Shown: one piece after another, positions 1-64,000 of the stretch
Layout of the letters: each line of letters starts with the position of its first letter
Numbering within the stretch: the stretch's first letter is position 1
Assembly (NCBI GenBank): GCA_012837385.1
Contig: DURH01000020.1
Location: 233,140 to 297,139, forward strand
DNA from: Bacillota bacterium
Lineage (GTDB): Bacteria; Bacillota; Limnochordia; Darwinibacteriales; Darwinibacteriaceae
DNA: 64,000 nucleotides
Direction of reading: 5' to 3'
The notes under the pieces: model-generated
Database searches by the model: none
Seen by the model: only the letters and a program-made list of their open reading frames with translations
Told to the model about the DNA's origin: nothing
Position numbers and translations under genes: made by a program

Positions 1-105
1 GGTTTGAAGAGAAACGGCGTAGAAGTGAACCGCAAGGTCCTTGCTGAGCTTGCAGTTCATGACCAGGACGCTTTCGCTGACTTGGTGGCAATTGCCAAGC
101 AGTAA
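1..105 (+). CDS. rplT: 50S ribosomal protein L20, C-terminal end (5' truncated by window)
   Basis: Frame 1 reads [34 protein letters not shown], typical L20 C-terminus. Confidence 0.88.
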
Positions 106-164
106 AATGGCCGATAAGCATACCGGGTGGTTTTCCTCCCGGTCTTTTTATATAGGGGGCAGGT

Positions 165-974
165 ATGAGTCGCAATGTAAGGATTGTCAGCAGGCAGAAT
201 GAACGGATCCGAGAGGCAAAGAAGCTGGCCCAGAAGAAGCACAGGGATGCAACGGGCCGGTTCTGCCTGGAAGGCGTGCGGCTGGTGGAGGAAGCGCTCA
301 CCGCTTCTTTGGTGGAAGAGCTCTTTTTTACGGAACGCCTTCTCCAATCCCCCAGGGGACGGGAACTGGTGCAAAGAGCGCAGACCAGTGCCGTCCAAGT
401 GTATGAATGCAGTGAACCGGTTCTAGAGGAACTCACTGATACAGTGAACTCCCAGGGGGTGGCTGCTGTGGCCCGCAAGCCAGCATGGGAGCTGCAGCCT
501 CAGGGCCTTATGCTGATCGCCGATGAGATTCAGGATCCAGGCAACATGGGTGCCTTACTTCGCACTGGGGTAGGAGCGGGAGCCCGAACCCTCTTTGTGG
601 TCAAGGGTTCAGTCGATGTGTACAGCCCCAAAGTGGTGCGTGCCAGTATGGGAGCAATTTTCCATCTGCCCCACCAGGTGGTAGACCGACCAGAAGTTCT
701 TGAGCTTATGGAAAAAAGAGGGATAGCGTTGGTGGTAGCAGATCTGGAGAATGCCCAAGATTTCTGGACAGCCGCCTATCCCCAGGATGTCGCGGTAGTA
801 ATCGGCAACGAAGCCAGGGGAGTTCATGCCAGTTTCCGCGATCAGGCCGCCCTGCGAGTGCGGATTCCCTTGGTTGGCCCAGTGGAATCGCTGAATGCTT
901 CCGTGGCAGCGGGGGTACTGCTTTACGAAATCCTGCGACAATACCGTTGTTCCAGGCCGGAATCTGTGCTATAA
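165..974 (+). CDS. TrmH/SpoU-family RNA 2'-O-methyltransferase
   Basis: ORF 269 aa; motifs ADEIQDPGNMGALLRTG, VVIGNEARGV, IPLVGPVESLNASVAAGVLLYE typical of SpoU methylases. Confidence 0.93.
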   Translation: MSRNVRIVSRQNERIREAKKLAQKKHRDATGRFCLEGVRLVEEALTASLVEELFFTERLLQSPRGRELVQRAQTSAVQVYECSEPVLEELTDTVNSQGVAAVARKPAWELQPQGLMLIADEIQDPGNMGALLRTGVGAGARTLFVVKGSVDVYSPKVVRASMGAIFHLPHQVVDRPEVLELMEKRGIALVVADLENAQDFWTAAYPQDVAVVIGNEARGVHASFRDQAALRVRIPLVGPVESLNASVAAGVLLYEILRQYRCSRPESVL

Positions 975-1008
975 TGACCCTAACGTACTAAGCGTGGGGG
1001 GATTGCTT

Positions 1009-1119
1009 ATGGATCTGACACCACAGGTTGTTTGGCAGATATTCCTAACCACTGGATCGGTAAGTGCGTATCTCTTGTATCGGCAGCTGTTGGAGTACAA
1101 CAAGGGAGTGTTTCATTAA
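1009..1119 (+). CDS. YqzL-like small protein (36 aa)
   Basis: MDLTPQVVWQIFLTTGSVSAYLLYRQLLEYNKGVFH; W..F..TG....YLL pattern recalls B. subtilis YqzL; ORF track gives a longer, less likely frame start at 895. Confidence 0.65.
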   Translation: MDLTPQVVWQIFLTTGSVSAYLLYRQLLEYNKGVFH

Positions 1120-1124
1120 TCACG

Positions 1125-1372
1125 AAAGGCGATGAAGGAGAGTAGTAAATCCATGGACGCCACAGAGAGGGAAGACCAAGGGCTGCGAGTCTTCCTGGTT
1201 GGGAAGTGGGTTGAATTCGCTCCTGAGCTGCAGACTGAACTGGAAGTAGGTCTAGCCGGATTCCTCCGTTACCAGGATCTGAGTGGGCTCGCCTAGCCTT
1301 TAGGTTGGAGCCAATTAGGGTGGTACCGCGTACTTCTTACGTCCCTAGGTTGAGGGATGTAAGGAGTTTTTT
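1125..1372 (+). promoter_or_regulatory. T-box leader upstream of pheST, predicted Phe (TTC specifier at about 1216-1218)
   Basis: Canonical T-box AGGGTGGTACCGCG at 1317-1330, followed by CTTACGTCCCT...AGGGATGTAAG hairpin plus T-tract; AGAGAG and GAATTCGCTCCTGAGC specifier-region sequence upstream; next gene is pheS. Confidence 0.92.
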
Positions 1373-1456
1373 TATTTGCCCAGGAGGTCTCCCTAAAGAG
1401 GCGCCCCCAGGGCGAGCCCCAATGGCGGGGAAATGTGTTGTAAGGAGGTCTATGAA

Positions 1457-2497
1457 GTGCTGAGCAAAGTGGAAGAAATCAAAGCAAGCGCTCTGGAAGC
1501 CTGCAGCCAGGCGGAGAGCGTGAAGGAATTAGAGCAGGTTAGGGTAAGGTTTTTAGGCAAGAAGGGTGAGCTCACACTCCTTCTGCGTGGTATGGGCCAG
1601 CTGCCAGCGGAACAGCGGCCGCATTTCGGCAAACTGGTAAATGAAGTGCGAGATGAACTGGAATCAGCTCTGGCTGCCAGGGAAACGCAGCTCTTCCAAG
1701 AAGAGGAAACTCGCCGACTGGCAGCGGAAGCGTTGGACATTACCCTGCCGGGAAGACCAATGATGCGGGGGACGGTACACCCCGTCAGCCAGATTATCGC
1801 AGAGACGAAATCCATTTTTATGAATATGGGCTATGAGATTGTGGAAGGGCCGGAAGTTGAGTGGGACTACTACAACTTCGAGGCGCTGAACATCCCGCCT
1901 GATCATCCAGCCCGGGATATGCAGGATACCTTTTTCATCACTGAAGATCTGCTCCTGCGCAGTCAAACATCGCCGGTCCAGATTCACGTCATGGAAAACC
2001 GGAAGCCGCCTATTCGCATTTTGGCTCCTGGTAAAGTGTATCGGGCAGACTCTGATATCACCCATTCTCCCATGTTCCATCAAATCGAGGGGCTGGTTGT
2101 GGACCGGGGCATCACCATGGCAGATCTGAAGGGCACATTGCAGGTTTTTGTCCAGCGCATGTTTGGCCCTGACACCAAGATCCGCCTGAGGCCCAGCTAT
2201 TTTCCCTTTACTGAACCCAGCGCGGAGGTGGATGTCTCCTGTATTATGTGTGCAGGGGCCGGCTGCCGAGTGTGCAAGGATACAGGTTGGCTGGAGATCC
2301 TCGGTTCGGGTATGGTGGATCCCAGAGTGCTTGCTAAGGTGGGGTACGATCCCCAGGAAGTAAGTGGTTTTGCCTTTGGCATGGGTGTTGAGCGCATCGC
2401 CATGCTCAAGTATGGGATCAATGATATCCGCCTTTTATTCGAAAACGATGTGCGTTTCTTAAAGCAGTTCAGCAGTCAGGGGGGACGTCTATGCTAG
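1457..2497 (+). CDS. pheS: Phenylalanine--tRNA ligase alpha subunit
   Basis: ORF 1433-2497; SD AAGGAGG at 1442-1448 favours GTG 1457; class II aaRS motifs ([37 protein letters not shown]). Confidence 0.96.
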
Positions 2498-4875
2498 TAA
2501 GTTATAAATGGCTGCAGGATTACGTTGATATCCCATGGGGACCAGAAGAGCTGGCTCACCGGCTGACTATGGCGGGTTTGGAGGTGGAAGGAGTAACCCC
2601 TCTCGCCGCCAATCTGGACCGCGTCTATGTGGGTTTTGTGCAGGAAGTGCAGAAACACCCACAAGCTGACAGTCTGAAGCTGTGCTCAGTTGATGTAGGC
2701 GCTCAAGGCTCCTACTCCATAGTGTGCGGGGCACCGAATGTGCAGGAAGGGCAGACTGTGGCTGTTGCCCTAGCGGGCGCCACCCTGCCAGGGGGATTGG
2801 TGATCCAGCCCACAGAGATAAGGGGAGTTTTGTCCAACGGTATGATCTGTTCCCAGGCGGAACTGGGAATATCCGATGATCACGCGGGCATCTGGGTTTT
2901 GCCCAACGATCTCGCCCCTGGAGCCCCCTTAGTGGAAGCAGTGGGATTGGATGACGTGGTCTTGGATGTGTCTGTGTATGCCAACAGGCCTGACTGCATG
3001 AGTGTAATAGGAATTGCCAGAGAGATAGCTGCCCTCACAGGAGGAGAGGTGCGCCTGCCTGCCCTGGACTATCAAGAGCTGGATGTTCCCATTGGCGAAC
3101 ACACCAGTGTGACAGTGGAGGACAGTGAGCGCTGCCCGCGCTACACAGCAGCCCTCCTGCAGGATGTGCATATAGCTGAGTCACCGCTCTGGATGCAGCT
3201 GCGGCTGCGGGCGGCGGGGATGAGACCTATCAACAATGTGGTGGATATCACCAACTATGTGATGCTGGAAACGGGCCAACCCCTCCACGCCTTTGACTTT
3301 GACAAACTAGCCGAAGGCCGCCTGGTGATTCGCACGGCTCGGCCAGGTGAAGAGATGGTTACCCTGGATGGGGAGAGACGCCAGCTCACCCCAGAGATGC
3401 TCATGATCTGTGATGCCCAGGATCCCAAGTGTGTGGCAGGAGTGATGGGTGGGCTGGACAGTGAGGTAACGGACGAGACGAACAGGATCCTGTTGGAGAG
3501 TGCCAACTTCTCAGCCCTGAACATTAGGAGAACATCCCGAGCTCTGGGCTTGAGCTCCGAGTCGTCCAGCAGGTTTGAGAAGGGGATTGACGCCAGCGGT
3601 ACCCTGCTGGCCAGCAGAAGAGCCCTGCATCTGCTGCAGAACTTGGCCCAGGCTCAGATTTTCGCAGGACACATCGATGTGAACTCCAGCGCCAAGCAGG
3701 AGCCAGTGATCGACCTGGAGCCTGCTGAGGTGGAACGGCTCTTGGGGGTCTCCATTCCTCCAGAAACTATCTGCCGCATTCTGCGCTCATTGGAGTTTGA
3801 CGTTGTGGAACTGTCTCCTGAACTGCTCAGAGTGACCGTGCCTTCCCATCGCGGGGATGTGGAACTCCAGGCTGATCTGGTTGAGGAAATCGTGCGCATT
3901 TGGGGTCTGGAGAATCTGCCCAGTACTCTACCGCCCGATAGATCAAGCTCCGGGGGACAAAGTCAACTGCTCACCGCGGAGGGTCACTTACGGGAGCTGT
4001 TGGTAGGGGCAGGACTGCAAGAAGCCCTCAGCTACAGCTTTGGCCGCCCTGACAGCAATGAGCGGCTGCTGCGCACAGAGCCACCCATGATCGCGCTGCA
4101 GAATCCCATTTCTGAGGATCTATCGGCTCTACGGCGCAGTCTGCTGCCAGGCCTTTTGGAGGCTGTAAGTCTGAATGCCAGCCGCCAGCAGGCTCGGGCC
4201 GCCCTCTTTGAACTGGGCGCAGTCTACCTAGGTGAGCTGCCCGTGGAGAAGCAGCCTAGGGAAGAGGCTAGGTTGGGGTTAGTGCTTTGGGGCCGGCGCA
4301 GCACCCTCAATTGGGCTGCAGCCGATGAACAGTATGACTTTTACGATTTAAAGGGGATTATGGAGCTGCTCCTGCCTTGGCCTGAGGTGGAATGGATTAA
4401 GGGATCGGATCCGGCCTTCCACCCTGGCCGCCAAGTGAGCCTGCTCTTGCAGGGGCGGGAAATTGGTGTGTTCGGAGAGATCCACCCTGCCGCAGCCCGG
4501 AACTTCCGGATACCTGGCCGGGTTTACGCCGCGGAGCTTCGCTTTGAGGAGATTCTGCATCTCTTCAAGCAGACACCTGTGTTCCAGGTGCCGCCACGCT
4601 TTCCCGCGGTGGAACGAGACTTGGCGGTAGTAGTCGATGCGGATCAGCCAGTGGGTGAGCTCGTGGACGCCTTACGGAAGCTCGGAGGAGAACTGCTTGA
4701 CGAGGTCACAGTGTTCGATGTGTATGCGGGTAAGCCTATTCCGGACGGCAAGAAGAGCGCAGCCTTTTCTCTTCGTTTTCAAGGCCATCGCACTCTGAAG
4801 GATGAAGAGATCAATGTCATCATGGATGGCTGCCTGGCTGGCCTGCGGGAGCGGTTTGGGGCTGAGATCCGCTAG
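2491..4875 (+). CDS. pheT: Phenylalanine--tRNA ligase beta subunit
   Basis: 794 aa, tRNA-binding domain at N-term, B3/B4/B5 and FDX-ACB regions; overlaps pheS by 7 nt. Confidence 0.97.
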
Positions 4876-4923
4876 AAGGAAATGGCCTAATCGAGTAGAA
4901 TTGAGAAGGGGGAGGGATGGGTC

Positions 4924-5184
4924 GTGAGTACAGAACCAGATGTAAGATCAGTGCGAGTACAGATTCTCGGTGAGGAGCATATTGTTAAGGGTCAGGCTTC
5001 AGAAGAGTACATCAAGACCCTAGCTGCCTCCATCAATGCGCGCCTGGAAGAAGTGCAGAAGAGCAATCCTCTGCTTCCCCGGCACCGGACGGCTATCTTA
5101 GTAGCCCTCAACCTTCTCAATGAACTTGAGAAACTCAAAGCGGAGCATGAAGAACTACTTGCGTTGATGGAAGAAGCCAATTGA
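4924..5184 (+). CDS. zapA: Cell division protein ZapA-like
   Basis: 86 aa; VRVQILGEEHIVKGQASEEYIKTLAASINARLEE typical ZapA; located after pheT. Confidence 0.85.
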   Translation: MSTEPDVRSVRVQILGEEHIVKGQASEEYIKTLAASINARLEEVQKSNPLLPRHRTAILVALNLLNELEKLKAEHEELLALMEEAN

Positions 5185-5197
5185 CTGGAGGGCTGGC

Positions 5198-5752
5198 ATG
5201 GTTGGGAAGTGGATAGACTTAGTGGTGCTGGTGTTTTTGGCCCTAGGTCTCCTCAAAGGGTTCAAGAAAGGTTTAATACGCGAGCTCTTTAGCTTGATGG
5301 GAGCGGTGTTGGCCATTATTGTTGCCTACCACGGATATCAGAGCTTGGCCTTGGTCCTGCTTGAGCACTACCAGCTTTCCACTTGGCAGGCCCAAACCAT
5401 CTCCTTCATCGCACTGCTCCTGGGGATCAGCCTGTTGGGGGTCTTTTTTGGCTATGTATGGTCCAAGGCCGTCAGCCTCACGCCATTCTCGGTGATCGAT
5501 CATCTGGGTGGCGCTGCTTTTGGTGTGGTCAAAGTGGTGGCGGTGGTGTTGATCGTGCTTGTTGTTTCCAGCGCTGTGGACATTGCGGTGATCAATACCA
5601 TACTCGCCGAGTCCGTGGTACTGCAGCAGCTCGATCTGCTGCTGCCCTATGTCTATGATTATCTCGACCATTATTGGCCAGAAGAGATCCAGCGGCCGTC
5701 TTGGCTGTATCCGGCTCCCGACTCTGCATCAACCAGATGGAACCCTGCTTGA
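5198..5752 (+). CDS. CvpA family membrane protein
   Basis: 184 aa, DLVVLVFLALGLLKGFKKGLIRELFSLMG; multiple TM segments. Confidence 0.85.
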   Translation: MVGKWIDLVVLVFLALGLLKGFKKGLIRELFSLMGAVLAIIVAYHGYQSLALVLLEHYQLSTWQAQTISFIALLLGISLLGVFFGYVWSKAVSLTPFSVIDHLGGAAFGVVKVVAVVLIVLVVSSAVDIAVINTILAESVVLQQLDLLLPYVYDYLDHYWPEEIQRPSWLYPAPDSASTRWNPA

Positions 5753-5766
5753 GCAGGGTTTTCTTG
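5741..5766 (+). terminator. Hairpin/intrinsic terminator overlapping the cvpA stop codon
   Basis: AACCCTGC-TTGA-GCAGGGTT then TTCTT; cvpA TGA (5750-5752) lies in the loop. Confidence 0.6.
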
Positions 5767-5858
5767 GGTCAATTTGCGTTCCCTGGCAGCAGCGCCTAGA
5801 CTTGCCTAAAGGGATCGAACTTCCCTGCTAGAAGACTTTCCTAAGTCTAGCAGGGGGG

Positions 5859-6569
5859 ATGTTTGTGCGTAAAGCTATTGTTCTGTATTCAAATCTGTGG
5901 GCGACAGTGCTGATGCTGGTACTGTTTGCAGCCACCAGCCTAACTGGTTCGCACGCACCAGAGTCAAGCAGGGTGATCTCTGGTCTGCAGCATCTGCAGG
6001 GCAGGGTGATCATCCTTGACCCAGGCCATGGTGGAGGGGATCCTGGAACGGTGGGAGTGGGGCCTACCACAGAAGCAGAAAATGTTCTGGCTATAGCCTG
6101 GGAGCTCAAGGGCATGCTGGAACGCGCCGGTGCTGAGGTGATCATGACTAGGCAGAATGATCAGAGCCCTGCCCATGGGACGGTCTATGCTTCCCAGCAG
6201 AATGGGCAGCTGGCTTCCAGGGTTGCCACTGCTAACCGCAGCCATGGCCAGGTTTTCATCTCCCTGCACAATGACTGGCACGATAACAGCAGCGTACAGG
6301 GTACTTCGGTGCGTTACTATAAGAGCCAGGATTTGGCGTTGGCCGAAGCACTGCAGGCCGCCTTGGTACGGAAGTTGGGTACTGTGGATTTGGGTGTCCA
6401 GCGCAGTAACTTCTATGTATTAAGGAACACCAATGTTCCCGCTGCCTTGGTGGAAATTGGGTTCTTGAGCAACCCCCAAGAAGCCGCTCGATTGGCGCAG
6501 CCCACTTACAGGCTGGAAGCAGCGAGGGCGCTGCTCATGGGAATTAACGACTATTTTGCCGAATTCTAA
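5859..6569 (+). CDS. N-acetylmuramoyl-L-alanine amidase (Amidase_3)
   Basis: VIILDPGHGGGDPGTVG, HNDWHDNSSVQGTSVRYY, ALVEIGFLSN motifs; N-terminal signal/TM segment. Confidence 0.93.
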   Translation: MFVRKAIVLYSNLWATVLMLVLFAATSLTGSHAPESSRVISGLQHLQGRVIILDPGHGGGDPGTVGVGPTTEAENVLAIAWELKGMLERAGAEVIMTRQNDQSPAHGTVYASQQNGQLASRVATANRSHGQVFISLHNDWHDNSSVQGTSVRYYKSQDLALAEALQAALVRKLGTVDLGVQRSNFYVLRNTNVPAALVEIGFLSNPQEAARLAQPTYRLEAARALLMGINDYFAEF

Positions 6570-6581
6570 GGGGGAAACCAA

Positions 6582-8702
6582 GTGGAGTTATTGGCACCTG
6601 CAGGGTCCTTTGAGTCCCTGCGTGCAGCTGTGGAGAACGGGGCAGATGCAGTGTATTTGGGCGGCAAAGCCTATAGTGCCAGGGCCTCAGCCGTCAACTT
6701 TACTCCCGAGGAACTGCAGTCCGCTCTGGATTACTGCCACATTCGCGGTGTTAAAGTCTATGTGACTGTGAACACACTGCTGCGCGACGATGAACTGGAT
6801 GGGGCCGTGTCTTACCTGGCTGATCTGTACAGCTGGGGAGCGGATGCCGTGATCGTCCAAGACCTTGGGCTGATCCGCAGAGCCCGGGAGGAAGTACCCG
6901 GTTTGGAGCTCCATGGGAGCACGCAGATGACCCTGCACAATACCTGGGATGTAACGGCCGTGGAGGAGCTGGGTTTAAGCAGGGTGGTGTTAGCCCGGGA
7001 ACTGGGGCTTACAGCCATCGAAGAGATTGGGCGGCAGACCAGTCTGGAGCTGGAGGTTTTTGTCCACGGAGCGCTGTGCATCTGCTACTCAGGCCAGTGT
7101 TTGATGAGCAGCCTAATTGGGGGTAGGAGCGGCAACCGGGGGCAGTGTGCCCAGCCCTGCCGGCTGCCCTATGAAGTGTTGGGGCTGGATGTGCCGGGGG
7201 AGTATGTGCTTTCACCTCGAGACCTGGCCCTCATTGACCATCTGGACGAGCTGCGCAGTGCAGGAGTGGCTTCCCTCAAAATCGAGGGCCGGTTGAAGGG
7301 CCCTGATTATGTAGGGGTGGTGGTGCGCACCTATCGCGCTGCCCTCGATGGACTCCCTTACCGAGCCGAAGAGCTCAGCACTGTGTTTAACCGGGGGTTC
7401 ACCACTGCCTATATCAACGACCGCCCACCCAGGGACTTGATTACATACCTACCGCCTCCCAAAGAAGAGCGTTCCGGGAGTGCCAGAGAATCCTACACCT
7501 CTCCCAAAGCCATGAAGAGGATTAAAGCGCATCTGTGGGCCAAGCTGCGCCTAGGCGAGGCCTTGGAGTTGATCCTGTTGGATGAGGATGGGGTGCACGT
7601 CCAGATGCAGGGAGAGGTGGCAGCCCAGCCGGCTAGAGGAGGGGGACTCAGTGTAGAGCTGCTCCAAGACAAGCTGCTGCGGCTGGGGAATGATCCCTTA
7701 GAAATCGCGGAGTTCTCAGCGGAGCTGGAGGAGGGGCTTCATCTCCCCGTCAGTGAGTTGAACAGGGCTCGTCGGGAGCTGGTTACCCTGTGGGAGAGAA
7801 ACCGTCTGGCTCCATACAAGAACCGGGACGCGTCTGTCCCTGCTAGGGCACATCGGCTGCCGCCTGAGGCACCGCCAGAGGACGTGCAGATCGCCGTTAC
7901 CGTCTCTGATTTGCCTTCCACAGAGGCTGCTCTAAGGGCAGGAGCGGATCTAATTTACTTCTCAGGCCAGGTGTACCGAAGGTCTCCCCAGGACTGGCTG
8001 CATGAGCTGAGCCGAGCCTGGGCCCTGGGACAAGAAGAGGGAGTACCAGTATTTGCCCATTTGGAGAGGATTTCCGAGAACCATGTGTTTCCTGAGTTGG
8101 AACGCTCTTTGAGCAGGCACCAATTTGATGGGATTCTGGTGGGTGGCTTCGGCATTTGGAAACGTGCCAAAGAGTGGGCGCAGGGACGCCCTGTGCACAC
8201 GGATTTGTCATTCAACGCTTTTAACACCTGGGCTGTTCAGCAGTTGGCAGAGGCAGGAGCCGCTCTGGTAACTGCATCTTTGGAGCTCAAATTAAGCGAA
8301 GTGCGCAGTATCTGCGAGAAGTCTCCTGTACCGGTGTGCATCGCTGCCCATGGGCCCATGGAGTCCATGGTGAGCAAGCACTGCATTTTCCGAGATCAGG
8401 GGTGCCGGCTGCAGTGCCAAAGCGCCTCCCTGGAACTCAAGGATAAGAAGGGTTTTGTGTTCCCTGTCAAGTTTGACCGCTGGTGTCACATGCACATTTT
8501 CAACTCCAGAGAACTCTCACTCCTTAACCATTTAGAGCGGGTGAGGGAAAGTGGAGTAAGCTATTTAAGAATTGAAGGGCGCACCAAGGACCCCGAATGG
8601 ATCAGTGCAGCCGTTAGTGCTTACAGGCAGGGGCTTGACGGTGAAGAAGTGGAACTCCCTGAGGAGTTCACAAAGGGCCACTATTTTCGGGGCGTGCTCT
8701 AG
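6582..8702 (+). CDS. Peptidase U32 family protein
   Basis: MELLAPAGSFESLRAAVENGADAVYLGGKAYSARA; GRSGNRGQCAQPCRLPYEV; SLKIEGRLKGPDYV. Confidence 0.95.
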   Translation: MELLAPAGSFESLRAAVENGADAVYLGGKAYSARASAVNFTPEELQSALDYCHIRGVKVYVTVNTLLRDDELDGAVSYLADLYSWGADAVIVQDLGLIRRAREEVPGLELHGSTQMTLHNTWDVTAVEELGLSRVVLARELGLTAIEEIGRQTSLELEVFVHGALCICYSGQCLMSSLIGGRSGNRGQCAQPCRLPYEVLGLDVPGEYVLSPRDLALIDHLDELRSAGVASLKIEGRLKGPDYVGVVVRTYRAALDGLPYRAEELSTVFNRGFTTAYINDRPPRDLITYLPPPKEERSGSARESYTSPKAMKRIKAHLWAKLRLGEALELILLDEDGVHVQMQGEVAAQPARGGGLSVELLQDKLLRLGNDPLEIAEFSAELEEGLHLPVSELNRARRELVTLWERNRLAPYKNRDASVPARAHRLPPEAPPEDVQIAVTVSDLPSTEAALRAGADLIYFSGQVYRRSPQDWLHELSRAWALGQEEGVPVFAHLERISENHVFPELERSLSRHQFDGILVGGFGIWKRAKEWAQGRPVHTDLSFNAFNTWAVQQLAEAGAALVTASLELKLSEVRSICEKSPVPVCIAAHGPMESMVSKHCIFRDQGCRLQCQSASLELKDKKGFVFPVKFDRWCHMHIFNSRELSLLNHLERVRESGVSYLRIEGRTKDPEWISAAVSAYRQGLDGEEVELPEEFTKGHYFRGVL

Positions 8703-8715
8703 GACGGTGTGAGTT

Positions 8716-11067
8716 ATGAACGAAAAAAGCTTACGAGTGTTGGAATGGCCAAAGGTGCGGGAGCTTGTGGCTCAGCGCGCCAGTTTTTCCCTGAGTAAAG
8801 AGAAGATCAGCGAGATGCTGCCCCATACAGACATGGGCCAAGTTGTGCACGAGCTCGCCCTAACTACGGAAGGGGTGCGCCTGCTCTGGAAGCATGGAGA
8901 CGCACCTTTCGGTGGAGCCAGTGATATCCGGGCAGTAGTGGGGCGGGCCAAGTTAGGGGGAACCCTTGATCCTGAACAGCTGTTGTCAGTTGGGGATTTC
9001 CTCTACTGTGTGGGGCAGCTTAGGAAGTACCTTGCCGATGAGGAAGGGCCCTTGGCCGAGTATCTACAGCGCTTAGCCATGGTCACCGGCCTGCGGGAGG
9101 ACATTGAGCGCTGCATAGACCATGATGGTACAGTGCGGGATTGGGCTTCGCCGGAGCTGGGCAGAATCCGCAGCAAAATGAGGACCTTGGCTAACCGCAT
9201 AAGAGACCGCCTGGAAAGCTTAGTGCATTCAGCTGCCATGCAGAAGGTTCTTCAGGAAGCCATCATAACGGTGAGGAACGGCCGCTATGTAGTGCCTGTC
9301 AAGAGCGAGTACCGCAGCAGGTTTCCAGGTATTGTCCACGATCAGTCGGGGAGCGGTGCCACCTTGTTCATGGAACCAGCTTTTGCCGTTGAGTTAAACA
9401 ACGACCTAGCCGTGGCTGCCCAGGAAGAACAGGCTGAAGTGGAGAGGATTCTCAAGCGCTTGAGCCTTACTGTGGGCGAGCACAGCCAGGAGCTAATCGA
9501 CAGCTTGGAGGCTGTGACTGAACTGGACTGCATCTTTGCTAGGGCGCGTTTCAGCCGCGCCATCGACGGTGTGGAGCCCGAAATCAACGGTGAGGGCCGG
9601 ATCCACATTAAGCAGGGCAGGCATCCGCTCCTAAAAGGCAGTGTGGTACCCATCGATGTCTGGCTGGGCCAGGATTTCCATGTCCTGGTGATCACAGGTC
9701 CCAACACAGGGGGTAAGACTGTGACCCTGAAAACCATCGGGTTGTTCTGCCTGATGGCCCAGGCTGGTCTGCATATTCCAGCTGCTCCAGGTTCTACCCT
9801 TCCTGTCTTTGATGGAATTTACGCTGATATTGGCGATGAGCAGAGTATCGAGCAGAGCCTCAGCACTTTCTCTTCTCACATGAGCACCATAGTGCAGATC
9901 CTCGCTGAACTGCAGGAGAACTCCCTGGTTCTCTTGGATGAGCTCGGCGCCGGTACGGATCCCACGGAAGGAGCCGCTCTTGCCACTGCCATACTGGATC
10001 ACCTGCGCAGCAGAAAAATCCACACGGTGGCTACAACACATTACTCCGATCTAAAGAGTTATGCCTACACCTATGAGGGTGTGGAAAATGCCAGTGTGGA
10101 GTTTGATCTCAAGACCCTCCGGCCAACCTACCGCTTGGCCATCGGTATTCCTGGGAAGAGCAATGCCTTCGCCATCTCGAAACGGCTGGGCCTCAGTGAG
10201 GAAATTGTGGAGAGGGGCCAAGCTCTGTTGTCTGCCACCCATCATCAAGTGGAGGACCTGATTGGAGAGATGGAAAGCAGCCGCCGCCAGGCTGAACAGG
10301 ATCGCCTGGCAGCAGAGAGCCTACGCAGGGAGTATGAGGCGCTGAAGACCAAGTACGAGCAGAGGCTGCGGGAACTGGAAGAAGGGCGGCAAACGCTCCT
10401 GGAGCAGGCTAGGGAAGAGGCCCGGGCGCTCTTGGACGATGCGCAGAACGAGATCAACACCATCCTCGGACAGGTTAGGCGCATGGGCAGGGACGAGTTA
10501 GAGGAAAGCGTGAAGGAATACCGGGAGCGGATCAAATCCCGAAGTGAACAACTGCAGCAGGAGCGCAGGGAAAAGCCTAAGGCCCAAGGCCCAAAAGACC
10601 TCAAACAGGGGGAAGCGGTGCGCATCAAGAGCCTGAGGCAGACTGGTTTCGTGCTGGAAACTCCAGGTGCTGGCAGTGATGTCCTGGTGCAAGTAGGGAT
10701 CATGAAGATCACCGTCAAGCTTGAGGACTTGGAACGTATGGAAAGCCCTGCTCCACAGGAACGCAGGGCTAAAGGCGGCAGCACCTCACGGGGCCAGCTG
10801 TCGAAGAGCCTGCAGATCCGCAGTGAGATAGACCTCAGGGGGAAAACGGTGGAAGAAGGCTTGGCCCTGGTGGATAAATACCTCGACGATGCCTTCCTGT
10901 CGTCCCTGACCAGGGTGCGGTTGATCCACGGGAAGGGGACGGGTACACTGGGCGAAGCCATCCAGCGTTACCTTTCCGGGCATCCCCACGTCAAGGATTT
11001 CCGCTATGCGGAGCCGAGCCAGGGGGGCCATGGTGTTACAGTAGTGGACATCCATCCATCCAATTAA
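8716..11067 (+). CDS. mutS2: Endonuclease MutS2
   Basis: Walker A GPNTGGKTVTLKTIG, LLDELGAGTDPTEGAAL, C-terminal Smr domain RLIHGKGTGTLGEAIQRYL. Confidence 0.97.
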   Translation: MNEKSLRVLEWPKVRELVAQRASFSLSKEKISEMLPHTDMGQVVHELALTTEGVRLLWKHGDAPFGGASDIRAVVGRAKLGGTLDPEQLLSVGDFLYCVGQLRKYLADEEGPLAEYLQRLAMVTGLREDIERCIDHDGTVRDWASPELGRIRSKMRTLANRIRDRLESLVHSAAMQKVLQEAIITVRNGRYVVPVKSEYRSRFPGIVHDQSGSGATLFMEPAFAVELNNDLAVAAQEEQAEVERILKRLSLTVGEHSQELIDSLEAVTELDCIFARARFSRAIDGVEPEINGEGRIHIKQGRHPLLKGSVVPIDVWLGQDFHVLVITGPNTGGKTVTLKTIGLFCLMAQAGLHIPAAPGSTLPVFDGIYADIGDEQSIEQSLSTFSSHMSTIVQILAELQENSLVLLDELGAGTDPTEGAALATAILDHLRSRKIHTVATTHYSDLKSYAYTYEGVENASVEFDLKTLRPTYRLAIGIPGKSNAFAISKRLGLSEEIVERGQALLSATHHQVEDLIGEMESSRRQAEQDRLAAESLRREYEALKTKYEQRLRELEEGRQTLLEQAREEARALLDDAQNEINTILGQVRRMGRDELEESVKEYRERIKSRSEQLQQERREKPKAQGPKDLKQGEAVRIKSLRQTGFVLETPGAGSDVLVQVGIMKITVKLEDLERMESPAPQERRAKGGSTSRGQLSKSLQIRSEIDLRGKTVEEGLALVDKYLDDAFLSSLTRVRLIHGKGTGTLGEAIQRYLSGHPHVKDFRYAEPSQGGHGVTVVDIHPSN

Positions 11068-11095
11068 AAAAAGGAAGCTGATGCTTCCTTTTTTT
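11066..11095. terminator. Bidirectional terminator between mutS2 and PBP gene
   Basis: AAAAAAAGGAAGC-TGAT-GCTTCCTTTTTTT. Confidence 0.85.
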
Positions 11096-13130
11096 ATTGG
11101 TTTAGGAACGGTATGCTCCGCCACCAGGGCTCTGAACAGCGGGGAGAATACTCTGTGGGTTCCGTTCCTGCAACAAAGATCTCGCGCCTGGTTTCTTCAG
11201 GCGGCAGATTGCAGTTGTCCCGCACCAGCAGACCGGTCTTGGTATCAATGAGGATGCCTTCCACTAAGCCGCTGGGCTTGGGAAAGTCGGTCACAGGATG
11301 GTTTTTGAGCGCTTCCTTCATGAAGTTGGCCCAAATAGTGGCTGCATTCCAGGAACCGTACTGCACCCCTTGATAGACCATGCGCCTTGGCGTGTCTTCG
11401 CCAAACCAGACCACGCCCACCAGGTCAGGTGTATAGCCCACAAACCAAGCATCCTGATAGTCGGAGTGGGTTCCTGTTTTTCCCGCTGCTGGCCGTCCAA
11501 TGTTGGCGTTTTTCCCGGTACCCCGTTCGATAACACCTCGCAGCATGTCAGTCATAATATAGCTGGTCTGCTCGCTGAGGACTACTTCATAGCGGGGGGA
11601 GCGTTCCTCCAGAACATTCCCGTTGGAGTCTGTCACCTTCCAGATGGCGAAGGGCTCGGTCTTAATTCCTTGGTTGGCCAGGACACCATAGGCAGTGGCC
11701 ATTTCGAGGAGAGACACCCCCTTGGTCATGCCCCCTAGAGCCAAGGGGGCGAGCCCTATGTCGTTTACCCTGCCTTGTTCCACAAAAGTGGTGATCCCCA
11801 TGCGCTTGGCATAGTCGATCACTGTTTGGGGACCCAGCTCATCCACAATCTGGGCAGCAATGACGTTTAGGGAATCCTCCAGTGCTTCCCGCACTGTGAC
11901 AGGCCCTGCAAAGGTCTGATAGTAGTTCTGGGGGCTCCAGATTTCCCCAGTGATCAGCTTGAAATCAGTAGGCTCGTCAATATACACTTTGGCGGGGGTG
12001 ATGCCATTGTCTATGGCAGCAGTGTAAGGAAACACCTTAATCGCGGATCCAGGAGAACGCAAGGCCTGCACACTGCGGTTAAAGCTGTCTTCTCCTCGGC
12101 CCCCTACCATCACTCTGATCTCGCCCGTCTGAGGCACTATGGCCAGCACAGCGCCTTGGGGCTGAGTCAGATTTCCCTCATGGTTACGGTTGACGGGCAG
12201 TCCTTCCAGCAGAGCCTTTTCGGCTGCTTTCTGCATATCTAAGTCCAGGGTGGTATAGACATGCAGCCCTCCGCTGAACACAGCCGCTTCACCGTACTTT
12301 TCAACCAGATCCGCCACCACATAATCTACAAAGTAGCGGGCTTGAACAGTACGCTGCTGCCTTTCCGCGAGCACCAGGGGTTCAGCCTTAGCAGCGGCTG
12401 CTTCCTCTGGGGTAAGGTAGCCCACTTCCTGCATGCGGCTCAGCACGAAATCTCGCCGTTCCACGGCAATGTCTGGGTTGACGAATGGGGAGTACCTAGT
12501 GGGCCAGCGAATGACACCGGCAATTAGTGCCGCTTCACTCACCGTAAGGTCCTTAGCTGATTTTCCGAAAAAGGTTCTGGCCCCAGCCTCAATGCCATAG
12601 ACACCGTGATTTAGATAGAACTCATTGAGGTAGGCTTCAAGAATCTCATCCTTAGAATACTTGCGCTCGATCTGCACAGCCCACAGAAACTCTTCGAGTT
12701 TCCGCATGATGGTCTTATTCTGGGTCAAGAACACGTTGCGGGCCAGTTGCATGGTGATGGTGCCGCCGCCCTGGGAGAAGGACCACTCTTTGAGGTTGAC
12801 CAAGATCGCCCGGCCAAAGGCGATGAAATTGATGCCGTGATGGTTATAGAACTGATCGTCTTCAATAGCCACCACTGCGTTTTTCACATGGTCGGGCAGT
12901 TCGTTAATGTCCACTGGGATGCGGTTTTCTTTGTAAAGATCCGTGATTAAGCGGCCGTGTATATCATAGATGTAAGTAGTGAAGTTTTGATGGATGTTAA
13001 CCTGGTCTAAGCTGGGAGCACTGCCTAGATAGGCGGAAACCACGCCAGCAAAGGCACCCAGTAATGTGGAACCCAGGATCACTACTATATAAATGGCTGC
13101 CGTCCGTTTCTTCACCACATACACCCCCAA
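11094..13130 (-). CDS. Class A penicillin-binding protein (transglycosylase/transpeptidase, PBP1A family)
   Basis: 678 aa; AIEDDQFYNHHGIN, QGGGTITMQLARN, RSPGSAIKVFPY (SxxK), KTGTHSDYQDAWFVGYTP. Confidence 0.95.
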   Translation of the reverse strand: MGVYVVKKRTAAIYIVVILGSTLLGAFAGVVSAYLGSAPSLDQVNIHQNFTTYIYDIHGRLITDLYKENRIPVDINELPDHVKNAVVAIEDDQFYNHHGINFIAFGRAILVNLKEWSFSQGGGTITMQLARNVFLTQNKTIMRKLEEFLWAVQIERKYSKDEILEAYLNEFYLNHGVYGIEAGARTFFGKSAKDLTVSEAALIAGVIRWPTRYSPFVNPDIAVERRDFVLSRMQEVGYLTPEEAAAAKAEPLVLAERQQRTVQARYFVDYVVADLVEKYGEAAVFSGGLHVYTTLDLDMQKAAEKALLEGLPVNRNHEGNLTQPQGAVLAIVPQTGEIRVMVGGRGEDSFNRSVQALRSPGSAIKVFPYTAAIDNGITPAKVYIDEPTDFKLITGEIWSPQNYYQTFAGPVTVREALEDSLNVIAAQIVDELGPQTVIDYAKRMGITTFVEQGRVNDIGLAPLALGGMTKGVSLLEMATAYGVLANQGIKTEPFAIWKVTDSNGNVLEERSPRYEVVLSEQTSYIMTDMLRGVIERGTGKNANIGRPAAGKTGTHSDYQDAWFVGYTPDLVGVVWFGEDTPRRMVYQGVQYGSWNAATIWANFMKEALKNHPVTDFPKPSGLVEGILIDTKTGLLVRDNCNLPPEETRREIFVAGTEPTEYSPRCSEPWWRSIPFLNQ

Positions 13131-13233
13131 GGGTTAATTCCAGGACTATTATAACATATAACTTCGGCAAATAGTCCCAAACCACTGGGGTTGCATCTGC
13201 AACTTTAGGAGCACTTGAGGGAGGTGAGCCTCC

Positions 13234-13920
13234 GTGGTACACTGGCAGGGGAAGAGCAGACCCACTTGGCGTACTTATTTAGGCCTGATACTTCTGATCC
13301 TGGTCTTGTTCGCAGTGCTGGCAACCATGGTTATGGAAAGCCGCCTAGCTCCCGTTTTGCACACTTGGGCGCGTACTAAGGCGGTGAATCTAGCCACTTC
13401 CGCCATTAACTTGGCGGTGGCGGAGATTATGGCGGGAACTATGAGCAGTGCCAAGATCGCCAGCGTAATCAGGGACGAAGTGGGCAGCCTCCAAGGAGTT
13501 CAGTATGATATGGGAGAAATAAACAGGGTGAGCAGCCAGGCCTCTCAGATGATTCTGCAGGCGTTGACTGACTTGGGTGAGGAGGCCTTTTCCATACCTG
13601 TGGGACTGCTCAGCGGTTTGGATTTCCTGGCCGCTTGGGGTCCCGGAATTCCTGTGCGGATGATTCCCGCCGGGGCTCTAACTGCAAAACCGGTGGCCAG
13701 TTTTGAAAGCGCTGGCATTAATCAAACATGGCACAGAGTGTTCCTTGATCTGCAAGTGACCATGAGGGTTGCGGCTCCCCTGATGGTAGACGAAATCGTG
13801 GTGGCAGCTCGGATCCCCATTGTCGAAGAAGTGTTCATGGGCGCAGTGCCCAGCTGGTATTTTGCTGGCCAGGAGAACCTCACCCTGAGAGATGGCCGTT
13901 TAGAGTTTCCTTTGAATTGA
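13234..13920 (+). CDS. yunB: Sporulation protein YunB
   Basis: 228 aa; N-terminal TM; ATSAINLAVAEIM, GIPVRMIPAGAL, MVDEIVVAARIPIVEEVFMGAVPSWY; GTG start with SD GGGAGGTGAG. Confidence 0.85.
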   Translation: MVHWQGKSRPTWRTYLGLILLILVLFAVLATMVMESRLAPVLHTWARTKAVNLATSAINLAVAEIMAGTMSSAKIASVIRDEVGSLQGVQYDMGEINRVSSQASQMILQALTDLGEEAFSIPVGLLSGLDFLAAWGPGIPVRMIPAGALTAKPVASFESAGINQTWHRVFLDLQVTMRVAAPLMVDEIVVAARIPIVEEVFMGAVPSWYFAGQENLTLRDGRLEFPLN

Positions 13921-13929
13921 GGGTAGTTC

Positions 13930-14733
13930 ATGCAGCGCTACAATCACAGTCTGGTAGAGAGAAAATGGCTGAGTATCGTGTCCCAGGAGAAGCACCAAAA
14001 GGATAGCCTTCCGAGGGTGGGTACCGTGTTGGTTCCAGGTGATTCGGAGGCGGTGGAGCTGGAAAATGCCAGGCTCCTGGTACTGGCGGATTTCTTTGCT
14101 TCGGTTCGCTGGGGAAGGGATTTCCGGCATGAAGTGGTGAGCGGGGACGGCCGCCTGATGAGATCAATTGAGCGCCTGGGAATAATCTGGCGCCCTGCAG
14201 AGCAAGGCTGCAGCTGGGACTTTGCAGTTGCGCCCCGAGATTTCCCGCACCTGAGCGGCAGTTTGCCCTGCAGCGAAACCTTTCTGTGCGGCCGCTTGCT
14301 GGAAGGGATGGCCCTCAGTGATCTACTGCTTGACTTTGGTGGAGACGCTCTGCGCATTTACTTTTTGTTCCAGGGCCCGCCTGAGCGTGATTACAGGTTC
14401 AACTGGCGGAACTTGGTGAGTGCCCACCGCTTTGTGCAGAGGGTATGGCGCCTCGGGCAGAAGGTTGAGGCCGCAGGTTCAGAAACCCAGGAGGGCCCTA
14501 TGGCGGAGTTGGCTGGAGTGGTACAAGCCCGGATAGCTCGCCGGAAGCCCCATACCGCTCTGGCAGCCATAATGGCTTTCCTACAAAACAAAACCGCCCT
14601 CTCAGAATGGGAAGTGAGAGTGGCGGCGGATATCTTGAAGCCATTTACGCCTTTTTTGAGCGCTGAACTATTGAGCTTGGTGGCGGCGGTCCAAGATGAT
14701 GATGGTGGGCAGCGTGATCAAGCAGATCGCTAA
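13930..14733 (+). CDS. Truncated/diverged leucyl-tRNA synthetase-like protein (no recognisable HIGH core, editing domain or KMSKS)
   Basis: MQRYNHSLVERKW resembles LeuRS N-terminus; GDALRIYFLFQGPPERDYRFNWRNLVSAHRFVQRVWRL resembles LeuRS GADTLRLYxMFMGPxxxD...RFLNRVWRL; KPHTALAAIMAFLQN and LKPFTPFLSAELL resemble the anticodon-binding domain; intact 267-aa ORF. Confidence 0.72.
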   Translation: MQRYNHSLVERKWLSIVSQEKHQKDSLPRVGTVLVPGDSEAVELENARLLVLADFFASVRWGRDFRHEVVSGDGRLMRSIERLGIIWRPAEQGCSWDFAVAPRDFPHLSGSLPCSETFLCGRLLEGMALSDLLLDFGGDALRIYFLFQGPPERDYRFNWRNLVSAHRFVQRVWRLGQKVEAAGSETQEGPMAELAGVVQARIARRKPHTALAAIMAFLQNKTALSEWEVRVAADILKPFTPFLSAELLSLVAAVQDDDGGQRDQADR

Positions 14734-15411
14734 GGCGATGATCTGACTGAGCACGAAGGGTCCGTACAGTTCGCTGTGCTGGCGAATGAAGTCCAGGAAA
14801 AACCTGACCAGGGAATGGAGGAACAGCACGCGGAAAAAAGCATACCCATGGTATTTGGGAGCCTTAGCCCATTTCCAGGCCAAGGGCAGAATTACAAGTG
14901 ATGCTGCCACCTCATACAGCTGGCTGGGATGCACAGGACCTAAGCTGGTGGGAAACTCCACACCCCAAGGCAGATTAGTAGGGGGGCCATAGAGCTCACC
15001 GCTGAGGAAGTTGCCTAAACGGATGAAAACGTGGCCCACGGGAAGAATGGGTGACGCGATATCCGCGAGCTGCCAGTATTTCAGCTGGTGCTTGCGCACA
15101 TAGAAAATGCCCACTACCATAATTGTAAAGATGGCACCATGGGAAGCCATACCACCCCTGGCGAAGATCTCCGCGGGATGTTCTAAGAAATAGCGCCAGT
15201 GGGGCAAGATTGCGCCCAGCCGGCTGCCGATGAGCCCAGTAAAAGCGCTTAGGAAGTAGAGATTCTCCACCAGTCTCTGATCAAGGCCGTGGAGTTTGGC
15301 GAAATATCTGCTTATATAAAAAGCTGCCACAAACGTGCAGGCCATTAATATTCCATACCAGTAGATATCTAGTGAACCAATGCTGAAGGCTATCGGAGCC
15401 ACCATGATCAC
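14668..15411 (-). CDS. lgt: Prolipoprotein diacylglyceryl transferase
   Basis: MACTFVAAFYISRYFAK, RGGMASHGAIF, GNFLSGELYGPPTNLPWGVEFP, HPSQLYE motifs. Confidence 0.96.
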   Translation of the reverse strand: MIMVAPIAFSIGSLDIYWYGILMACTFVAAFYISRYFAKLHGLDQRLVENLYFLSAFTGLIGSRLGAILPHWRYFLEHPAEIFARGGMASHGAIFTIMVVGIFYVRKHQLKYWQLADIASPILPVGHVFIRLGNFLSGELYGPPTNLPWGVEFPTSLGPVHPSQLYEVAASLVILPLAWKWAKAPKYHGYAFFRVLFLHSLVRFFLDFIRQHSELYGPFVLSQIIALAICLITLPTIIILDRRHQAQ

Positions 15412-15480
15412 CTCGCGAACTCTGATAGAGGATTATTCCACTTTGTTCATGAAATACCTGCTCCCACAGGAGGAATAGCG

Positions 15481-16551
15481 ATGAAGAGAATTGTGTTAAC
15501 TGGGGGAGGCACGGCGGGGCATGTCACGCCGCACTTTGCCCTCGCTCCTTACCTTAAAGAAAAAGGCTGGGACATTTACTATATAGGCACCCACGAAGGA
15601 ATTGAGCGCCAGCTGGTGGGCGAACGGTTTCCGTATTACCCCATCAGTGCTGGAAAACTGCGGCGTTATTTCGACTTCAAGAATCTCAGCGATCCTTTCC
15701 GGGTCGTCAAAGGTGTAGTCGATGCCTACGGGCATCTGCGGCGCATTAAGCCTGCAGTGGTTTTTAGCAAAGGCGGGTTTGTGGCCGTGCCGGTGACAGT
15801 TGCGGCGTGGCTGCTGCGCATCCCTGTGATTCTCCATGAGTCTGATCTTACTCCCGGCCTGGCTAACAAACTCAGTCTGCCCTTTGCCCAAAAGCTCTGC
15901 GTTACCTTTCCCGAATCGGTCCACCATTTGAAAGGTCGGGCTGGTCAGAAGGTGGTGGTGACAGGAACGCCCATCCGTGCCGAGCTGTTCCAAGGGTCCC
16001 GTCAGAAGGGGCTTAAGATGTGTGGATTCAGCCCTGGGGTCCCTGTGCTTCTGGTGATGGGAGGCAGCCTTGGTTCGGCTGTTCTCAACAGAACCATCCG
16101 CGAGAACCTCCAAGAAATCACCGGGAACTATCAGATCATCCATCTCTGCGGCAGGGATAATCTCGATCCAAACGTGAGCCATCCACACTATTTCCAGTTG
16201 GAGTATGCCAACGAAGAACTGCCCCATCTCCTGGCGGCTGCAGACTTTGTGCTGTCTAGAGCAGGAGCCAACGCGATTTTCGAGCTGGCCGCGCTAGCTA
16301 AGCCCAATATCCTGGTGCCCCTTTCCAAGCAGGCCAGCCGCGGTGACCAAATCCTCAACGCCGCTTCCTTTGAGAAGCAGGGATTCAGCGTGGTTGTTCA
16401 GGAAGAAGAACTGACAGGGCGAGTTCTCCAGGAAAAGTTGGCGCTGCTGGCCCGGGAGAAGCAGAGATTTGTCGAAGCTATGGAGTCTTCTCCAATAAAG
16501 AATGGGACTGGGAGCATACTAAGGCTGATTGAGGAAGTGGCACGATATTAG
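15481..16551 (+). CDS. murG: UDP-N-acetylglucosamine--N-acetylmuramyl-(pentapeptide) pyrophosphoryl-undecaprenol GlcNAc transferase (MurG family)
   Basis: LTGGGTAGHVTPHFALAPYL, FSKGGFVAVPVTVAAWLLRIPVILHESDLTPGLANKLSLPFAQKLCVTFPE, LSRAGANAIFELAAL. Confidence 0.92.
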   Translation: MKRIVLTGGGTAGHVTPHFALAPYLKEKGWDIYYIGTHEGIERQLVGERFPYYPISAGKLRRYFDFKNLSDPFRVVKGVVDAYGHLRRIKPAVVFSKGGFVAVPVTVAAWLLRIPVILHESDLTPGLANKLSLPFAQKLCVTFPESVHHLKGRAGQKVVVTGTPIRAELFQGSRQKGLKMCGFSPGVPVLLVMGGSLGSAVLNRTIRENLQEITGNYQIIHLCGRDNLDPNVSHPHYFQLEYANEELPHLLAAADFVLSRAGANAIFELAALAKPNILVPLSKQASRGDQILNAASFEKQGFSVVVQEEELTGRVLQEKLALLAREKQRFVEAMESSPIKNGTGSILRLIEEVARY

Positions 16552-16570
16552 TTGCGATCGCAACTAATAT
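16545..16570. promoter_or_regulatory. 26-bp perfect palindrome, candidate operator for wrbA
   Basis: ATATTAGTTGCGATCGCAACTAATAT; overlaps murG stop, about 43 bp upstream of wrbA ATG. Confidence 0.6.
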
Positions 16571-16612
16571 ATGGTAAAATTTAGCTACACCATAAGGATG
16601 GGAGTGACTGGA

Positions 16613-17221
16613 ATGTCAGTTAAACTTGCCGTGATTTACTACAGTTCCACGGGGACCAACTATCAACTAGCCCAGTGGGCGAAGGAAGGAGCCGAGGAAC
16701 TGGGCGCGGAAGTGAAAGTGCTCAAAGTTCCTGAACTGGCTCCACAGGCTGCGATTGATTCCAATCCTGCCTGGAAGGCTAATCATGAAGCGACGAAAGA
16801 CGTTCCCGAGGTCCAGCTGTCCGATTTAGAATGGGCTGATGCGTATATTTTCAGTGTACCAACCCGTTTTGGCAACATGGCCTCTCAGATGCGGCAGTTC
16901 CTGGATACAACTGGTGGGCTGTGGTTCCGCGGGAAGTTGGCCAACAAGGTCGTAAGCGCAATGACTTCCGCCCAGAACCCCCATGGGGGGCAAGAAGCCA
17001 CCCTGTTGTCGCTGTATACGAACATGTACCATTGGGGCGCGATTGTTGTGGCCCCAGGCTACACTGATCCGTCCATATTTGCTGCAGGGGGCAATCCATA
17101 TGGAACTAGTGTCTCAGTGGATCAAGAAGGAAAGATGGTAGAAGACGTGGAGGCTGCGGTGAAGTACCAAGCTAAGCGGACAGTAACCGTTGCCAAATGG
17201 CTTAAGCAGGGCAAAGAATAA
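16613..17221 (+). CDS. wrbA: NAD(P)H:quinone oxidoreductase, WrbA/flavodoxin family
   Basis: [62 protein letters not shown]. Confidence 0.92.
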
Positions 17222-17238
17222 TAGGAGTTTGAAGAGTT

Positions 17239-17267
17239 AAGGGCAGGATAACCTGCCCTTTTTTTTT
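17239..17267. terminator. Terminator shared between convergent wrbA and superoxide reductase genes
   Basis: AAGGGCAGG-ATAA-CCTGCCCTT + T-tract. Confidence 0.8.
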
Positions 17268-17655
17268 AGTTGACTGTAATGGCTTTGGCGCTCTCCCAAA
17301 GACCGTGGATGTTGCAGTAGCTCAGGGCGATGAGGGTGCCGCTTTCTTTCAAACGGACCTTTACCTTGGCATAGGGTTCAGTGTAGCAAGGTCCTGCCTG
17401 TGCACCCTTGAGTCCTTCACCGTGTATTGTGAACTGGATATCCGCTAACTCGAACGTAAACCCTTCAGTGGGCTGGAACAACAGCTTAATCCAGCGGATA
17501 TGGTGCTCTGCTGTGTTGGGGTGGGGCACTTCCGCACCTACGCTCACAGTAATCTCAACGGCTTCGTCGGCCCCGACGTTTTCCGGGGCTTCAATCACGG
17601 GAACATGTTTCTCGTTCTTCCAATCTCCGCTGCGCAATACGTCACCGAGTTTCAT
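17266..17655 (-). CDS. Superoxide reductase (neelaredoxin-type)
   Basis: EKHVPVIEAPE, HPNTAEHHIRWIKLLF, ALSYCNIHGLWES iron-centre motifs; lacks N-terminal desulforedoxin domain. Confidence 0.93.
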   Translation of the reverse strand: MKLGDVLRSGDWKNEKHVPVIEAPENVGADEAVEITVSVGAEVPHPNTAEHHIRWIKLLFQPTEGFTFELADIQFTIHGEGLKGAQAGPCYTEPYAKVKVRLKESGTLIALSYCNIHGLWESAKAITVN

Positions 17656-17772
17656 AGCCTACCTCCTTAAGCGATATTTTTGATCCATACTTCGAGAGTT
17701 GGCTGATTTCTCCTGCCCTTCTTTCTGTAATAAACGACAGTAAGCGGTGCATTCTACTAGGGAGGTGAGACT

Positions 17773-17943
17773 ATGACTACGTGTCCATTTTGCAATCAGC
17801 CCATGGAAAGGGTCACCCCTGACGAACAGGAGGCTTTCACTGATCTGTATCGCTGTGGCGCCTGCCAAGTGGAGCAGGCAGTGTATTGGGAACATGGAGA
17901 AAGGCTTCTAGCCTGGGATCATGATCCAAGTGACGAGATCTGA
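17773..17943 (+). CDS. Small zinc-ribbon-like protein (56 aa, two CxxC)
   Basis: MTTCPFCNQPMERVTPDEQEAFTDLYRCGACQVEQAVYWEHGERLLAWDHDPSDEI; SD AGGGAGGTGAG upstream; missed by ORF track. Confidence 0.65.
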   Translation: MTTCPFCNQPMERVTPDEQEAFTDLYRCGACQVEQAVYWEHGERLLAWDHDPSDEI

Positions 17944-17954
17944 GAGGTGATGGA

Positions 17955-18614
17955 TTGGGCGTTGTGTTTTTGGCGTCACTGATCCCAGGCCTTTTTTGGC
18001 TTTGGTTTTTTCGGCGCTACGATGTGGGAGACAAGGAACCTGCGGCCCGGTTGGCCTTGTGCATGCTTTTTGGTGCTTTGGCTGTGCTTCCCACCTTGAG
18101 TTGGGAGGCACCTTTTCGCGAGCAGCTGCAGAATACCAATGCCCCTTTGGTTCAGTTGGCTCTGTCCTTTCTCGTTGTAGGTCTCGGCGAGGAATTGTTC
18201 AAACTGGTCGCCGTCTATTTAGCTGTTATCGGGGCTGAGGAGTTCAGTGAACCAATGGATGGTATTCTTTACGCCATTGCCACCGGCATCGGGTTTTCGG
18301 TGGTTGAGAATATCCTCTATATCTCTGCTTTCGGCTTGGCAGTAGCTCCTCTGCGTGGCACTATTGCCGTTTTGGCCCATATCTCCTTTTCAGGATTGGC
18401 AGGATCCTTTCTAGGCAGGGCCAGGTTCGAGGATAGGCCCTTTTTCACTTTGGCCAAAGGACTAGCGGTGGCTGTTTGGGCCCATGGATTGTATGATTTT
18501 CTCCTCATCACCGAAGCATTCTCACCCCTGACAGTAGTGGTGTACATCGGAATGCTGCAGTACATGCTCTTTGCTGCTATCCGCCGAGCAGTGAAATCCC
18601 CTGCTCAAAGGTAA
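17955..18614 (+). CDS. prsW: PrsW-family intramembrane metalloprotease
   Basis: VVGLGEELFKLVAVYLAV, DGILYAIATGIGFSVVENILY, multi-TM. Confidence 0.88.
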   Translation: MGVVFLASLIPGLFWLWFFRRYDVGDKEPAARLALCMLFGALAVLPTLSWEAPFREQLQNTNAPLVQLALSFLVVGLGEELFKLVAVYLAVIGAEEFSEPMDGILYAIATGIGFSVVENILYISAFGLAVAPLRGTIAVLAHISFSGLAGSFLGRARFEDRPFFTLAKGLAVAVWAHGLYDFLLITEAFSPLTVVVYIGMLQYMLFAAIRRAVKSPAQR

Positions 18615-18670
18615 ACCTTGTCTAAGGAGTGTCCTGTATGCTAGAATAGGGAAGGAAAGGGTGTGACGGT

Positions 18671-19396
18671 ATGGCAGGACATTCCAAGTGGGCCAATATT
18701 AAGCACAAGAAGGCCAAGGAAGATGCTAAGCGCGGCCAGGTTTTCACCAAGATAGGGCGGAAGATCACCGTGGCGGCCAAGGAGGGCGGGCCTGACCCTG
18801 AAGCTAATGTACGTCTCCGCCTAGCCATTGATGAAGCCCGAGCTGCCAATATGCCTAACGATAACATTGAGCGCGCCATCCAAAGAGCAGTCGGGGGCCT
18901 GGACGGAGCATCGTATTCCGAGGTATTCTACGAGGGCTATGGGCCGAACGGAGTAGCTATTATGCTGCATACCTTGACGGATAACCGTAACCGCACTGCA
19001 GGCGAAGTCCGCCATCGGTTCTCCAAGTATGGAGGGAACCTGGGGGAGAGCGGTTGCGTGGCCTGGATGTTCCAGCGGCGGGGCCTCCTGGTTGTGGAGC
19101 GCGGCGAAGATGTGGATGAAGATGAGATCATGCTGCAAGCCCTGGAAGCAGGTGCCGAGGACGTGGTCGTAGAGGGCGATGTGATTGAGATCCTGACCGA
19201 TCCCAGCAACTTCCTTGAGATCAAGGGCGAACTGGAGAGCCAGGGTATGTCGTTTCTTGGCGCAGAGATCAGCTTTGTTCCTCAAAACACTGTCCAGATC
19301 GGGGCAGAGCAGGCTGAGACGGTGGAGAAGCTCATTGAGATGCTGGAGGAACTGGACGAAGTACAAGAGGTCTATTCTAATTACGAGGTACAGTAG
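18671..19396 (+). CDS. yebC: YebC/PmpR family protein
   Basis: MAGHSKWANIKHKKAKEDAKRGQVFTKIGRKITVAAKEGGPDPEAN. Confidence 0.97.
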   Translation: MAGHSKWANIKHKKAKEDAKRGQVFTKIGRKITVAAKEGGPDPEANVRLRLAIDEARAANMPNDNIERAIQRAVGGLDGASYSEVFYEGYGPNGVAIMLHTLTDNRNRTAGEVRHRFSKYGGNLGESGCVAWMFQRRGLLVVERGEDVDEDEIMLQALEAGAEDVVVEGDVIEILTDPSNFLEIKGELESQGMSFLGAEISFVPQNTVQIGAEQAETVEKLIEMLEELDEVQEVYSNYEVQ

Positions 19397-19461
19397 GAGT
19401 ACAATAATAATGGAATACTGTCCGAGCCGCGGGGCATACTTACTCCCAGGGAGGTAATGGT

Positions 19462-19569
19462 ATGCGCAGAGCGGTGGTGCTCGTGGTAATCGGATTAATC
19501 TGCTTTATCTTGGCCTTTCTTTTGTCGCAAAGACTGTTTCCTCTAGCTTTTGGTTCTTTTTCAGCCTAG
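19462..19569 (+). CDS. Putative small single-TM protein (35 aa)
   Basis: MRRAVVLVVIGLICFILAFLLSQRLFPLAFGSFSA; preceded by GGGAGGTAATGGT SD. Confidence 0.45.
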   Translation: MRRAVVLVVIGLICFILAFLLSQRLFPLAFGSFSA

Positions 19570-19579
19570 GGGAGAAGAC

Positions 19580-19612
19580 AACCTCAACCGCATGGATTGA
19601 GGTTCTTTTTTT
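19580..19612 (+). terminator. Intrinsic terminator
   Basis: AACCTCAA...TTGAGGTT + CTTTTTTT. Confidence 0.8.
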
Positions 19613-19691
19613 GCCTGATCCCCGGCTTCGCAGGACCCCAGGCAAGGACTTGCCGTGAACTGCGTCGAATAGAAGGGCGAGGTGTAATGCA

Positions 19692-20183
19692 GTGATTACA
19701 TTGGGAATTGACCCTGGGACAGCTATTACAGGCTTTGGTGTGGTGCGGGTGGAACACAACCGGCATACTGTCCTGGGCTATGGTGCGATACGCACCTCAT
19801 CCAAGGAAGCCACGGCCAAGCGCCTAGAGACGATTTACCAGGAGCTCAGCAGTCTGATCAAGGAGTTTGAACCAGACTGCTTGGCTGTGGAAGAACTCTT
19901 TTTCAACAAAAACTCTGCCACGGCGCTTGCGGTGGGACAAGCTAGGGGAGTAGCCATTTTGGCTGGTTCCCATGCTGGGCTGCCAGTTTATGAGTACACG
20001 CCTCTTCAGGTGAAGACGGCGGTGACCGGTTATGGACGGGCCGACAAAGAACAGGTGGCATACATGGTGCGCATGCTCCTGGGGCTGCAGACAACTCCGC
20101 AACCCGACGACATCACTGATGCTTTGGCCATCTGCATCTGCCATGGCTATAACTCCAATAACTGGGGGAGGAGAGGCGAATGA
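19692..20183 (+). CDS. ruvC: Crossover junction endodeoxyribonuclease RuvC
   Basis: ITLGIDPGTAITGFGVV, CLAVEELFFNKN, DDITDALAICICH. Confidence 0.97.
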   Translation: MITLGIDPGTAITGFGVVRVEHNRHTVLGYGAIRTSSKEATAKRLETIYQELSSLIKEFEPDCLAVEELFFNKNSATALAVGQARGVAILAGSHAGLPVYEYTPLQVKTAVTGYGRADKEQVAYMVRMLLGLQTTPQPDDITDALAICICHGYNSNNWGRRGE

Positions 20184-20812
20184 TAGTATCCTTAAAGGGT
20201 CGGCTGTTGGATGCAGCGGACAGCATAGTGTTCCTAGAAGTACAAGGGGTTGGGTTTGAGGTAAATGCGTCGGCATCTGTCCTTAAGTCTCTGCCGCCAT
20301 TAGGCCAGGAGCTGCAGGTGTTCACTTACCTGCAGGTGCGAGAGGACAATATGGCGCTCTACGGCTTCTCATCCTGGGAGGAGCGTCGCCTGTTTGAAAA
20401 GATTATCAGCGTTGCTGGGATCGGGCCTAAGAGCGGTTTAGCCATCATTTCCAGCATTGATCCAGAGGGCTTTATCCGCGCTGTACAGACCCAGGATCTA
20501 AAGACCCTCACTACTCTGCCTGGAGTTGGCAAGAAGACTGGGCAGAGGATTCTCTTGGAATTGAAGGACGCTTTCAAGCACGTCGAGTTGCCTGAATCCC
20601 ATGAAGACGCTCCTGATCTGCCAGGGGATATCGTGGAAGATGCACTGGAGGCTTTGATCGCGCTGGGTTACAGCAGCAGTGAGGCGCAGCGCATGGTTGA
20701 TTTGGCCCAGCCTCAGTTAGATCAGCAGTATGATCTGCAAGAGCTGCTGAAAACGGCACTGGCTCAAAACAGCCAGCAAAGGGGTGAACGTACTTGGAAA
20801 CGGAACGGATAG
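20180..20812 (+). CDS. ruvA: Holliday junction DNA helicase RuvA
   Basis: [49 protein letters not shown] overlap with ruvC. Confidence 0.97.
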
Positions 20813-21813
20813 TAAGTGCCTGGAAACGGCCTGACGATTGGGATGTGGAGAGGTCACTGCGGCCAAGGAATTTAGCTGAGTATATCGGGCAGGACAAGGT
20901 GAAGGAACACCTACGCCTGTTCATTACCGCAGCCAAGCAGCGTGACGAGGCGCTGGATCATGTCCTGCTCTACGGTCCTCCTGGGTTGGGTAAGACCAGT
21001 TTGGCTCACATTATTGCTGGTGAGATGGGAGTGGGTATTCACACCACTTCAGGTCCTGCCATCGAGCGCCAGGGAGATCTAGTGGCCATCTTAACCAGCC
21101 TTCAGGCCAGAGATGTACTCTTTATCGACGAGATTCACCGCCTGAGCAGGCAGGTAGAGGAGGTACTCTACCCCGCCATGGAAGACGGAGCCGTTGATAT
21201 TGTTATCGGCAAGGGTCCTGGGGCCCGGTCTGTGCGCATCGATCTGCCTCCTTTTACCTTGGTGGGGGCCACCACCAGGGCCGGGATGCTCACTTCTCCC
21301 CTGCGTGACCGCTTTGGGATGTTGAGCCGCTTGGACCTTTATGAGACTAAGGATCTGCAGGCCATCGTCCTGAGGGCTGCTGACATATTGGACATAGAAA
21401 TCGACCAGGCTGGAGCAGAGGAGATCGCCAAACGCTCCCGGGGTACGCCGCGGGTGGCCAACCGCCTCCTCAAGCGGGTGAGGGACTATGCTCAGGTGCG
21501 GGCAGACAATCGCATCTCCCACGAGGTAGCCAAGGCAGCCCTCAGCCTGTTTGAGATTGATGGCAATGGGCTGGATCAGATGGACAGGCGCATCCTGTTC
21601 ACCATCCACAAGGTGTTTGGCGGAGGGCCGGTGGGTGTGGACAGTCTCAGCGCCGCGATCGGCGAGGAAGCTGCCACCATTGAAGATGTCTATGAACCCT
21701 TCCTGCTGCAGCTGGGGCTGCTGCAGAGAACCGCGAGGGGACGCTGCCTCACCAATTTGGGCTATGAATACCTAGGCGTTCAACCCCCGGCGACAGCAGG
21801 TGAAGAGCTTTGA
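20794..21813 (+). CDS. ruvB: Holliday junction DNA helicase RuvB
   Basis: [39 protein letters not shown] start. Confidence 0.97.
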
Positions 21814-22562
21814 CTTGGAAAACAGAGGGAATTGTGCTGAGGGTGCGCAACATGGGTGAAGCTGACCGGGTGGTGACGGTCTATACAAAGGACCGGGGCA
21901 AACTCACCGCTGCGGCCAGGGGGGCCCGGCGCGTCAGGAACCGCCTGCTCGGTTCCACACAGGTCTTCACCCATGGGCTGTACCTCATTTTTCCCAGGCA
22001 GGGACTGCATAATCTCAGTCAGGCGGAAATCATCCACAGCAGGCAGCCCCTCAGGGAGGATCTGGAGAAGTTCGCCTACGCTTCCTACATAACGGAACTG
22101 CTGGATGCCCTCACTGCAGAGGAGGACCCTGCAGAAAGCGTTTTCTCTCTGCTGGCCAGCGCCTTGGCCTTAGCTGAAAAGGGGCGCCTTAAGCTAGCGG
22201 CTCGGGCTTTCGAGATCAGACTCATGAGGGAACTTGGCTATGAGCCTGAGCTGTATCACTGCCTAAACTGTCGTGAGGCTGTGCGGGACACCATATTCTT
22301 CACGGAACAGGCGGGGGTGCTGTGCCAGAAGTGTGCTCCCCAGGTTCCGGGCAGCGTGCGCATCTCCAATGGCGTCTGGGAGCTGATGAAAAAGCTTTTG
22401 GAATGGGAGTTCTCCAAACTGACTGTCCTTCATCCAGCGGCGGGCCTTGAGGAGGAGCTGCGCCAGATTATGCGTAAGTACATAGACTTTCGGCTAGAAT
22501 ATCCCTTGAAGTCTCTAGATTTCCTGGAGACCCTAACGGCTGTGCCGCCGGGAGCAGATTGA
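21810..22562 (+). CDS. recO: DNA repair protein RecO
   Basis: [35 protein letters not shown]; zinc-finger cysteines CLNC...CQKC. Confidence 0.95.
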
Positions 22563-22637
22563 CAATTCGTGGTGGATTTGGTATATATTAAGCGATATTA
22601 CTGCACTTTAAAGTGCATAATTCATGTCCTCTGGAGA

Positions 22638-22674
22638 AACCTTTCGTCCCTTGTCGTTGGGTGAAAGGTTTTTC
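22638..22674 (+). terminator. Hairpin/terminator in the glyQS leader
   Basis: AACCTTTCGTCCC-TTGTCGTT-GGGTGAAAGGTT + TTTTC. Confidence 0.7.
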
Positions 22675-22696
22675 AAAATCAGAGAGGGGTGGCTGA

Positions 22697-23575
22697 GTGA
22701 ACCTACAAGAAATGATCCTGAAACTGCAGAGCTATTGGGCGCAACAAGGGTGCATCATTTATCAGCCCTATGATTTGGAAGTCGGTGCTGGGACTATGTC
22801 ACCAGCCACTTTTTTAAAGGCATTGGGGCCTGAGCCCTGGAACGTTGCCTATGTACAGCCCAGCAGGCGGCCCACAGATGGGCGTTATGGGGAGAACCCC
22901 AATCGCGTCCAGCACTACTACCAGTTTCAAGTAATCCTCAAACCCTCGCCCGATGACGTACAGGAACTATACTTGGGCAGTTTGGAAGCGCTGGGGATTG
23001 ACCTGCTTAAACATGATGTTCGCTTTGTGGAAGATGACTGGGAGTCTCCCACCCTAGGGGCGTGGGGCTTGGGCTGGGAAGTGTGGCTGGATGGGATGGA
23101 AATCACCCAGTTCACATACTTTCAGCAGGTAGGCGGTATCGATGTGAAACCGGTATCCGCGGAAATTACCTATGGGGTGGAACGCCTAGCCATGTTTATC
23201 CAAGGAGTGGATTCCATCTTTGACCTGGTCTGGGTGGACGGGGTCACCTATGGAGACGTCTTTTTGCAGAATGAAGTTGAGTACTCCAAACACAATTTTG
23301 AGGCAGCTGATACCACCAAGCTGTTCACCCTCTTCGATTTGTATGAGGACGAGGCTGAGAGGCTGATTGGGTTGGGTTTGGTTCTGCCAGGGTATGATTA
23401 CGTGCTGAAATGCTCCCACACCTTTAACCTCTTGGATGCCCGGGGCGCCCTCAGCGTCAGCGAGCGGACGCGGTTTATCGGCAGGGTGCGGGCGCTGGCG
23501 CGCTTGGCAGCCCAGGGATACTTAGCGGAAAGGGAGCGGCTGGGGTTTCCACTTCTGAAGAGGGGGGCGATATAG
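22697..23575 (+). CDS. glyQ: Glycine--tRNA ligase alpha subunit
   Basis: [61 protein letters not shown]. Confidence 0.97.
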
Positions 23576-25639
23576 ATGCAGGACTTTTTGCTGGAACTGG
23601 GCTTCGAGGAACTGCCTGCTCGTTTTATTGATAGCGCACTTAAGCAATTATCAGAAGCAATTACCAGTCGGCTGACGCAAGAGCGTTTGAGCTTCGGTGA
23701 GGTTAGGCTGTTTAGCACACCCCGGAGGTTGGCCGTACTCATAGAAGGGCTTCAGGAAAAGCAGGACGACATGGTGGAGGAAATCAAGGGACCGCCTGTG
23801 AGCATTGCCAGAGACGCCGAAGGCAATTTGACTAAAGCGGGCTTGGGCTTTCTCCGCTCACAACAGGTGGACGAACAGGCCATCATAGTCAAGTCCTTTC
23901 AGGGGGGCGAGTACCTCTATGTGCGCAAAGAAGTGCAGGGCCAGGAAACCTATGCGCTGCTTAAGCCTGTCCTGGAAGATATTATTGCCCATCTGGGCTT
24001 CCCTAAGAACATGCGTTGGGGAGACTACGATCTGCGCTATGCTCGGCCCCTGAGGTGGATTGTGGCTTTGTTTGGAACTAGGGTGATCCCTGTGGAAGTG
24101 GGGCCAATCAAGGCCGGACAGGTGAGTTTTGGCCATAGGCAGTTGAGCGCCGGTCCCATCACAATAGAGCAGCCAAGTGACTATCCTGCGGCCCTGAAAG
24201 AGAATTATGTTATTGCCGATACTGAAGAGCGGGTTACAGACATTTGGCAGCAGATTCAGCGGCTTGCCCAGGAACATCAGGCCACCGTACAGGAAGATCA
24301 GCGCCTGCTTAAGGAAGTAGCCAATTTGGTTGAGTATCCCACGGCCTTTGTAGGCGAATTCTCCAAACAGTTCTTGGATGTTCCCTCTGAAGTGCTCATC
24401 ACTTCTATGAAAGAGCATCAGCGCTATTTCCCCCTCCATGATTCTGAGGGAAGATTGAAGGCCTGTTTTATAGGAGTGCGCAATGGAGCTGACAACCACC
24501 TGGATCTGGTGGTGAAGGGCAATGAAAAAGTGCTGGCAGCACGTTTAGCGGATGCGAAGTTCTTTTATGATGAAGATCTAAGGACTGAACTAGCAGATCA
24601 TCTACCAAGGCTGGACCAGGTGGTCTTCCAGGAGAAACTGGGAACCATGGGAGATAAGGTGCGCCGCCTGGAGAAACTCACAGCGGCCCTGACTGAGCTC
24701 TTGGGCCATGCAGAGCATTTGGACACTGCCCTGCGCACCGCTCGCTTAGCTAAGTGCGATCTGGTCACTCAGATGGTATATGAGTTCCCAGAGCTGCAGG
24801 GAGTGATGGGTGAAAAATACGCTTTAGCCCAAGGTGAGGAAGCAGCAGTGGCAGCTGGTATTAGGGAGCACTATATGCCGCGCTTTGCAGGCGATGCAGT
24901 TCCCACCACTATTGAAGGTACCCTGGTGAGTCTAGCTGATAAGCTGGACACTTTGGTGGGCTATTTCGCCCTCGGTAAGATCCCCACTGGCTCCCAAGAT
25001 CCCTTTGCCCTGCGCCGGCAGGCCCAGGGTGTGGTGCAGATTCTGCGGCAGGGTGGCTACCTGGTTTCCATCGAGAAATTGGTGGGCACCGCAGCGGAGG
25101 GCTACTCAGACCCAAACCTGGGAGAGGATCAGGCGGCAGCACTGGTGAAGTTCCTCCTGGCCAGGCTGAGGGTGACCCTTCTTGAACAGGGCTACAGCTA
25201 CGATATTGTCGACGCAGCCCTGGCCTCAGACGATGATCAGATCCCCAGCCTGCTAAACAGAGTAAGCGCGCTATCTGATTTTCGAGAAGGAGAGCTTTTT
25301 GAAGACCTCATTATCGGCTTCGAGCGGGTCGCCAATCTAGCTGCTAAGGCCGAAGTAGATACCCTGGAAAAGGATGCCTTCCTTCCCGCTGATGCTGAGT
25401 TCCATACAAGCGTCCAGGAACTGGAAAAAACCTGTCTGCCCCTGGTGGAGCAGGGAGATTTCCAAGGTGTGCTGCAGCAATTAGCGGGCTTTCGCCGACA
25501 GGTCGACCGGTTTTTCGACCAGGTGATGATTATGGATGAGGATCCTGTAGTGCGCAGTAACCGTCTGGCGCTGCTTAAACAAGCCCTGAAGTTGTATAGA
25601 TTGTGCGGTGATTTGCGGTTAGTTGTTTCGAATAAGTAA
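23576..25639 (+). CDS. glyS: Glycine--tRNA ligase beta subunit
   Basis: FLLELGFEELPARFI, 687 aa, DALRR-type C-terminus; adjacent to glyQ. Confidence 0.97.
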   Translation: MQDFLLELGFEELPARFIDSALKQLSEAITSRLTQERLSFGEVRLFSTPRRLAVLIEGLQEKQDDMVEEIKGPPVSIARDAEGNLTKAGLGFLRSQQVDEQAIIVKSFQGGEYLYVRKEVQGQETYALLKPVLEDIIAHLGFPKNMRWGDYDLRYARPLRWIVALFGTRVIPVEVGPIKAGQVSFGHRQLSAGPITIEQPSDYPAALKENYVIADTEERVTDIWQQIQRLAQEHQATVQEDQRLLKEVANLVEYPTAFVGEFSKQFLDVPSEVLITSMKEHQRYFPLHDSEGRLKACFIGVRNGADNHLDLVVKGNEKVLAARLADAKFFYDEDLRTELADHLPRLDQVVFQEKLGTMGDKVRRLEKLTAALTELLGHAEHLDTALRTARLAKCDLVTQMVYEFPELQGVMGEKYALAQGEEAAVAAGIREHYMPRFAGDAVPTTIEGTLVSLADKLDTLVGYFALGKIPTGSQDPFALRRQAQGVVQILRQGGYLVSIEKLVGTAAEGYSDPNLGEDQAAALVKFLLARLRVTLLEQGYSYDIVDAALASDDDQIPSLLNRVSALSDFREGELFEDLIIGFERVANLAAKAEVDTLEKDAFLPADAEFHTSVQELEKTCLPLVEQGDFQGVLQQLAGFRRQVDRFFDQVMIMDEDPVVRSNRLALLKQALKLYRLCGDLRLVVSNK

Positions 25640-25778
25640 AGAAGCGGGTCTTGGGAAGGAGAACCGGAGACGATCAAGAATAGAGTCTGTTGGTAATTAG
25701 CCCAATAATTCCCGAATTTGAGGACGTGTTTCCCCAAAGGGAATGATATTAGCTAACAAACGAAGAAGGAGGATGCGA

Positions 25779-28409
25779 ATGAGCACCAAGTGGGTTTACT
25801 TTTTTGGTGACGGCCAAACAGATGGCCAGCAGGGTAACAGGAATCTAGTTGGTGGTAAAGGCGCTAACTTAGCAGAGATGGTGGCCCTTGGTATTCCAGT
25901 ACCACCAGGATTTACCATTACCACTGAAGCTTGTACCGAGTTTTACACCAATGGTGAGAAGTGGGTAGAAGGTTTAGAAGAGCAAGTGATGGAGAATCTC
26001 GCAAAAGTCGAGCAGGCCATGGAGGCTAAGTTCGGTGATGCCGAGAACCCACTGCTTCTTTCTGTTCGCTCCGGTGCACGGGTTTCTATGCCTGGCATGA
26101 TGGACACTGTCCTGAACCTGGGGCTCAATGACGTGACTGTGGAAGCCTTGGCTAAGAAGTCGGGGAACCCCCGTTTTGCTTGGGACTCTTACCGTCGTTT
26201 TATCCAGATGTATGGCGACGTGGTGATGGGCGTTGAGCATGACCTCTTCGAAGAGGCCTTGGCCAAAAAGCGTGTTGAGCAGGGTGTAGAGCTTGACAAT
26301 GAACTGACCGTAGAAGCTCTTCAAGATCTGGTTCACGAGTACAAGGCCATTGTACAGAAATCCGCAGGCGTACTCTTCCCGGATGATCCCATCGAGCAGT
26401 TGAAGGGTGCCATCGATGCCGTATTCCGTTCCTGGAACGGAGCACGTGCCATCCGGTACCGTCAGATCAACCACATCCCCCACGACTGGGGTACAGCTGT
26501 AAACGTCCAGGCCATGGTCTTCGGGAACATGGGCGACAATTCTGGTACAGGAGTAGCTTTCACCAGGGATCCTTCCACAGGTGAGAACGTGTTCTACGGC
26601 GAGTACCTGATGAACGCTCAGGGTGAAGACGTTGTGGCAGGTATCCGTACACCGAACCCCATTTCCCAGCTTCACGAAGGAATGCCTGAGGTTTACGACG
26701 AGCTGGTAAGGATTTACAAGCTCCTGGAGAACCACTACAAAGACATGCAGGATGTGGAGTTTACCATTCAAGAAGGAAAACTGTACATGCTGCAGACCCG
26801 TACCGGTAAGCGTACAGCCATGGCTGCAGTGCGCATTGCTGTGGAGATGGTGGAAGAGGGGCTTATCGACAAGAAGACCGCTGTCCTGCGTGTCGAACCA
26901 GAACAGCTTGATCAGCTCCTGCATCCCATGATCGACCCCAAGGCCAAGTATGACGTGATTGCCAAGGGCCTTCCTGCATCGCCAGGGGCAGCAGCCGGCC
27001 GCATCGTGTTCACTGCTGAAGAGGCAGAAGTTTGGAAAGAGCGCGGCGAACAGGTCATCCTGGTGCGCAATGAAACATCCCCAGAGGATATCGGTGGTAT
27101 GGACGTGGCGGAAGGTATTCTCACCGCTCGCGGCGGTATGACTTCCCACGCTGCTGTAGTCGCTCGCGGTATGGGTAAGTGCTGCGTAGCAGGATGTTCC
27201 TCTGCCCAGATTGATGAAGCAAACAAGACCCTCACCTTCGGCACCACTGTACTGAAAGAAGGCGACTGGGTTACCCTGAATGGTACTGCCGGTGAAGTGA
27301 TTGTTGGCCAGGTACCGATGGTCCAGGTAGAAGTGTCAGGCAATCTCGGTACCCTTTTGGAGTGGGCTGATGAGTACCGCGCCTTGGGTATCCGCACAAA
27401 TGCCGATACGCCCCACGACAGTCAGACTGCTGTTGAGTTTGGTGCCGAGGGTATTGGCCTGTGCAGAACTGAGCATATGTTCTTTGAAGGAGACCGCATC
27501 AGTGCCGTGCGGCAGATGATTTTTGCCAGCGACCAAGCGGGTCGTGAAGCCGCCCTGGCGAAATTGCTGCCTTACCAGAAGGGCGATTTCAAGGGCATCT
27601 TCAAAGCCATGGAGGGTAAGCCGGTTACTGTAAGGCTCCTCGACCCACCACTGCATGAGTTTGTGCCGCAGGATCAAGAGACCATTAAAAAGCTCGCTGG
27701 TGAGATGGGGCTTACCGTTGAAGCACTCAAGGCTCGCATCGAGTCCCTGGAAGAGATCAACCCCATGCTTGGCCACCGCGGCTGCCGCTTGGGTGTGACC
27801 TATCCGGAGATTTACGCTATGCAGGCTCGCGCCATCTTTGAGGCCGCTGCTGAGCTCACCAAGGAAGGCGTAAAAGTCTTCCCAGAGGTGATGATTCCTC
27901 TCATCGGTACCGTGGAAGAGCTCAAGTTGATGAAAGAGGTCTGCGTGGAAGTGGCAGAAGCCGTTAAGAAGGAGTCCGGGGTTGAGTTCAGTTATCTGGT
28001 GGGAACCATGATGGAAATCCCCAGAGCTTGCGTTGTTGCCGATGAAATTGCCTCTGAGGCCGAGTTCTTCTCCTTTGGCACCAACGACCTCACCCAGATG
28101 ACCTTTGGATTCAGTCGTGACGACGCCGGCACCTTCTTGCCTGACTACGTCCAGAAAGAGATCTTGGAAAGGGATCCCTTCCAGACCCTGGATCAAGTAG
28201 GTGTAGGCTACCTGGTTAAACTAGGTGTCGAAAAGGGCCGTTCCGTGAAGCCCAACCTCAAAGTGGGCGTCTGTGGTGAACATGGTGGAGACCCAGCTTC
28301 CATCGACTTCTTCCATCGTGTAGGCTTGGATTACGTCAGCTGCTCGCCCTATCGCGTGCCCATCGCACGTTTGGCTGCAGCCCAGGCAAATATCCGCAAT
28401 CCACGTTAA
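25779..28409 (+). CDS. ppdK: Pyruvate, phosphate dikinase
   Basis: [13 protein letters not shown]...[61 protein letters not shown] at 25766-25772. Confidence 0.97.
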
Positions 28410-28449
28410 TGGTTGAGTAGAGATAGGGGAGGAAAACCTCTCTTCGCGG

Positions 28450-28482
28450 GGAACCCATACTGTGATAGTGTGGGTTCCTTTT
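28450..28482 (+). terminator. Terminator after ppdK
   Basis: GGAACCCATACT-GTGAT-AGTGTGGGTTCC + TTTT. Confidence 0.75.
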
Positions 28483-28534
28483 CATGCAGGAGATGGCACC
28501 GGGAGAAGAGTGACAGTGCTCTGGAGGGGTTAGG

Positions 28535-29542
28535 GTGAACTTCGTTGAGTCTATTCTAGAATGGGAAGAACGCTATTTGTCCCCCTATGCTGCTAAGGCG
28601 GGTCAGAGCAGGGGCAGGGTATATCCCGAGGAGCCCTGCTCCTATTCCACTTGCTTTCAGCAGGATCGGGAGCGTATCGTACACTCCAAAGCGTTCCGGC
28701 GTTTGAAATCAAAGACACAGGTGTTCATCGCACCCAAAGGCGATCACTATCGGACCAGGCTTACCCATGTGCTGGAGGTGACGCAGATCAGCCGCGGTGT
28801 GGCCAGGGCCCTGCGCCTGAACGAGGATCTCACAGAGGCTATCGCGCTAGGCCATGATTTGGGGCATACTCCCTTCGGCCATGCCGGTGAAGCCGCGCTA
28901 AACCGTCTGGTTGGTCACTTTAAGCACAACGAACATAGTCTGAGGATCGTAGATGTCTTGGAAGAATACTCTGAGGATTACCCGGGTCTCAACCTTACTT
29001 GGGAAGTGCGCGACGGCATTTTGCACCACACTGGTGATGTGCCACCTCAGACCTTGGAAGCCCAGGTGGTGCGCATCTGTGACCGCATTGCTTACCTCAA
29101 CCACGATGTGGAAGATGCGGTACGGGGAGGCATACTCAGCGAGGAGGACCTGCCGCAGCAGGTTCGGGAAGTGTTAGGGCGCAATGGCCGGGAGAGGATC
29201 AGAACCATGGTCAACGACATCCTCCACGCCAGTTTCGGAAAGAATGTGGTTACCATGAGCCCGCTCATTCAGGAGACAACCGATCTGTTCAGGCAGTTTC
29301 TGTTTCAAAACTTCTACTTTAACTCCGCGGCCAAGCACGAGGAGTCCAAGGTCTATGGTGTGCTCAGCATGCTGTTCCATCACTACTTGGAGCATGGAGA
29401 GAGGTTTCGCGGCTTGACGAATCCTGAGGCAGAAATCGTGGATTACATAGCAGGGATGACCGACAGCTTCGCAGCGCGGGAGTTTCAGCGCATCTTCTTG
29501 CCCAGAGGCTGGGGAGGTGATGGAGATCGCTCGCTTCTCTGA
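28535..29542 (+). CDS. dgt: Deoxyguanosinetriphosphate triphosphohydrolase-like (HD domain)
   Basis: FRRLKSKTQVFIAPKGDHYRTRLTHVLEVTQISRGVARALRLNEDLTEAIALGHDLGHTPFGHAGE. Confidence 0.93.
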   Translation: MNFVESILEWEERYLSPYAAKAGQSRGRVYPEEPCSYSTCFQQDRERIVHSKAFRRLKSKTQVFIAPKGDHYRTRLTHVLEVTQISRGVARALRLNEDLTEAIALGHDLGHTPFGHAGEAALNRLVGHFKHNEHSLRIVDVLEEYSEDYPGLNLTWEVRDGILHHTGDVPPQTLEAQVVRICDRIAYLNHDVEDAVRGGILSEEDLPQQVREVLGRNGRERIRTMVNDILHASFGKNVVTMSPLIQETTDLFRQFLFQNFYFNSAAKHEESKVYGVLSMLFHHYLEHGERFRGLTNPEAEIVDYIAGMTDSFAAREFQRIFLPRGWGGDGDRSLL

Positions 29543-31274
29543 TGAATTGATTGAGCAGGTCAAAGCGGCCGTGGATATTGTGGAAGTGGTGGGCCGCCGG
29601 GTGGAACTGAGGCCTACGGGAAAGAACTATGTCGGGCTCTGCCCCTTTCACAGCGAGAAGACGCCGTCTTTCACAGTCAGCCCAGAAAAACAGTTTTTTC
29701 ACTGTTTTGGCTGCCAAAAGGGAGGCAATGTGATCAACTTTGTGATGGAAACGGAGAACCTGTCGTTCCCTGAAGCTGTGACCAAGCTGGCTGAGGAGAA
29801 GGGTATCAAGGTTCCCACCATTTCCTCCCAAGATCAGAGGCGGGAAGAAGAGCGGGAGCGGCTGAGGCAGATCAACCAGATGGCAGCCCGTTACTACTAT
29901 CGCAATCTACGCCTTCCCCAGGGGGCTCAAGCCCGTGAATGCCTGCAGAAAAGGGGCATTACCGAACAGCTTGCCAGGGACTTTTACTTAGGTCTGTCCT
30001 TTGAAGAGTGGGATGGGCTGGCGAATTTCCTGCAAGCACAGGGCTTTGATTTGGAGCTAGCCCAGGCTGCGGGCCTGGTTACAACAGGCAAACGCGGTTA
30101 CGTAGACCGCTTTCGGGGTCGGCTGATGTTTCCCATCTGCGATCATCTCGGGCGTTTCGTGGGCTTTGGAGGGCGCCTTTTGGGAGAGGGCCAGCCGAAA
30201 TATCTCAATACTGGGCAGACAGCTGTATTCAACAAGAGCTATGTTTTGTACGGTTTGAACTGGTCCAAGGATGAGATCAAGGCCCAGGATCAAGTAATCA
30301 TTGTGGAAGGTTACACGGATCTGATTTCCCTGTTCGCCGTGGGACAGCGCAATGTGGCAGCTTCCCTGGGCACAGCCTTTACCTCAGCCCATGCCAGACT
30401 TCTCAAACGCTTCTGTTCCCGAGCAGTGATCGCCTTTGACGGCGATGCCGCAGGACAGAGGGCTGCTTGGCGCGGCATCGAGGTCCTGCATAAGTTCGGC
30501 CTCCAGGTGCGAGTAGCAGAACTGGCGAGTGGGCAGGATCCAGACACTTTTGCCCGTACCCAAGGCGCTCAAGGAGTCCGGGCCTGGCTGCATAGGGCTA
30601 AGCCCTTTCGGGAATACCAAATTGATAGAATTATTTCCCAACACGATGTAGAAACTAGAGAAGGAAAATTGACTGCATCTACAGAACTTGTTACATTGCT
30701 AGCACAGCTTACCAGCGCTGTTGAGCGGGATGAGTATACCCGCTATGCTGCTGAACGCTTAGGCGTATCCGAACAGTCACTAGCAGCGGAAGTCAGCAAT
30801 AAGCTGGGAATAGGCAGGGTTTCCCGTGTGCAGACTAGGCGTAATCTAAAAGGCGCCCCTCGCAGGCGAGTTCTGAGGCCTCCCATGGAGGTGGGTGAGG
30901 AACTGAGAGAGCGAGAGGTCCTGCGTTACCTTCTGCAGGAACCTGAACGTTTGGCTGAGGTGAAGGCGCGGGGTGTTACCGCGAGTGACTTCCTTCATGC
31001 AGATTACCGCCATGTTTATGTTTCCCTCAGTCAGAACATTCCTGACCAACGAGGCACTGCCATCGCCAGCCGACTGCTGTCACTGCCTGCACCAGCAGCA
31101 AGCTGGGAGGACTGTTTCCGCTCCTTTCTTGCAGTTTTGCGGAAGCGAAGATTACGGAAGATAGAGGAAAAACTTTCCCTTTTGGAGAATGATAGAAAAG
31201 GTCTTGATGTTCGCATGGAATTATATCAGTTGCTCAAAGAGTATTATGGCATTTATCGCGAAGACTCTTACTAA
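29517..31274 (+). CDS. dnaG: DNA primase
   Basis: CPFHSEKTPSFTVSPEKQFFHCFGCQKGGNVINFVM zinc-binding domain; TOPRIM VEGYTDLISLFAVG; 26-nt overlap with dgt. Confidence 0.97.
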   Translation: MMEIARFSDELIEQVKAAVDIVEVVGRRVELRPTGKNYVGLCPFHSEKTPSFTVSPEKQFFHCFGCQKGGNVINFVMETENLSFPEAVTKLAEEKGIKVPTISSQDQRREEERERLRQINQMAARYYYRNLRLPQGAQARECLQKRGITEQLARDFYLGLSFEEWDGLANFLQAQGFDLELAQAAGLVTTGKRGYVDRFRGRLMFPICDHLGRFVGFGGRLLGEGQPKYLNTGQTAVFNKSYVLYGLNWSKDEIKAQDQVIIVEGYTDLISLFAVGQRNVAASLGTAFTSAHARLLKRFCSRAVIAFDGDAAGQRAAWRGIEVLHKFGLQVRVAELASGQDPDTFARTQGAQGVRAWLHRAKPFREYQIDRIISQHDVETREGKLTASTELVTLLAQLTSAVERDEYTRYAAERLGVSEQSLAAEVSNKLGIGRVSRVQTRRNLKGAPRRRVLRPPMEVGEELREREVLRYLLQEPERLAEVKARGVTASDFLHADYRHVYVSLSQNIPDQRGTAIASRLLSLPAPAASWEDCFRSFLAVLRKRRLRKIEEKLSLLENDRKGLDVRMELYQLLKEYYGIYREDSY

Positions 31275-31301
31275 CATAGGCAGGAGAGAAAGGGGGTTTT
31301 C

Positions 31302-32429
31302 ATGTTGAACAAGAAAGAAGCAAGCACTGTTGCAGAGAATATTCAAGCTGTGAACGAACTGATGGCGAAAGCGAAAAAGCGCGGCATGGTTACTTATCGC
31401 GAAATCATGGATAGTCTTCAAGATGTGGATCTTCTGCCTGAGCAGATAGATGAGATATACGAGAGCTTTTCCGCCATGGGTGTTGACGTGATTCCCCATT
31501 CCAGTGCCGACCGAAATGATGAAGTGGATGATGACGTGGTTGACGAAGATGAAGCCACTGAGACCGAGAGTGATGATGTGTCCGTGCCAGAGGGTATCGG
31601 ACTTGATGATCCTGTCCGCATGTATCTCAAAGAAATCGGCCGGGTTCCTCTGCTCACTGCTGAGGAAGAAGTGGAGCTGGCCAAGCGCATTGAGGCGGGC
31701 GATCAGGAAGCCGTCCGGCAGCTGGCCGAGGCAAATCTGCGCCTAGTTGTCAGCATCGCCAAGCGCTATGTGGGCAGGGGGATGCAGCTTTTGGACCTCA
31801 TCCAGGAAGGTAACCTTGGCTTGATTAAAGCGGTGGAGAAGTTTGACTACCGCAAAGGGTTTAAGTTCAGCACTTATGCTACTTGGTGGATTCGGCAGGC
31901 CATAACTAGGTCCATCGCGGATCAGGCGCGCACTATTCGCATCCCCGTTCATATGGTGGAGACCATCAACAAGTTGACCAGAGTGTCCAGGCAGCTATTG
32001 CAGGAACTGGGCAGGGCTCCTACCCCTGAGGAGATCGCGGAAGAGATGGATCTGCCAGTGGAGAGGGTGAGGGAGATCATGAAGATCGCCCAAGAACCCG
32101 TGTCCCTGGAAACTCCCATTGGCGAAGAGGAAGACAGTCATCTCGGTGACTTCATTGAAGACCAGGAGGCCACGGCTCCCGCTGAAGCGGCGGCCTTTAC
32201 AATGCTCCAGGAACAGCTCGAGGAAGTGTTGGAGTCCCTGACCCCCCGTGAACAGCAGGTTTTGAGGCTGCGTTTTGGATTGGAAGATGGGCGGGGGCGG
32301 ACTCTAGAAGAAGTGGGGCAGGTATTCGGCGTGACCCGTGAACGGATCCGCCAGATCGAAGCTAAGGCCCTGCGCAAGCTGCGTCATCCCAGCCGCAGTA
32401 AGAAGCTGAAGGACTTCCTGGAGCAGTAG
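31302..32429 (+). CDS. rpoD: RNA polymerase primary sigma factor
   Basis: [80 protein letters not shown]. Confidence 0.98.
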
Positions 32430-32474
32430 AGCCCTTGACAGGCAGCAAGCATTTTCATATAATTAACTAGTGCT

Positions 32475-32550
<76 letters not shown>

Positions 32551-32568
32551 ATATCCTTGAGAGCAAAA

Positions 32569-32602
32569 GCCGTCTCACCGTGTTGGAGGCGGTCTCTTTT
32601 TT
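32569..32602 (+). terminator. Terminator downstream of tRNA
   Basis: GCCGTCTC...GAGGCGGT (with GU pairs) + CTCTTTTTTT. Confidence 0.6.
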
Positions 32603-32680
32603 TGGCCAGGGCAATTTCTGAAGTATGTTCCAGACCTTTACCGTTTCCTCTCCGTGTGGGATATGGTATACTGAACATGC

Positions 32681-33021
32681 TGAGTGAACCAGATGATCGC
32701 AGAGGAGAGATCCTTTGAGGAAAGTCCGAGCTCCGCAGGGCAGGATGCTGGGTAACGCCCAGTGGAGGTAACTCTAAGGCTAGTGCCACAGAAATATACC
32801 GCCCTGGAAGTTTCCAGGGTAAGGCTGAAAAGGTGAGGTAAGAGCTCACCAGCAGTTAGGCGACTAACTGGCTAGGTAAACCCCATCCGGAGCAAGGTCA
32901 AATAGGAAAGGAGAGGCTGCCCGTCTCGCTTGACTTTCGGGTTGACCGCATGAGGCTTTAGGCAACTAAGGTCCTAGATAGATGATCATCCACGACAGAA
33001 CTCGGCTTATCGGTTCACTCA
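32681..33021 (+). ncRNA. rnpB: RNase P RNA (bacterial)
   Basis: TGAGTGAACC ... GGTTCACTCA P1 pairing; GAGGAAAGTCCGAGCTCCGCAGGGCA, GACAGAACTCGGCTTA conserved cores; -10 TATACT at 32667. Confidence 0.95.
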
Positions 33022-33033
33022 GATTTGCTGGCA

Positions 33034-33066
33034 AACCTGGATACTATTGGTATCCAGGTTTTCTTA
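33034..33066 (+). terminator. rnpB terminator
   Basis: AACCTGGATAC-TATTG-GTATCCAGGTT + TTCTTATTT. Confidence 0.85.
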
Positions 33067-33129
33067 TTTGGTTAATTTTTTCATTTCCGGGCAGGAGTTT
33101 CCCAATATCCAACGAATATGGTCATCAAA

Positions 33130-33154
33130 GTGGTGATTCGTGGGGAAAAGTGGT
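33130..33154 (+). promoter_or_regulatory. MraZ-type operator: three direct repeats with 10-nt period
   Basis: GTGGT-gattc-GTGGG-gaaaa-GTGGT immediately upstream of mraZ; resembles TGGGN5-type MraZ repeats. Confidence 0.65.
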
Positions 33155-33179
33155 GGATTTTGAGGAGGGAGTGGTGAGA

Positions 33180-33611
33180 GTGTTCTTAGGTGAGTACCAA
33201 CACAGCTTGGATGCCAAGGGACGGCTCACTATTCCCGCGAAATTTCGGGAAGAATTGGGGGAAGGGGCAGTCATCACCAGGGGATTGGATAACTGCTTGT
33301 TCTTGTTTCCTAATACTGAATGGACTATCCTAGAAACTAAGCTCAAAACCCTGCCTTTGACCAAGAATGATGCCCGCCAATTCGTACGTTTTCTCTTTTC
33401 CGGTGCTACAGAGTGCGAACTGGATAAACAGGGGCGCATTATGCTGCCGGCTAACCTCAGGGAGTTCGCCGGGATAGATAAAGACGCTGTGGTAATCGGC
33501 GTTTCCAGCCGCATTGAGATCTGGAGCAGGGAAAAATGGGCAACCTATGTTCAAGCAGCAGAGGAGTCCTTTGACCAAATCGCTGAGAACATTGTGGATC
33601 TTGGAATTTGA
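33180..33611 (+). CDS. mraZ: Transcriptional regulator MraZ
   Basis: [29 protein letters not shown] track start 32982 lies inside rnpB and is not likely. Confidence 0.95.
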
Positions 33612-33626
33612 GCTAGGAGTGACGAG

Positions 33627-34559
33627 ATGCACTATGGCCACGAACCAGTTCTCCTGCTGGAGACCATTGACGCACTTGCCCTGAAGCCGGGAGAAGTGTA
33701 TGTGGATTGCACGATCGGGGCCGCGGGCCATAGTTTAGGGATGTTGGCCACAGAGCCCACGATCAAGCTTGTCGGTATAGACCAGGATGACGCAGCCTTG
33801 GAGCGAGCCAAGTATAGATTGGCTGCCTATGCTCATCAAGTGACGCTGATTAGGGGCAACTTCCGCAACCTGCAGAGCCTATTACAGGAGAACGGCGTCA
33901 GTGAGGTGGCAGGAGTATTGATGGATATCGGAGTCTCCTCGCCCCAACTGGACGAAGGTGAGAGGGGATTCAGCTACCATCAGGATGCACGTCTGGACAT
34001 GAGGATGGATCGCAGCGCCAAGCTTGATGCTTGGACCATCGTGAATACATACAGTGAGGAAGAACTGACCGAGATTATTGCCGAGTATGGTGAAGAGAAC
34101 TGGGCTGCTAGAATCAGCCAGTTCATCGTTGCGGAACGCCGGGACAGGCCAATTGAAACAACTGGAGACTTGGTGGCGGTGATCAAAAAAGCTGTTCCTG
34201 CTGGCGCCAGGGCCAAGGGGCCCCACCCTGCTAGGCGAACTTTCCAAGCCCTGCGCATCGCGGTGAATGATGAACTTGGCGCCCTGCGGGATGGGCTGCA
34301 GCAGGCCGTTGATATGTTAAAGCCCCAGGGGAGGCTGGCTGTGATCACCTTTCATTCCCTGGAGGATCGCATCGTCAAGGAGTATTTCCAAAGCCTCCTC
34401 GGGAAGTGCACCTGTCCGCCTGATCTTCCAGTATGCGTTTGCGGCAGTGAGGCAGTGGTGAAGCTGGTTAACCGGAAGCCGATTACGGCTTCCCAACGGG
34501 AAGTGGAGTCCAATCCACGTTCGCGCAGTGCCAAGCTGCGGGTTGTGGAGAAAATCTGA
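33627..34559 (+). CDS. rsmH: 16S rRNA (cytosine(1402)-N4)-methyltransferase
   Basis: HEPVLLLETIDALALKPGEVYVDCTIGAAGHS, GPHPARRTFQALRIAVNDEL, VITFHSLEDRIVK. Confidence 0.97.
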   Translation: MHYGHEPVLLLETIDALALKPGEVYVDCTIGAAGHSLGMLATEPTIKLVGIDQDDAALERAKYRLAAYAHQVTLIRGNFRNLQSLLQENGVSEVAGVLMDIGVSSPQLDEGERGFSYHQDARLDMRMDRSAKLDAWTIVNTYSEEELTEIIAEYGEENWAARISQFIVAERRDRPIETTGDLVAVIKKAVPAGARAKGPHPARRTFQALRIAVNDELGALRDGLQQAVDMLKPQGRLAVITFHSLEDRIVKEYFQSLLGKCTCPPDLPVCVCGSEAVVKLVNRKPITASQREVESNPRSRSAKLRVVEKI

Positions 34560-34565
34560 GGGAGG

Positions 34566-35084
34566 ATGAACCTAATGACTGCGGCCAGGAAGCTTGTGGA
34601 ACCCTATCAACCCCATATAGAAGAGGCGGCATCAGAACCGAGTCGCCGGCCTGCTCCCAAGCGCCGTCGCCTTCCTGCTACCTTGAGGATTTGTCTTGTG
34701 GCCGCCATCTGTGTGGTCCTCGGTTTGCTGTATCTGCAGCAGCAGGTTACCTCCTACTACTTGAACATGGAATTAGCCAGCCTGCAGGAGCAGGTAAATT
34801 CCATGGAGCAGCGAAATGATCACTTAATGCTCAGTCTGGAGTCCCAGCGTTCTCTAAAGCAGATCGAACAAGTCGCTAGAACGCGTTTGGGTATGGTAGA
34901 TCCCGAGTTCACGGCTACTCTAGTGCTGCCCCGTCAGGTGGATTCGATCCCCGAGGCGCAGGGCCGCTGGCTGGCGGATGAGCAGCAGGACAGCACCACG
35001 GGTGGGGTTCTTGCTGTCTTGACAGCGATGTTGAACAAGGTTTTGCCGTTAGGAGGAGTAGAAGCTGGCACGTTACAACGCTAG
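34566..35084 (+). CDS. ftsL: FtsL-like septum protein
   Basis: 172 aa, single TM then coiled coil, position between rsmH and PBP gene; ARTRLGMVDPE. Confidence 0.75.
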   Translation: MNLMTAARKLVEPYQPHIEEAASEPSRRPAPKRRRLPATLRICLVAAICVVLGLLYLQQQVTSYYLNMELASLQEQVNSMEQRNDHLMLSLESQRSLKQIEQVARTRLGMVDPEFTATLVLPRQVDSIPEAQGRWLADEQQDSTTGGVLAVLTAMLNKVLPLGGVEAGTLQR

Positions 35085-37140
35085 GCGTTCGCGCGTTAGG
35101 CGCACTCTTTTCATATTCTTTTTGTGGGCTTTGGCTGTGGCGGCTCTGGTGGGCCGCTTGGCTTACTTACAGATCTACCGTGGCGAGGAATTGGCAGTGC
35201 GGGCCACAGCCCAGCGGATGAGGCCTCAGACCATTGATGCGCAGCGCGGCAATATCTTGGACCGGAATTACAAAACATTAGCCATCAGCGTGGGAGCGGA
35301 TGCGGTGTATGCTATACCTGACAGTATTCGGGATGTGGAAGGTACAGCAAGACAGCTAGCTCCCTATTTGTCTTTATCTGAGCCTGAACTGACCGCACTG
35401 CTCACCAGCGGTAAGAGCAGTGTTTGGTTAGCCCGAGGCTTGACAGTGGAGACGGCGGAGGCCATCCGCAGTCTGGCCTTACCGGGCATTAAGATTGTGC
35501 AGCGCCCGCAGCGCTACTATCCCCAGGGTTCTCTCGCGGCCCACGTTGTGGGTATTGCCGGCGCGGATAATCAAGGTTTGGAAGGCATAGAGTATTTCTA
35601 CGATGAAACGCTGCGCGGCACCCCTGGGCAGCACGCCACAGAACGAGACGCCGCCCAGCGAAGTATTCCTGGGGGAGAAACGGAGTTTATCCCGCCTCAA
35701 GCTGGGTATGATGTGGTACTCACCATTGATACGGTGATCCAGTATCTAGCCGAAACTCGGATTCAGGAAGCAGTGATCTCCAGCAACAGTGAACGGGGGC
35801 TCGTTTTGGTGATGAACCCCAAAACAGGAGAGATATTAGCTAACGCCATTTATCCGACTTTTGACCCGAACTATTATCAAGAAGTCTCCGTGGACAGACG
35901 CCGCAACATTGCCATTACCGATCAATATGAACCGGGTTCTACGTTCAAATTTGTTACAGCTGCGGCAGCTCTGGACCTGGGCCTAACTGACAACAACCGT
36001 ACTTTCGAAAGCGGGCATGTGTGGGAAGTAGGGGGCGGACGGGTGCGCAACCTGGATGGGCGCGCCTTTGGCAGTATTACCTTCCGGGAAGCTATGGAGC
36101 GATCAGACAATATCACTTTTGCTAAGCTTTCAGTGGAAATGGGGCCGGAAGCCTTCCACAGGTACATACAAGGCTTGGGCTTTGGCAGGCGTTTGGGCGT
36201 AGACTTCCCAGGTGAGATAGCGGGGACTGTCCTCTTGCCTTCCCGCTCTGGACAGACGCTGCAGTGGGCGAACACAGGCTTTGGCCAAGGGATTGCAGTA
36301 ACACCCTTGCAGCTGCTCAGTGCCATCTCGGCAGTGGCTAACGGCGGCAGCCTGATGAGACCCTATTATGTCAAGGAGATTAGGGATGCCCATGGGAAGC
36401 TGGTCAGCACCACTGCGCCTGAAGTACTCGCTACTCCCATCAGTTCAGCTACCGCCGGGGTGGTGAGCGATCTCCTGCGTTCTGTGGTGGCCAACGGTAA
36501 CGGCAATCGGGCAGAGGTGCAGGGTTACTATGTGGCTGGGAAAACGGGAACGGCACAGATACCTGAAGGCGGCGTTTACGGTGACGACGTTGTTGCTTCC
36601 TTTGTCGGTTTCGCTCCAGTGGACGATCCCGCATTGGCCATTTTAGTCGTTTTATATAAACCTAAGGTGGAGTCGGCCTTTGGAGGAGTTTTGGCTGCTC
36701 CCGTATTTCAGGAAGTTATGGAAGAAAGCCTCGAATACTTGGGTGTGAAAAGACGCCAGGAGGCAAGGCAGCGCTCATCCTTGGTGACGGTGCCCAATGT
36801 TATGAACTACACCAGAACTGAGGCTCAAGCGCGATTGACTCGAGATGGCTTTTTCTGGACCATGGAAGGAGAGGGGACGTTGGTGACAGACCAGACACCA
36901 GCTCCTGGTGCGAGAGTTCCTGCTCAAACCACGGTCCATCTGTATTTCGCCCAAGGGGAACTGGAGGATGTGGAAGTTCCGTCAGTTGTGGGCTTGAGCA
37001 TGCTTGATGCTTCCGCCAAGCTCAGCGCGGCTGGGCTGCAGATGCGGGTAGTGGGCAGCGGAGTAGCCGCGGAGCAGCTGCCTCAGGCGGGTGCACGGGT
37101 TCCTAAAGGATCCGTCGTTGAGGTTCGTTTTAAGCTCTAA
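35065..37140 (+). CDS. Class B penicillin-binding protein with two PASTA domains (SpoVD/FtsI-like), probable CTG start
   Basis: ORF track gives TTG start 35122, but CTG 35065 has SD AGGAGG 8 nt upstream and restores (M)ARYNARRSRVRRTLFIFFLWALAVAALVGRLAYLQIYRGEEL; YEPGSTFKFVTAAAA, AGKTGTAQIPEGG; C-terminal TVPNVMNYTRTEAQARL and VEVPSVVGLSMLDASAKL. Confidence 0.9.
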   Translation: MARYNARRSRVRRTLFIFFLWALAVAALVGRLAYLQIYRGEELAVRATAQRMRPQTIDAQRGNILDRNYKTLAISVGADAVYAIPDSIRDVEGTARQLAPYLSLSEPELTALLTSGKSSVWLARGLTVETAEAIRSLALPGIKIVQRPQRYYPQGSLAAHVVGIAGADNQGLEGIEYFYDETLRGTPGQHATERDAAQRSIPGGETEFIPPQAGYDVVLTIDTVIQYLAETRIQEAVISSNSERGLVLVMNPKTGEILANAIYPTFDPNYYQEVSVDRRRNIAITDQYEPGSTFKFVTAAAALDLGLTDNNRTFESGHVWEVGGGRVRNLDGRAFGSITFREAMERSDNITFAKLSVEMGPEAFHRYIQGLGFGRRLGVDFPGEIAGTVLLPSRSGQTLQWANTGFGQGIAVTPLQLLSAISAVANGGSLMRPYYVKEIRDAHGKLVSTTAPEVLATPISSATAGVVSDLLRSVVANGNGNRAEVQGYYVAGKTGTAQIPEGGVYGDDVVASFVGFAPVDDPALAILVVLYKPKVESAFGGVLAAPVFQEVMEESLEYLGVKRRQEARQRSSLVTVPNVMNYTRTEAQARLTRDGFFWTMEGEGTLVTDQTPAPGARVPAQTTVHLYFAQGELEDVEVPSVVGLSMLDASAKLSAAGLQMRVVGSGVAAEQLPQAGARVPKGSVVEVRFKL

Positions 37141-37162
37141 CGTTGATAGAGGAGGATCCAGA

Positions 37163-38617
37163 GTGCAGCTGCATGAAGTGCTAGATGGACTAGAATTTAA
37201 AGTGCAGGGGGAGATGCTCCCCATTAGCGGGATTAGTTACGATTCTAGAAAGGTGCAGCCGGGCGATCTCTTTGTGGCCATGGTGGGCCATAAACAAGAT
37301 GGCCATGATTTTGCGCAGGAAGCCCAGCAGAGGGGCGCAGCTGCGGTGTTGGTCCAACGTTTTATTCCCGGTCTGAACCTGACCCAGGTTGTGGTGGATG
37401 ATACGAGGTACGCCCTGGGTCTGGCAGCTGCCAACTTCTATGGGCACCCATCGCGCCAACTGCGTGTCCTTGGCATCACGGGAACCAACGGCAAAACCAC
37501 AACTACCTATTTAGTGAAATCCATTTTAGAGCAGGCTGGGTATAAGGTGGGGCTGATTGGAACCATCCAGATTCTGTTGGGCGGTAGAGCTCTGGAATCG
37601 GAGCGCACAACTCCCGAGTCTCTAGACCTGCAGCGCCTCTTTTCGCAAATGCTGGCAGAGGGAGTGGATTTCGTGGTTATGGAAGTGTCCTCGCATGCCC
37701 TGGAACTGCACCGCACCACAGGGGTTTCCTTTGCCGGTGCAGTATTTACCAACCTTTCCCAGGATCACTTGGATTTCCATACCACTATGGATGAATACTA
37801 TGCCGCTAAGGCCAAGCTCTTCACAGGACTGGACGGCCCTGCCGCCATCAACGTGGATGATTCGTGGGGAGCCAAGCTGGCGGCTAGCCTGCCTGAGGGA
37901 GTGGTCACCTTTGCCGTGGATCAGCCGGCTGATTTCCGCGCCCAGAAGATAGAGTTGGAAAACACCGGTGTATCCTATATACTTGATAGTAAGGATGGCC
38001 AGACGGAGATTCGGCTGCAGTTGATGGGCCAGTTCAATGTGTATAACACCCTTGCAGCAGCGGCACTCTGTGCTGCGCAGGGTATAGCCCTTGACAAGAT
38101 CAAAGATGGCCTGGAGAGAGTCCCAGGCGTACCAGGGCGTTTTGAGCGCATCGGTAATGGGCATGGGCTCAACATCGTTGTAGATTACGCCCACACTCCC
38201 CATGGGTTGGAGAACATTCTGCGGTCCGCTCGGGTCTTAGTGCCTGCAGGCCGGATCATTGTGGTTTTCGGAGCTGGGGGCGATCGGGACAAGACGAAAC
38301 GGCCCCTGATGGGAGCTGTCGCCGCAGAGCTGGCAGACTATGTGATTATCACCTCAGATAATCCCCGGTCTGAGGATCCAGTGGCAATCTGTTCCAGTAT
38401 CGAACAAGGTCTGTTGACTAAGGATCCCCGGGTTCCTTATGCCATCGAAGTGAACCGCCGCAGCGCCATCCGCTTAGCCGTCGCCATGGCCGAGCCGGAG
38501 GATCTTGTTATTATTGCAGGAAAAGGTCATGAAACCTATCAAGAATTTGCCGATGGGCGAGTTCATTTTGATGATGGGGAAGAGGTCAGGGCGGCCATTA
38601 AGGAGCTGAAGGACTAA
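37163..38617 (+). CDS. murE: UDP-MurNAc-tripeptide synthetase
   Basis: GITGTNGKTTTTYLVKSIL; ITSDNPRSEDP (mDAP-type DNPR motif); GTG start after GGAGGA. Confidence 0.95.
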   Translation: MQLHEVLDGLEFKVQGEMLPISGISYDSRKVQPGDLFVAMVGHKQDGHDFAQEAQQRGAAAVLVQRFIPGLNLTQVVVDDTRYALGLAAANFYGHPSRQLRVLGITGTNGKTTTTYLVKSILEQAGYKVGLIGTIQILLGGRALESERTTPESLDLQRLFSQMLAEGVDFVVMEVSSHALELHRTTGVSFAGAVFTNLSQDHLDFHTTMDEYYAAKAKLFTGLDGPAAINVDDSWGAKLAASLPEGVVTFAVDQPADFRAQKIELENTGVSYILDSKDGQTEIRLQLMGQFNVYNTLAAAALCAAQGIALDKIKDGLERVPGVPGRFERIGNGHGLNIVVDYAHTPHGLENILRSARVLVPAGRIIVVFGAGGDRDKTKRPLMGAVAAELADYVIITSDNPRSEDPVAICSSIEQGLLTKDPRVPYAIEVNRRSAIRLAVAMAEPEDLVIIAGKGHETYQEFADGRVHFDDGEEVRAAIKELKD

Positions 38618-39957
38618 TGCGTGCATTATCACTTGCGGAAATCGCCGAGTTTACCAACGGACGCGCCCGTGGTTCCGCCACAGTCGATAACGTAGTTATT
38701 GACAGCCGCCAGGCGAGAAGGGGGAGCCTGTTTTTCGCTCTGCCTGGAGAGCGAGTAGATGGGCATCAGTTTGTACCCGATGTGCTGGCGCAGGGAGGAT
38801 GCGCCGTGGTTAGGGAGGGCACTTATGATCAGCCTGGAGTCGTGGAAGTGGCCGATCCTCTCTTGGCACTGCAGGAGCTGGCCCAAGCCTATCTGGCGAA
38901 GTATCGCGTTCCCGTGGTGGCCGTGACCGGGAGCAATGGCAAGACATCCACCAAGGATATGATCGCGCAAGTGCTCCGTTCTAGGTATGCTGTTCATGCC
39001 ACGGAAGGGAACTTGAATAACGAGCTCGGTGTGCCTTTGACTGTGTTAGGGCTGGAAGAGCACCACGAAGTACTAGTGGCTGAAATGGGCATGCGGGGTC
39101 TGGGCCAGATCAAGAGGCTCACGGAGATTTGTCCCCCCAACTATGGGGTTATTACCAATATTGGCCCTGTGCACCTAGAGTTGTTGGGCGGTATAGGCAA
39201 TGTTGCCCAAGCCAAAGGCGAACTCTTGGAGGCCATGGACCACACAGGGACTGCAGTGCTGAACGGTGATGATCCTTCAGTCCGGGGCCAGGCTCGCAGC
39301 TTCAGAGGCAGGACCGTTTACTATGGTCTGGATGCAGCTAATCAGGTAATGGCAAAGGGTATCAAGCTGGATACCGACGGGCGCCCCTCCTGTGTGGTCA
39401 GCTTCCAAGGGGAAGAGGTGGACCTGCGGCTGGCGGTGCCTGGGGTTCACAATGTGTGGAATGCCTGCGCAGCTTTAGCTGTGGGACTCCAATTTGACGT
39501 GAGCTTAAGTGAGGGAGCTAAAGCCTTAGAGAATCTGACCTTGAGCGCTATGCGCCTAGAAGTGCAGCGCAGCCCGCGCGGCGTGATCGTAGTTAATGAC
39601 AGCTACAATGCCAGTCCTGCTTCCATGAAAGGAGCCTTGGATACCCTGGCTCACATGTACTGCACCGGGGACAGGATAGCTATCCTCGGCACCATGCTGG
39701 AATTGGGCGATATTGCTGAGGAGGCTCACTTTGAGGTAGGGCGCCACGCCGCCGAATGCGCACAGCACTTGGTCTTCATTGGCGAATTTGCTGAAGTGAT
39801 GCAGAAGGGGGCTGGCCGAGGTGAGGTGTTCGCATCCACTGAGGAGTTCCTTAGTGCGGCCCCTGAGTTCCACGAGGGCGATCTTGTTTTGGTCAAGGCA
39901 TCGCGGGGCCTCCATTTTGAGACAATTGTAGAACAACTGCTGAAGGGTGGCTCTTGA
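38617..39957 (+). CDS. murF: UDP-MurNAc-pentapeptide synthetase
   Basis: AVTGSNGKTSTKDMIAQVL, EGNLNNELGVPLTVL, VVNDSYNASPASMKGALDTL. Confidence 0.95.
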   Translation: MRALSLAEIAEFTNGRARGSATVDNVVIDSRQARRGSLFFALPGERVDGHQFVPDVLAQGGCAVVREGTYDQPGVVEVADPLLALQELAQAYLAKYRVPVVAVTGSNGKTSTKDMIAQVLRSRYAVHATEGNLNNELGVPLTVLGLEEHHEVLVAEMGMRGLGQIKRLTEICPPNYGVITNIGPVHLELLGGIGNVAQAKGELLEAMDHTGTAVLNGDDPSVRGQARSFRGRTVYYGLDAANQVMAKGIKLDTDGRPSCVVSFQGEEVDLRLAVPGVHNVWNACAALAVGLQFDVSLSEGAKALENLTLSAMRLEVQRSPRGVIVVNDSYNASPASMKGALDTLAHMYCTGDRIAILGTMLELGDIAEEAHFEVGRHAAECAQHLVFIGEFAEVMQKGAGRGEVFASTEEFLSAAPEFHEGDLVLVKASRGLHFETIVEQLLKGGS

Positions 39958-40922
39958 TCATGCCTGCATCATTTGCACCAGTTTTTAGTGCTCTATTGGC
40001 GTTTGCCGTATCTCTATTGCTTGGCCCTGTGGTGATCAATCGTCTGCGCAAACTGAAATTCGGGCAGACAATTCGCGCCGAGGGGCCTGCCACGCACCTG
40101 GCTAAAGCGGGGACTCCCACCATGGGCGGGATTCTAATTGTCCTGGCCGCGCTAGCAGCGCAGTTAGTAGTCCGCCCCATCACAGATAACACGGTTATGA
40201 TGCTGTTCGGAACGATTGGATTTGGACTCATTGGCTTTTTGGACGATTTCATCAAGATCGCAGCAAAGAGGTCACTGGGCCTGCGGGCCCGGGAAAAGCT
40301 GGTGGCCCAGTTCGGTGTGGCCCTGTTAATTGCCCTTTATGCCTATGCCAGGGTAGGCACTGAACTTATCGTGCCGTTTTGGGGGGAGACGATCTCCCTG
40401 CCTGCGCCTTTGTATCTTGTGTTTACCGTGTTCGTGCTGGTGGGCGTGGTTAACGCGGTGAACCTCACGGATGGCTTGGACGGTTTGGCGGCAGGAAGTA
40501 CCGCCATCGCCAGTATCGCTTTCGGAGTGATTTTCCTGCTCCTCAACTATCAGGACTTAAGCGTATTCAGCGGTGCAGTGGCAGGAGCATGCTTGGGCTT
40601 TATCTGGTTCAACGGCCCTCCGGCACAAGTTATTATGGGCGATACCGGTTCCTTTGCCCTGGGGGCCAGTTTGGCCACTGGGGCGGTGCTCAGCAAAACC
40701 ACTCTCTTTCTGCCCATCATCGGTGCGCTCTTCCTTTTGGAGACCGTATCGGTGATCCTCCAGGTGCTTTATTTTCGGGCCACCAAGGGGCGGAGGCTGT
40801 TTCGCATGGCTCCTCTGCATCACCACTTTGAGCTGGTGGGATGGGCTGAAAGCAAGGTAATGATCCGCTTTGTTTTGCTGGCCCTGGTTTTCGCGGTTCT
40901 CGGGTTGTACGCCATCCTCTAG
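39954..40922 (+). CDS. mraY: Phospho-N-acetylmuramoyl-pentapeptide transferase
   Basis: EGPATHLAKAGTPTMGGILI, NLTDGLDGLAAGSTAIAS, MAPLHHHFELVGW. Confidence 0.96.
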   Translation: MIMPASFAPVFSALLAFAVSLLLGPVVINRLRKLKFGQTIRAEGPATHLAKAGTPTMGGILIVLAALAAQLVVRPITDNTVMMLFGTIGFGLIGFLDDFIKIAAKRSLGLRAREKLVAQFGVALLIALYAYARVGTELIVPFWGETISLPAPLYLVFTVFVLVGVVNAVNLTDGLDGLAAGSTAIASIAFGVIFLLLNYQDLSVFSGAVAGACLGFIWFNGPPAQVIMGDTGSFALGASLATGAVLSKTTLFLPIIGALFLLETVSVILQVLYFRATKGRRLFRMAPLHHHFELVGWAESKVMIRFVLLALVFAVLGLYAIL

Positions 40923-40953
40923 GCGCATATAGATGAGGGAGGGGGGCAGGAGT

Positions 40954-42048
40954 ATGTTCACCAAGGGCGGCAAACCAGATCTGGTCTTGTTTCTGGCTGT
41001 CATCACACTAGTGAGTTTAGGACTGATTATGGTTTTTAGTGCCTCATCTGTGATGGGCCTCGCTGATGCAGGCAACCCCTATTACTATGTGCAGCGGCAG
41101 ACCATTTTGGCGGTTGTGGGTTTGGTGCTGCTCTTCATCTTGATGAAGGTTGATTACCATGTTTTCAAGCCCTTGGCTCTGCCGGGCCTTGTGGTTTCGT
41201 TTGCTCTGCTCATCCTGGTGCTGTTTATCGGGACGGGCGCAGGAAGCGCCAGTCGCTGGATAAGGATTATGGGGTTCAATCTGCAGCCCTCTGAGCTCGC
41301 CAAGCTGGTCATGGTGAACTTCACGGCAGTGTACTTGGCCAATAAGCGGGATAAGGCGCGGAAGTTTTTTTCTGGCCTGCTGCCCATTTTGGTGATCACC
41401 GCACTGCAGTTTGTCTTAATTATGCTGGAACCTGACTTTGGCACCGGGGTGGCTTTAGTGTTTTCCGTGTTGGTGGTACTCTTTGCCGGCGGTGTACACC
41501 TGGGGCAGCTTGTGGGTGTTGGCCTCCTGTCAGTACCCGTTTTGGCGTACCTGCTTACCATGAAGGAATACCGTGTCAAACGCCTTTTCGCGTTCCTCGA
41601 TCCCTGGGCTGACCCCACGGACACCGGTTGGAACGTGATCCAGTCTCTTTTGGCGATTGGGTCTGGCGGGTTATTTGGTTTGGGATTGGGTAGAAGCAGG
41701 CAGAAGTTTTCTTACCTGCCGGAACATCATACCGACTTCATTTTCGCCATTTTATGTGAAGAGCTGGGCTTTTTGGGCGGTGTGTCAGTTATTGCCCTGT
41801 TTTTTGTTCTCGCCTGGCGTGGCCTGCGCATTGCCATGAAGGCCCCTGACCTATACGGTACTCTCTTGGCCATCGGCATTACTTCCATGATTGCTTTTCA
41901 GGCTCTGATTAACATCGGCGTTGTCACAGGTTCTCTACCTGTAACTGGAATACCGCTCCCCTTTATCAGTCACGGAGGTTCATCGCTGCTGGTGAGCCTG
42001 GCAGGTATCGGTGTTTTGCTGAATATTTCCCGCCAATGCCAGGATTGA
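40954..42048 (+). CDS. ftsW: Peptidoglycan polymerase FtsW (SEDS family)
   Basis: VMVFSASSVMGLADAGNPYYYVQRQ, PSELAKLVMV, PEHHTDFIFAILCEELGFLGG, GIPLPFISHGGSSLL. Confidence 0.95.
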   Translation: MFTKGGKPDLVLFLAVITLVSLGLIMVFSASSVMGLADAGNPYYYVQRQTILAVVGLVLLFILMKVDYHVFKPLALPGLVVSFALLILVLFIGTGAGSASRWIRIMGFNLQPSELAKLVMVNFTAVYLANKRDKARKFFSGLLPILVITALQFVLIMLEPDFGTGVALVFSVLVVLFAGGVHLGQLVGVGLLSVPVLAYLLTMKEYRVKRLFAFLDPWADPTDTGWNVIQSLLAIGSGGLFGLGLGRSRQKFSYLPEHHTDFIFAILCEELGFLGGVSVIALFFVLAWRGLRIAMKAPDLYGTLLAIGITSMIAFQALINIGVVTGSLPVTGIPLPFISHGGSSLLVSLAGIGVLLNISRQCQD

Positions 42049-42117
42049 ACGGCTGATTTTCACGCCTCACCCCTTACCGCATATGATAAACGGTAATCCA
42101 GGGGTTGAGGTGATTGA

Positions 42118-43368
42118 ATGGGCGCTTTTGTGGTGGAAGGTCAGCATCGCCTGCAGGGTACTGTGCGCATCAATGGAGCTAAGAATTCCGCTTTGAAATT
42201 AATGGTGGCTGCGCTTTTAGGGCAGGGGGTATTCAACCTCGAAAATGTACCCCGCATCACAGATGTTCACACCATGGCCGGAGTGTTGGAGTGTCTGGGG
42301 GCACGGGTGAAATTCAAGGACCATGCCATGGAGATAGAGGTGGCTTCCCTCCACGGACATACTCCTGAGCACTTAGTCAAGTCAATGAGGGCTTCTGTGC
42401 AGGTGATGGGTCCTCTCTTAGCCCGCCTGGGGTGGGTTGAGGTAGCACTTCCCGGGGGATGTGCCATTGGGACACGGCCCTTGGACATTCATCTCGCTGG
42501 GCTGCAGCAGATGGGTGCCTCCATCAGCGTAAATGAAGAAGTGCTGGTAGCCAGGGCCCCCTCAGGGCTGCACGGCGCCGACATAACCTTCCGCTATCCC
42601 AGTGTGGGTGCAACAGAGAACATAATGATGGCAGCTGCCCTGGCCAGGGGAGAAACGGTGATCCGCAATGCAGCTCAGGAGCCTGAGATCGTGGACATCC
42701 AAGACTTCCTCAACGCCATGGGTGCACAGATTGAAGGGGCGGGCACCTCTGTGATCAGAGTCAAAGGGGTCAAGGACCTGGGCTGTACTGATTATGTGGT
42801 GATGCCCGACAGGATAGAAGCGGGTACCTATCTCCTGGCTTTTCTGGTTACCGGCGGGCAGGGAACCCTAACCCACGTCCAGCCTCAGCACTTCAGTTCC
42901 CTGCTCAATGTGGTTCGCTCCATGGGTGGAGAGATCGAAGCGTCCTCCGACAAGGTCTTGGTGTCATCGCCCAAACGTTTCCGTCCCCTCCGAGTGGTAA
43001 CGGGGCCCTATCCTGGGTTTCCAACCGACTTGCAGCCTCAGATTGTGGTGGCAGCCACCCAGGCCCATGGGCGCAGCGAACTGCGGGAAACGGTCTTTGA
43101 TAGGCGTTTTGGCTACCTGAGTGAACTGAGCAAGCTGGGAGCAGTGGTAAAACAGAGACACCAGGATGTCGTGGTGTATGGGCCCACTAAGCTGCGCGGC
43201 GCCCATCTGGAGGCTGGTGATCTCCGGGCTGGCGCGGCCTTGGTTTTGGCGGCCTTAGCTGCCGAGGGGGAATCGCGGGTTTTGGGGTCACATCATGTCG
43301 ATCGGGGCTACGAAGCCTTTGAGGATAAACTGCGTGCCCTTGGTGCGCACATTTCCAAGGTGGAGTAG
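42118..43368 (+). CDS. murA: UDP-N-acetylglucosamine 1-carboxyvinyltransferase
   Basis: GTVRINGAKNSALKLMVAALL, PGGCAIGTRPLDIHLAGLQQMGA, YPGFPTDLQPQ. Confidence 0.96.
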   Translation: MGAFVVEGQHRLQGTVRINGAKNSALKLMVAALLGQGVFNLENVPRITDVHTMAGVLECLGARVKFKDHAMEIEVASLHGHTPEHLVKSMRASVQVMGPLLARLGWVEVALPGGCAIGTRPLDIHLAGLQQMGASISVNEEVLVARAPSGLHGADITFRYPSVGATENIMMAAALARGETVIRNAAQEPEIVDIQDFLNAMGAQIEGAGTSVIRVKGVKDLGCTDYVVMPDRIEAGTYLLAFLVTGGQGTLTHVQPQHFSSLLNVVRSMGGEIEASSDKVLVSSPKRFRPLRVVTGPYPGFPTDLQPQIVVAATQAHGRSELRETVFDRRFGYLSELSKLGAVVKQRHQDVVVYGPTKLRGAHLEAGDLRAGAALVLAALAAEGESRVLGSHHVDRGYEAFEDKLRALGAHISKVE

Positions 43369-43382
43369 AAGGGAGGGTTACA

Positions 43383-44069
43383 GTGCTCAATGAACTTACC
43401 AGCGTTAAGAACGCTCTTTCGGTTTTGGTTCTAGCGCTCGTGGTCGCTTTGTACTTATTTGCTAATTCTACTTTTTTTGAACTAGAACAGATTGAGTGGA
43501 CAGGCTTGACATACCTCAGCGCAGAACAGCTCAATGCTTACATAGATCTGCCCACGCTGAATGTCTGGCGGCTGGATACGAGAGAGCTGGTTTCGTCGTT
43601 AAGGCAGCATCCCTGGATTGCTAATGCTAAGGTCACCTGGCGCTGGCCCAACCGCTTGATCGTGCGCGTCCAGGAACGGACGCCAGTGGCCCAGATACCC
43701 ACCGAAGGAGGCTGGGTGCTCCTTGACAGGGAGGGCACCATTCTGCCAGCCATCCAGCATGAGATTCTGTGGGACATGCCCATTTGTACAGGGCTGGATT
43801 TAGAGGCGGCAGAGCAGCTGGTGGCCACTTCCAGGCTGATCACTTTAATACCTCCTCGGTTGGCGCCTTTCATTTCTGAATGGAACGCGCAGCAGCGTGC
43901 CTTTATCACCCGCTCAGGCGTTGAGGTTCACATGGGTGAGCCAGTGGAATTGGAGGAGAAGTTCGCGCTGCTGGAGGGAATTCTCGAGGATCTCCAAGCC
44001 AGAGGTGAACGGGCGGCGCGCATAGATTTGGGGGTTCCCAAGACGCCAGTGGTTAGCCTGGAACGTTAG
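43383..44069 (+). CDS. FtsQ/DivIB-type POTRA division protein
   Basis: 228 aa; TM, then [48 protein letters not shown]. Confidence 0.85.
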
Positions 44070-44188
44070 AGCCAAACTTTGGTAAGCAGGCGTTTTATAG
44101 TTTTTTCCAAGGGTATAAAGGGAAAAACGTCCTTGGTGTGGAAAGTAACCTAGGACATTGGAATTTGACGTTGAAGAAGGGGGATCCC

Positions 44189-45238
44189 ATGTTCGAATTT
44201 GATCTCGATAACGTTCAGTTTGCGGACATAAAGGTTATCGGTTGCGGCGGAGGTGGCAGCAACGCGGTGAACCGCATGATTGCCGCTGATTTAAAAGGTA
44301 TTCACTTTATTGCGTTAAACACGGACGCCCAGGCCTTGCAGATGTCTGAAGCACACCAAAAGATCCAAATTGGTGAGAAGCTCACCAAAGGTTTGGGAGC
44401 GGGTTCTGATCCGAGCGTGGGCCAACGATCAGCTGAGGAGTCTCGAGAAGACATTGCCAAGGCGGTCCAGGGAGCCGACATGGTTTTCATTACCGCAGGT
44501 ATGGGTGGGGGTACCGGTACAGGTGCTGCTCCCATCGTAGCGGAGATTGCCAAGGAGCAAAATGCTCTGACTGTGGGCGTAGTGACCAAGCCCTTCGCTT
44601 TCGAAGGCAAACGGCGCAGAGAACAAGCGGAAAAAGGGATTGAACAGCTGAAGAGTAAGGTGGATACCCTGATTATTATCCCCAATGACCGCTTGCTGCA
44701 GGTCGTGGACAAGAGGACCTCCATGTTGGAAGCTTTTAAGATCGCAGATGATGTCCTCCTCCAGGGGGTCCAGGGGATTTCTGACCTAATTACCGTTCCC
44801 GGTCTGATCAACCTGGATTTTGCCGACGTGCGAGCCATTATGACTGATGCTGGTTCAGCCCTGATGGGGATCGGCAGAGCTTCGGGAGAAGACAGAGCTC
44901 TAAAGGCAGCCCAACAGGCCATATCCAGCCCGCTCTTGGAGGCATCCATTGACGGTGCTAAGGGCATTCTGCTCAGTATTGCCGGCAGCTCTGATCTCGG
45001 CCTGTTCGAAGTGAACGAAGCAGCTGAGACGGTGTCTCAGGCCGCTTCCCCTGATGCCAACGTCATTTTCGGTGCAGTAATCGATGAGTCTCTGGGGGAA
45101 AGCATTCGTGTTACAGTGATTGCCACAGGGTTTGACGGGCCCAGAACTAAGGAGAGCATCAAGATCACCAAAGAACTCGATGTTCGGCCCTTCACCGATG
45201 GGTCTTTAGATATTCCAGCCTTCCTACGGCGGAAATAA
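44189..45238 (+). CDS. ftsZ: Cell division protein FtsZ
   Basis: [47 protein letters not shown]-terminus. Confidence 0.98.
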
Positions 45239-45276
45239 AAAACGCCTTAGCAACTGTGTTGCTAAGGCGTTTTTTT
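45237..45276. terminator. Bidirectional terminator between ftsZ and sigE
   Basis: AAAAAACGCCTTAGCAAC-TGT-GTTGCTAAGGCGTTTTTTT. Confidence 0.93.
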
Positions 45277-46000
45277 ACTCCATCTTCTTCATTTCACGCT
45301 GCAGCTTCTTAAGGATCTTCTTCTCCAATCGGGAGATATAGCTTTGGGAGATGCCAAGGAGATCCGCAACTTCCCTCTGTGTTCTTTCTCTCTCACTGTT
45401 AAGTCCAAACCGTAATTCCATAATCTTCTTTTCCCGCCCTGTGAGCTGCTGAAGTGCAGCAGCCAGCAGGGCTTTGTCTACTTCCCTTTCGATATGCCTG
45501 AGGATATCACTTTCACTTCCCACCACATCGGCGAGAACCAGCTCATTGCCATCCCAATCTACATTCAGGGGTTCGTCAAAGGACACTTCTGCCTTCAATT
45601 TGCTGGTACGCCTTAAGTACATCAGGATCTCGTTCTCGATACAGCGGGAAGCATAGGTTGCTAGTTTGATGTTTTTGCTGGGATCAAAGGTGTTCACAGC
45701 CTTAATCAGGCCGATGGTTCCGATGGACACTAAGTCTTCAATGGAGATCCCCGTGTTCTCAAACTTCCGTGCGATATAGACAACCAGGCGCAGATTACGT
45801 TCGATGAGGGGAGTTCTGACCAGCAGATCGCCAGCCTGCAGCCTGGAAAGGAGTTCCTGCTCTTCTTCACTGGACAGGGGAGGAGGCAGAACTTCGTTGC
45901 TGCCTACATAGTGGACTTTGGGGCTCAACCCCAGCTTGTGTAAGAGTAGGATCAGGCGCAAACGGACCTTAAGACTGAAAGTCTGAAGACGCTTTGGCAT
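45275..46000 (-). CDS. sigE: Sporulation sigma factor SigE
   Basis: [79 protein letters not shown]. Confidence 0.96.
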
Positions 46001-46931
46001 ATGCCTCGCCTCCTTCCACGGTCTGCAGGGAGTTGTCTACAAGGTGAGGCGGAACCAACGCATTGTACTCGCCGTTGGGGTCCAGGTTGTGGGGATGGAC
46101 GGCAACGGTGGGTTGGATATCTCCAGTCCAGGTATGGGCCCCAATTCTCACTTCGTCAGGTCGGAAACCCAGCATCAGGCCATTGGTTTTGCCGATGGAG
46201 TTAAAAGGAATGAGGCGCAGGCGGGTTCGCCATGTTTCCAGTTCGGTGAAGCGGTTGAGCGCAGCGGGATCTCCTTCCTCCAAGGAGACCATAACGGAGG
46301 CCACGTCTGAAGGCAGCATGGCCTTTACAGATTGCCAATCTACAATAATAACTGACTGCCGGTTGAGGGGATCCTTGAGTTGGTTGCCTGTATCAACTAA
46401 GGCAGTCATTTTGATGCTCTGCCCATCACAGGAGATCTCCACAGGAACTCGGTAGATGGTATGCACCACTCGCTCATGGACGATACCCCAACCCAGTTCT
46501 GCGATGAGTAGGATGGCGAGAATAGAGATGAGGGTTCCCGTGGTGAAAGCGGGGGAATCGGGGGAGCCTAAGAGATAGGCGGCAGCCAGCCCCATCCCTG
46601 CGGCGACAAATCCGATGGTGTAGAAGTACCCGGACGCGATAACCAGTCTGCGCCAAGAAATGGGGAAGAAAGCTGCGCAGATCATGGCCGCGGACACAAG
46701 TATAACGATTGGCAGAAAGCGCAGGAGACCGTAAAAGGGGATCATGCCCACGCTGGCTGCCAGGTACAGTAGGTAGTGAAGTGTCCCGATAAAGGAGCCC
46801 ATCAGCAGCCGCATGGGGGTTGTTTGGGTACGTGTGATGGTTGCTGTGGCCCAGAGCAGAAGATATTCGAAGATGAAGTTGCACCCCAGCCGCAGCAGCC
46901 ACACATCAACGTACAGAGTGTACTCCAGCAT
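45969..46931 (-). CDS. spoIIGA: Sporulation sigma-E factor-processing peptidase SpoIIGA
   Basis: N-terminal multi-TM; aspartic-protease-like [20 protein letters not shown]; overlaps sigE start. Confidence 0.93.
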
Positions 46932-47130
46932 ACGCTTCCCTCCCCGAAAAGGGCGTTTGCCTGAATATTAGTGCCTTAAGTACAAAAGTCCTTCCTTAAT
47001 ATGTAAAAGGGATAGCAATAATCTCTGCGATCCGCCCTGCCATAAACAGGTTCTTAAGCAAACTGGAATAGATCCCAGGGCAGGTGGCAATACTGAACTT
47101 TGTAATCGGCATTCTTGGGAGGGAAACAAC

Positions 47131-47907
47131 ATGAACAAGGTGGAGATTTGCGGCGTGAATACCGCCAAATTGCCCGTCTTGCCCAATGCCAAAATGCGTG
47201 AACTGCTGGCCAGGATCAAAGAAGGAGACATGCAGGCCAGGGAGGAGATGGTTCAAGGCAATCTCCGGCTGGTACTCAGCGTGATCCAGAGATTCAACAA
47301 TCGCGGCGAGTATGTAGACGATCTCTTTCAGGTGGGCTGCATCGGCCTTATGAAGGCCATCGATAACTTCGATCTAAGCCAAAATGTGAAGTTTTCCACC
47401 TACGCTGTACCGATGATCATTGGAGAGATTCGGCGCTATCTAAGGGACAACAATCCCATTAGGGTAAGCCGCTCCCTGCGGGACATTGCCTACAAGGCGC
47501 TGCAGACCAGAGACACCCTGGCCAACCGCTACTCCCAGGAACCTTCCATAGGTCAGATTGCGGATGAGCTGCAGATCCCCAGGGAAGAGATCGTGTTTGC
47601 CCTAGATGCCATTCAAGAACCGATTTCCCTCTTCGAGCCAATCTATAACGATGGCGGTGATCCCATCTTTGTGCTGGACCAAATCAGCGATGAGAAGAAC
47701 ACGGAACGCCGCTTGATCGAGGGAGTCAGCATTAAAGAGGGCATGGAGAACCTGGGAGAACGGGAACGCCTGATTTTGACCATGCGCTTCTATGAAGGGA
47801 GAACCCAAATGGAAGTTGCTGAGGAAATTGGTATCTCGCAGGCCCAGGTTTCCCGGTTGGAAAAGGCGGCCCTCAGGCATCTGCGTAAATACATGGCCAC
47901 GTCTTAA
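47131..47907 (+). CDS. sigG: Sporulation sigma factor SigG
   Basis: MNKVEICGVNTAKLPVLPNAKMRELLARIKEGDMQAREEMVQGNLRLVLSVIQRFNNRGEYVDDLFQVGCIGLMKAIDNFD. Confidence 0.96.
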   Translation: MNKVEICGVNTAKLPVLPNAKMRELLARIKEGDMQAREEMVQGNLRLVLSVIQRFNNRGEYVDDLFQVGCIGLMKAIDNFDLSQNVKFSTYAVPMIIGEIRRYLRDNNPIRVSRSLRDIAYKALQTRDTLANRYSQEPSIGQIADELQIPREEIVFALDAIQEPISLFEPIYNDGGDPIFVLDQISDEKNTERRLIEGVSIKEGMENLGERERLILTMRFYEGRTQMEVAEEIGISQAQVSRLEKAALRHLRKYMATS

Positions 47908-47921
47908 AAGGGGGAAAACAC

Positions 47922-48599
47922 ATGTCCCGTAGCTCTGTCAAAACGCGCCTTCTTGTTTGTTTCGCGCTTCTTTGTATCGGGGCCTTTATCTCTGGAATTG
48001 TCTATGCATTAGAGAACAGCTTCAGCAGTGATCAAGCCTATGCCCAGGATCTCATCCGCCTTCATGTCATTGCCCACAGCAATCTGCCCCAGGATCAAGA
48101 ACTTAAGCTGAAAGTACGAGATGCAGTTCTGCAGGAGGCGAAGTGCATATTAAGTGAAGTTCCAGGGAGGCAGGAGGCGTATGCCGTGCTGCTTGACCAT
48201 GCTCAACAGCTGGAACACCGCGCTCAAGCGGCAGTGTATGCCAATGGGTTCGATTATCCTGTCCAAGTGAAACTGGGCAATTACCTGTTTCCCCATCGGG
48301 ATTATGGCGGTTGGTCCCTGCCAGAGGGTTGGTACGATGCAGTCCGGGTGGAGATCGGGGCCGCCAAGGGCGAGAACTGGTGGTGTATTCTCTTCCCCCC
48401 ATTGTGCCTGGCGGAACTGGAGGGAGCCAGTTCCAACTTGGTGAAGGTGGATAGGCACGAACAAGTGGGTGAAGAAACGGAGCGCCGCTTCGTCTTTACG
48501 TTCAAACTATGGGAACAGGTCGCCCAAACCCGCTATGCCCAAGTATTTCAGAGGTGGTGGCAGGCTTCCGCTGCAGGTCTAGCTGCTCTCTCGCGCTAA
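47922..48599 (+). CDS. spoIIR: Stage II sporulation protein R
   Basis: LIRLHVIAHSNLPQDQELKLKVRDAVLQEAK; WWCILFPPLCLAE; secreted signalling protein. Confidence 0.93.
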   Translation: MSRSSVKTRLLVCFALLCIGAFISGIVYALENSFSSDQAYAQDLIRLHVIAHSNLPQDQELKLKVRDAVLQEAKCILSEVPGRQEAYAVLLDHAQQLEHRAQAAVYANGFDYPVQVKLGNYLFPHRDYGGWSLPEGWYDAVRVEIGAAKGENWWCILFPPLCLAELEGASSNLVKVDRHEQVGEETERRFVFTFKLWEQVAQTRYAQVFQRWWQASAAGLAALSR

Positions 48600-48620
48600 A
48601 ACCACAAGCATGACAACAGC

Positions 48621-48646
48621 AACGGCGGCTCCGCCGTTTCTTTTTT
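48621..48646 (+). terminator. Terminator after spoIIR
   Basis: AACGGCGGCTCCGCCGTT + TCTTTTTT. Confidence 0.8.
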
Positions 48647-48688
48647 GTGCCACCGGCATATACTTAGGTACCAGAAGGGGGTTCCATC

Positions 48689-48943
48689 ATGAAAGTGATC
48701 AAGACTTCCGACCTGCGTAAGCTTGACGTGATCGATGTTGAACAGGGACGGTACCTGGGAAGTGTCTGCGATGTGGATCTCAATCCTGATAATGGGCAGA
48801 TAAATGCTTTCATCGTCGATGAAGCCAGGCCTTTCCGCTTCTTTGCGCCTACCAGGCACACCGATTTGGAGATCCCCTGGCGGGACATCGTGTTGGTAGG
48901 TGCAGACGTGGTATTGGTGAAAAACAGAACATGGAAACGGTGA
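48689..48943 (+). CDS. YlmC/YmxH family sporulation protein (PRC-barrel)
   Basis: KVIKTSDLRKLDVIDVEQGRYLGSVCDVDLNPDNGQINAFIV. Confidence 0.88.
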   Translation: MKVIKTSDLRKLDVIDVEQGRYLGSVCDVDLNPDNGQINAFIVDEARPFRFFAPTRHTDLEIPWRDIVLVGADVVLVKNRTWKR

Positions 48944-48999
48944 GCGTTTTACTGTATAATGTCAATAGGTAGGGTTGCGCAATACTGGGGGTGCAATAT

Positions 49000-49455
49000 A
49001 TGCGGTGTCCATTTTGTTTGCATATGGACAGCAAGGTTCTAGATTCGAGACAGACTGAAGAAGGTGGCTCAATTCGCCGCCGTAGAGAATGCATTGCTTG
49101 CCATAGAAGATTTACCACCTACGAACGCCTCGATGAGATGCCTTTTCTCGTGGCCAAGAAAGATGGGCGCCGGGAAGCTTTTTCGCGCACCAAGATTCTC
49201 AATGGCATACTGAGGGCCTGTGAGAAACGTCCCATCTCCTCGGAAACTATTGAGAGGGCAGTGGACGAGATCGAGAGGGAAGTGCGCTCCAATTTGGAGC
49301 AGGAGGTTACTTCGGATTATATTGGGGAGCTCGTCATGGACAAGCTGCGCGCCATCGATGATGTGGCCTATGTGCGTTTTGCTTCCGTGTATCGTCAGTT
49401 CAAGGATATCGATAGTTTTGTAGTAGAAGTGGAGCAGCTGCGGAAAGAAAGATAA
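49000..49455 (+). CDS. nrdR: Transcriptional repressor NrdR
   Basis: [48 protein letters not shown]-cone. Confidence 0.97.
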
Positions 49456-49515
49456 TGCCGGGGCAGGTAGGGTTTAGCCTCAGAGCGTAGAACATGGATG
49501 TGAAGAGGTGACGAA

Positions 49516-51732
49516 GTGAGACGAAAGACTAAGGCCGGGAAGGAGCAGAAAGAGGTGAAGGGCGGGGTTAGAGCCAGAGAAATCGGGGGAATCCTGGTTT
49601 TGGCGTTTTCTCTGTTCTGCATCCTCTCTCTCTATGTAGATACCACCGGCTGGGTTGGCCTCCCCTTGCGCTCTGCTCTGCGGATGTGCTTCGGAGACTT
49701 GGCGGTGTTGTTCACCCTCCTCTTCGCGGCTGGAGCCATTCACATGGTGGTGGGCAGAAAGCGCCCCGTGTCCTGGCAGACCGCGCTGGGCCTAGCCTTG
49801 CTGGTTTTCTCAGTCACCTTAGTCTTTCACATGCTGTATTATCGAGGCTACCAGTTTCCGCCCAACTTGCGGGAGGAAATCAGCTATGGCCTGAAAGGTG
49901 AAGGAGCAGGTGTTGTGGGGGCGGTGCTTCTCACTATCAGCTACAACGCCTTTGGCATTTACGGTTCTTACATACTGGTGGGCACCACAACATTAGTGGG
50001 CGTTATCCTGTTTTTCCGCATCTCACTCATAGACCTTTTCCGCCGTTTGTTTGATTTCCTACTCCAGGCGATAAGCGCCTGGTGGCACGGGCAGGTTGAT
50101 GGGTACCGAAAGAGACGTGATGAGCGCCAAGCGAAGCGCAGGGAGCGGCGCAAGCGCCCGCAAACTGCGGTCACTAAAGAGCCTGCGCCTGCAGAAGTGC
50201 CGGTTCAGCAGGAGCAGCGTAAGACCGAGCCGGTGCAGAAAAAGGAAAGGTCCAAAGCCGAACCTAAAGAAGAGAAACCAACGGAACAGCTTGTGCTCAA
50301 TCTGCCTGCTTTAGAAGGGCCAGGTTCTTACCGGTTACCACCCACATATCTGCTGAAAAAAGCCGGCGTCAAATCCAGGAAAACTGTTGGTCTGCAGCAG
50401 GAGCTCTTAGAAGACACGCTGGCCAATTTTGGAATCGAAGCGAAGGTAGTGAATGTCTCCCAGGGCCCGGTGGTCACCCGCTATGAACTGCAGCCGGCGC
50501 CGGGGATCAAAGTGTCCCGCATAACCGCACTAGCTGATGACTTGGCTTTGGCCCTAGCTGCCGAGGATGTGCGCATTGAAGCACCAGTGCCAGGCAAACC
50601 GGTGGTGGGCATTGAAGTCCCCAATAAAGAAACCGAAATGGTCCTGCTCAGGGATGTCTTGGAGAGTCCAGAGTTTGCTGAGCATCCCTCGCCAGTAGCA
50701 CTTGCTTTGGGGAAAGACATTGCCGGGCAGCCTGTTATTGCCGACTTGAAGAAATGGCTGCATGTCCTCATCGCCGGTGCCACCGGCTCAGGTAAGAGCG
50801 TCTGCTTGAATACCATCATCGCTTCGCTCTTGTTTCGCACCACCCCTGATCTGGTGAAACTGCTTATGGTTGACCCGAAACGGGTGGAGCTCTCGGTTTT
50901 TGACGGTATCCCCCATCTGATCAGCCCGGTGGTTACCGATCCAAAGAAGGCTGCCATTGCTCTGCGCTGGGCAGTGGGGGAGATGGAACGCCGCTATGAG
51001 CTCTTCGCCGAGGCCGGTGTGCGGAACATCGAGACCTATCAAGACTGGTCTCGCCAGGGTTCTGAGGAGGAACCCAGGGAACACCTTCCTTTTATTGTCA
51101 TTATCGTGGACGAACTAGCTGACCTGATGATGGTGGCGGCGTCTGAGGTAGAGGACGCCATTTGCCGTTTGGCACAGATGGCCCGGGCCGCGGGCATGTA
51201 CCTCATTATCGCCACTCAGAGGCCGTCGGTGGATGTGATAACGGGCTTGATTAAGGCCAACGTGCCTTCCAGGATCTCTTTTGCCGTGTCGAGTCAAGTG
51301 GACTCCCGCACCATTCTCGATATGGGGGGAGCCGAACGGCTCATCGGCAAGGGGGACATGCTCTATTACCCCATCGGAGCGTCTAAACCCGTCCGGGCCC
51401 AGGGGGCTTGGATCTCTGATAAAGAAGTGGAAGCGCTAGTTAAATATTGGAAGGAGCAGGGGGAGCCAGAGTATCAGGAGGAAGTGGTGGAGCACACTCC
51501 CGATGTCTCCTTGCACGCAGAGGAGGAAGACGAGCTGTTAGAAGATGCCATCCGTTTAGTGGTGGAAAACGGCCAAGCTTCCATCTCTATGCTCCAGAGA
51601 CGGTTTCGTATTGGCTACAGCCGCGCGGCGCGCCTCATAGACATTATGGAGGTTCGCGGCATTGTAGGTTCCTACCAGGGCAGCAAGCCCCGGGATGTCT
51701 TGGTTGACAGCGCAGTTTTAGAAGAAAGGTGA
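49516..51732 (+). CDS. DNA translocase FtsK/SpoIIIE
   Basis: N-terminal TMs; [14 protein letters not shown]-type [34 protein letters not shown]-terminal winged helix. Confidence 0.96.
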
Positions 51733-51737
51733 GAAAC

Positions 51738-52118
51738 ATGACGGGATTGGGGACACTGTTAGCGCAGGCCCGGATTGAACAAGGATTTACCATTGATGAG
51801 ATGTCCGAACGCACAAGGATCAGGCCCCAGTTCTTGCAGGCTATTGAGGAAGAGCAGTTTCACTTATTGCCGGATCAAGCGTATGTAAAGCCTTTTATCC
51901 GGACATATGCCAGGGCGCTGGGAGTAGAGGATCAAATTGAGGCTGAAACGGAGCCTCGAGAGACTAGCCTGTTAGCGGAAGATTTGGCTACCAGCATTAG
52001 GGAGCGCAGGGAGCGGGCCAGAAAAGCGCGGCGCACTCGGTTTTTGATCCGGCTGCTTCTGGGGGCCGTGATCCTGGCTGGGGCAGCCTACCTAGTATAT
52101 TGGTTTATGAACTCGTAG
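51738..52118 (+). CDS. RodZ-like HTH membrane protein
   Basis: GTLLAQARIEQGFTIDEMSERTRIRPQFLQAIEEEQFHLLPDQAYVKPFIRTYARALGV; single TM at C-term; no C-terminal extracellular domain. Confidence 0.85.
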   Translation: MTGLGTLLAQARIEQGFTIDEMSERTRIRPQFLQAIEEEQFHLLPDQAYVKPFIRTYARALGVEDQIEAETEPRETSLLAEDLATSIRERRERARKARRTRFLIRLLLGAVILAGAAYLVYWFMNS

Positions 52119-52129
52119 GAGGAACGAAT

Positions 52130-53029
52130 TTGAGTGGACATGACTATCTCGTCCGGGCTATGCTCGGCGATAATCAAGCCAGGGTGTTTGCCCTGAAGAC
52201 TACCCACGTGGCGGCAGAGGCTCAGCAGGTGCATGGCACCGCTCCGGTGGCCACTGCAGCCCTGGGACGCACCTTGACTATGGGTTTGGTGCTTGGTGCC
52301 ATGTTGAAAGATGAGGAGACCATCACCATACAGATTAAGGGAGATGGCCCTATAGGCAGTATCGTGGTTTCTGCTGACTCCCATGGCAATGTGAAAGGCT
52401 ATGTCGGTAATCCCAGGATTGATCTCCCTCTAAACTCTGCAGGCAAACTCGCCGTGGGGGAGGCCGTGGGCCGTGGGCATCTCCACGTTATCCGCGATTT
52501 GGGCCTCAAAGAACCATATCATGGGACGGTACCGCTGCAGAATGGCGAAATCGGGGAGGATTTCGCCTACTATTTTGCAGCCTCTGAGCAGACTCCCTCT
52601 GCGGTGTTGGTGGGGGTATTGGTGGGGACTGATGGTGTTCCCTTGGGCAGTGGAGGCATCGTTGTTCAGCTGCTGCCCGATGCTGTCCGCGATGAGGCCT
52701 TCATCAGCAAGCTGGAGGAACGCCTGAAGGAGGTACCTCCGGTGAGCACTCTGTTTTCCGGCGATCGCACCCCTGAAGAGATCGTTAGCGAGGTTTTCTC
52801 CGGGCTGGAGGTGCGCTTCCTTGACTCTCAAAGAGTGAGTTTCCTCTGCAACTGTTCTTGGGAGCGGTTTGAGAGGGCATTGGTCACTTTGGGCGTTGAA
52901 GAACTAGAGGAGATGGTAGATGAAGGAAAAGCCATCGAAACCATTTGCCATTTCTGCAATAAGCGGTACAATTTCAGCGTAGAAGATTTGAACAGGCTGC
53001 TGCAGGAGCTTGGAAATACTCGGGCATAA
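52130..53029 (+). CDS. hslO: Hsp33 redox-regulated chaperone
   Basis: DYLVRAMLGDNQARVFALKTTHVAAEAQQVHGTAPVATAALGRTLTM; C-terminal CNCSWERFERAL...CHFCNKRYNFS; TTG start with AGGAGG. Confidence 0.96.
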   Translation: MSGHDYLVRAMLGDNQARVFALKTTHVAAEAQQVHGTAPVATAALGRTLTMGLVLGAMLKDEETITIQIKGDGPIGSIVVSADSHGNVKGYVGNPRIDLPLNSAGKLAVGEAVGRGHLHVIRDLGLKEPYHGTVPLQNGEIGEDFAYYFAASEQTPSAVLVGVLVGTDGVPLGSGGIVVQLLPDAVRDEAFISKLEERLKEVPPVSTLFSGDRTPEEIVSEVFSGLEVRFLDSQRVSFLCNCSWERFERALVTLGVEELEEMVDEGKAIETICHFCNKRYNFSVEDLNRLLQELGNTRA

Positions 53030-53074
53030 TTGTGATCCCCCTCCGCATATAGTGTGGTGGAAGGGGGAATAGCA

Positions 53075-53854
53075 ATGGCTAGAATGGGAAGAAATGAAAA
53101 GAATGGGCCAGGTCTCTTATTTATCGTAGTAACTTTGATAGTGGTGGCTGTGGTGGGAGCGCGCTTCTTCGGTTTTATGCCAGGGGATACGGAAGAAGAT
53201 ACACCGCGTCCCCCTGTAGTTAAGATAGATGATCCCCCGCCGCCGGAGGGAAGCGAAGAGGAGACGGTGCCTAAGGTTCTGGTTTTCCACAGCCATGCGT
53301 CAGAGAATTACAAACCGAAGGATAGCCACGAGAAAGGCGGCCCAGGTGATGTGGTACAGGTTGGAGCAATCTTAGTGGAAGAACTGAAATCCCTGGGTAT
53401 CCAGGCCATTCATGACCAGAGCATCCACGACCAACCGCGGTACAGTGAGGCATTTTTGAATTCAGAAAAAAAGGTGAGCGAGATTTTGGCGGCTAATCCT
53501 ACGGTTCAGGTGGTTTTAGATATTCACCGGGACGGTTTACAGGATAAGCCGGACGACTATACCAAAGCCCGTGCGAATGGTATGGACGTAGCCAAACTAC
53601 TCTTTGTTGTTGGCGATAAAGACAATGACCTGCTGGAAGAAAACATCCGTTTTGCCCAGAAGGTCAGTGATGCGTTAGAAGACCAGTACCCTGGCGTGAC
53701 CAGGGGGGTCCGCGTTTTCAAGTCCGATTATAGCGGAGAGCTTCATCCCAACAGCATTATGGTCCTTATTGGAGACTGGCGCGGGAACACCGTGGAGGAG
53801 GCTGAGGCTTCTGCCCGGCTTTTGGCCAGGGTGTTAAAACCCTTTGTGGAGTGA
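53075..53854 (+). CDS. SpoIIP-like cell wall hydrolase
   Basis: VLVFHSHASENYKPKD, VVLDIHRDGLQDKPDDYTKARANGMDVAKLLFVVG, ELHPNSIMVLIGD; N-terminal TM. Confidence 0.88.
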   Translation: MARMGRNEKNGPGLLFIVVTLIVVAVVGARFFGFMPGDTEEDTPRPPVVKIDDPPPPEGSEEETVPKVLVFHSHASENYKPKDSHEKGGPGDVVQVGAILVEELKSLGIQAIHDQSIHDQPRYSEAFLNSEKKVSEILAANPTVQVVLDIHRDGLQDKPDDYTKARANGMDVAKLLFVVGDKDNDLLEENIRFAQKVSDALEDQYPGVTRGVRVFKSDYSGELHPNSIMVLIGDWRGNTVEEAEASARLLARVLKPFVE

Positions 53855-53884
53855 TTTGGCAAGCAGCCATTGGGAGTGACATTA

Positions 53885-55240
53885 ATGAACCAGCATATAC
53901 ACCTAATTGGGATCGGTGGGACGGGCATGGGCCCGTTGGCCAAGGTCTTTTTGGAGATGGGTCACACAGTCAGTGGTTCTGATCTTCAGCCCTCAGAGAC
54001 CACCGATTATTTGATCCAACTAGGAGCCACAGTATACTTTAACCATTCTGCTGCGAATGTAAATGGAGCGACGCGAGTTATCTACTCTAGTGCCATTCCC
54101 GTGCAGAATCCGGAGATCGTAGCCGCCCGCCAAAGAGGCATTGACGTGCTGCACCGTTCGGAGGTTCTGGCTCAGCTGCTCAACAACCGCAGGGGGATTG
54201 CCGTAAGTGGAGCCCACGGCAAAACAACCATAACTTCCATGATCGCCCTCTGCTTGGAGCTGGCTGGTACCGATCCTACGGTGCTGATCGGCGCGCATTT
54301 TGCTCCCTTTGGTCCAGGTGCTAAGTATGGCCGAGGCGATTTTGTCGTAGCGGAAGCAGATGAGAGTGACGGTTCTTTCCTGCGTTACTGCCCTGAGGTT
54401 TCTGTGGTGACCAGCATTGAGCCAGATCATCTGGAGAATTATAACGGCACCTTTGAAACGTTGATTTCCAGCTATCGAAGATTCCTGGGAAACTGCAAGC
54501 CCGGCGGACTGCGCATAATCGGGATAGACCACCCTGTGGCTGCCTCCATCAGCCAAGAATATGATGGTGTCACCTATGGTTTTGCTCCTCATGCTCATTG
54601 GCGAGCTGAAGTGCTGTATCTGGAGCAGGAGAGGTCAGTGTTCCGAGTGTTTCGACATGGGGAGTTTTTCGCCGATTTTGAGCTCAACGTCCCTGGGCGC
54701 CACAATATCTCCAACGCTCTGGCCTGTATTGTGGTCTGCCATCATGTGGGCTTGACAGTTCAGGAGATGCAGAGGGGCCTGCGCCGGTTCACCGGTGCCA
54801 AGCGGAGATTCCAGATTATTGGAACCTGTCGTGGGGCGCTGGTGGTAGATGATTACGCTCACCACCCCACGGAAGTGGCTGCTGTGATTAAGGCGGCCAA
54901 GGAAGGCTGGCCTTCCCGCAGAGTGGTAGCTGTTTTCCAGCCTCATCGCTATTCCAGGACGAAACTTCTTTTTGAGGAGTTTGCGCAGGCTTTTCGAGAA
55001 GCAGATGTGGTAATTATCACTGACATCTATGCTCCACCCCCGGAAAAGCCCATTCCACAGGTGAGTTCCGCTGCACTCGCTGACCGCGTACGCGAGAACG
55101 ATGGGCCGCAGAAAGTGTACCACATTCCTCAGCAGGAAGAGGTAGCTCCTTTCCTCCGAGAATGGTTGAGCAGCAGTGATCTTGTGTTAGTGATGGGGGC
55201 AGGGCCAATTTGGCGTGTTGCCCATGATCTATTGGTCTAG
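53885..55240 (+). CDS. murC: UDP-N-acetylmuramate--L-alanine ligase
   Basis: HLIGIGGTGMGPLAKVFLEMGHTVSGSDLQPSETTDYLIQLGA, SGAHGKTTITSMI, VDDYAHHPTEVAAVIKAAK. Confidence 0.95.
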   Translation: MNQHIHLIGIGGTGMGPLAKVFLEMGHTVSGSDLQPSETTDYLIQLGATVYFNHSAANVNGATRVIYSSAIPVQNPEIVAARQRGIDVLHRSEVLAQLLNNRRGIAVSGAHGKTTITSMIALCLELAGTDPTVLIGAHFAPFGPGAKYGRGDFVVAEADESDGSFLRYCPEVSVVTSIEPDHLENYNGTFETLISSYRRFLGNCKPGGLRIIGIDHPVAASISQEYDGVTYGFAPHAHWRAEVLYLEQERSVFRVFRHGEFFADFELNVPGRHNISNALACIVVCHHVGLTVQEMQRGLRRFTGAKRRFQIIGTCRGALVVDDYAHHPTEVAAVIKAAKEGWPSRRVVAVFQPHRYSRTKLLFEEFAQAFREADVVIITDIYAPPPEKPIPQVSSAALADRVRENDGPQKVYHIPQQEEVAPFLREWLSSSDLVLVMGAGPIWRVAHDLLV

Positions 55241-56059
55241 TTCATGCAGGTTGGCAATGGGATCATAGGTGACTGTTTTGGTCCTTTCCCGTGCCTGTGC
55301 ATCTACCACAACTAGGCGATAGCGAAAGAGTGGGGCATAAATAACGGCTCCTCGCACTGCGTCTATCGCCAGAACGGGCTGCATCCTTCTTTGCAGCTCT
55401 TGGAGCTTAGCTTCATACTCAGCAGAGTCTGATCTGCCTTGGAAGAAGGCGTTGAGTTTCTCCGTTTCAGCAGCCATGCTCTCCAGTGCTTCCTGGGCCC
55501 ACTCTTGTCCCTGTTCGGCGATGGCGCCTGCGACATGGGCGGCGGCACTTAGATAGGCATTTTTCAGGCTGCACTTGCGCTTTACCACCAGTGCAGGATC
55601 AACTCCTCCTCCTTGGATTAGATGGGCGGGGAGGGGAAACTTCAATATTTCGCCTGAAGAGAGATTCACAGTCACAGTGTGAAGGCTCTCTTTTTTTTGC
55701 AGCCCCCTAGCTTCTGCCAGCAGTTCCAGCTGCAGGTACTGGCCGTATAGACTAGAACTGGTGAGCACATACGCCCGTTCTCCCGAAGAAGAACTGGTCA
55801 CAACCTTCCTGCGGATATTGGGTTCATAGAAAAAGTGATGGGGGATATGAGCCTGGCTCAACACACCCTGGCGGCGGATGAGATTGAGCAGGGTGTTAAG
55901 ACGGTAGCTTCCTGGGCCGATGAGGTCGGCACCGTAAGCTGAGGCTAAGCCGCGATCAAAGGTGAACTGGAGCAGCCTGCCCTGGGAGCGCCACCCATCG
56001 AGTTCCTTCATGAGGGCATCATCAGCCCTAACCTGCCACACACCCCTGCGAATTTCCAC
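55229..56059 (-). CDS. YqhG-like protein of unknown function (5' end may extend to 56107)
   Basis: 276 aa; adjacent to SNF2 helicase as in Bacillus yqhG/yqhH; in-frame upstream sequence IEKLVFDFFELCRLTP appears coding. Confidence 0.72.
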   Translation of the reverse strand: MEIRRGVWQVRADDALMKELDGWRSQGRLLQFTFDRGLASAYGADLIGPGSYRLNTLLNLIRRQGVLSQAHIPHHFFYEPNIRRKVVTSSSSGERAYVLTSSSLYGQYLQLELLAEARGLQKKESLHTVTVNLSSGEILKFPLPAHLIQGGGVDPALVVKRKCSLKNAYLSAAAHVAGAIAEQGQEWAQEALESMAAETEKLNAFFQGRSDSAEYEAKLQELQRRMQPVLAIDAVRGAVIYAPLFRYRLVVVDAQARERTKTVTYDPIANLHELDQ

Positions 56060-56103
56060 AGGTGTGAGGCGGCACAGCTCGAAAAAGTCGAAGACCAGCT
56101 TCT

Positions 56104-57903
56104 CTATAACAATCCCTCCCAGCTGGAGGCTTCAATCTCTGCCCGTCCTTGCAGAATCTGCTCAGCAATCTGATCCAGGCTCTCCTTGATTCGGTCGCTT
56201 CGTTCATGCTCCAGGAAAATCTTCATGAGTTCGCTCTCAAATGATTTGCCAAGATTGAGATGGAGGAGGATGGCATCAAGCTCGCCGATTATGGACTCGA
56301 ACATGTTGATTTTTTGGTGCAGCAGGTACATGATGTGTTCTTCCACCGTGCCTTTAGTAATGAGGTTGTAGATGTGGACATCCCTGGTTTGTCCCAGGCG
56401 GTGGACGCGGCCGATGCGCTGCTCCAGGCGCATGGGGTTCCAGGGAAGGTCGTAGTTGATTACCTGGTTGCAGAACTGGAAGTTCAATCCTTCTCCACCC
56501 GATTCGGTGCTTACCAAGAACTGAGCTTCCCTTTGAAACATGTGACGCACCCACTGTTTTTTACCTCTGGAGAGGCTGCCATCGAACGCCAGGGTGCGAT
56601 AGCCCGCTTTCTCAAGTCGATAACGGATGTACTCCTGGGATGCTTTATACTCTGTGAAGATGATGGCCTTATCATCGATCTGGCTTACTAAGCGCTCCAG
56701 GGCATCACATTTGCTGTTTTGCTTCACCTCTGCCAGGTTTTTCAGCAGGGCAGCGGCCTGTTCCAGTTCGGGCCCCTGCATGTTTCCCATCATTTTTTCT
56801 AAGGTGAGCGCCGTCGCCAAGAAGGATGAGCATACCTCTCGCTGGAGCGTTATGAGGGGGAGCATGTTGCTTAAGCCTGTGCGCCGCCCTTGGGCCTTGA
56901 CAAACTCAGTAACCCGGTTGTAGATGTCCTGTTCCTTGGGGTCCAGGGAGATGACGAGGGGATGGACGATGCGTGCCGTGAACCTCACCTGGCCCTCATC
57001 CCGGCGGTTGCGGATCATCACTTGATCCAGGAGTTTGCGGAGCTCGGTGGGGTTTTTCGGCGTGCGTTTGTCTTCCATAAAACGGGCCTTAAACGATTGA
57101 TAGCTTCCCAACTGTCCTGGCTTAATCAGGCCGATCAGGTTGTAGAGTTCCTTTAGATCATTTTGCACTGGGGTTGCTGTGAGCATCAGGCAGTATTTCT
57201 TCTGGATAGAATTGACAAAACGATAACTGGCTGTGGAGCTGTTTTTTAGCTTGTGGGCTTCGTCAACGATCACCAGATCATAGATTAGGCTCGAAACTAT
57301 GGAGGCGTGGGGTTCACGCTTGGCCGTGTCTATGGAAGCGATGAGAATATCTGCGAACTGCCAATCCCACTGAGTACGCTGGATACCAGCTGTGATCCCG
57401 AACTTTTCGTAGAGTTCATGGTACCACTGCCACACCAGGCTTGCTGGGGTTAGAATCAGCACTTTCTTAGCCAAGCCCCGCAGTATGTATTCCTTAAGGA
57501 TCAGGCCTGCTTCGATGGTTTTGCCTAGACCCACTTCATCGGCTAGGATGGCCTGTCCCTGCATCTCGTGGATCACTCTCTCGGCGGTACGGATCTGGTG
57601 CTCATATGGAACCACCCCCGTTTGAGCCCAGCGTTCTTGAAGATGTTCCACCGCGAGGAGTCCAGCGCTTCGATTCTGGGCTGTGGCCAAGGAGTCGGCT
57701 CGCTTGGCCAGCTGATACCAGCTCCAGCCGTCCCAGCGCTTAGCGCGCCAGTGCGAGAGAATGCGTTTAAAGCTAGTCCCCCGAATCTCAACTTTGTAAA
57801 GCCCGGCACTGTCTTCTTGGAGAACAGTGGGGGATTCCTGTTTGTGGGTTGGACCAGTGAAACAAGGGACAAATTGAAGCAAGCGCGGCCACCTCCTCTT
57901 CAC
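56104..57903 (-). CDS. SNF2-family helicase (YqhH-like)
   Basis: ILADEVGLGKTIEAGLIL, VIVDEAHKLKN, LMLTATPVQNDLKELYNLIGLI, STESGGEGLNFQFCNQVINYDLPWNPMRLEQRIGRVHRLGQ. Confidence 0.94.
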   Translation of the reverse strand: MKRRWPRLLQFVPCFTGPTHKQESPTVLQEDSAGLYKVEIRGTSFKRILSHWRAKRWDGWSWYQLAKRADSLATAQNRSAGLLAVEHLQERWAQTGVVPYEHQIRTAERVIHEMQGQAILADEVGLGKTIEAGLILKEYILRGLAKKVLILTPASLVWQWYHELYEKFGITAGIQRTQWDWQFADILIASIDTAKREPHASIVSSLIYDLVIVDEAHKLKNSSTASYRFVNSIQKKYCLMLTATPVQNDLKELYNLIGLIKPGQLGSYQSFKARFMEDKRTPKNPTELRKLLDQVMIRNRRDEGQVRFTARIVHPLVISLDPKEQDIYNRVTEFVKAQGRRTGLSNMLPLITLQREVCSSFLATALTLEKMMGNMQGPELEQAAALLKNLAEVKQNSKCDALERLVSQIDDKAIIFTEYKASQEYIRYRLEKAGYRTLAFDGSLSRGKKQWVRHMFQREAQFLVSTESGGEGLNFQFCNQVINYDLPWNPMRLEQRIGRVHRLGQTRDVHIYNLITKGTVEEHIMYLLHQKINMFESIIGELDAILLHLNLGKSFESELMKIFLEHERSDRIKESLDQIAEQILQGRAEIEASSWEGLL

Positions 57904-58083
57904 GATTCTTCCCTGTGGAAGTACTTCCTATGAGAGCAGCAGTGGGCTGGTAAATTTGGCAAAAGGCAGGATTTCGGGGACAAAACGAGAATAGTATTTG
58001 AGACATTCGACGCATCCCAAGCCCGAGCGCTGGATGGGGTCGGGTGGGGCGCGAGCCCCCTGGCAAACGAGGAGGTCGGTGCA

Positions 58084-59052
58084 GTGTTTCGATATATTGT
58101 ACGGAGGCTTATCTATGTTATTCCCATGCTTTTGGGGATCTCGTCCCTTAGCTTTTTTGTTATGCAGTTGGCTCCTGGTGATGCCTTGACAACAATGGCC
58201 TTGAGCCCTGACGTTTCTGACGAGATTATGGAAGCGATGCGGGCGCGTTTCTGGTTGGACCAACCACCATATATGCAGTACATCCGCTGGATCACTCAGC
58301 TCTTTAAGGGAGATATGGGCCATTCCTTCCTATGGCATGCGCCTGTGAGCTGGGTCATCAAGCAGCGTGTGTTTAACAGCTTGCTGCTCACAGTGGTTTC
58401 TTTGATTGTAGCTTGGGTTTTAGCAATCCCCATTGGCATTCATTCGGCTGTTAACCAGTATTCGTGGAGCGATAAGCTGCTCACTTTCTTTGCTTTCATC
58501 GGTGTGTCCATTCCCAACTGGTTCTTGGGGTTGATTCTGCTCTACCTGACCATGACTCGAGGCTGGGGATTTCCCATTGGGGGGATGACCAGCATCGACT
58601 TTGCTGAGTTCACTTTCTGGGAAAAAGTGGTTGACCTCGCCAGGCATATGTTCCTGCCCACCATAGTCCTGAGTACAGGAACCTTGGCCAGCCTGATGCG
58701 CTATATGCGCTCCAATCTCCTGGACGTGCTGCGCCAGGACTACGTGACGACAGCCCGGGCCAAGGGCCTCGCGGAGAGAGTGGTTATCTACAGGCACGCG
58801 GTGCGCAACGCCATCAACCCTCTTATCACCATTTTCGGTTTCCAATTGGGAGGCATTTTAGGTGGAGCGTCCTTGACAGAGATAGTGATGAACTGGCCTG
58901 GGATCGGCAGTCTCATGCTCAATGCAGTGCAGGGCCAGGATTACTACTTGGTGATGGGCAACTTGATTATCGGCGGAGTCATGCTGATCTTGGGTAACCT
59001 CACCGCAGACATATTACTCGCCGCAAGCGATCCGCGGATCAGGTATGAGTAA
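58084..59052 (+). CDS. ABC transporter permease, OppB/DppB-like
   Basis: MFRYIVRRLIYVIPMLLGISSLSFFVMQLAPGD; RAKGLAERVVIYRHAVRNAINPLITIFG. Confidence 0.93.
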   Translation: MFRYIVRRLIYVIPMLLGISSLSFFVMQLAPGDALTTMALSPDVSDEIMEAMRARFWLDQPPYMQYIRWITQLFKGDMGHSFLWHAPVSWVIKQRVFNSLLLTVVSLIVAWVLAIPIGIHSAVNQYSWSDKLLTFFAFIGVSIPNWFLGLILLYLTMTRGWGFPIGGMTSIDFAEFTFWEKVVDLARHMFLPTIVLSTGTLASLMRYMRSNLLDVLRQDYVTTARAKGLAERVVIYRHAVRNAINPLITIFGFQLGGILGGASLTEIVMNWPGIGSLMLNAVQGQDYYLVMGNLIIGGVMLILGNLTADILLAASDPRIRYE

Positions 59053-59065
59053 GGGGGATAGGCAA

Positions 59066-60181
59066 ATGGCTAGGACAGATCGAGAGAATAGTCATACTGA
59101 GTTTGCAGGCGATGGTGGTGCGCTGCGCTCCCCCTGGAAAATGGCCTGGCGCAAACTCAGACGACATAAATTGGCCGTCGCGGGTATGTGGGTGTTGATT
59201 TTCCTGCACCTCTTTGCCATATTTGCAGACTTCTTCGCGCCCTACAGTGAGTTGACTACAGACCGCCGGCGCACATATCATTCACCAACTAAGATTCATA
59301 TCTTCCACGAGGGCAAACTAGTGAGGCCTTTCGTGTACGGTTACACAAGGGTGGATACGTTGAGAAACATCTACGAAGAAGATAAGTCCACCATGTACCC
59401 CATTTATTTCTTTGTCCGCGGTGACAAGTATAATATCCTGGGCATAGAATCTGACCTGCGGCTGTTTGGAGTGGAAGCGCCTGGTAAGATTTACCTTATG
59501 GGTGCAGATCGCTATGGCCGAGATATTTTCTCCCGTTTGGCTTACGGAGGAAGGCGCTCGCTGTTCATCGGCATAATTGGCCTTGTGATCAGCTTATCGA
59601 TCGGCATGATCTATGGAGGCGTGTCCGGGTATTTTGGTGGTTGGGTAGACAACCTGATGATGAGGATCTCGGAGATAATTATCTCCATACCAGGGTTCTA
59701 TCTGCTCTTGGCGCTCAGTGCCATCTTACCGCCTAATATACCGTCAGATAGGCGCTTTATGCTCATTACTATCATCTTAGCGTTTATTGGATGGGCTGGC
59801 TTGGCCAGAGTTATTCGCGGTATGGTGCTGTCCATTTCAAGGATGGAGTTTGTCGCCGGGGCAGAAGCCATCGGAGCGTCCCAGCCGCGGATCATTGTCC
59901 GCCACATTCTCCCCAATACCATGAGCTATGTGATTGTACATGCTACCTTGTCCATACCCAGTTTCATCCTGTCCGAATCGGGTTTGAGCTTCATTGGTGT
60001 GGGCATCCAGCATCCTTTGGCAAGTTGGGGCAATATGCTTTCTGAGGCGCTGAATTTGGCATCGCTGACCCGCTATCCTTGGCTGTTGATTCCCGGATTC
60101 TTTATCTTTGTGACAGTACTGTCCTACAGCTTCTTTGGTGACGGACTGCGAGACGCTCTGGACCCAAAGACACAGACCTAA
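59066..60181 (+). CDS. ABC transporter permease, OppC/DppC-like
   Basis: WRKLRRHKLAVAGMWVLIFL; MGADRYGRDIFSRLAYGGRRSLFIGIIG; GAEAIGASQPRIIVRHILPN; SD AAGGGGG before ATG 59066. Confidence 0.93.
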   Translation: MARTDRENSHTEFAGDGGALRSPWKMAWRKLRRHKLAVAGMWVLIFLHLFAIFADFFAPYSELTTDRRRTYHSPTKIHIFHEGKLVRPFVYGYTRVDTLRNIYEEDKSTMYPIYFFVRGDKYNILGIESDLRLFGVEAPGKIYLMGADRYGRDIFSRLAYGGRRSLFIGIIGLVISLSIGMIYGGVSGYFGGWVDNLMMRISEIIISIPGFYLLLALSAILPPNIPSDRRFMLITIILAFIGWAGLARVIRGMVLSISRMEFVAGAEAIGASQPRIIVRHILPNTMSYVIVHATLSIPSFILSESGLSFIGVGIQHPLASWGNMLSEALNLASLTRYPWLLIPGFFIFVTVLSYSFFGDGLRDALDPKTQT

Positions 60182-60196
60182 AGCCGGCAGGACGCA

Positions 60197-60226
60197 AGGG
60201 TGGAATTCTCATTCCACCCTTTTTTT
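60197..60226 (+). terminator. Terminator between permease and binding-protein genes
   Basis: AGGGTGGAAT-TCTC-ATTCCACCCT + TTTTTT. Confidence 0.85.
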
Positions 60227-60472
60227 AAAAAGCAGGCGTGTGGGAAGGTAGAACGGGGTGATTTGGTGGGCAGGCAAGAAAGTATGGTTTTTTAGCAGGA
60301 CAAATGGCGTTTCGGTCGTATTATAATAGATATTCTGATTCGACGATTTTGGCAAATATAGCTGAAATTGTGGCTGAATTTCGTAGGGAAGGAGCAGTGA
60401 TACGACTTAGAAGGTGAGGAATGGCAGCTATCTCGTTTCTTGGAAATCATTCAAAGGGGGAATAGTGAAACC

Positions 60473-62203
60473 ATGAAGAGACGCGTGTTTGTATGGACGC
60501 TGCTTTTGGCACTGGTTGTCAGTGCAGGAGTGGCAAGTGCTGTGGAGTTGGTGGATCCGAGAGTTCTCGACCTTGGGAATGACTATGGTGGAGTAGTAGG
60601 CCAATACGGGGGTACTATGACGGTCCACGGCGGCGCCAGCGGTCCGAAAACCTTTAACCCACACCGTGCTGCAGAGACTTCTAGTACTGATGTAACCGAC
60701 AGAATCTTTGAGGGTCTCGTCACTCTGCATCGTGATACTGGTCTGGTCCTGCCCAAGCTGGCACGGGACTACGAGATCAGTGAAGATGGTACGGAAGTAA
60801 CATTCTACCTCCGCCGCGGAGTGCAGTGGCATGACGGTACCGAGTTTACCGCAGACGACGTCATCTTTACCTTTGACGTAGTTTATGATCCGAATGTAGG
60901 ATCGAACTCTAGAAGCGGTCTTCTTATCGATGGGCAGCCCATGAAGTACGAGAAGATTGACAAGTACACAGTTAAGTTCACTCTTCCTCGTCCGCATGCT
61001 CCCATTATGTTCAGCATTGGAACACCCATCGTCCCTGTACATCTCTTGGGCGAGGCTTTCAAGGAAGGCCGTTACCACGAAATGTGGGGCCTGGAGACCC
61101 CCCTTGATCAGATCGTAGGTACAGGTGCTTGGAGGGTTTCCTCATATCGTATAGACCAAGAGCTTATACTGGTCAAGAACGACAACTACTACGAGTTCGA
61201 CGAGGCTGGCAATCGTCTGCCTTACCTGAGCAGGATCATTTTCCGGTACTATCCCAGTTCCGATACAGCTACCTTAGCCTTCTTTAATGGTGAGTTTGAC
61301 TACATCGGCATTCCTGCCAACCAGTACCCCGAGTACGTGGATAGGGAACCGTTCAGCCGTTGGAGCATCATTACCGCTGGTCCCAACCCAGGTACGAGCT
61401 TTATCGTGTTGAACCAGAATCCCGATGCTGTGCCTGAACCCAAGCTGTCCTGGTTCACAGATGTGAAGTTCCGTCAGGCTCTGGCCCATGCAGTAGACAA
61501 GGAGACCATCCTTGACATGGCTATGAACGGAATGGGCTACATCCAAGACAGCCCGATTAACATGAGAAATGAGTTCTTCCTGAAGAAGGACATTAAGACC
61601 TATCCTTACGATCTGAATGCTGCGGCTGAGATTCTGGATGCTGCAGGCTACAAGCTTGGCTCTGATGGCGTGCGCCGGGATCCCAACGGTAATCCCATTG
61701 AGTTTGACTTGATCACCAACCCAGGTGTGCCCATTAGGCAGATCGTGGGTGAGCTCTTCCAAGAAGACCTGGCTGCACTGGGCATCAAGGTCAACTTCCA
61801 GCAGATCGACTTCAACGTTGTAGTCGAGAAGCTTACCGACACGTTCGACTGGGATGGCATTATCATTGGCCTCACTGGAACCTTCGATCCCAATGGCGGA
61901 TCTAACGTCTGGCTGTCCAGTGGAAACCTGCATATGTGGTATCCATATCAAGAGACACCAGCCACTGAGTGGGAAGCCCGGATTGATGAAGTGTGGCGCG
62001 AAGCTCAAAGGGCTATGGATCCAGAGGTTCGTCGTCAATGGTACTTCGAGTTCCAAGACATCGTAGCCGAGAATGTACCGCTCCTGTACACCGTAACTTC
62101 GGAGAACATGGTAGCTGTACGTGACCACTTGCGCAATGCCCAACCTGACGGCATCGGAGGTTCGGTGGGCAGCGCTTGGAACTTCATCTGGATCGACAGG
62201 TAG
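60473..62203 (+). CDS. Peptide-type ABC transporter substrate-binding protein (SBP_bac_5)
   Basis: Signal peptide MKRRVFVWTLLLALVVSAGVASA; TFNPHRAAETSSTDVTDRIFEGLV, LRRGVQWHDGTEFTADDVIFTFD. Confidence 0.94.
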   Translation: MKRRVFVWTLLLALVVSAGVASAVELVDPRVLDLGNDYGGVVGQYGGTMTVHGGASGPKTFNPHRAAETSSTDVTDRIFEGLVTLHRDTGLVLPKLARDYEISEDGTEVTFYLRRGVQWHDGTEFTADDVIFTFDVVYDPNVGSNSRSGLLIDGQPMKYEKIDKYTVKFTLPRPHAPIMFSIGTPIVPVHLLGEAFKEGRYHEMWGLETPLDQIVGTGAWRVSSYRIDQELILVKNDNYYEFDEAGNRLPYLSRIIFRYYPSSDTATLAFFNGEFDYIGIPANQYPEYVDREPFSRWSIITAGPNPGTSFIVLNQNPDAVPEPKLSWFTDVKFRQALAHAVDKETILDMAMNGMGYIQDSPINMRNEFFLKKDIKTYPYDLNAAAEILDAAGYKLGSDGVRRDPNGNPIEFDLITNPGVPIRQIVGELFQEDLAALGIKVNFQQIDFNVVVEKLTDTFDWDGIIIGLTGTFDPNGGSNVWLSSGNLHMWYPYQETPATEWEARIDEVWREAQRAMDPEVRRQWYFEFQDIVAENVPLLYTVTSENMVAVRDHLRNAQPDGIGGSVGSAWNFIWIDR

Positions 62204-62217
62204 GAGAACCCAGAGAT

Positions 62218-62250
62218 AAGAAAAGGCACCCTTGCGGGTGCCTTTTCTTG
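62218..62250. terminator. Bidirectional terminator between SBP gene and atp operon
   Basis: AAAAGGCACCC-TTGC-GGGTGCCTTTT. Confidence 0.85.
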
Positions 62251-62291
62251 TGGCAATATAAAGCAAAATCCCGGGTAGTTCCGGGATTCTC

Positions 62292-62828
62292 TTAGCTGAT
62301 TAAGCTGCGTTCGAATCTCTTGAGTCGAGATTTTAGACTAGCGTCCACGACTTTGCCATCTACTTCAATGACAAGCCCACCGCCAATTCTGGGATCCACA
62401 TGGGTGCGCAGCAGAACTTCCTTTCCTGTAAGGCCGCTCAGCTTTTGCCTGAGCTCCTCAAGCTGGCCTTCACTTAGAGAGATGGCAGACGTCACCTCGG
62501 CTACGGCCATGCCCTGATCCTGCAGCACCTGCCGTTCGAAGTAGTGCCCAATGGCAGGAAGCAACGCCTCTCGGCCTTTTTCCACCACCAGCAGGAGGAA
62601 GTTTTCCATAATATCCGACAGCTTCATCAGTCCGATCAGCTGTGCTTTACGCTCCCGGGAAGTGCGAGGATGGAAAAATACCTGGTGGATCAGGGGATCC
62701 CCCAAAACCGACAAAACCCTTTGGTATTCCTCGTGAAGAGCAGCTCGGTCGGTGTGAGCCGCCGCCAAAAAAAGCGCTTTGGCATAGCGGTAGGCAATTT
62801 GAGAGTCTCTGGTTATGTTCATGCTCAT
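62292..62828 (-). CDS. atpH: ATP synthase subunit delta
   Basis: IAYRYAKALFLAA, LLLVVEKGREALLPAIGHYFE, DPRIGGGLVIEVDGKVVDASLKSRLKRFE. Confidence 0.93.
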   Translation of the reverse strand: MSMNITRDSQIAYRYAKALFLAAAHTDRAALHEEYQRVLSVLGDPLIHQVFFHPRTSRERKAQLIGLMKLSDIMENFLLLVVEKGREALLPAIGHYFERQVLQDQGMAVAEVTSAISLSEGQLEELRQKLSGLTGKEVLLRTHVDPRIGGGLVIEVDGKVVDASLKSRLKRFERSLIS

Positions 62829-63325
62829 TGCAGATGTCCTTTATCCAAGGTTTCCAGCTGATCGATGGTATCAGCGATCAGGCGCTGATGCTGGTCTTCA
62901 TCTAGGGACTCGTTGATTACCTTCGAAGCTAGAAGCACAGACAACTTGCCTACCTGCTGCTTCAACTCTGCCCAAGCCTTTTCTCTCTCCAGCTGCATAG
63001 CTCTTTGAGCCCGTTCGATTATGGCTTGGGCTTCCTGCTTAGCCTCTGCAATTAACTGGCTCTGAACTTCCTCGGCACGTTTGGCAGCTTCGTCAAGGTA
63101 CTGACGAGCCTGCAGCCGGCTGTCTTGGGCTTGTTTCTCCAGTTGGAGGCGGAGTTCCTCAGCAGCCTTCTGGTTTTCCTCCGCTGACTGCACTTTAGCC
63201 TCTATCTCAGCGGTACGCTGATCCATGAAGTTGCGAACCGGTTTGTACAGCAACCGGTAGAGCAGCAGGATCAGCAGAATAAAGTTGATAGTCTGAGCCA
63301 CAAATAGGTTTTGGTCAATCAACAT
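62825..63325 (-). CDS. atpF: ATP synthase subunit b
   Basis: N-terminal TM, FINFILL-like, RNFMDQRTAEIEAKVQSAEENQKAAEEL charged helix; overlaps atpH. Confidence 0.93.
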   Translation of the reverse strand: MLIDQNLFVAQTINFILLILLLYRLLYKPVRNFMDQRTAEIEAKVQSAEENQKAAEELRLQLEKQAQDSRLQARQYLDEAAKRAEEVQSQLIAEAKQEAQAIIERAQRAMQLEREKAWAELKQQVGKLSVLLASKVINESLDEDQHQRLIADTIDQLETLDKGHLQ

Positions 63326-63403
63326 CCGTCACCCTTTACAGCGAATCTAAGCCGAAAGGGGTGCCTGAAGACGTGAGACACGTTTCAAAGCACACCCCAG
63401 CTT

Positions 63404-63679
63404 TTACAGAAGTTCCAGCAAACGGTTAACCAACGGGACAACGACTGTGAAGATTAGCAGCAGTACAACGGCAAGAGAGTAGATAGCACCAGATTCGGAA
63501 ATGGCCTGGCCCAGAATCATCGTGGTTCTAATCTGGCCCTCCATCTCAGGCTGACGCGCCATGGCTTCAACGGCTTTACCAGCGACATAACCTTCTCCAA
63601 TACCAACCATTCCTCCGGCTAGCAGTGCTATTCCTGAACCGATGGCAACTGCGGCAACAATAATGGCAATCTCTAACAT
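63404..63679 (-). CDS. atpE: ATP synthase subunit c
   Basis: MLEIAIIVAAVAIGSGIALLAGGMVGIGEGYVAGKAVEAMARQPEMEGQIRTTMILGQAISESGAIYSLAVVLLLIFTVVVPLVNRLLELL; ORF track start 63811 is too far upstream. Confidence 0.95.
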   Translation of the reverse strand: MLEIAIIVAAVAIGSGIALLAGGMVGIGEGYVAGKAVEAMARQPEMEGQIRTTMILGQAISESGAIYSLAVVLLLIFTVVVPLVNRLLELL

Positions 63680-63726
63680 GAATTTCCCTCCCTTCGCCAA
63701 CTTGCTATCATTCTTGGTTGAGCAAG

Positions 63727-64000
63727 CTAGTTGAGCTTGATTTGAATATAGATCACTGACAGCAGAGTAAACACCGCTGTTTGAATGATGCCCATCAGAA
63801 CTCCAAACCACGCCAAGAGAGGAACAGGCAGCACATACGGCGCGAGCATGTACAGAATACCGATAAGAATGCTGCCTCCAAAGATGTTGCCGTAAAGACG
63901 GAAGGCGTGAGAGATCACTTGAGATATTTCTCCTGCGATGTTGATGGGGAACATAAAGAAATAGGGCTCAAAGAAGCCTTTCAGCCACGGCAGAAAGCCT
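63727..64000 (-). CDS. atpB: ATP synthase subunit a, C-terminal part (truncated by window)
   Basis: FPINIAGEISQVISHAFRLYGNIFGGSILIGILY...LSVIYIQIKLN. Confidence 0.92.
   Translation of the reverse strand, partial: GFLPWLKGFFEPYFFMFPINIAGEISQVISHAFRLYGNIFGGSILIGILYMLAPYVLPVPLLAWFGVLMGIIQTAVFTLLSVIYIQIKLN

Follow-up and report, generated by a model that had tools for sequence, protein, structure and literature searches.

Proteins which resemble synthetases but have taken over other tasks form a known class (PMC9437257). The HisRS-like protein HisZ is the regulatory subunit of HisG and combines a synthetase fold without adenylation with a regulatory role (PMC9437257). DALRD3, which acts with arginine tRNAs for METTL2, keeps the anticodon-binding domain of a synthetase without a recognisable synthetase catalytic motif (PMC7237682). 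Within the leucyl-tRNA synthetases (LeuRS), the LeuRS-I of Sulfolobaceae and the LeuRS2 of Halobacteria are second LeuRS-type proteins beside a working one, in which charging is lost or reduced; a strongly truncated bacterial relative of the class I synthetases is represented by GluQ-RS/YadB (PMC9437257).

The gene described here, termed X, encodes a LeuRS-derived protein which fits the class of HisZ and DALRD3 by the loss of the catalytic motifs and by purifying selection. Like LeuRS-I and LeuRS2 it occurs beside a working LeuRS; these are, however, nearly full-length, whereas X, at one third of their size, retains neither signature motif and is in all probability the displaced native gene. 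A regulatory role as in HisZ may be supposed for X as well, although HisZ has a class II fold and HisG as partner, while X belongs to class I and no such partner is known. DALRD3 is a vertebrate protein with the DALR domain of ArgRS, whereas X retains a Rossmann core, and GluQ-RS/YadB represents the opposite case, with catalysis kept and the anticodon domain lost. The closest relatives are the full-length LeuRS (TIGR00396) of the sister families f2 to f5, which share with X the colinear homology, the genomic slot, the Rossmann core and the helical bundle. In X, by contrast, HIGH is replaced, and KMSKS, the CP1 domain, the middle of the catalytic domain, the C-terminal domain and the T-box are gone. 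No LeuRS-derived protein of this architecture was described in the open-access literature searched.

Homology to LeuRS and lost parts

The window, i.e., the whole stretch of 64,000 nucleotides that was analysed, carries X downstream of the sporulation gene yunB. The relevant features are:

11094..13130, minus strand: penicillin-binding protein gene (pbp), divergent from yunB, within the conserved neighbourhood (gene order)
13234..13920, plus strand: yunB (sporulation protein YunB), upstream of X (TIGR02832, E=1.8e-39, over the curated cut-off)
13919..13923, plus strand: GAGGG, Shine-Dalgarno-like, overlapping the yunB stop codon (sequence)
13930..14733, plus strand: X, LeuRS-derived, without intact HIGH or KMSKS (profile, alignment and structure-model evidence)
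13939..14103, plus strand: residues 4-58, colinear with LeuRS 3-63, N-terminus to HIGH helix (hhalign)
14059..14073, plus strand: residues 44-48, L-E-N-A-R at the former HIGH; E45, N46 and R48 invariant in 20/20 (alignment)
14236..14241, plus strand: R103-D104, invariant, directly after strand 98-102 (alignment, model)
14290..14295, plus strand: G121-R122, invariant, after strand 117-120, at the former site preceding the KMSKS loop (alignment, model)
14317..14682, plus strand: residues 130-251, post-KMSKS stem-contact fold and anticodon-binding helical bundle (hhalign)
14545..14568, plus strand: KPHTALAA signature, P207-A213 invariant; K-L-N-T-A-x-S-A in LeuRS (alignment)
14668..15411, minus strand: lgt, convergent with X, right edge of the ancestral leuS slot (gene order)

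X is an intact frame of 267 aa which is read through without a stop, as the first-pass annotation had stated. The close coupling to yunB which was noticed there is also real: the start of X lies 9 nt downstream of the yunB stop at 13920, and the gap amounts to 7-18 nt in the relatives (a range which leaves out the figure for locus L044, where the yunB start is misplaced). A G-rich stretch like GAGGG is found in most relatives. The 3' ends of X and lgt overlap in antiparallel orientation by 66 nt (14668-14733), and nearly all relatives have such an overlap, of 27-96 nt.

A significant profile match to class I synthetases was found, and the similarity to LeuRS, first read from the sequence by eye, was recovered by several methods. 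X of the window matched the model TIGR00396 (leuS_bact) over residues 131-250 with E=1.3e-10; its score of 40 bits lies below the threshold for a working LeuRS (curated cut-off 548 bits). All 20 family members matched this model (20/20; best 3.8e-13). ValRS models matched X more weakly than the LeuRS model, and a Pfam search of X gave nothing above its cut-off. The profile of the X family matched LeuRS of the PDB with 6.8e-14. By hhalign against LeuRS of the sister families, residues 130-251 of X were aligned with LeuRS 588-713 (E=2e-20) and, as a second, colinear block, residues 4-58 with LeuRS 3-63 (E=6.7e-6); the N-terminal profile of X matched the LeuRS N-termini of f2 to f5 with values of 3e-5 to 0.0075. 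With homology to both the class Ia catalytic fold and the anticodon-binding bundle, X belongs evolutionarily to the class I synthetase superfamily.

Between the two blocks, the 71 residues 59-129 replace about 524 residues of LeuRS, and the CP1 editing domain is missing, in agreement with the first-pass annotation. Nothing in X matches LeuRS beyond about residue 713; the C-terminal domain is gone. The HIGH motif (HxGH) is not present, xLEN standing in its place in 20/20 members, and the KMSKS loop is deleted in all of them; HVGH and KMSKS are kept in the full-length LeuRS of f1, the family of the window, and of f2 to f5. Judged from these losses, aminoacylation by X is very unlikely, and its earlier description as a non-aminoacylating protein is very probably right. 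When other pieces of a native LeuRS were sought in the genome of the window with a sister-family LeuRS as query, the matches were confined to the foreign leuS, X and three further large frames resembling synthetases. No orphan LeuRS fragment was among them, and a relocation of the missing pieces within this genome was rejected. A separate full-length leuS, the presence of which had been proposed for confirmation, does exist.

Predicted fold and possible functions

An AlphaFold model of X was built from the 20-member alignment (pLDDT 88, pTM 0.88). It has strands at 29-33, 66-70, 98-102 and 117-120 and helices at 40-61 and 74-81, followed by the helical bundle, and its best PDB matches in Foldseek are LeuRS structures (3.5e-7). 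According to this model the Rossmann core is compressed, not removed. The earlier statement that 267 residues cannot accommodate the HIGH Rossmann fold has therefore to be corrected, as the model keeps four strands and helix 40-61, the former carrier of HIGH, which now reads xLENAR versus HVGHWR in LeuRS. The distant member L052 reached a pLDDT of 40 when folded as a single sequence, so that conservation of the fold rests on the aligned model.

Across the X family 31 residues are invariant. Twelve positions are near-invariant in X yet unlike the LeuRS residue, among them G to E45 and H to N46 (both inside HIGH), H to D135, L to P207 and N to H208, and R103, D104 and R122 are invariant within the rewritten middle of the protein. 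From their secondary-structure positions, E45/N46/R48, R103/D104 and G121/R122 would lie at helix starts and strand ends on the active-site side of the class I fold; R103-D104 is a possible counterpart of the GGxEH of LeuRS. The invariant residues E45, N46, R103, D104, R122, D135, P207 and H208 suggest a rebuilt site.

As to what such a site would do, we tentatively prefer, at clearly less than even odds, a non-catalytic protein in the style of HisZ, which senses a ligand or binds a partner and in which the old adenylate cleft would have been rebuilt as a binding site by new invariant polar residues at the former HIGH and at the ends of the Rossmann strands. This reading is ranked ahead of two others. 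An adaptor which binds tRNA and delivers tRNA(Leu), or a different RNA, to a partner, for which DALRD3 is a precedent (PMC7237682), would agree with the helical bundle being the best-preserved half of X and with the archaeal LeuRS-I and LeuRS2, which retain tRNA(Leu) binding with most or all charging lost (PMC9437257). We nevertheless consider it unlikely: the net charge of X is near zero and not conserved, and many of the new invariant residues are found at the former catalytic site, off the helical bundle. Moreover, X has neither a CP1 nor a C-terminal domain, and in bacterial LeuRS much of the contact with the tRNA is made by the C-terminal domain. Even less probable is a new small enzyme with a rebuilt class I Rossmann core (E45, N46, R48, R103, D104, R122, D135 and H208). 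The clustering of invariant polar residues where strands end and helices begin, on the side of the former active site, would fit such an enzyme, but no known catalytic motif was recognised, the Pfam search remained empty above its cut-off, and the invariance suits non-catalytic ligand binding equally well.

Gene order, origin and regulation

In f1 the gene order is mutS2(+), pbp(-), yunB(+), X(+), lgt(-), murG(+). The sister families f3 and f4, which belong to the order of f1, show yunB(+), a full-length leuS(+) and then lgt(-), and f5, which lacks yunB, a full-length leuS(+) followed by lgt(-). The leuS genes in this slot have intact HIGH and KMSKS in f3, f4 and f5 and are followed, contig permitting, by the convergent lgt and by murG. 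The full-length leuS of f1 sits away from the yunB-lgt slot, and in the tree its LeuRS forms a clade of its own with two CPR sequences (support 100), apart from f2 to f5. Since the slot is occupied by leuS in the sister families and f1 carries a leuS of a foreign clade, X is most likely the native leuS reduced in situ. We regard it as very probable that X is the native leuS of the order, still in the yunB-lgt slot and displaced by a foreign full-length LeuRS. The full-length genes of f1 (L142, L145, L158) group with Falkowbacteria and Staskawiczbacteria (CPR; support 100); the transfer may have run in either direction.

Synteny carries most of the weight in this assignment. Sequence comparison points the same way, with a mean identity of X of 28% to the LeuRS of f2 to f5 versus 24% to that of f1, the former being nearer in 20/20 members, and with 13 discriminating columns siding with f2 to f5 and four with f1. 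A topology joining X with f1 LeuRS was marginally rejected (p-AU 0.0475, lnL 20 worse); those joining X with f2 to f5 LeuRS (p-AU 0.143) or with f1 and CPR LeuRS (p-AU 0.277) were not rejected. A nesting of X inside the f2 to f5 LeuRS was not recovered by the tree alone, because the branch of X is very long.

The term paralog used in the first-pass annotation is not retained, as synteny and trees favour a native leuS which was displaced, the canonical enzyme being the newcomer. It would require that X arose by duplication of leuS and was later moved beside yunB. A second, full-length leuS in the genome and the unrejected grouping of X with f1 and CPR LeuRS would be in line with such an event; X, however, occupies the exact leuS slot of the sister families with identical flanking genes, its identity is higher to their LeuRS, and the f1 LeuRS is a member of another clade, so that we consider a duplication very improbable. 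In the course of a displacement, the foreign full-length LeuRS (a xenolog) would have taken over tRNA charging in f1. The native leuS would then have been shortened by about 450 internal residues and by the C-terminal domain, to about one third of its original size, with loss of CP1, of the central part of the catalytic domain, of the KMSKS loop and of the T-box leader.

A T-box leader precedes leuS in genomes of f2, f3 and f5 and also the foreign leuS of f1; none was found at the yunB-X junction. In f4 there is a 27-nt gap ahead of leuS. The loss of the T-box leader and the close coupling to yunB are new compared with the sister families. Two genomes of f3 (L196 and L201) have a yunB-leuS region of 147-149 nt instead of about 350 nt; the middle of the T-box is missing, and a promoter-like stretch and a terminator-like end are kept, as if the leader were decaying. 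Near leuS of the f2 genome a THF riboswitch is located (L199, 1914-2011).

The adjacency of yunB and leuS is older than X, as it is present in the sister families, and therefore shows by itself no role in sporulation. Of the link to yunB proposed earlier, the close coupling stands. Expression of X at the sporulation stage is nevertheless plausible, because yunB is among the genes listed as down in a sigE mutant of C. difficile (PMC3789822) and SigE is encoded in this genome, over cut-off and within the window. As evidence of a sigma-E promoter for yunB-X, the conserved block ATTATAnCATAnAnT upstream of yunB is ambiguous, since it reads as the -10 element of such a promoter or as the extended -10 of the divergent pbp, and a consensus promoter scan gave nothing decisive. 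X would be made together with YunB, since it would now depend on the yunB transcript. That the displaced synthetase became a new sporulation-stage protein is a scenario which we put forward with considerable doubt: about two thirds of LeuRS would have been deleted to leave a minimal protein of Rossmann core and helical bundle, the adenylate cleft would have been adapted to another ligand or reaction, and control by leucine starvation through the T-box would have given way to expression from the yunB transcript.

Outside the window, a sigma-E/K-like sigma gene occurs in two halves about 4 kb apart (G000:C65:145820-150547; L209 521-5248). Read from the sequence, the frames between the halves are a 774-aa glycoside phosphorylase-like, a beta-phosphoglucomutase-like and a serine-recombinase-like one, and the insert looks like a compact skin-like element with sugar genes.

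Distribution, selection and meaning

X was detected in 22 of the 23 genomes of f1. It is complete in 20 of these, including one (G012) in which the aligned position carries no standard start codon; in G020 it is split over two contigs, and in G022 it is cut by the contig end. The slot is empty in G010 (75% complete), where yunB abuts lgt directly, and X has thus been dispensable at least once. Among 73 genomes of the class which were examined, no short form was found outside f1. A scan guided by patterns, which covered 85,462 genomes with each species represented once, gave high scores in f1 alone, including Peptococcaceae bacterium 1109, and full or partial LeuRS beyond the f1 loci, with a sensitivity limited by the patterns used. 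Peptococcaceae bacterium 1109 is placed in the GTDB class Limnochordia, family DTU010 (PMC8225771), from which we infer that f1 is this family; f1 comprises uncultured bacteria of the spore-former type. The same X locus was also seen in L045, on a contig labelled Mycobacteriales which is probably mis-binned, and in L046 from a Bacillota MAG.

Selective constraint, which the first-pass annotation had left to be examined, is visible in pairwise dN/dS values of 0.10-0.28 (0.02-0.21 for the neighbour genes); for the pair with the lowest saturation (dS 0.81), dN/dS is 0.25. The rate at which X evolves is several times that of its neighbours, and X is under purifying selection which is weaker than theirs. 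No frame disruption was found in the 20 complete members, and apparent internal stops fall past the true C-terminus, outside the gene. A slowly decaying, functionless leuS pseudogene, as might be suspected from the fast evolution of X and its absence from one genome, is extremely improbable in view of 20 intact frames at 34-58% identity, their dN/dS, the invariant residues and the confident fold, and was rejected on the intact frames and dN/dS. We consider it highly probable that X is a functional protein under purifying selection which no longer aminoacylates. For the explanation as a whole, comprising origin, status and function, our rough probability is 0.6.

It is well known that synthetases can be displaced horizontally, and as a rule one would expect the displaced copy to vanish. 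The unusual part is the in-place reduction of the displaced native gene, with the state before this reduction kept in the sister families. To our knowledge, X is the smallest LeuRS-derived protein in which both fold domains are recognisable. It offers a natural comparison for laboratory-made minimal synthetases and, with 30 kDa, is small and amenable to experiment. As the sister families represent the state before and f1 the state after at the same locus, the conversion of an essential enzyme becomes traceable step by step.
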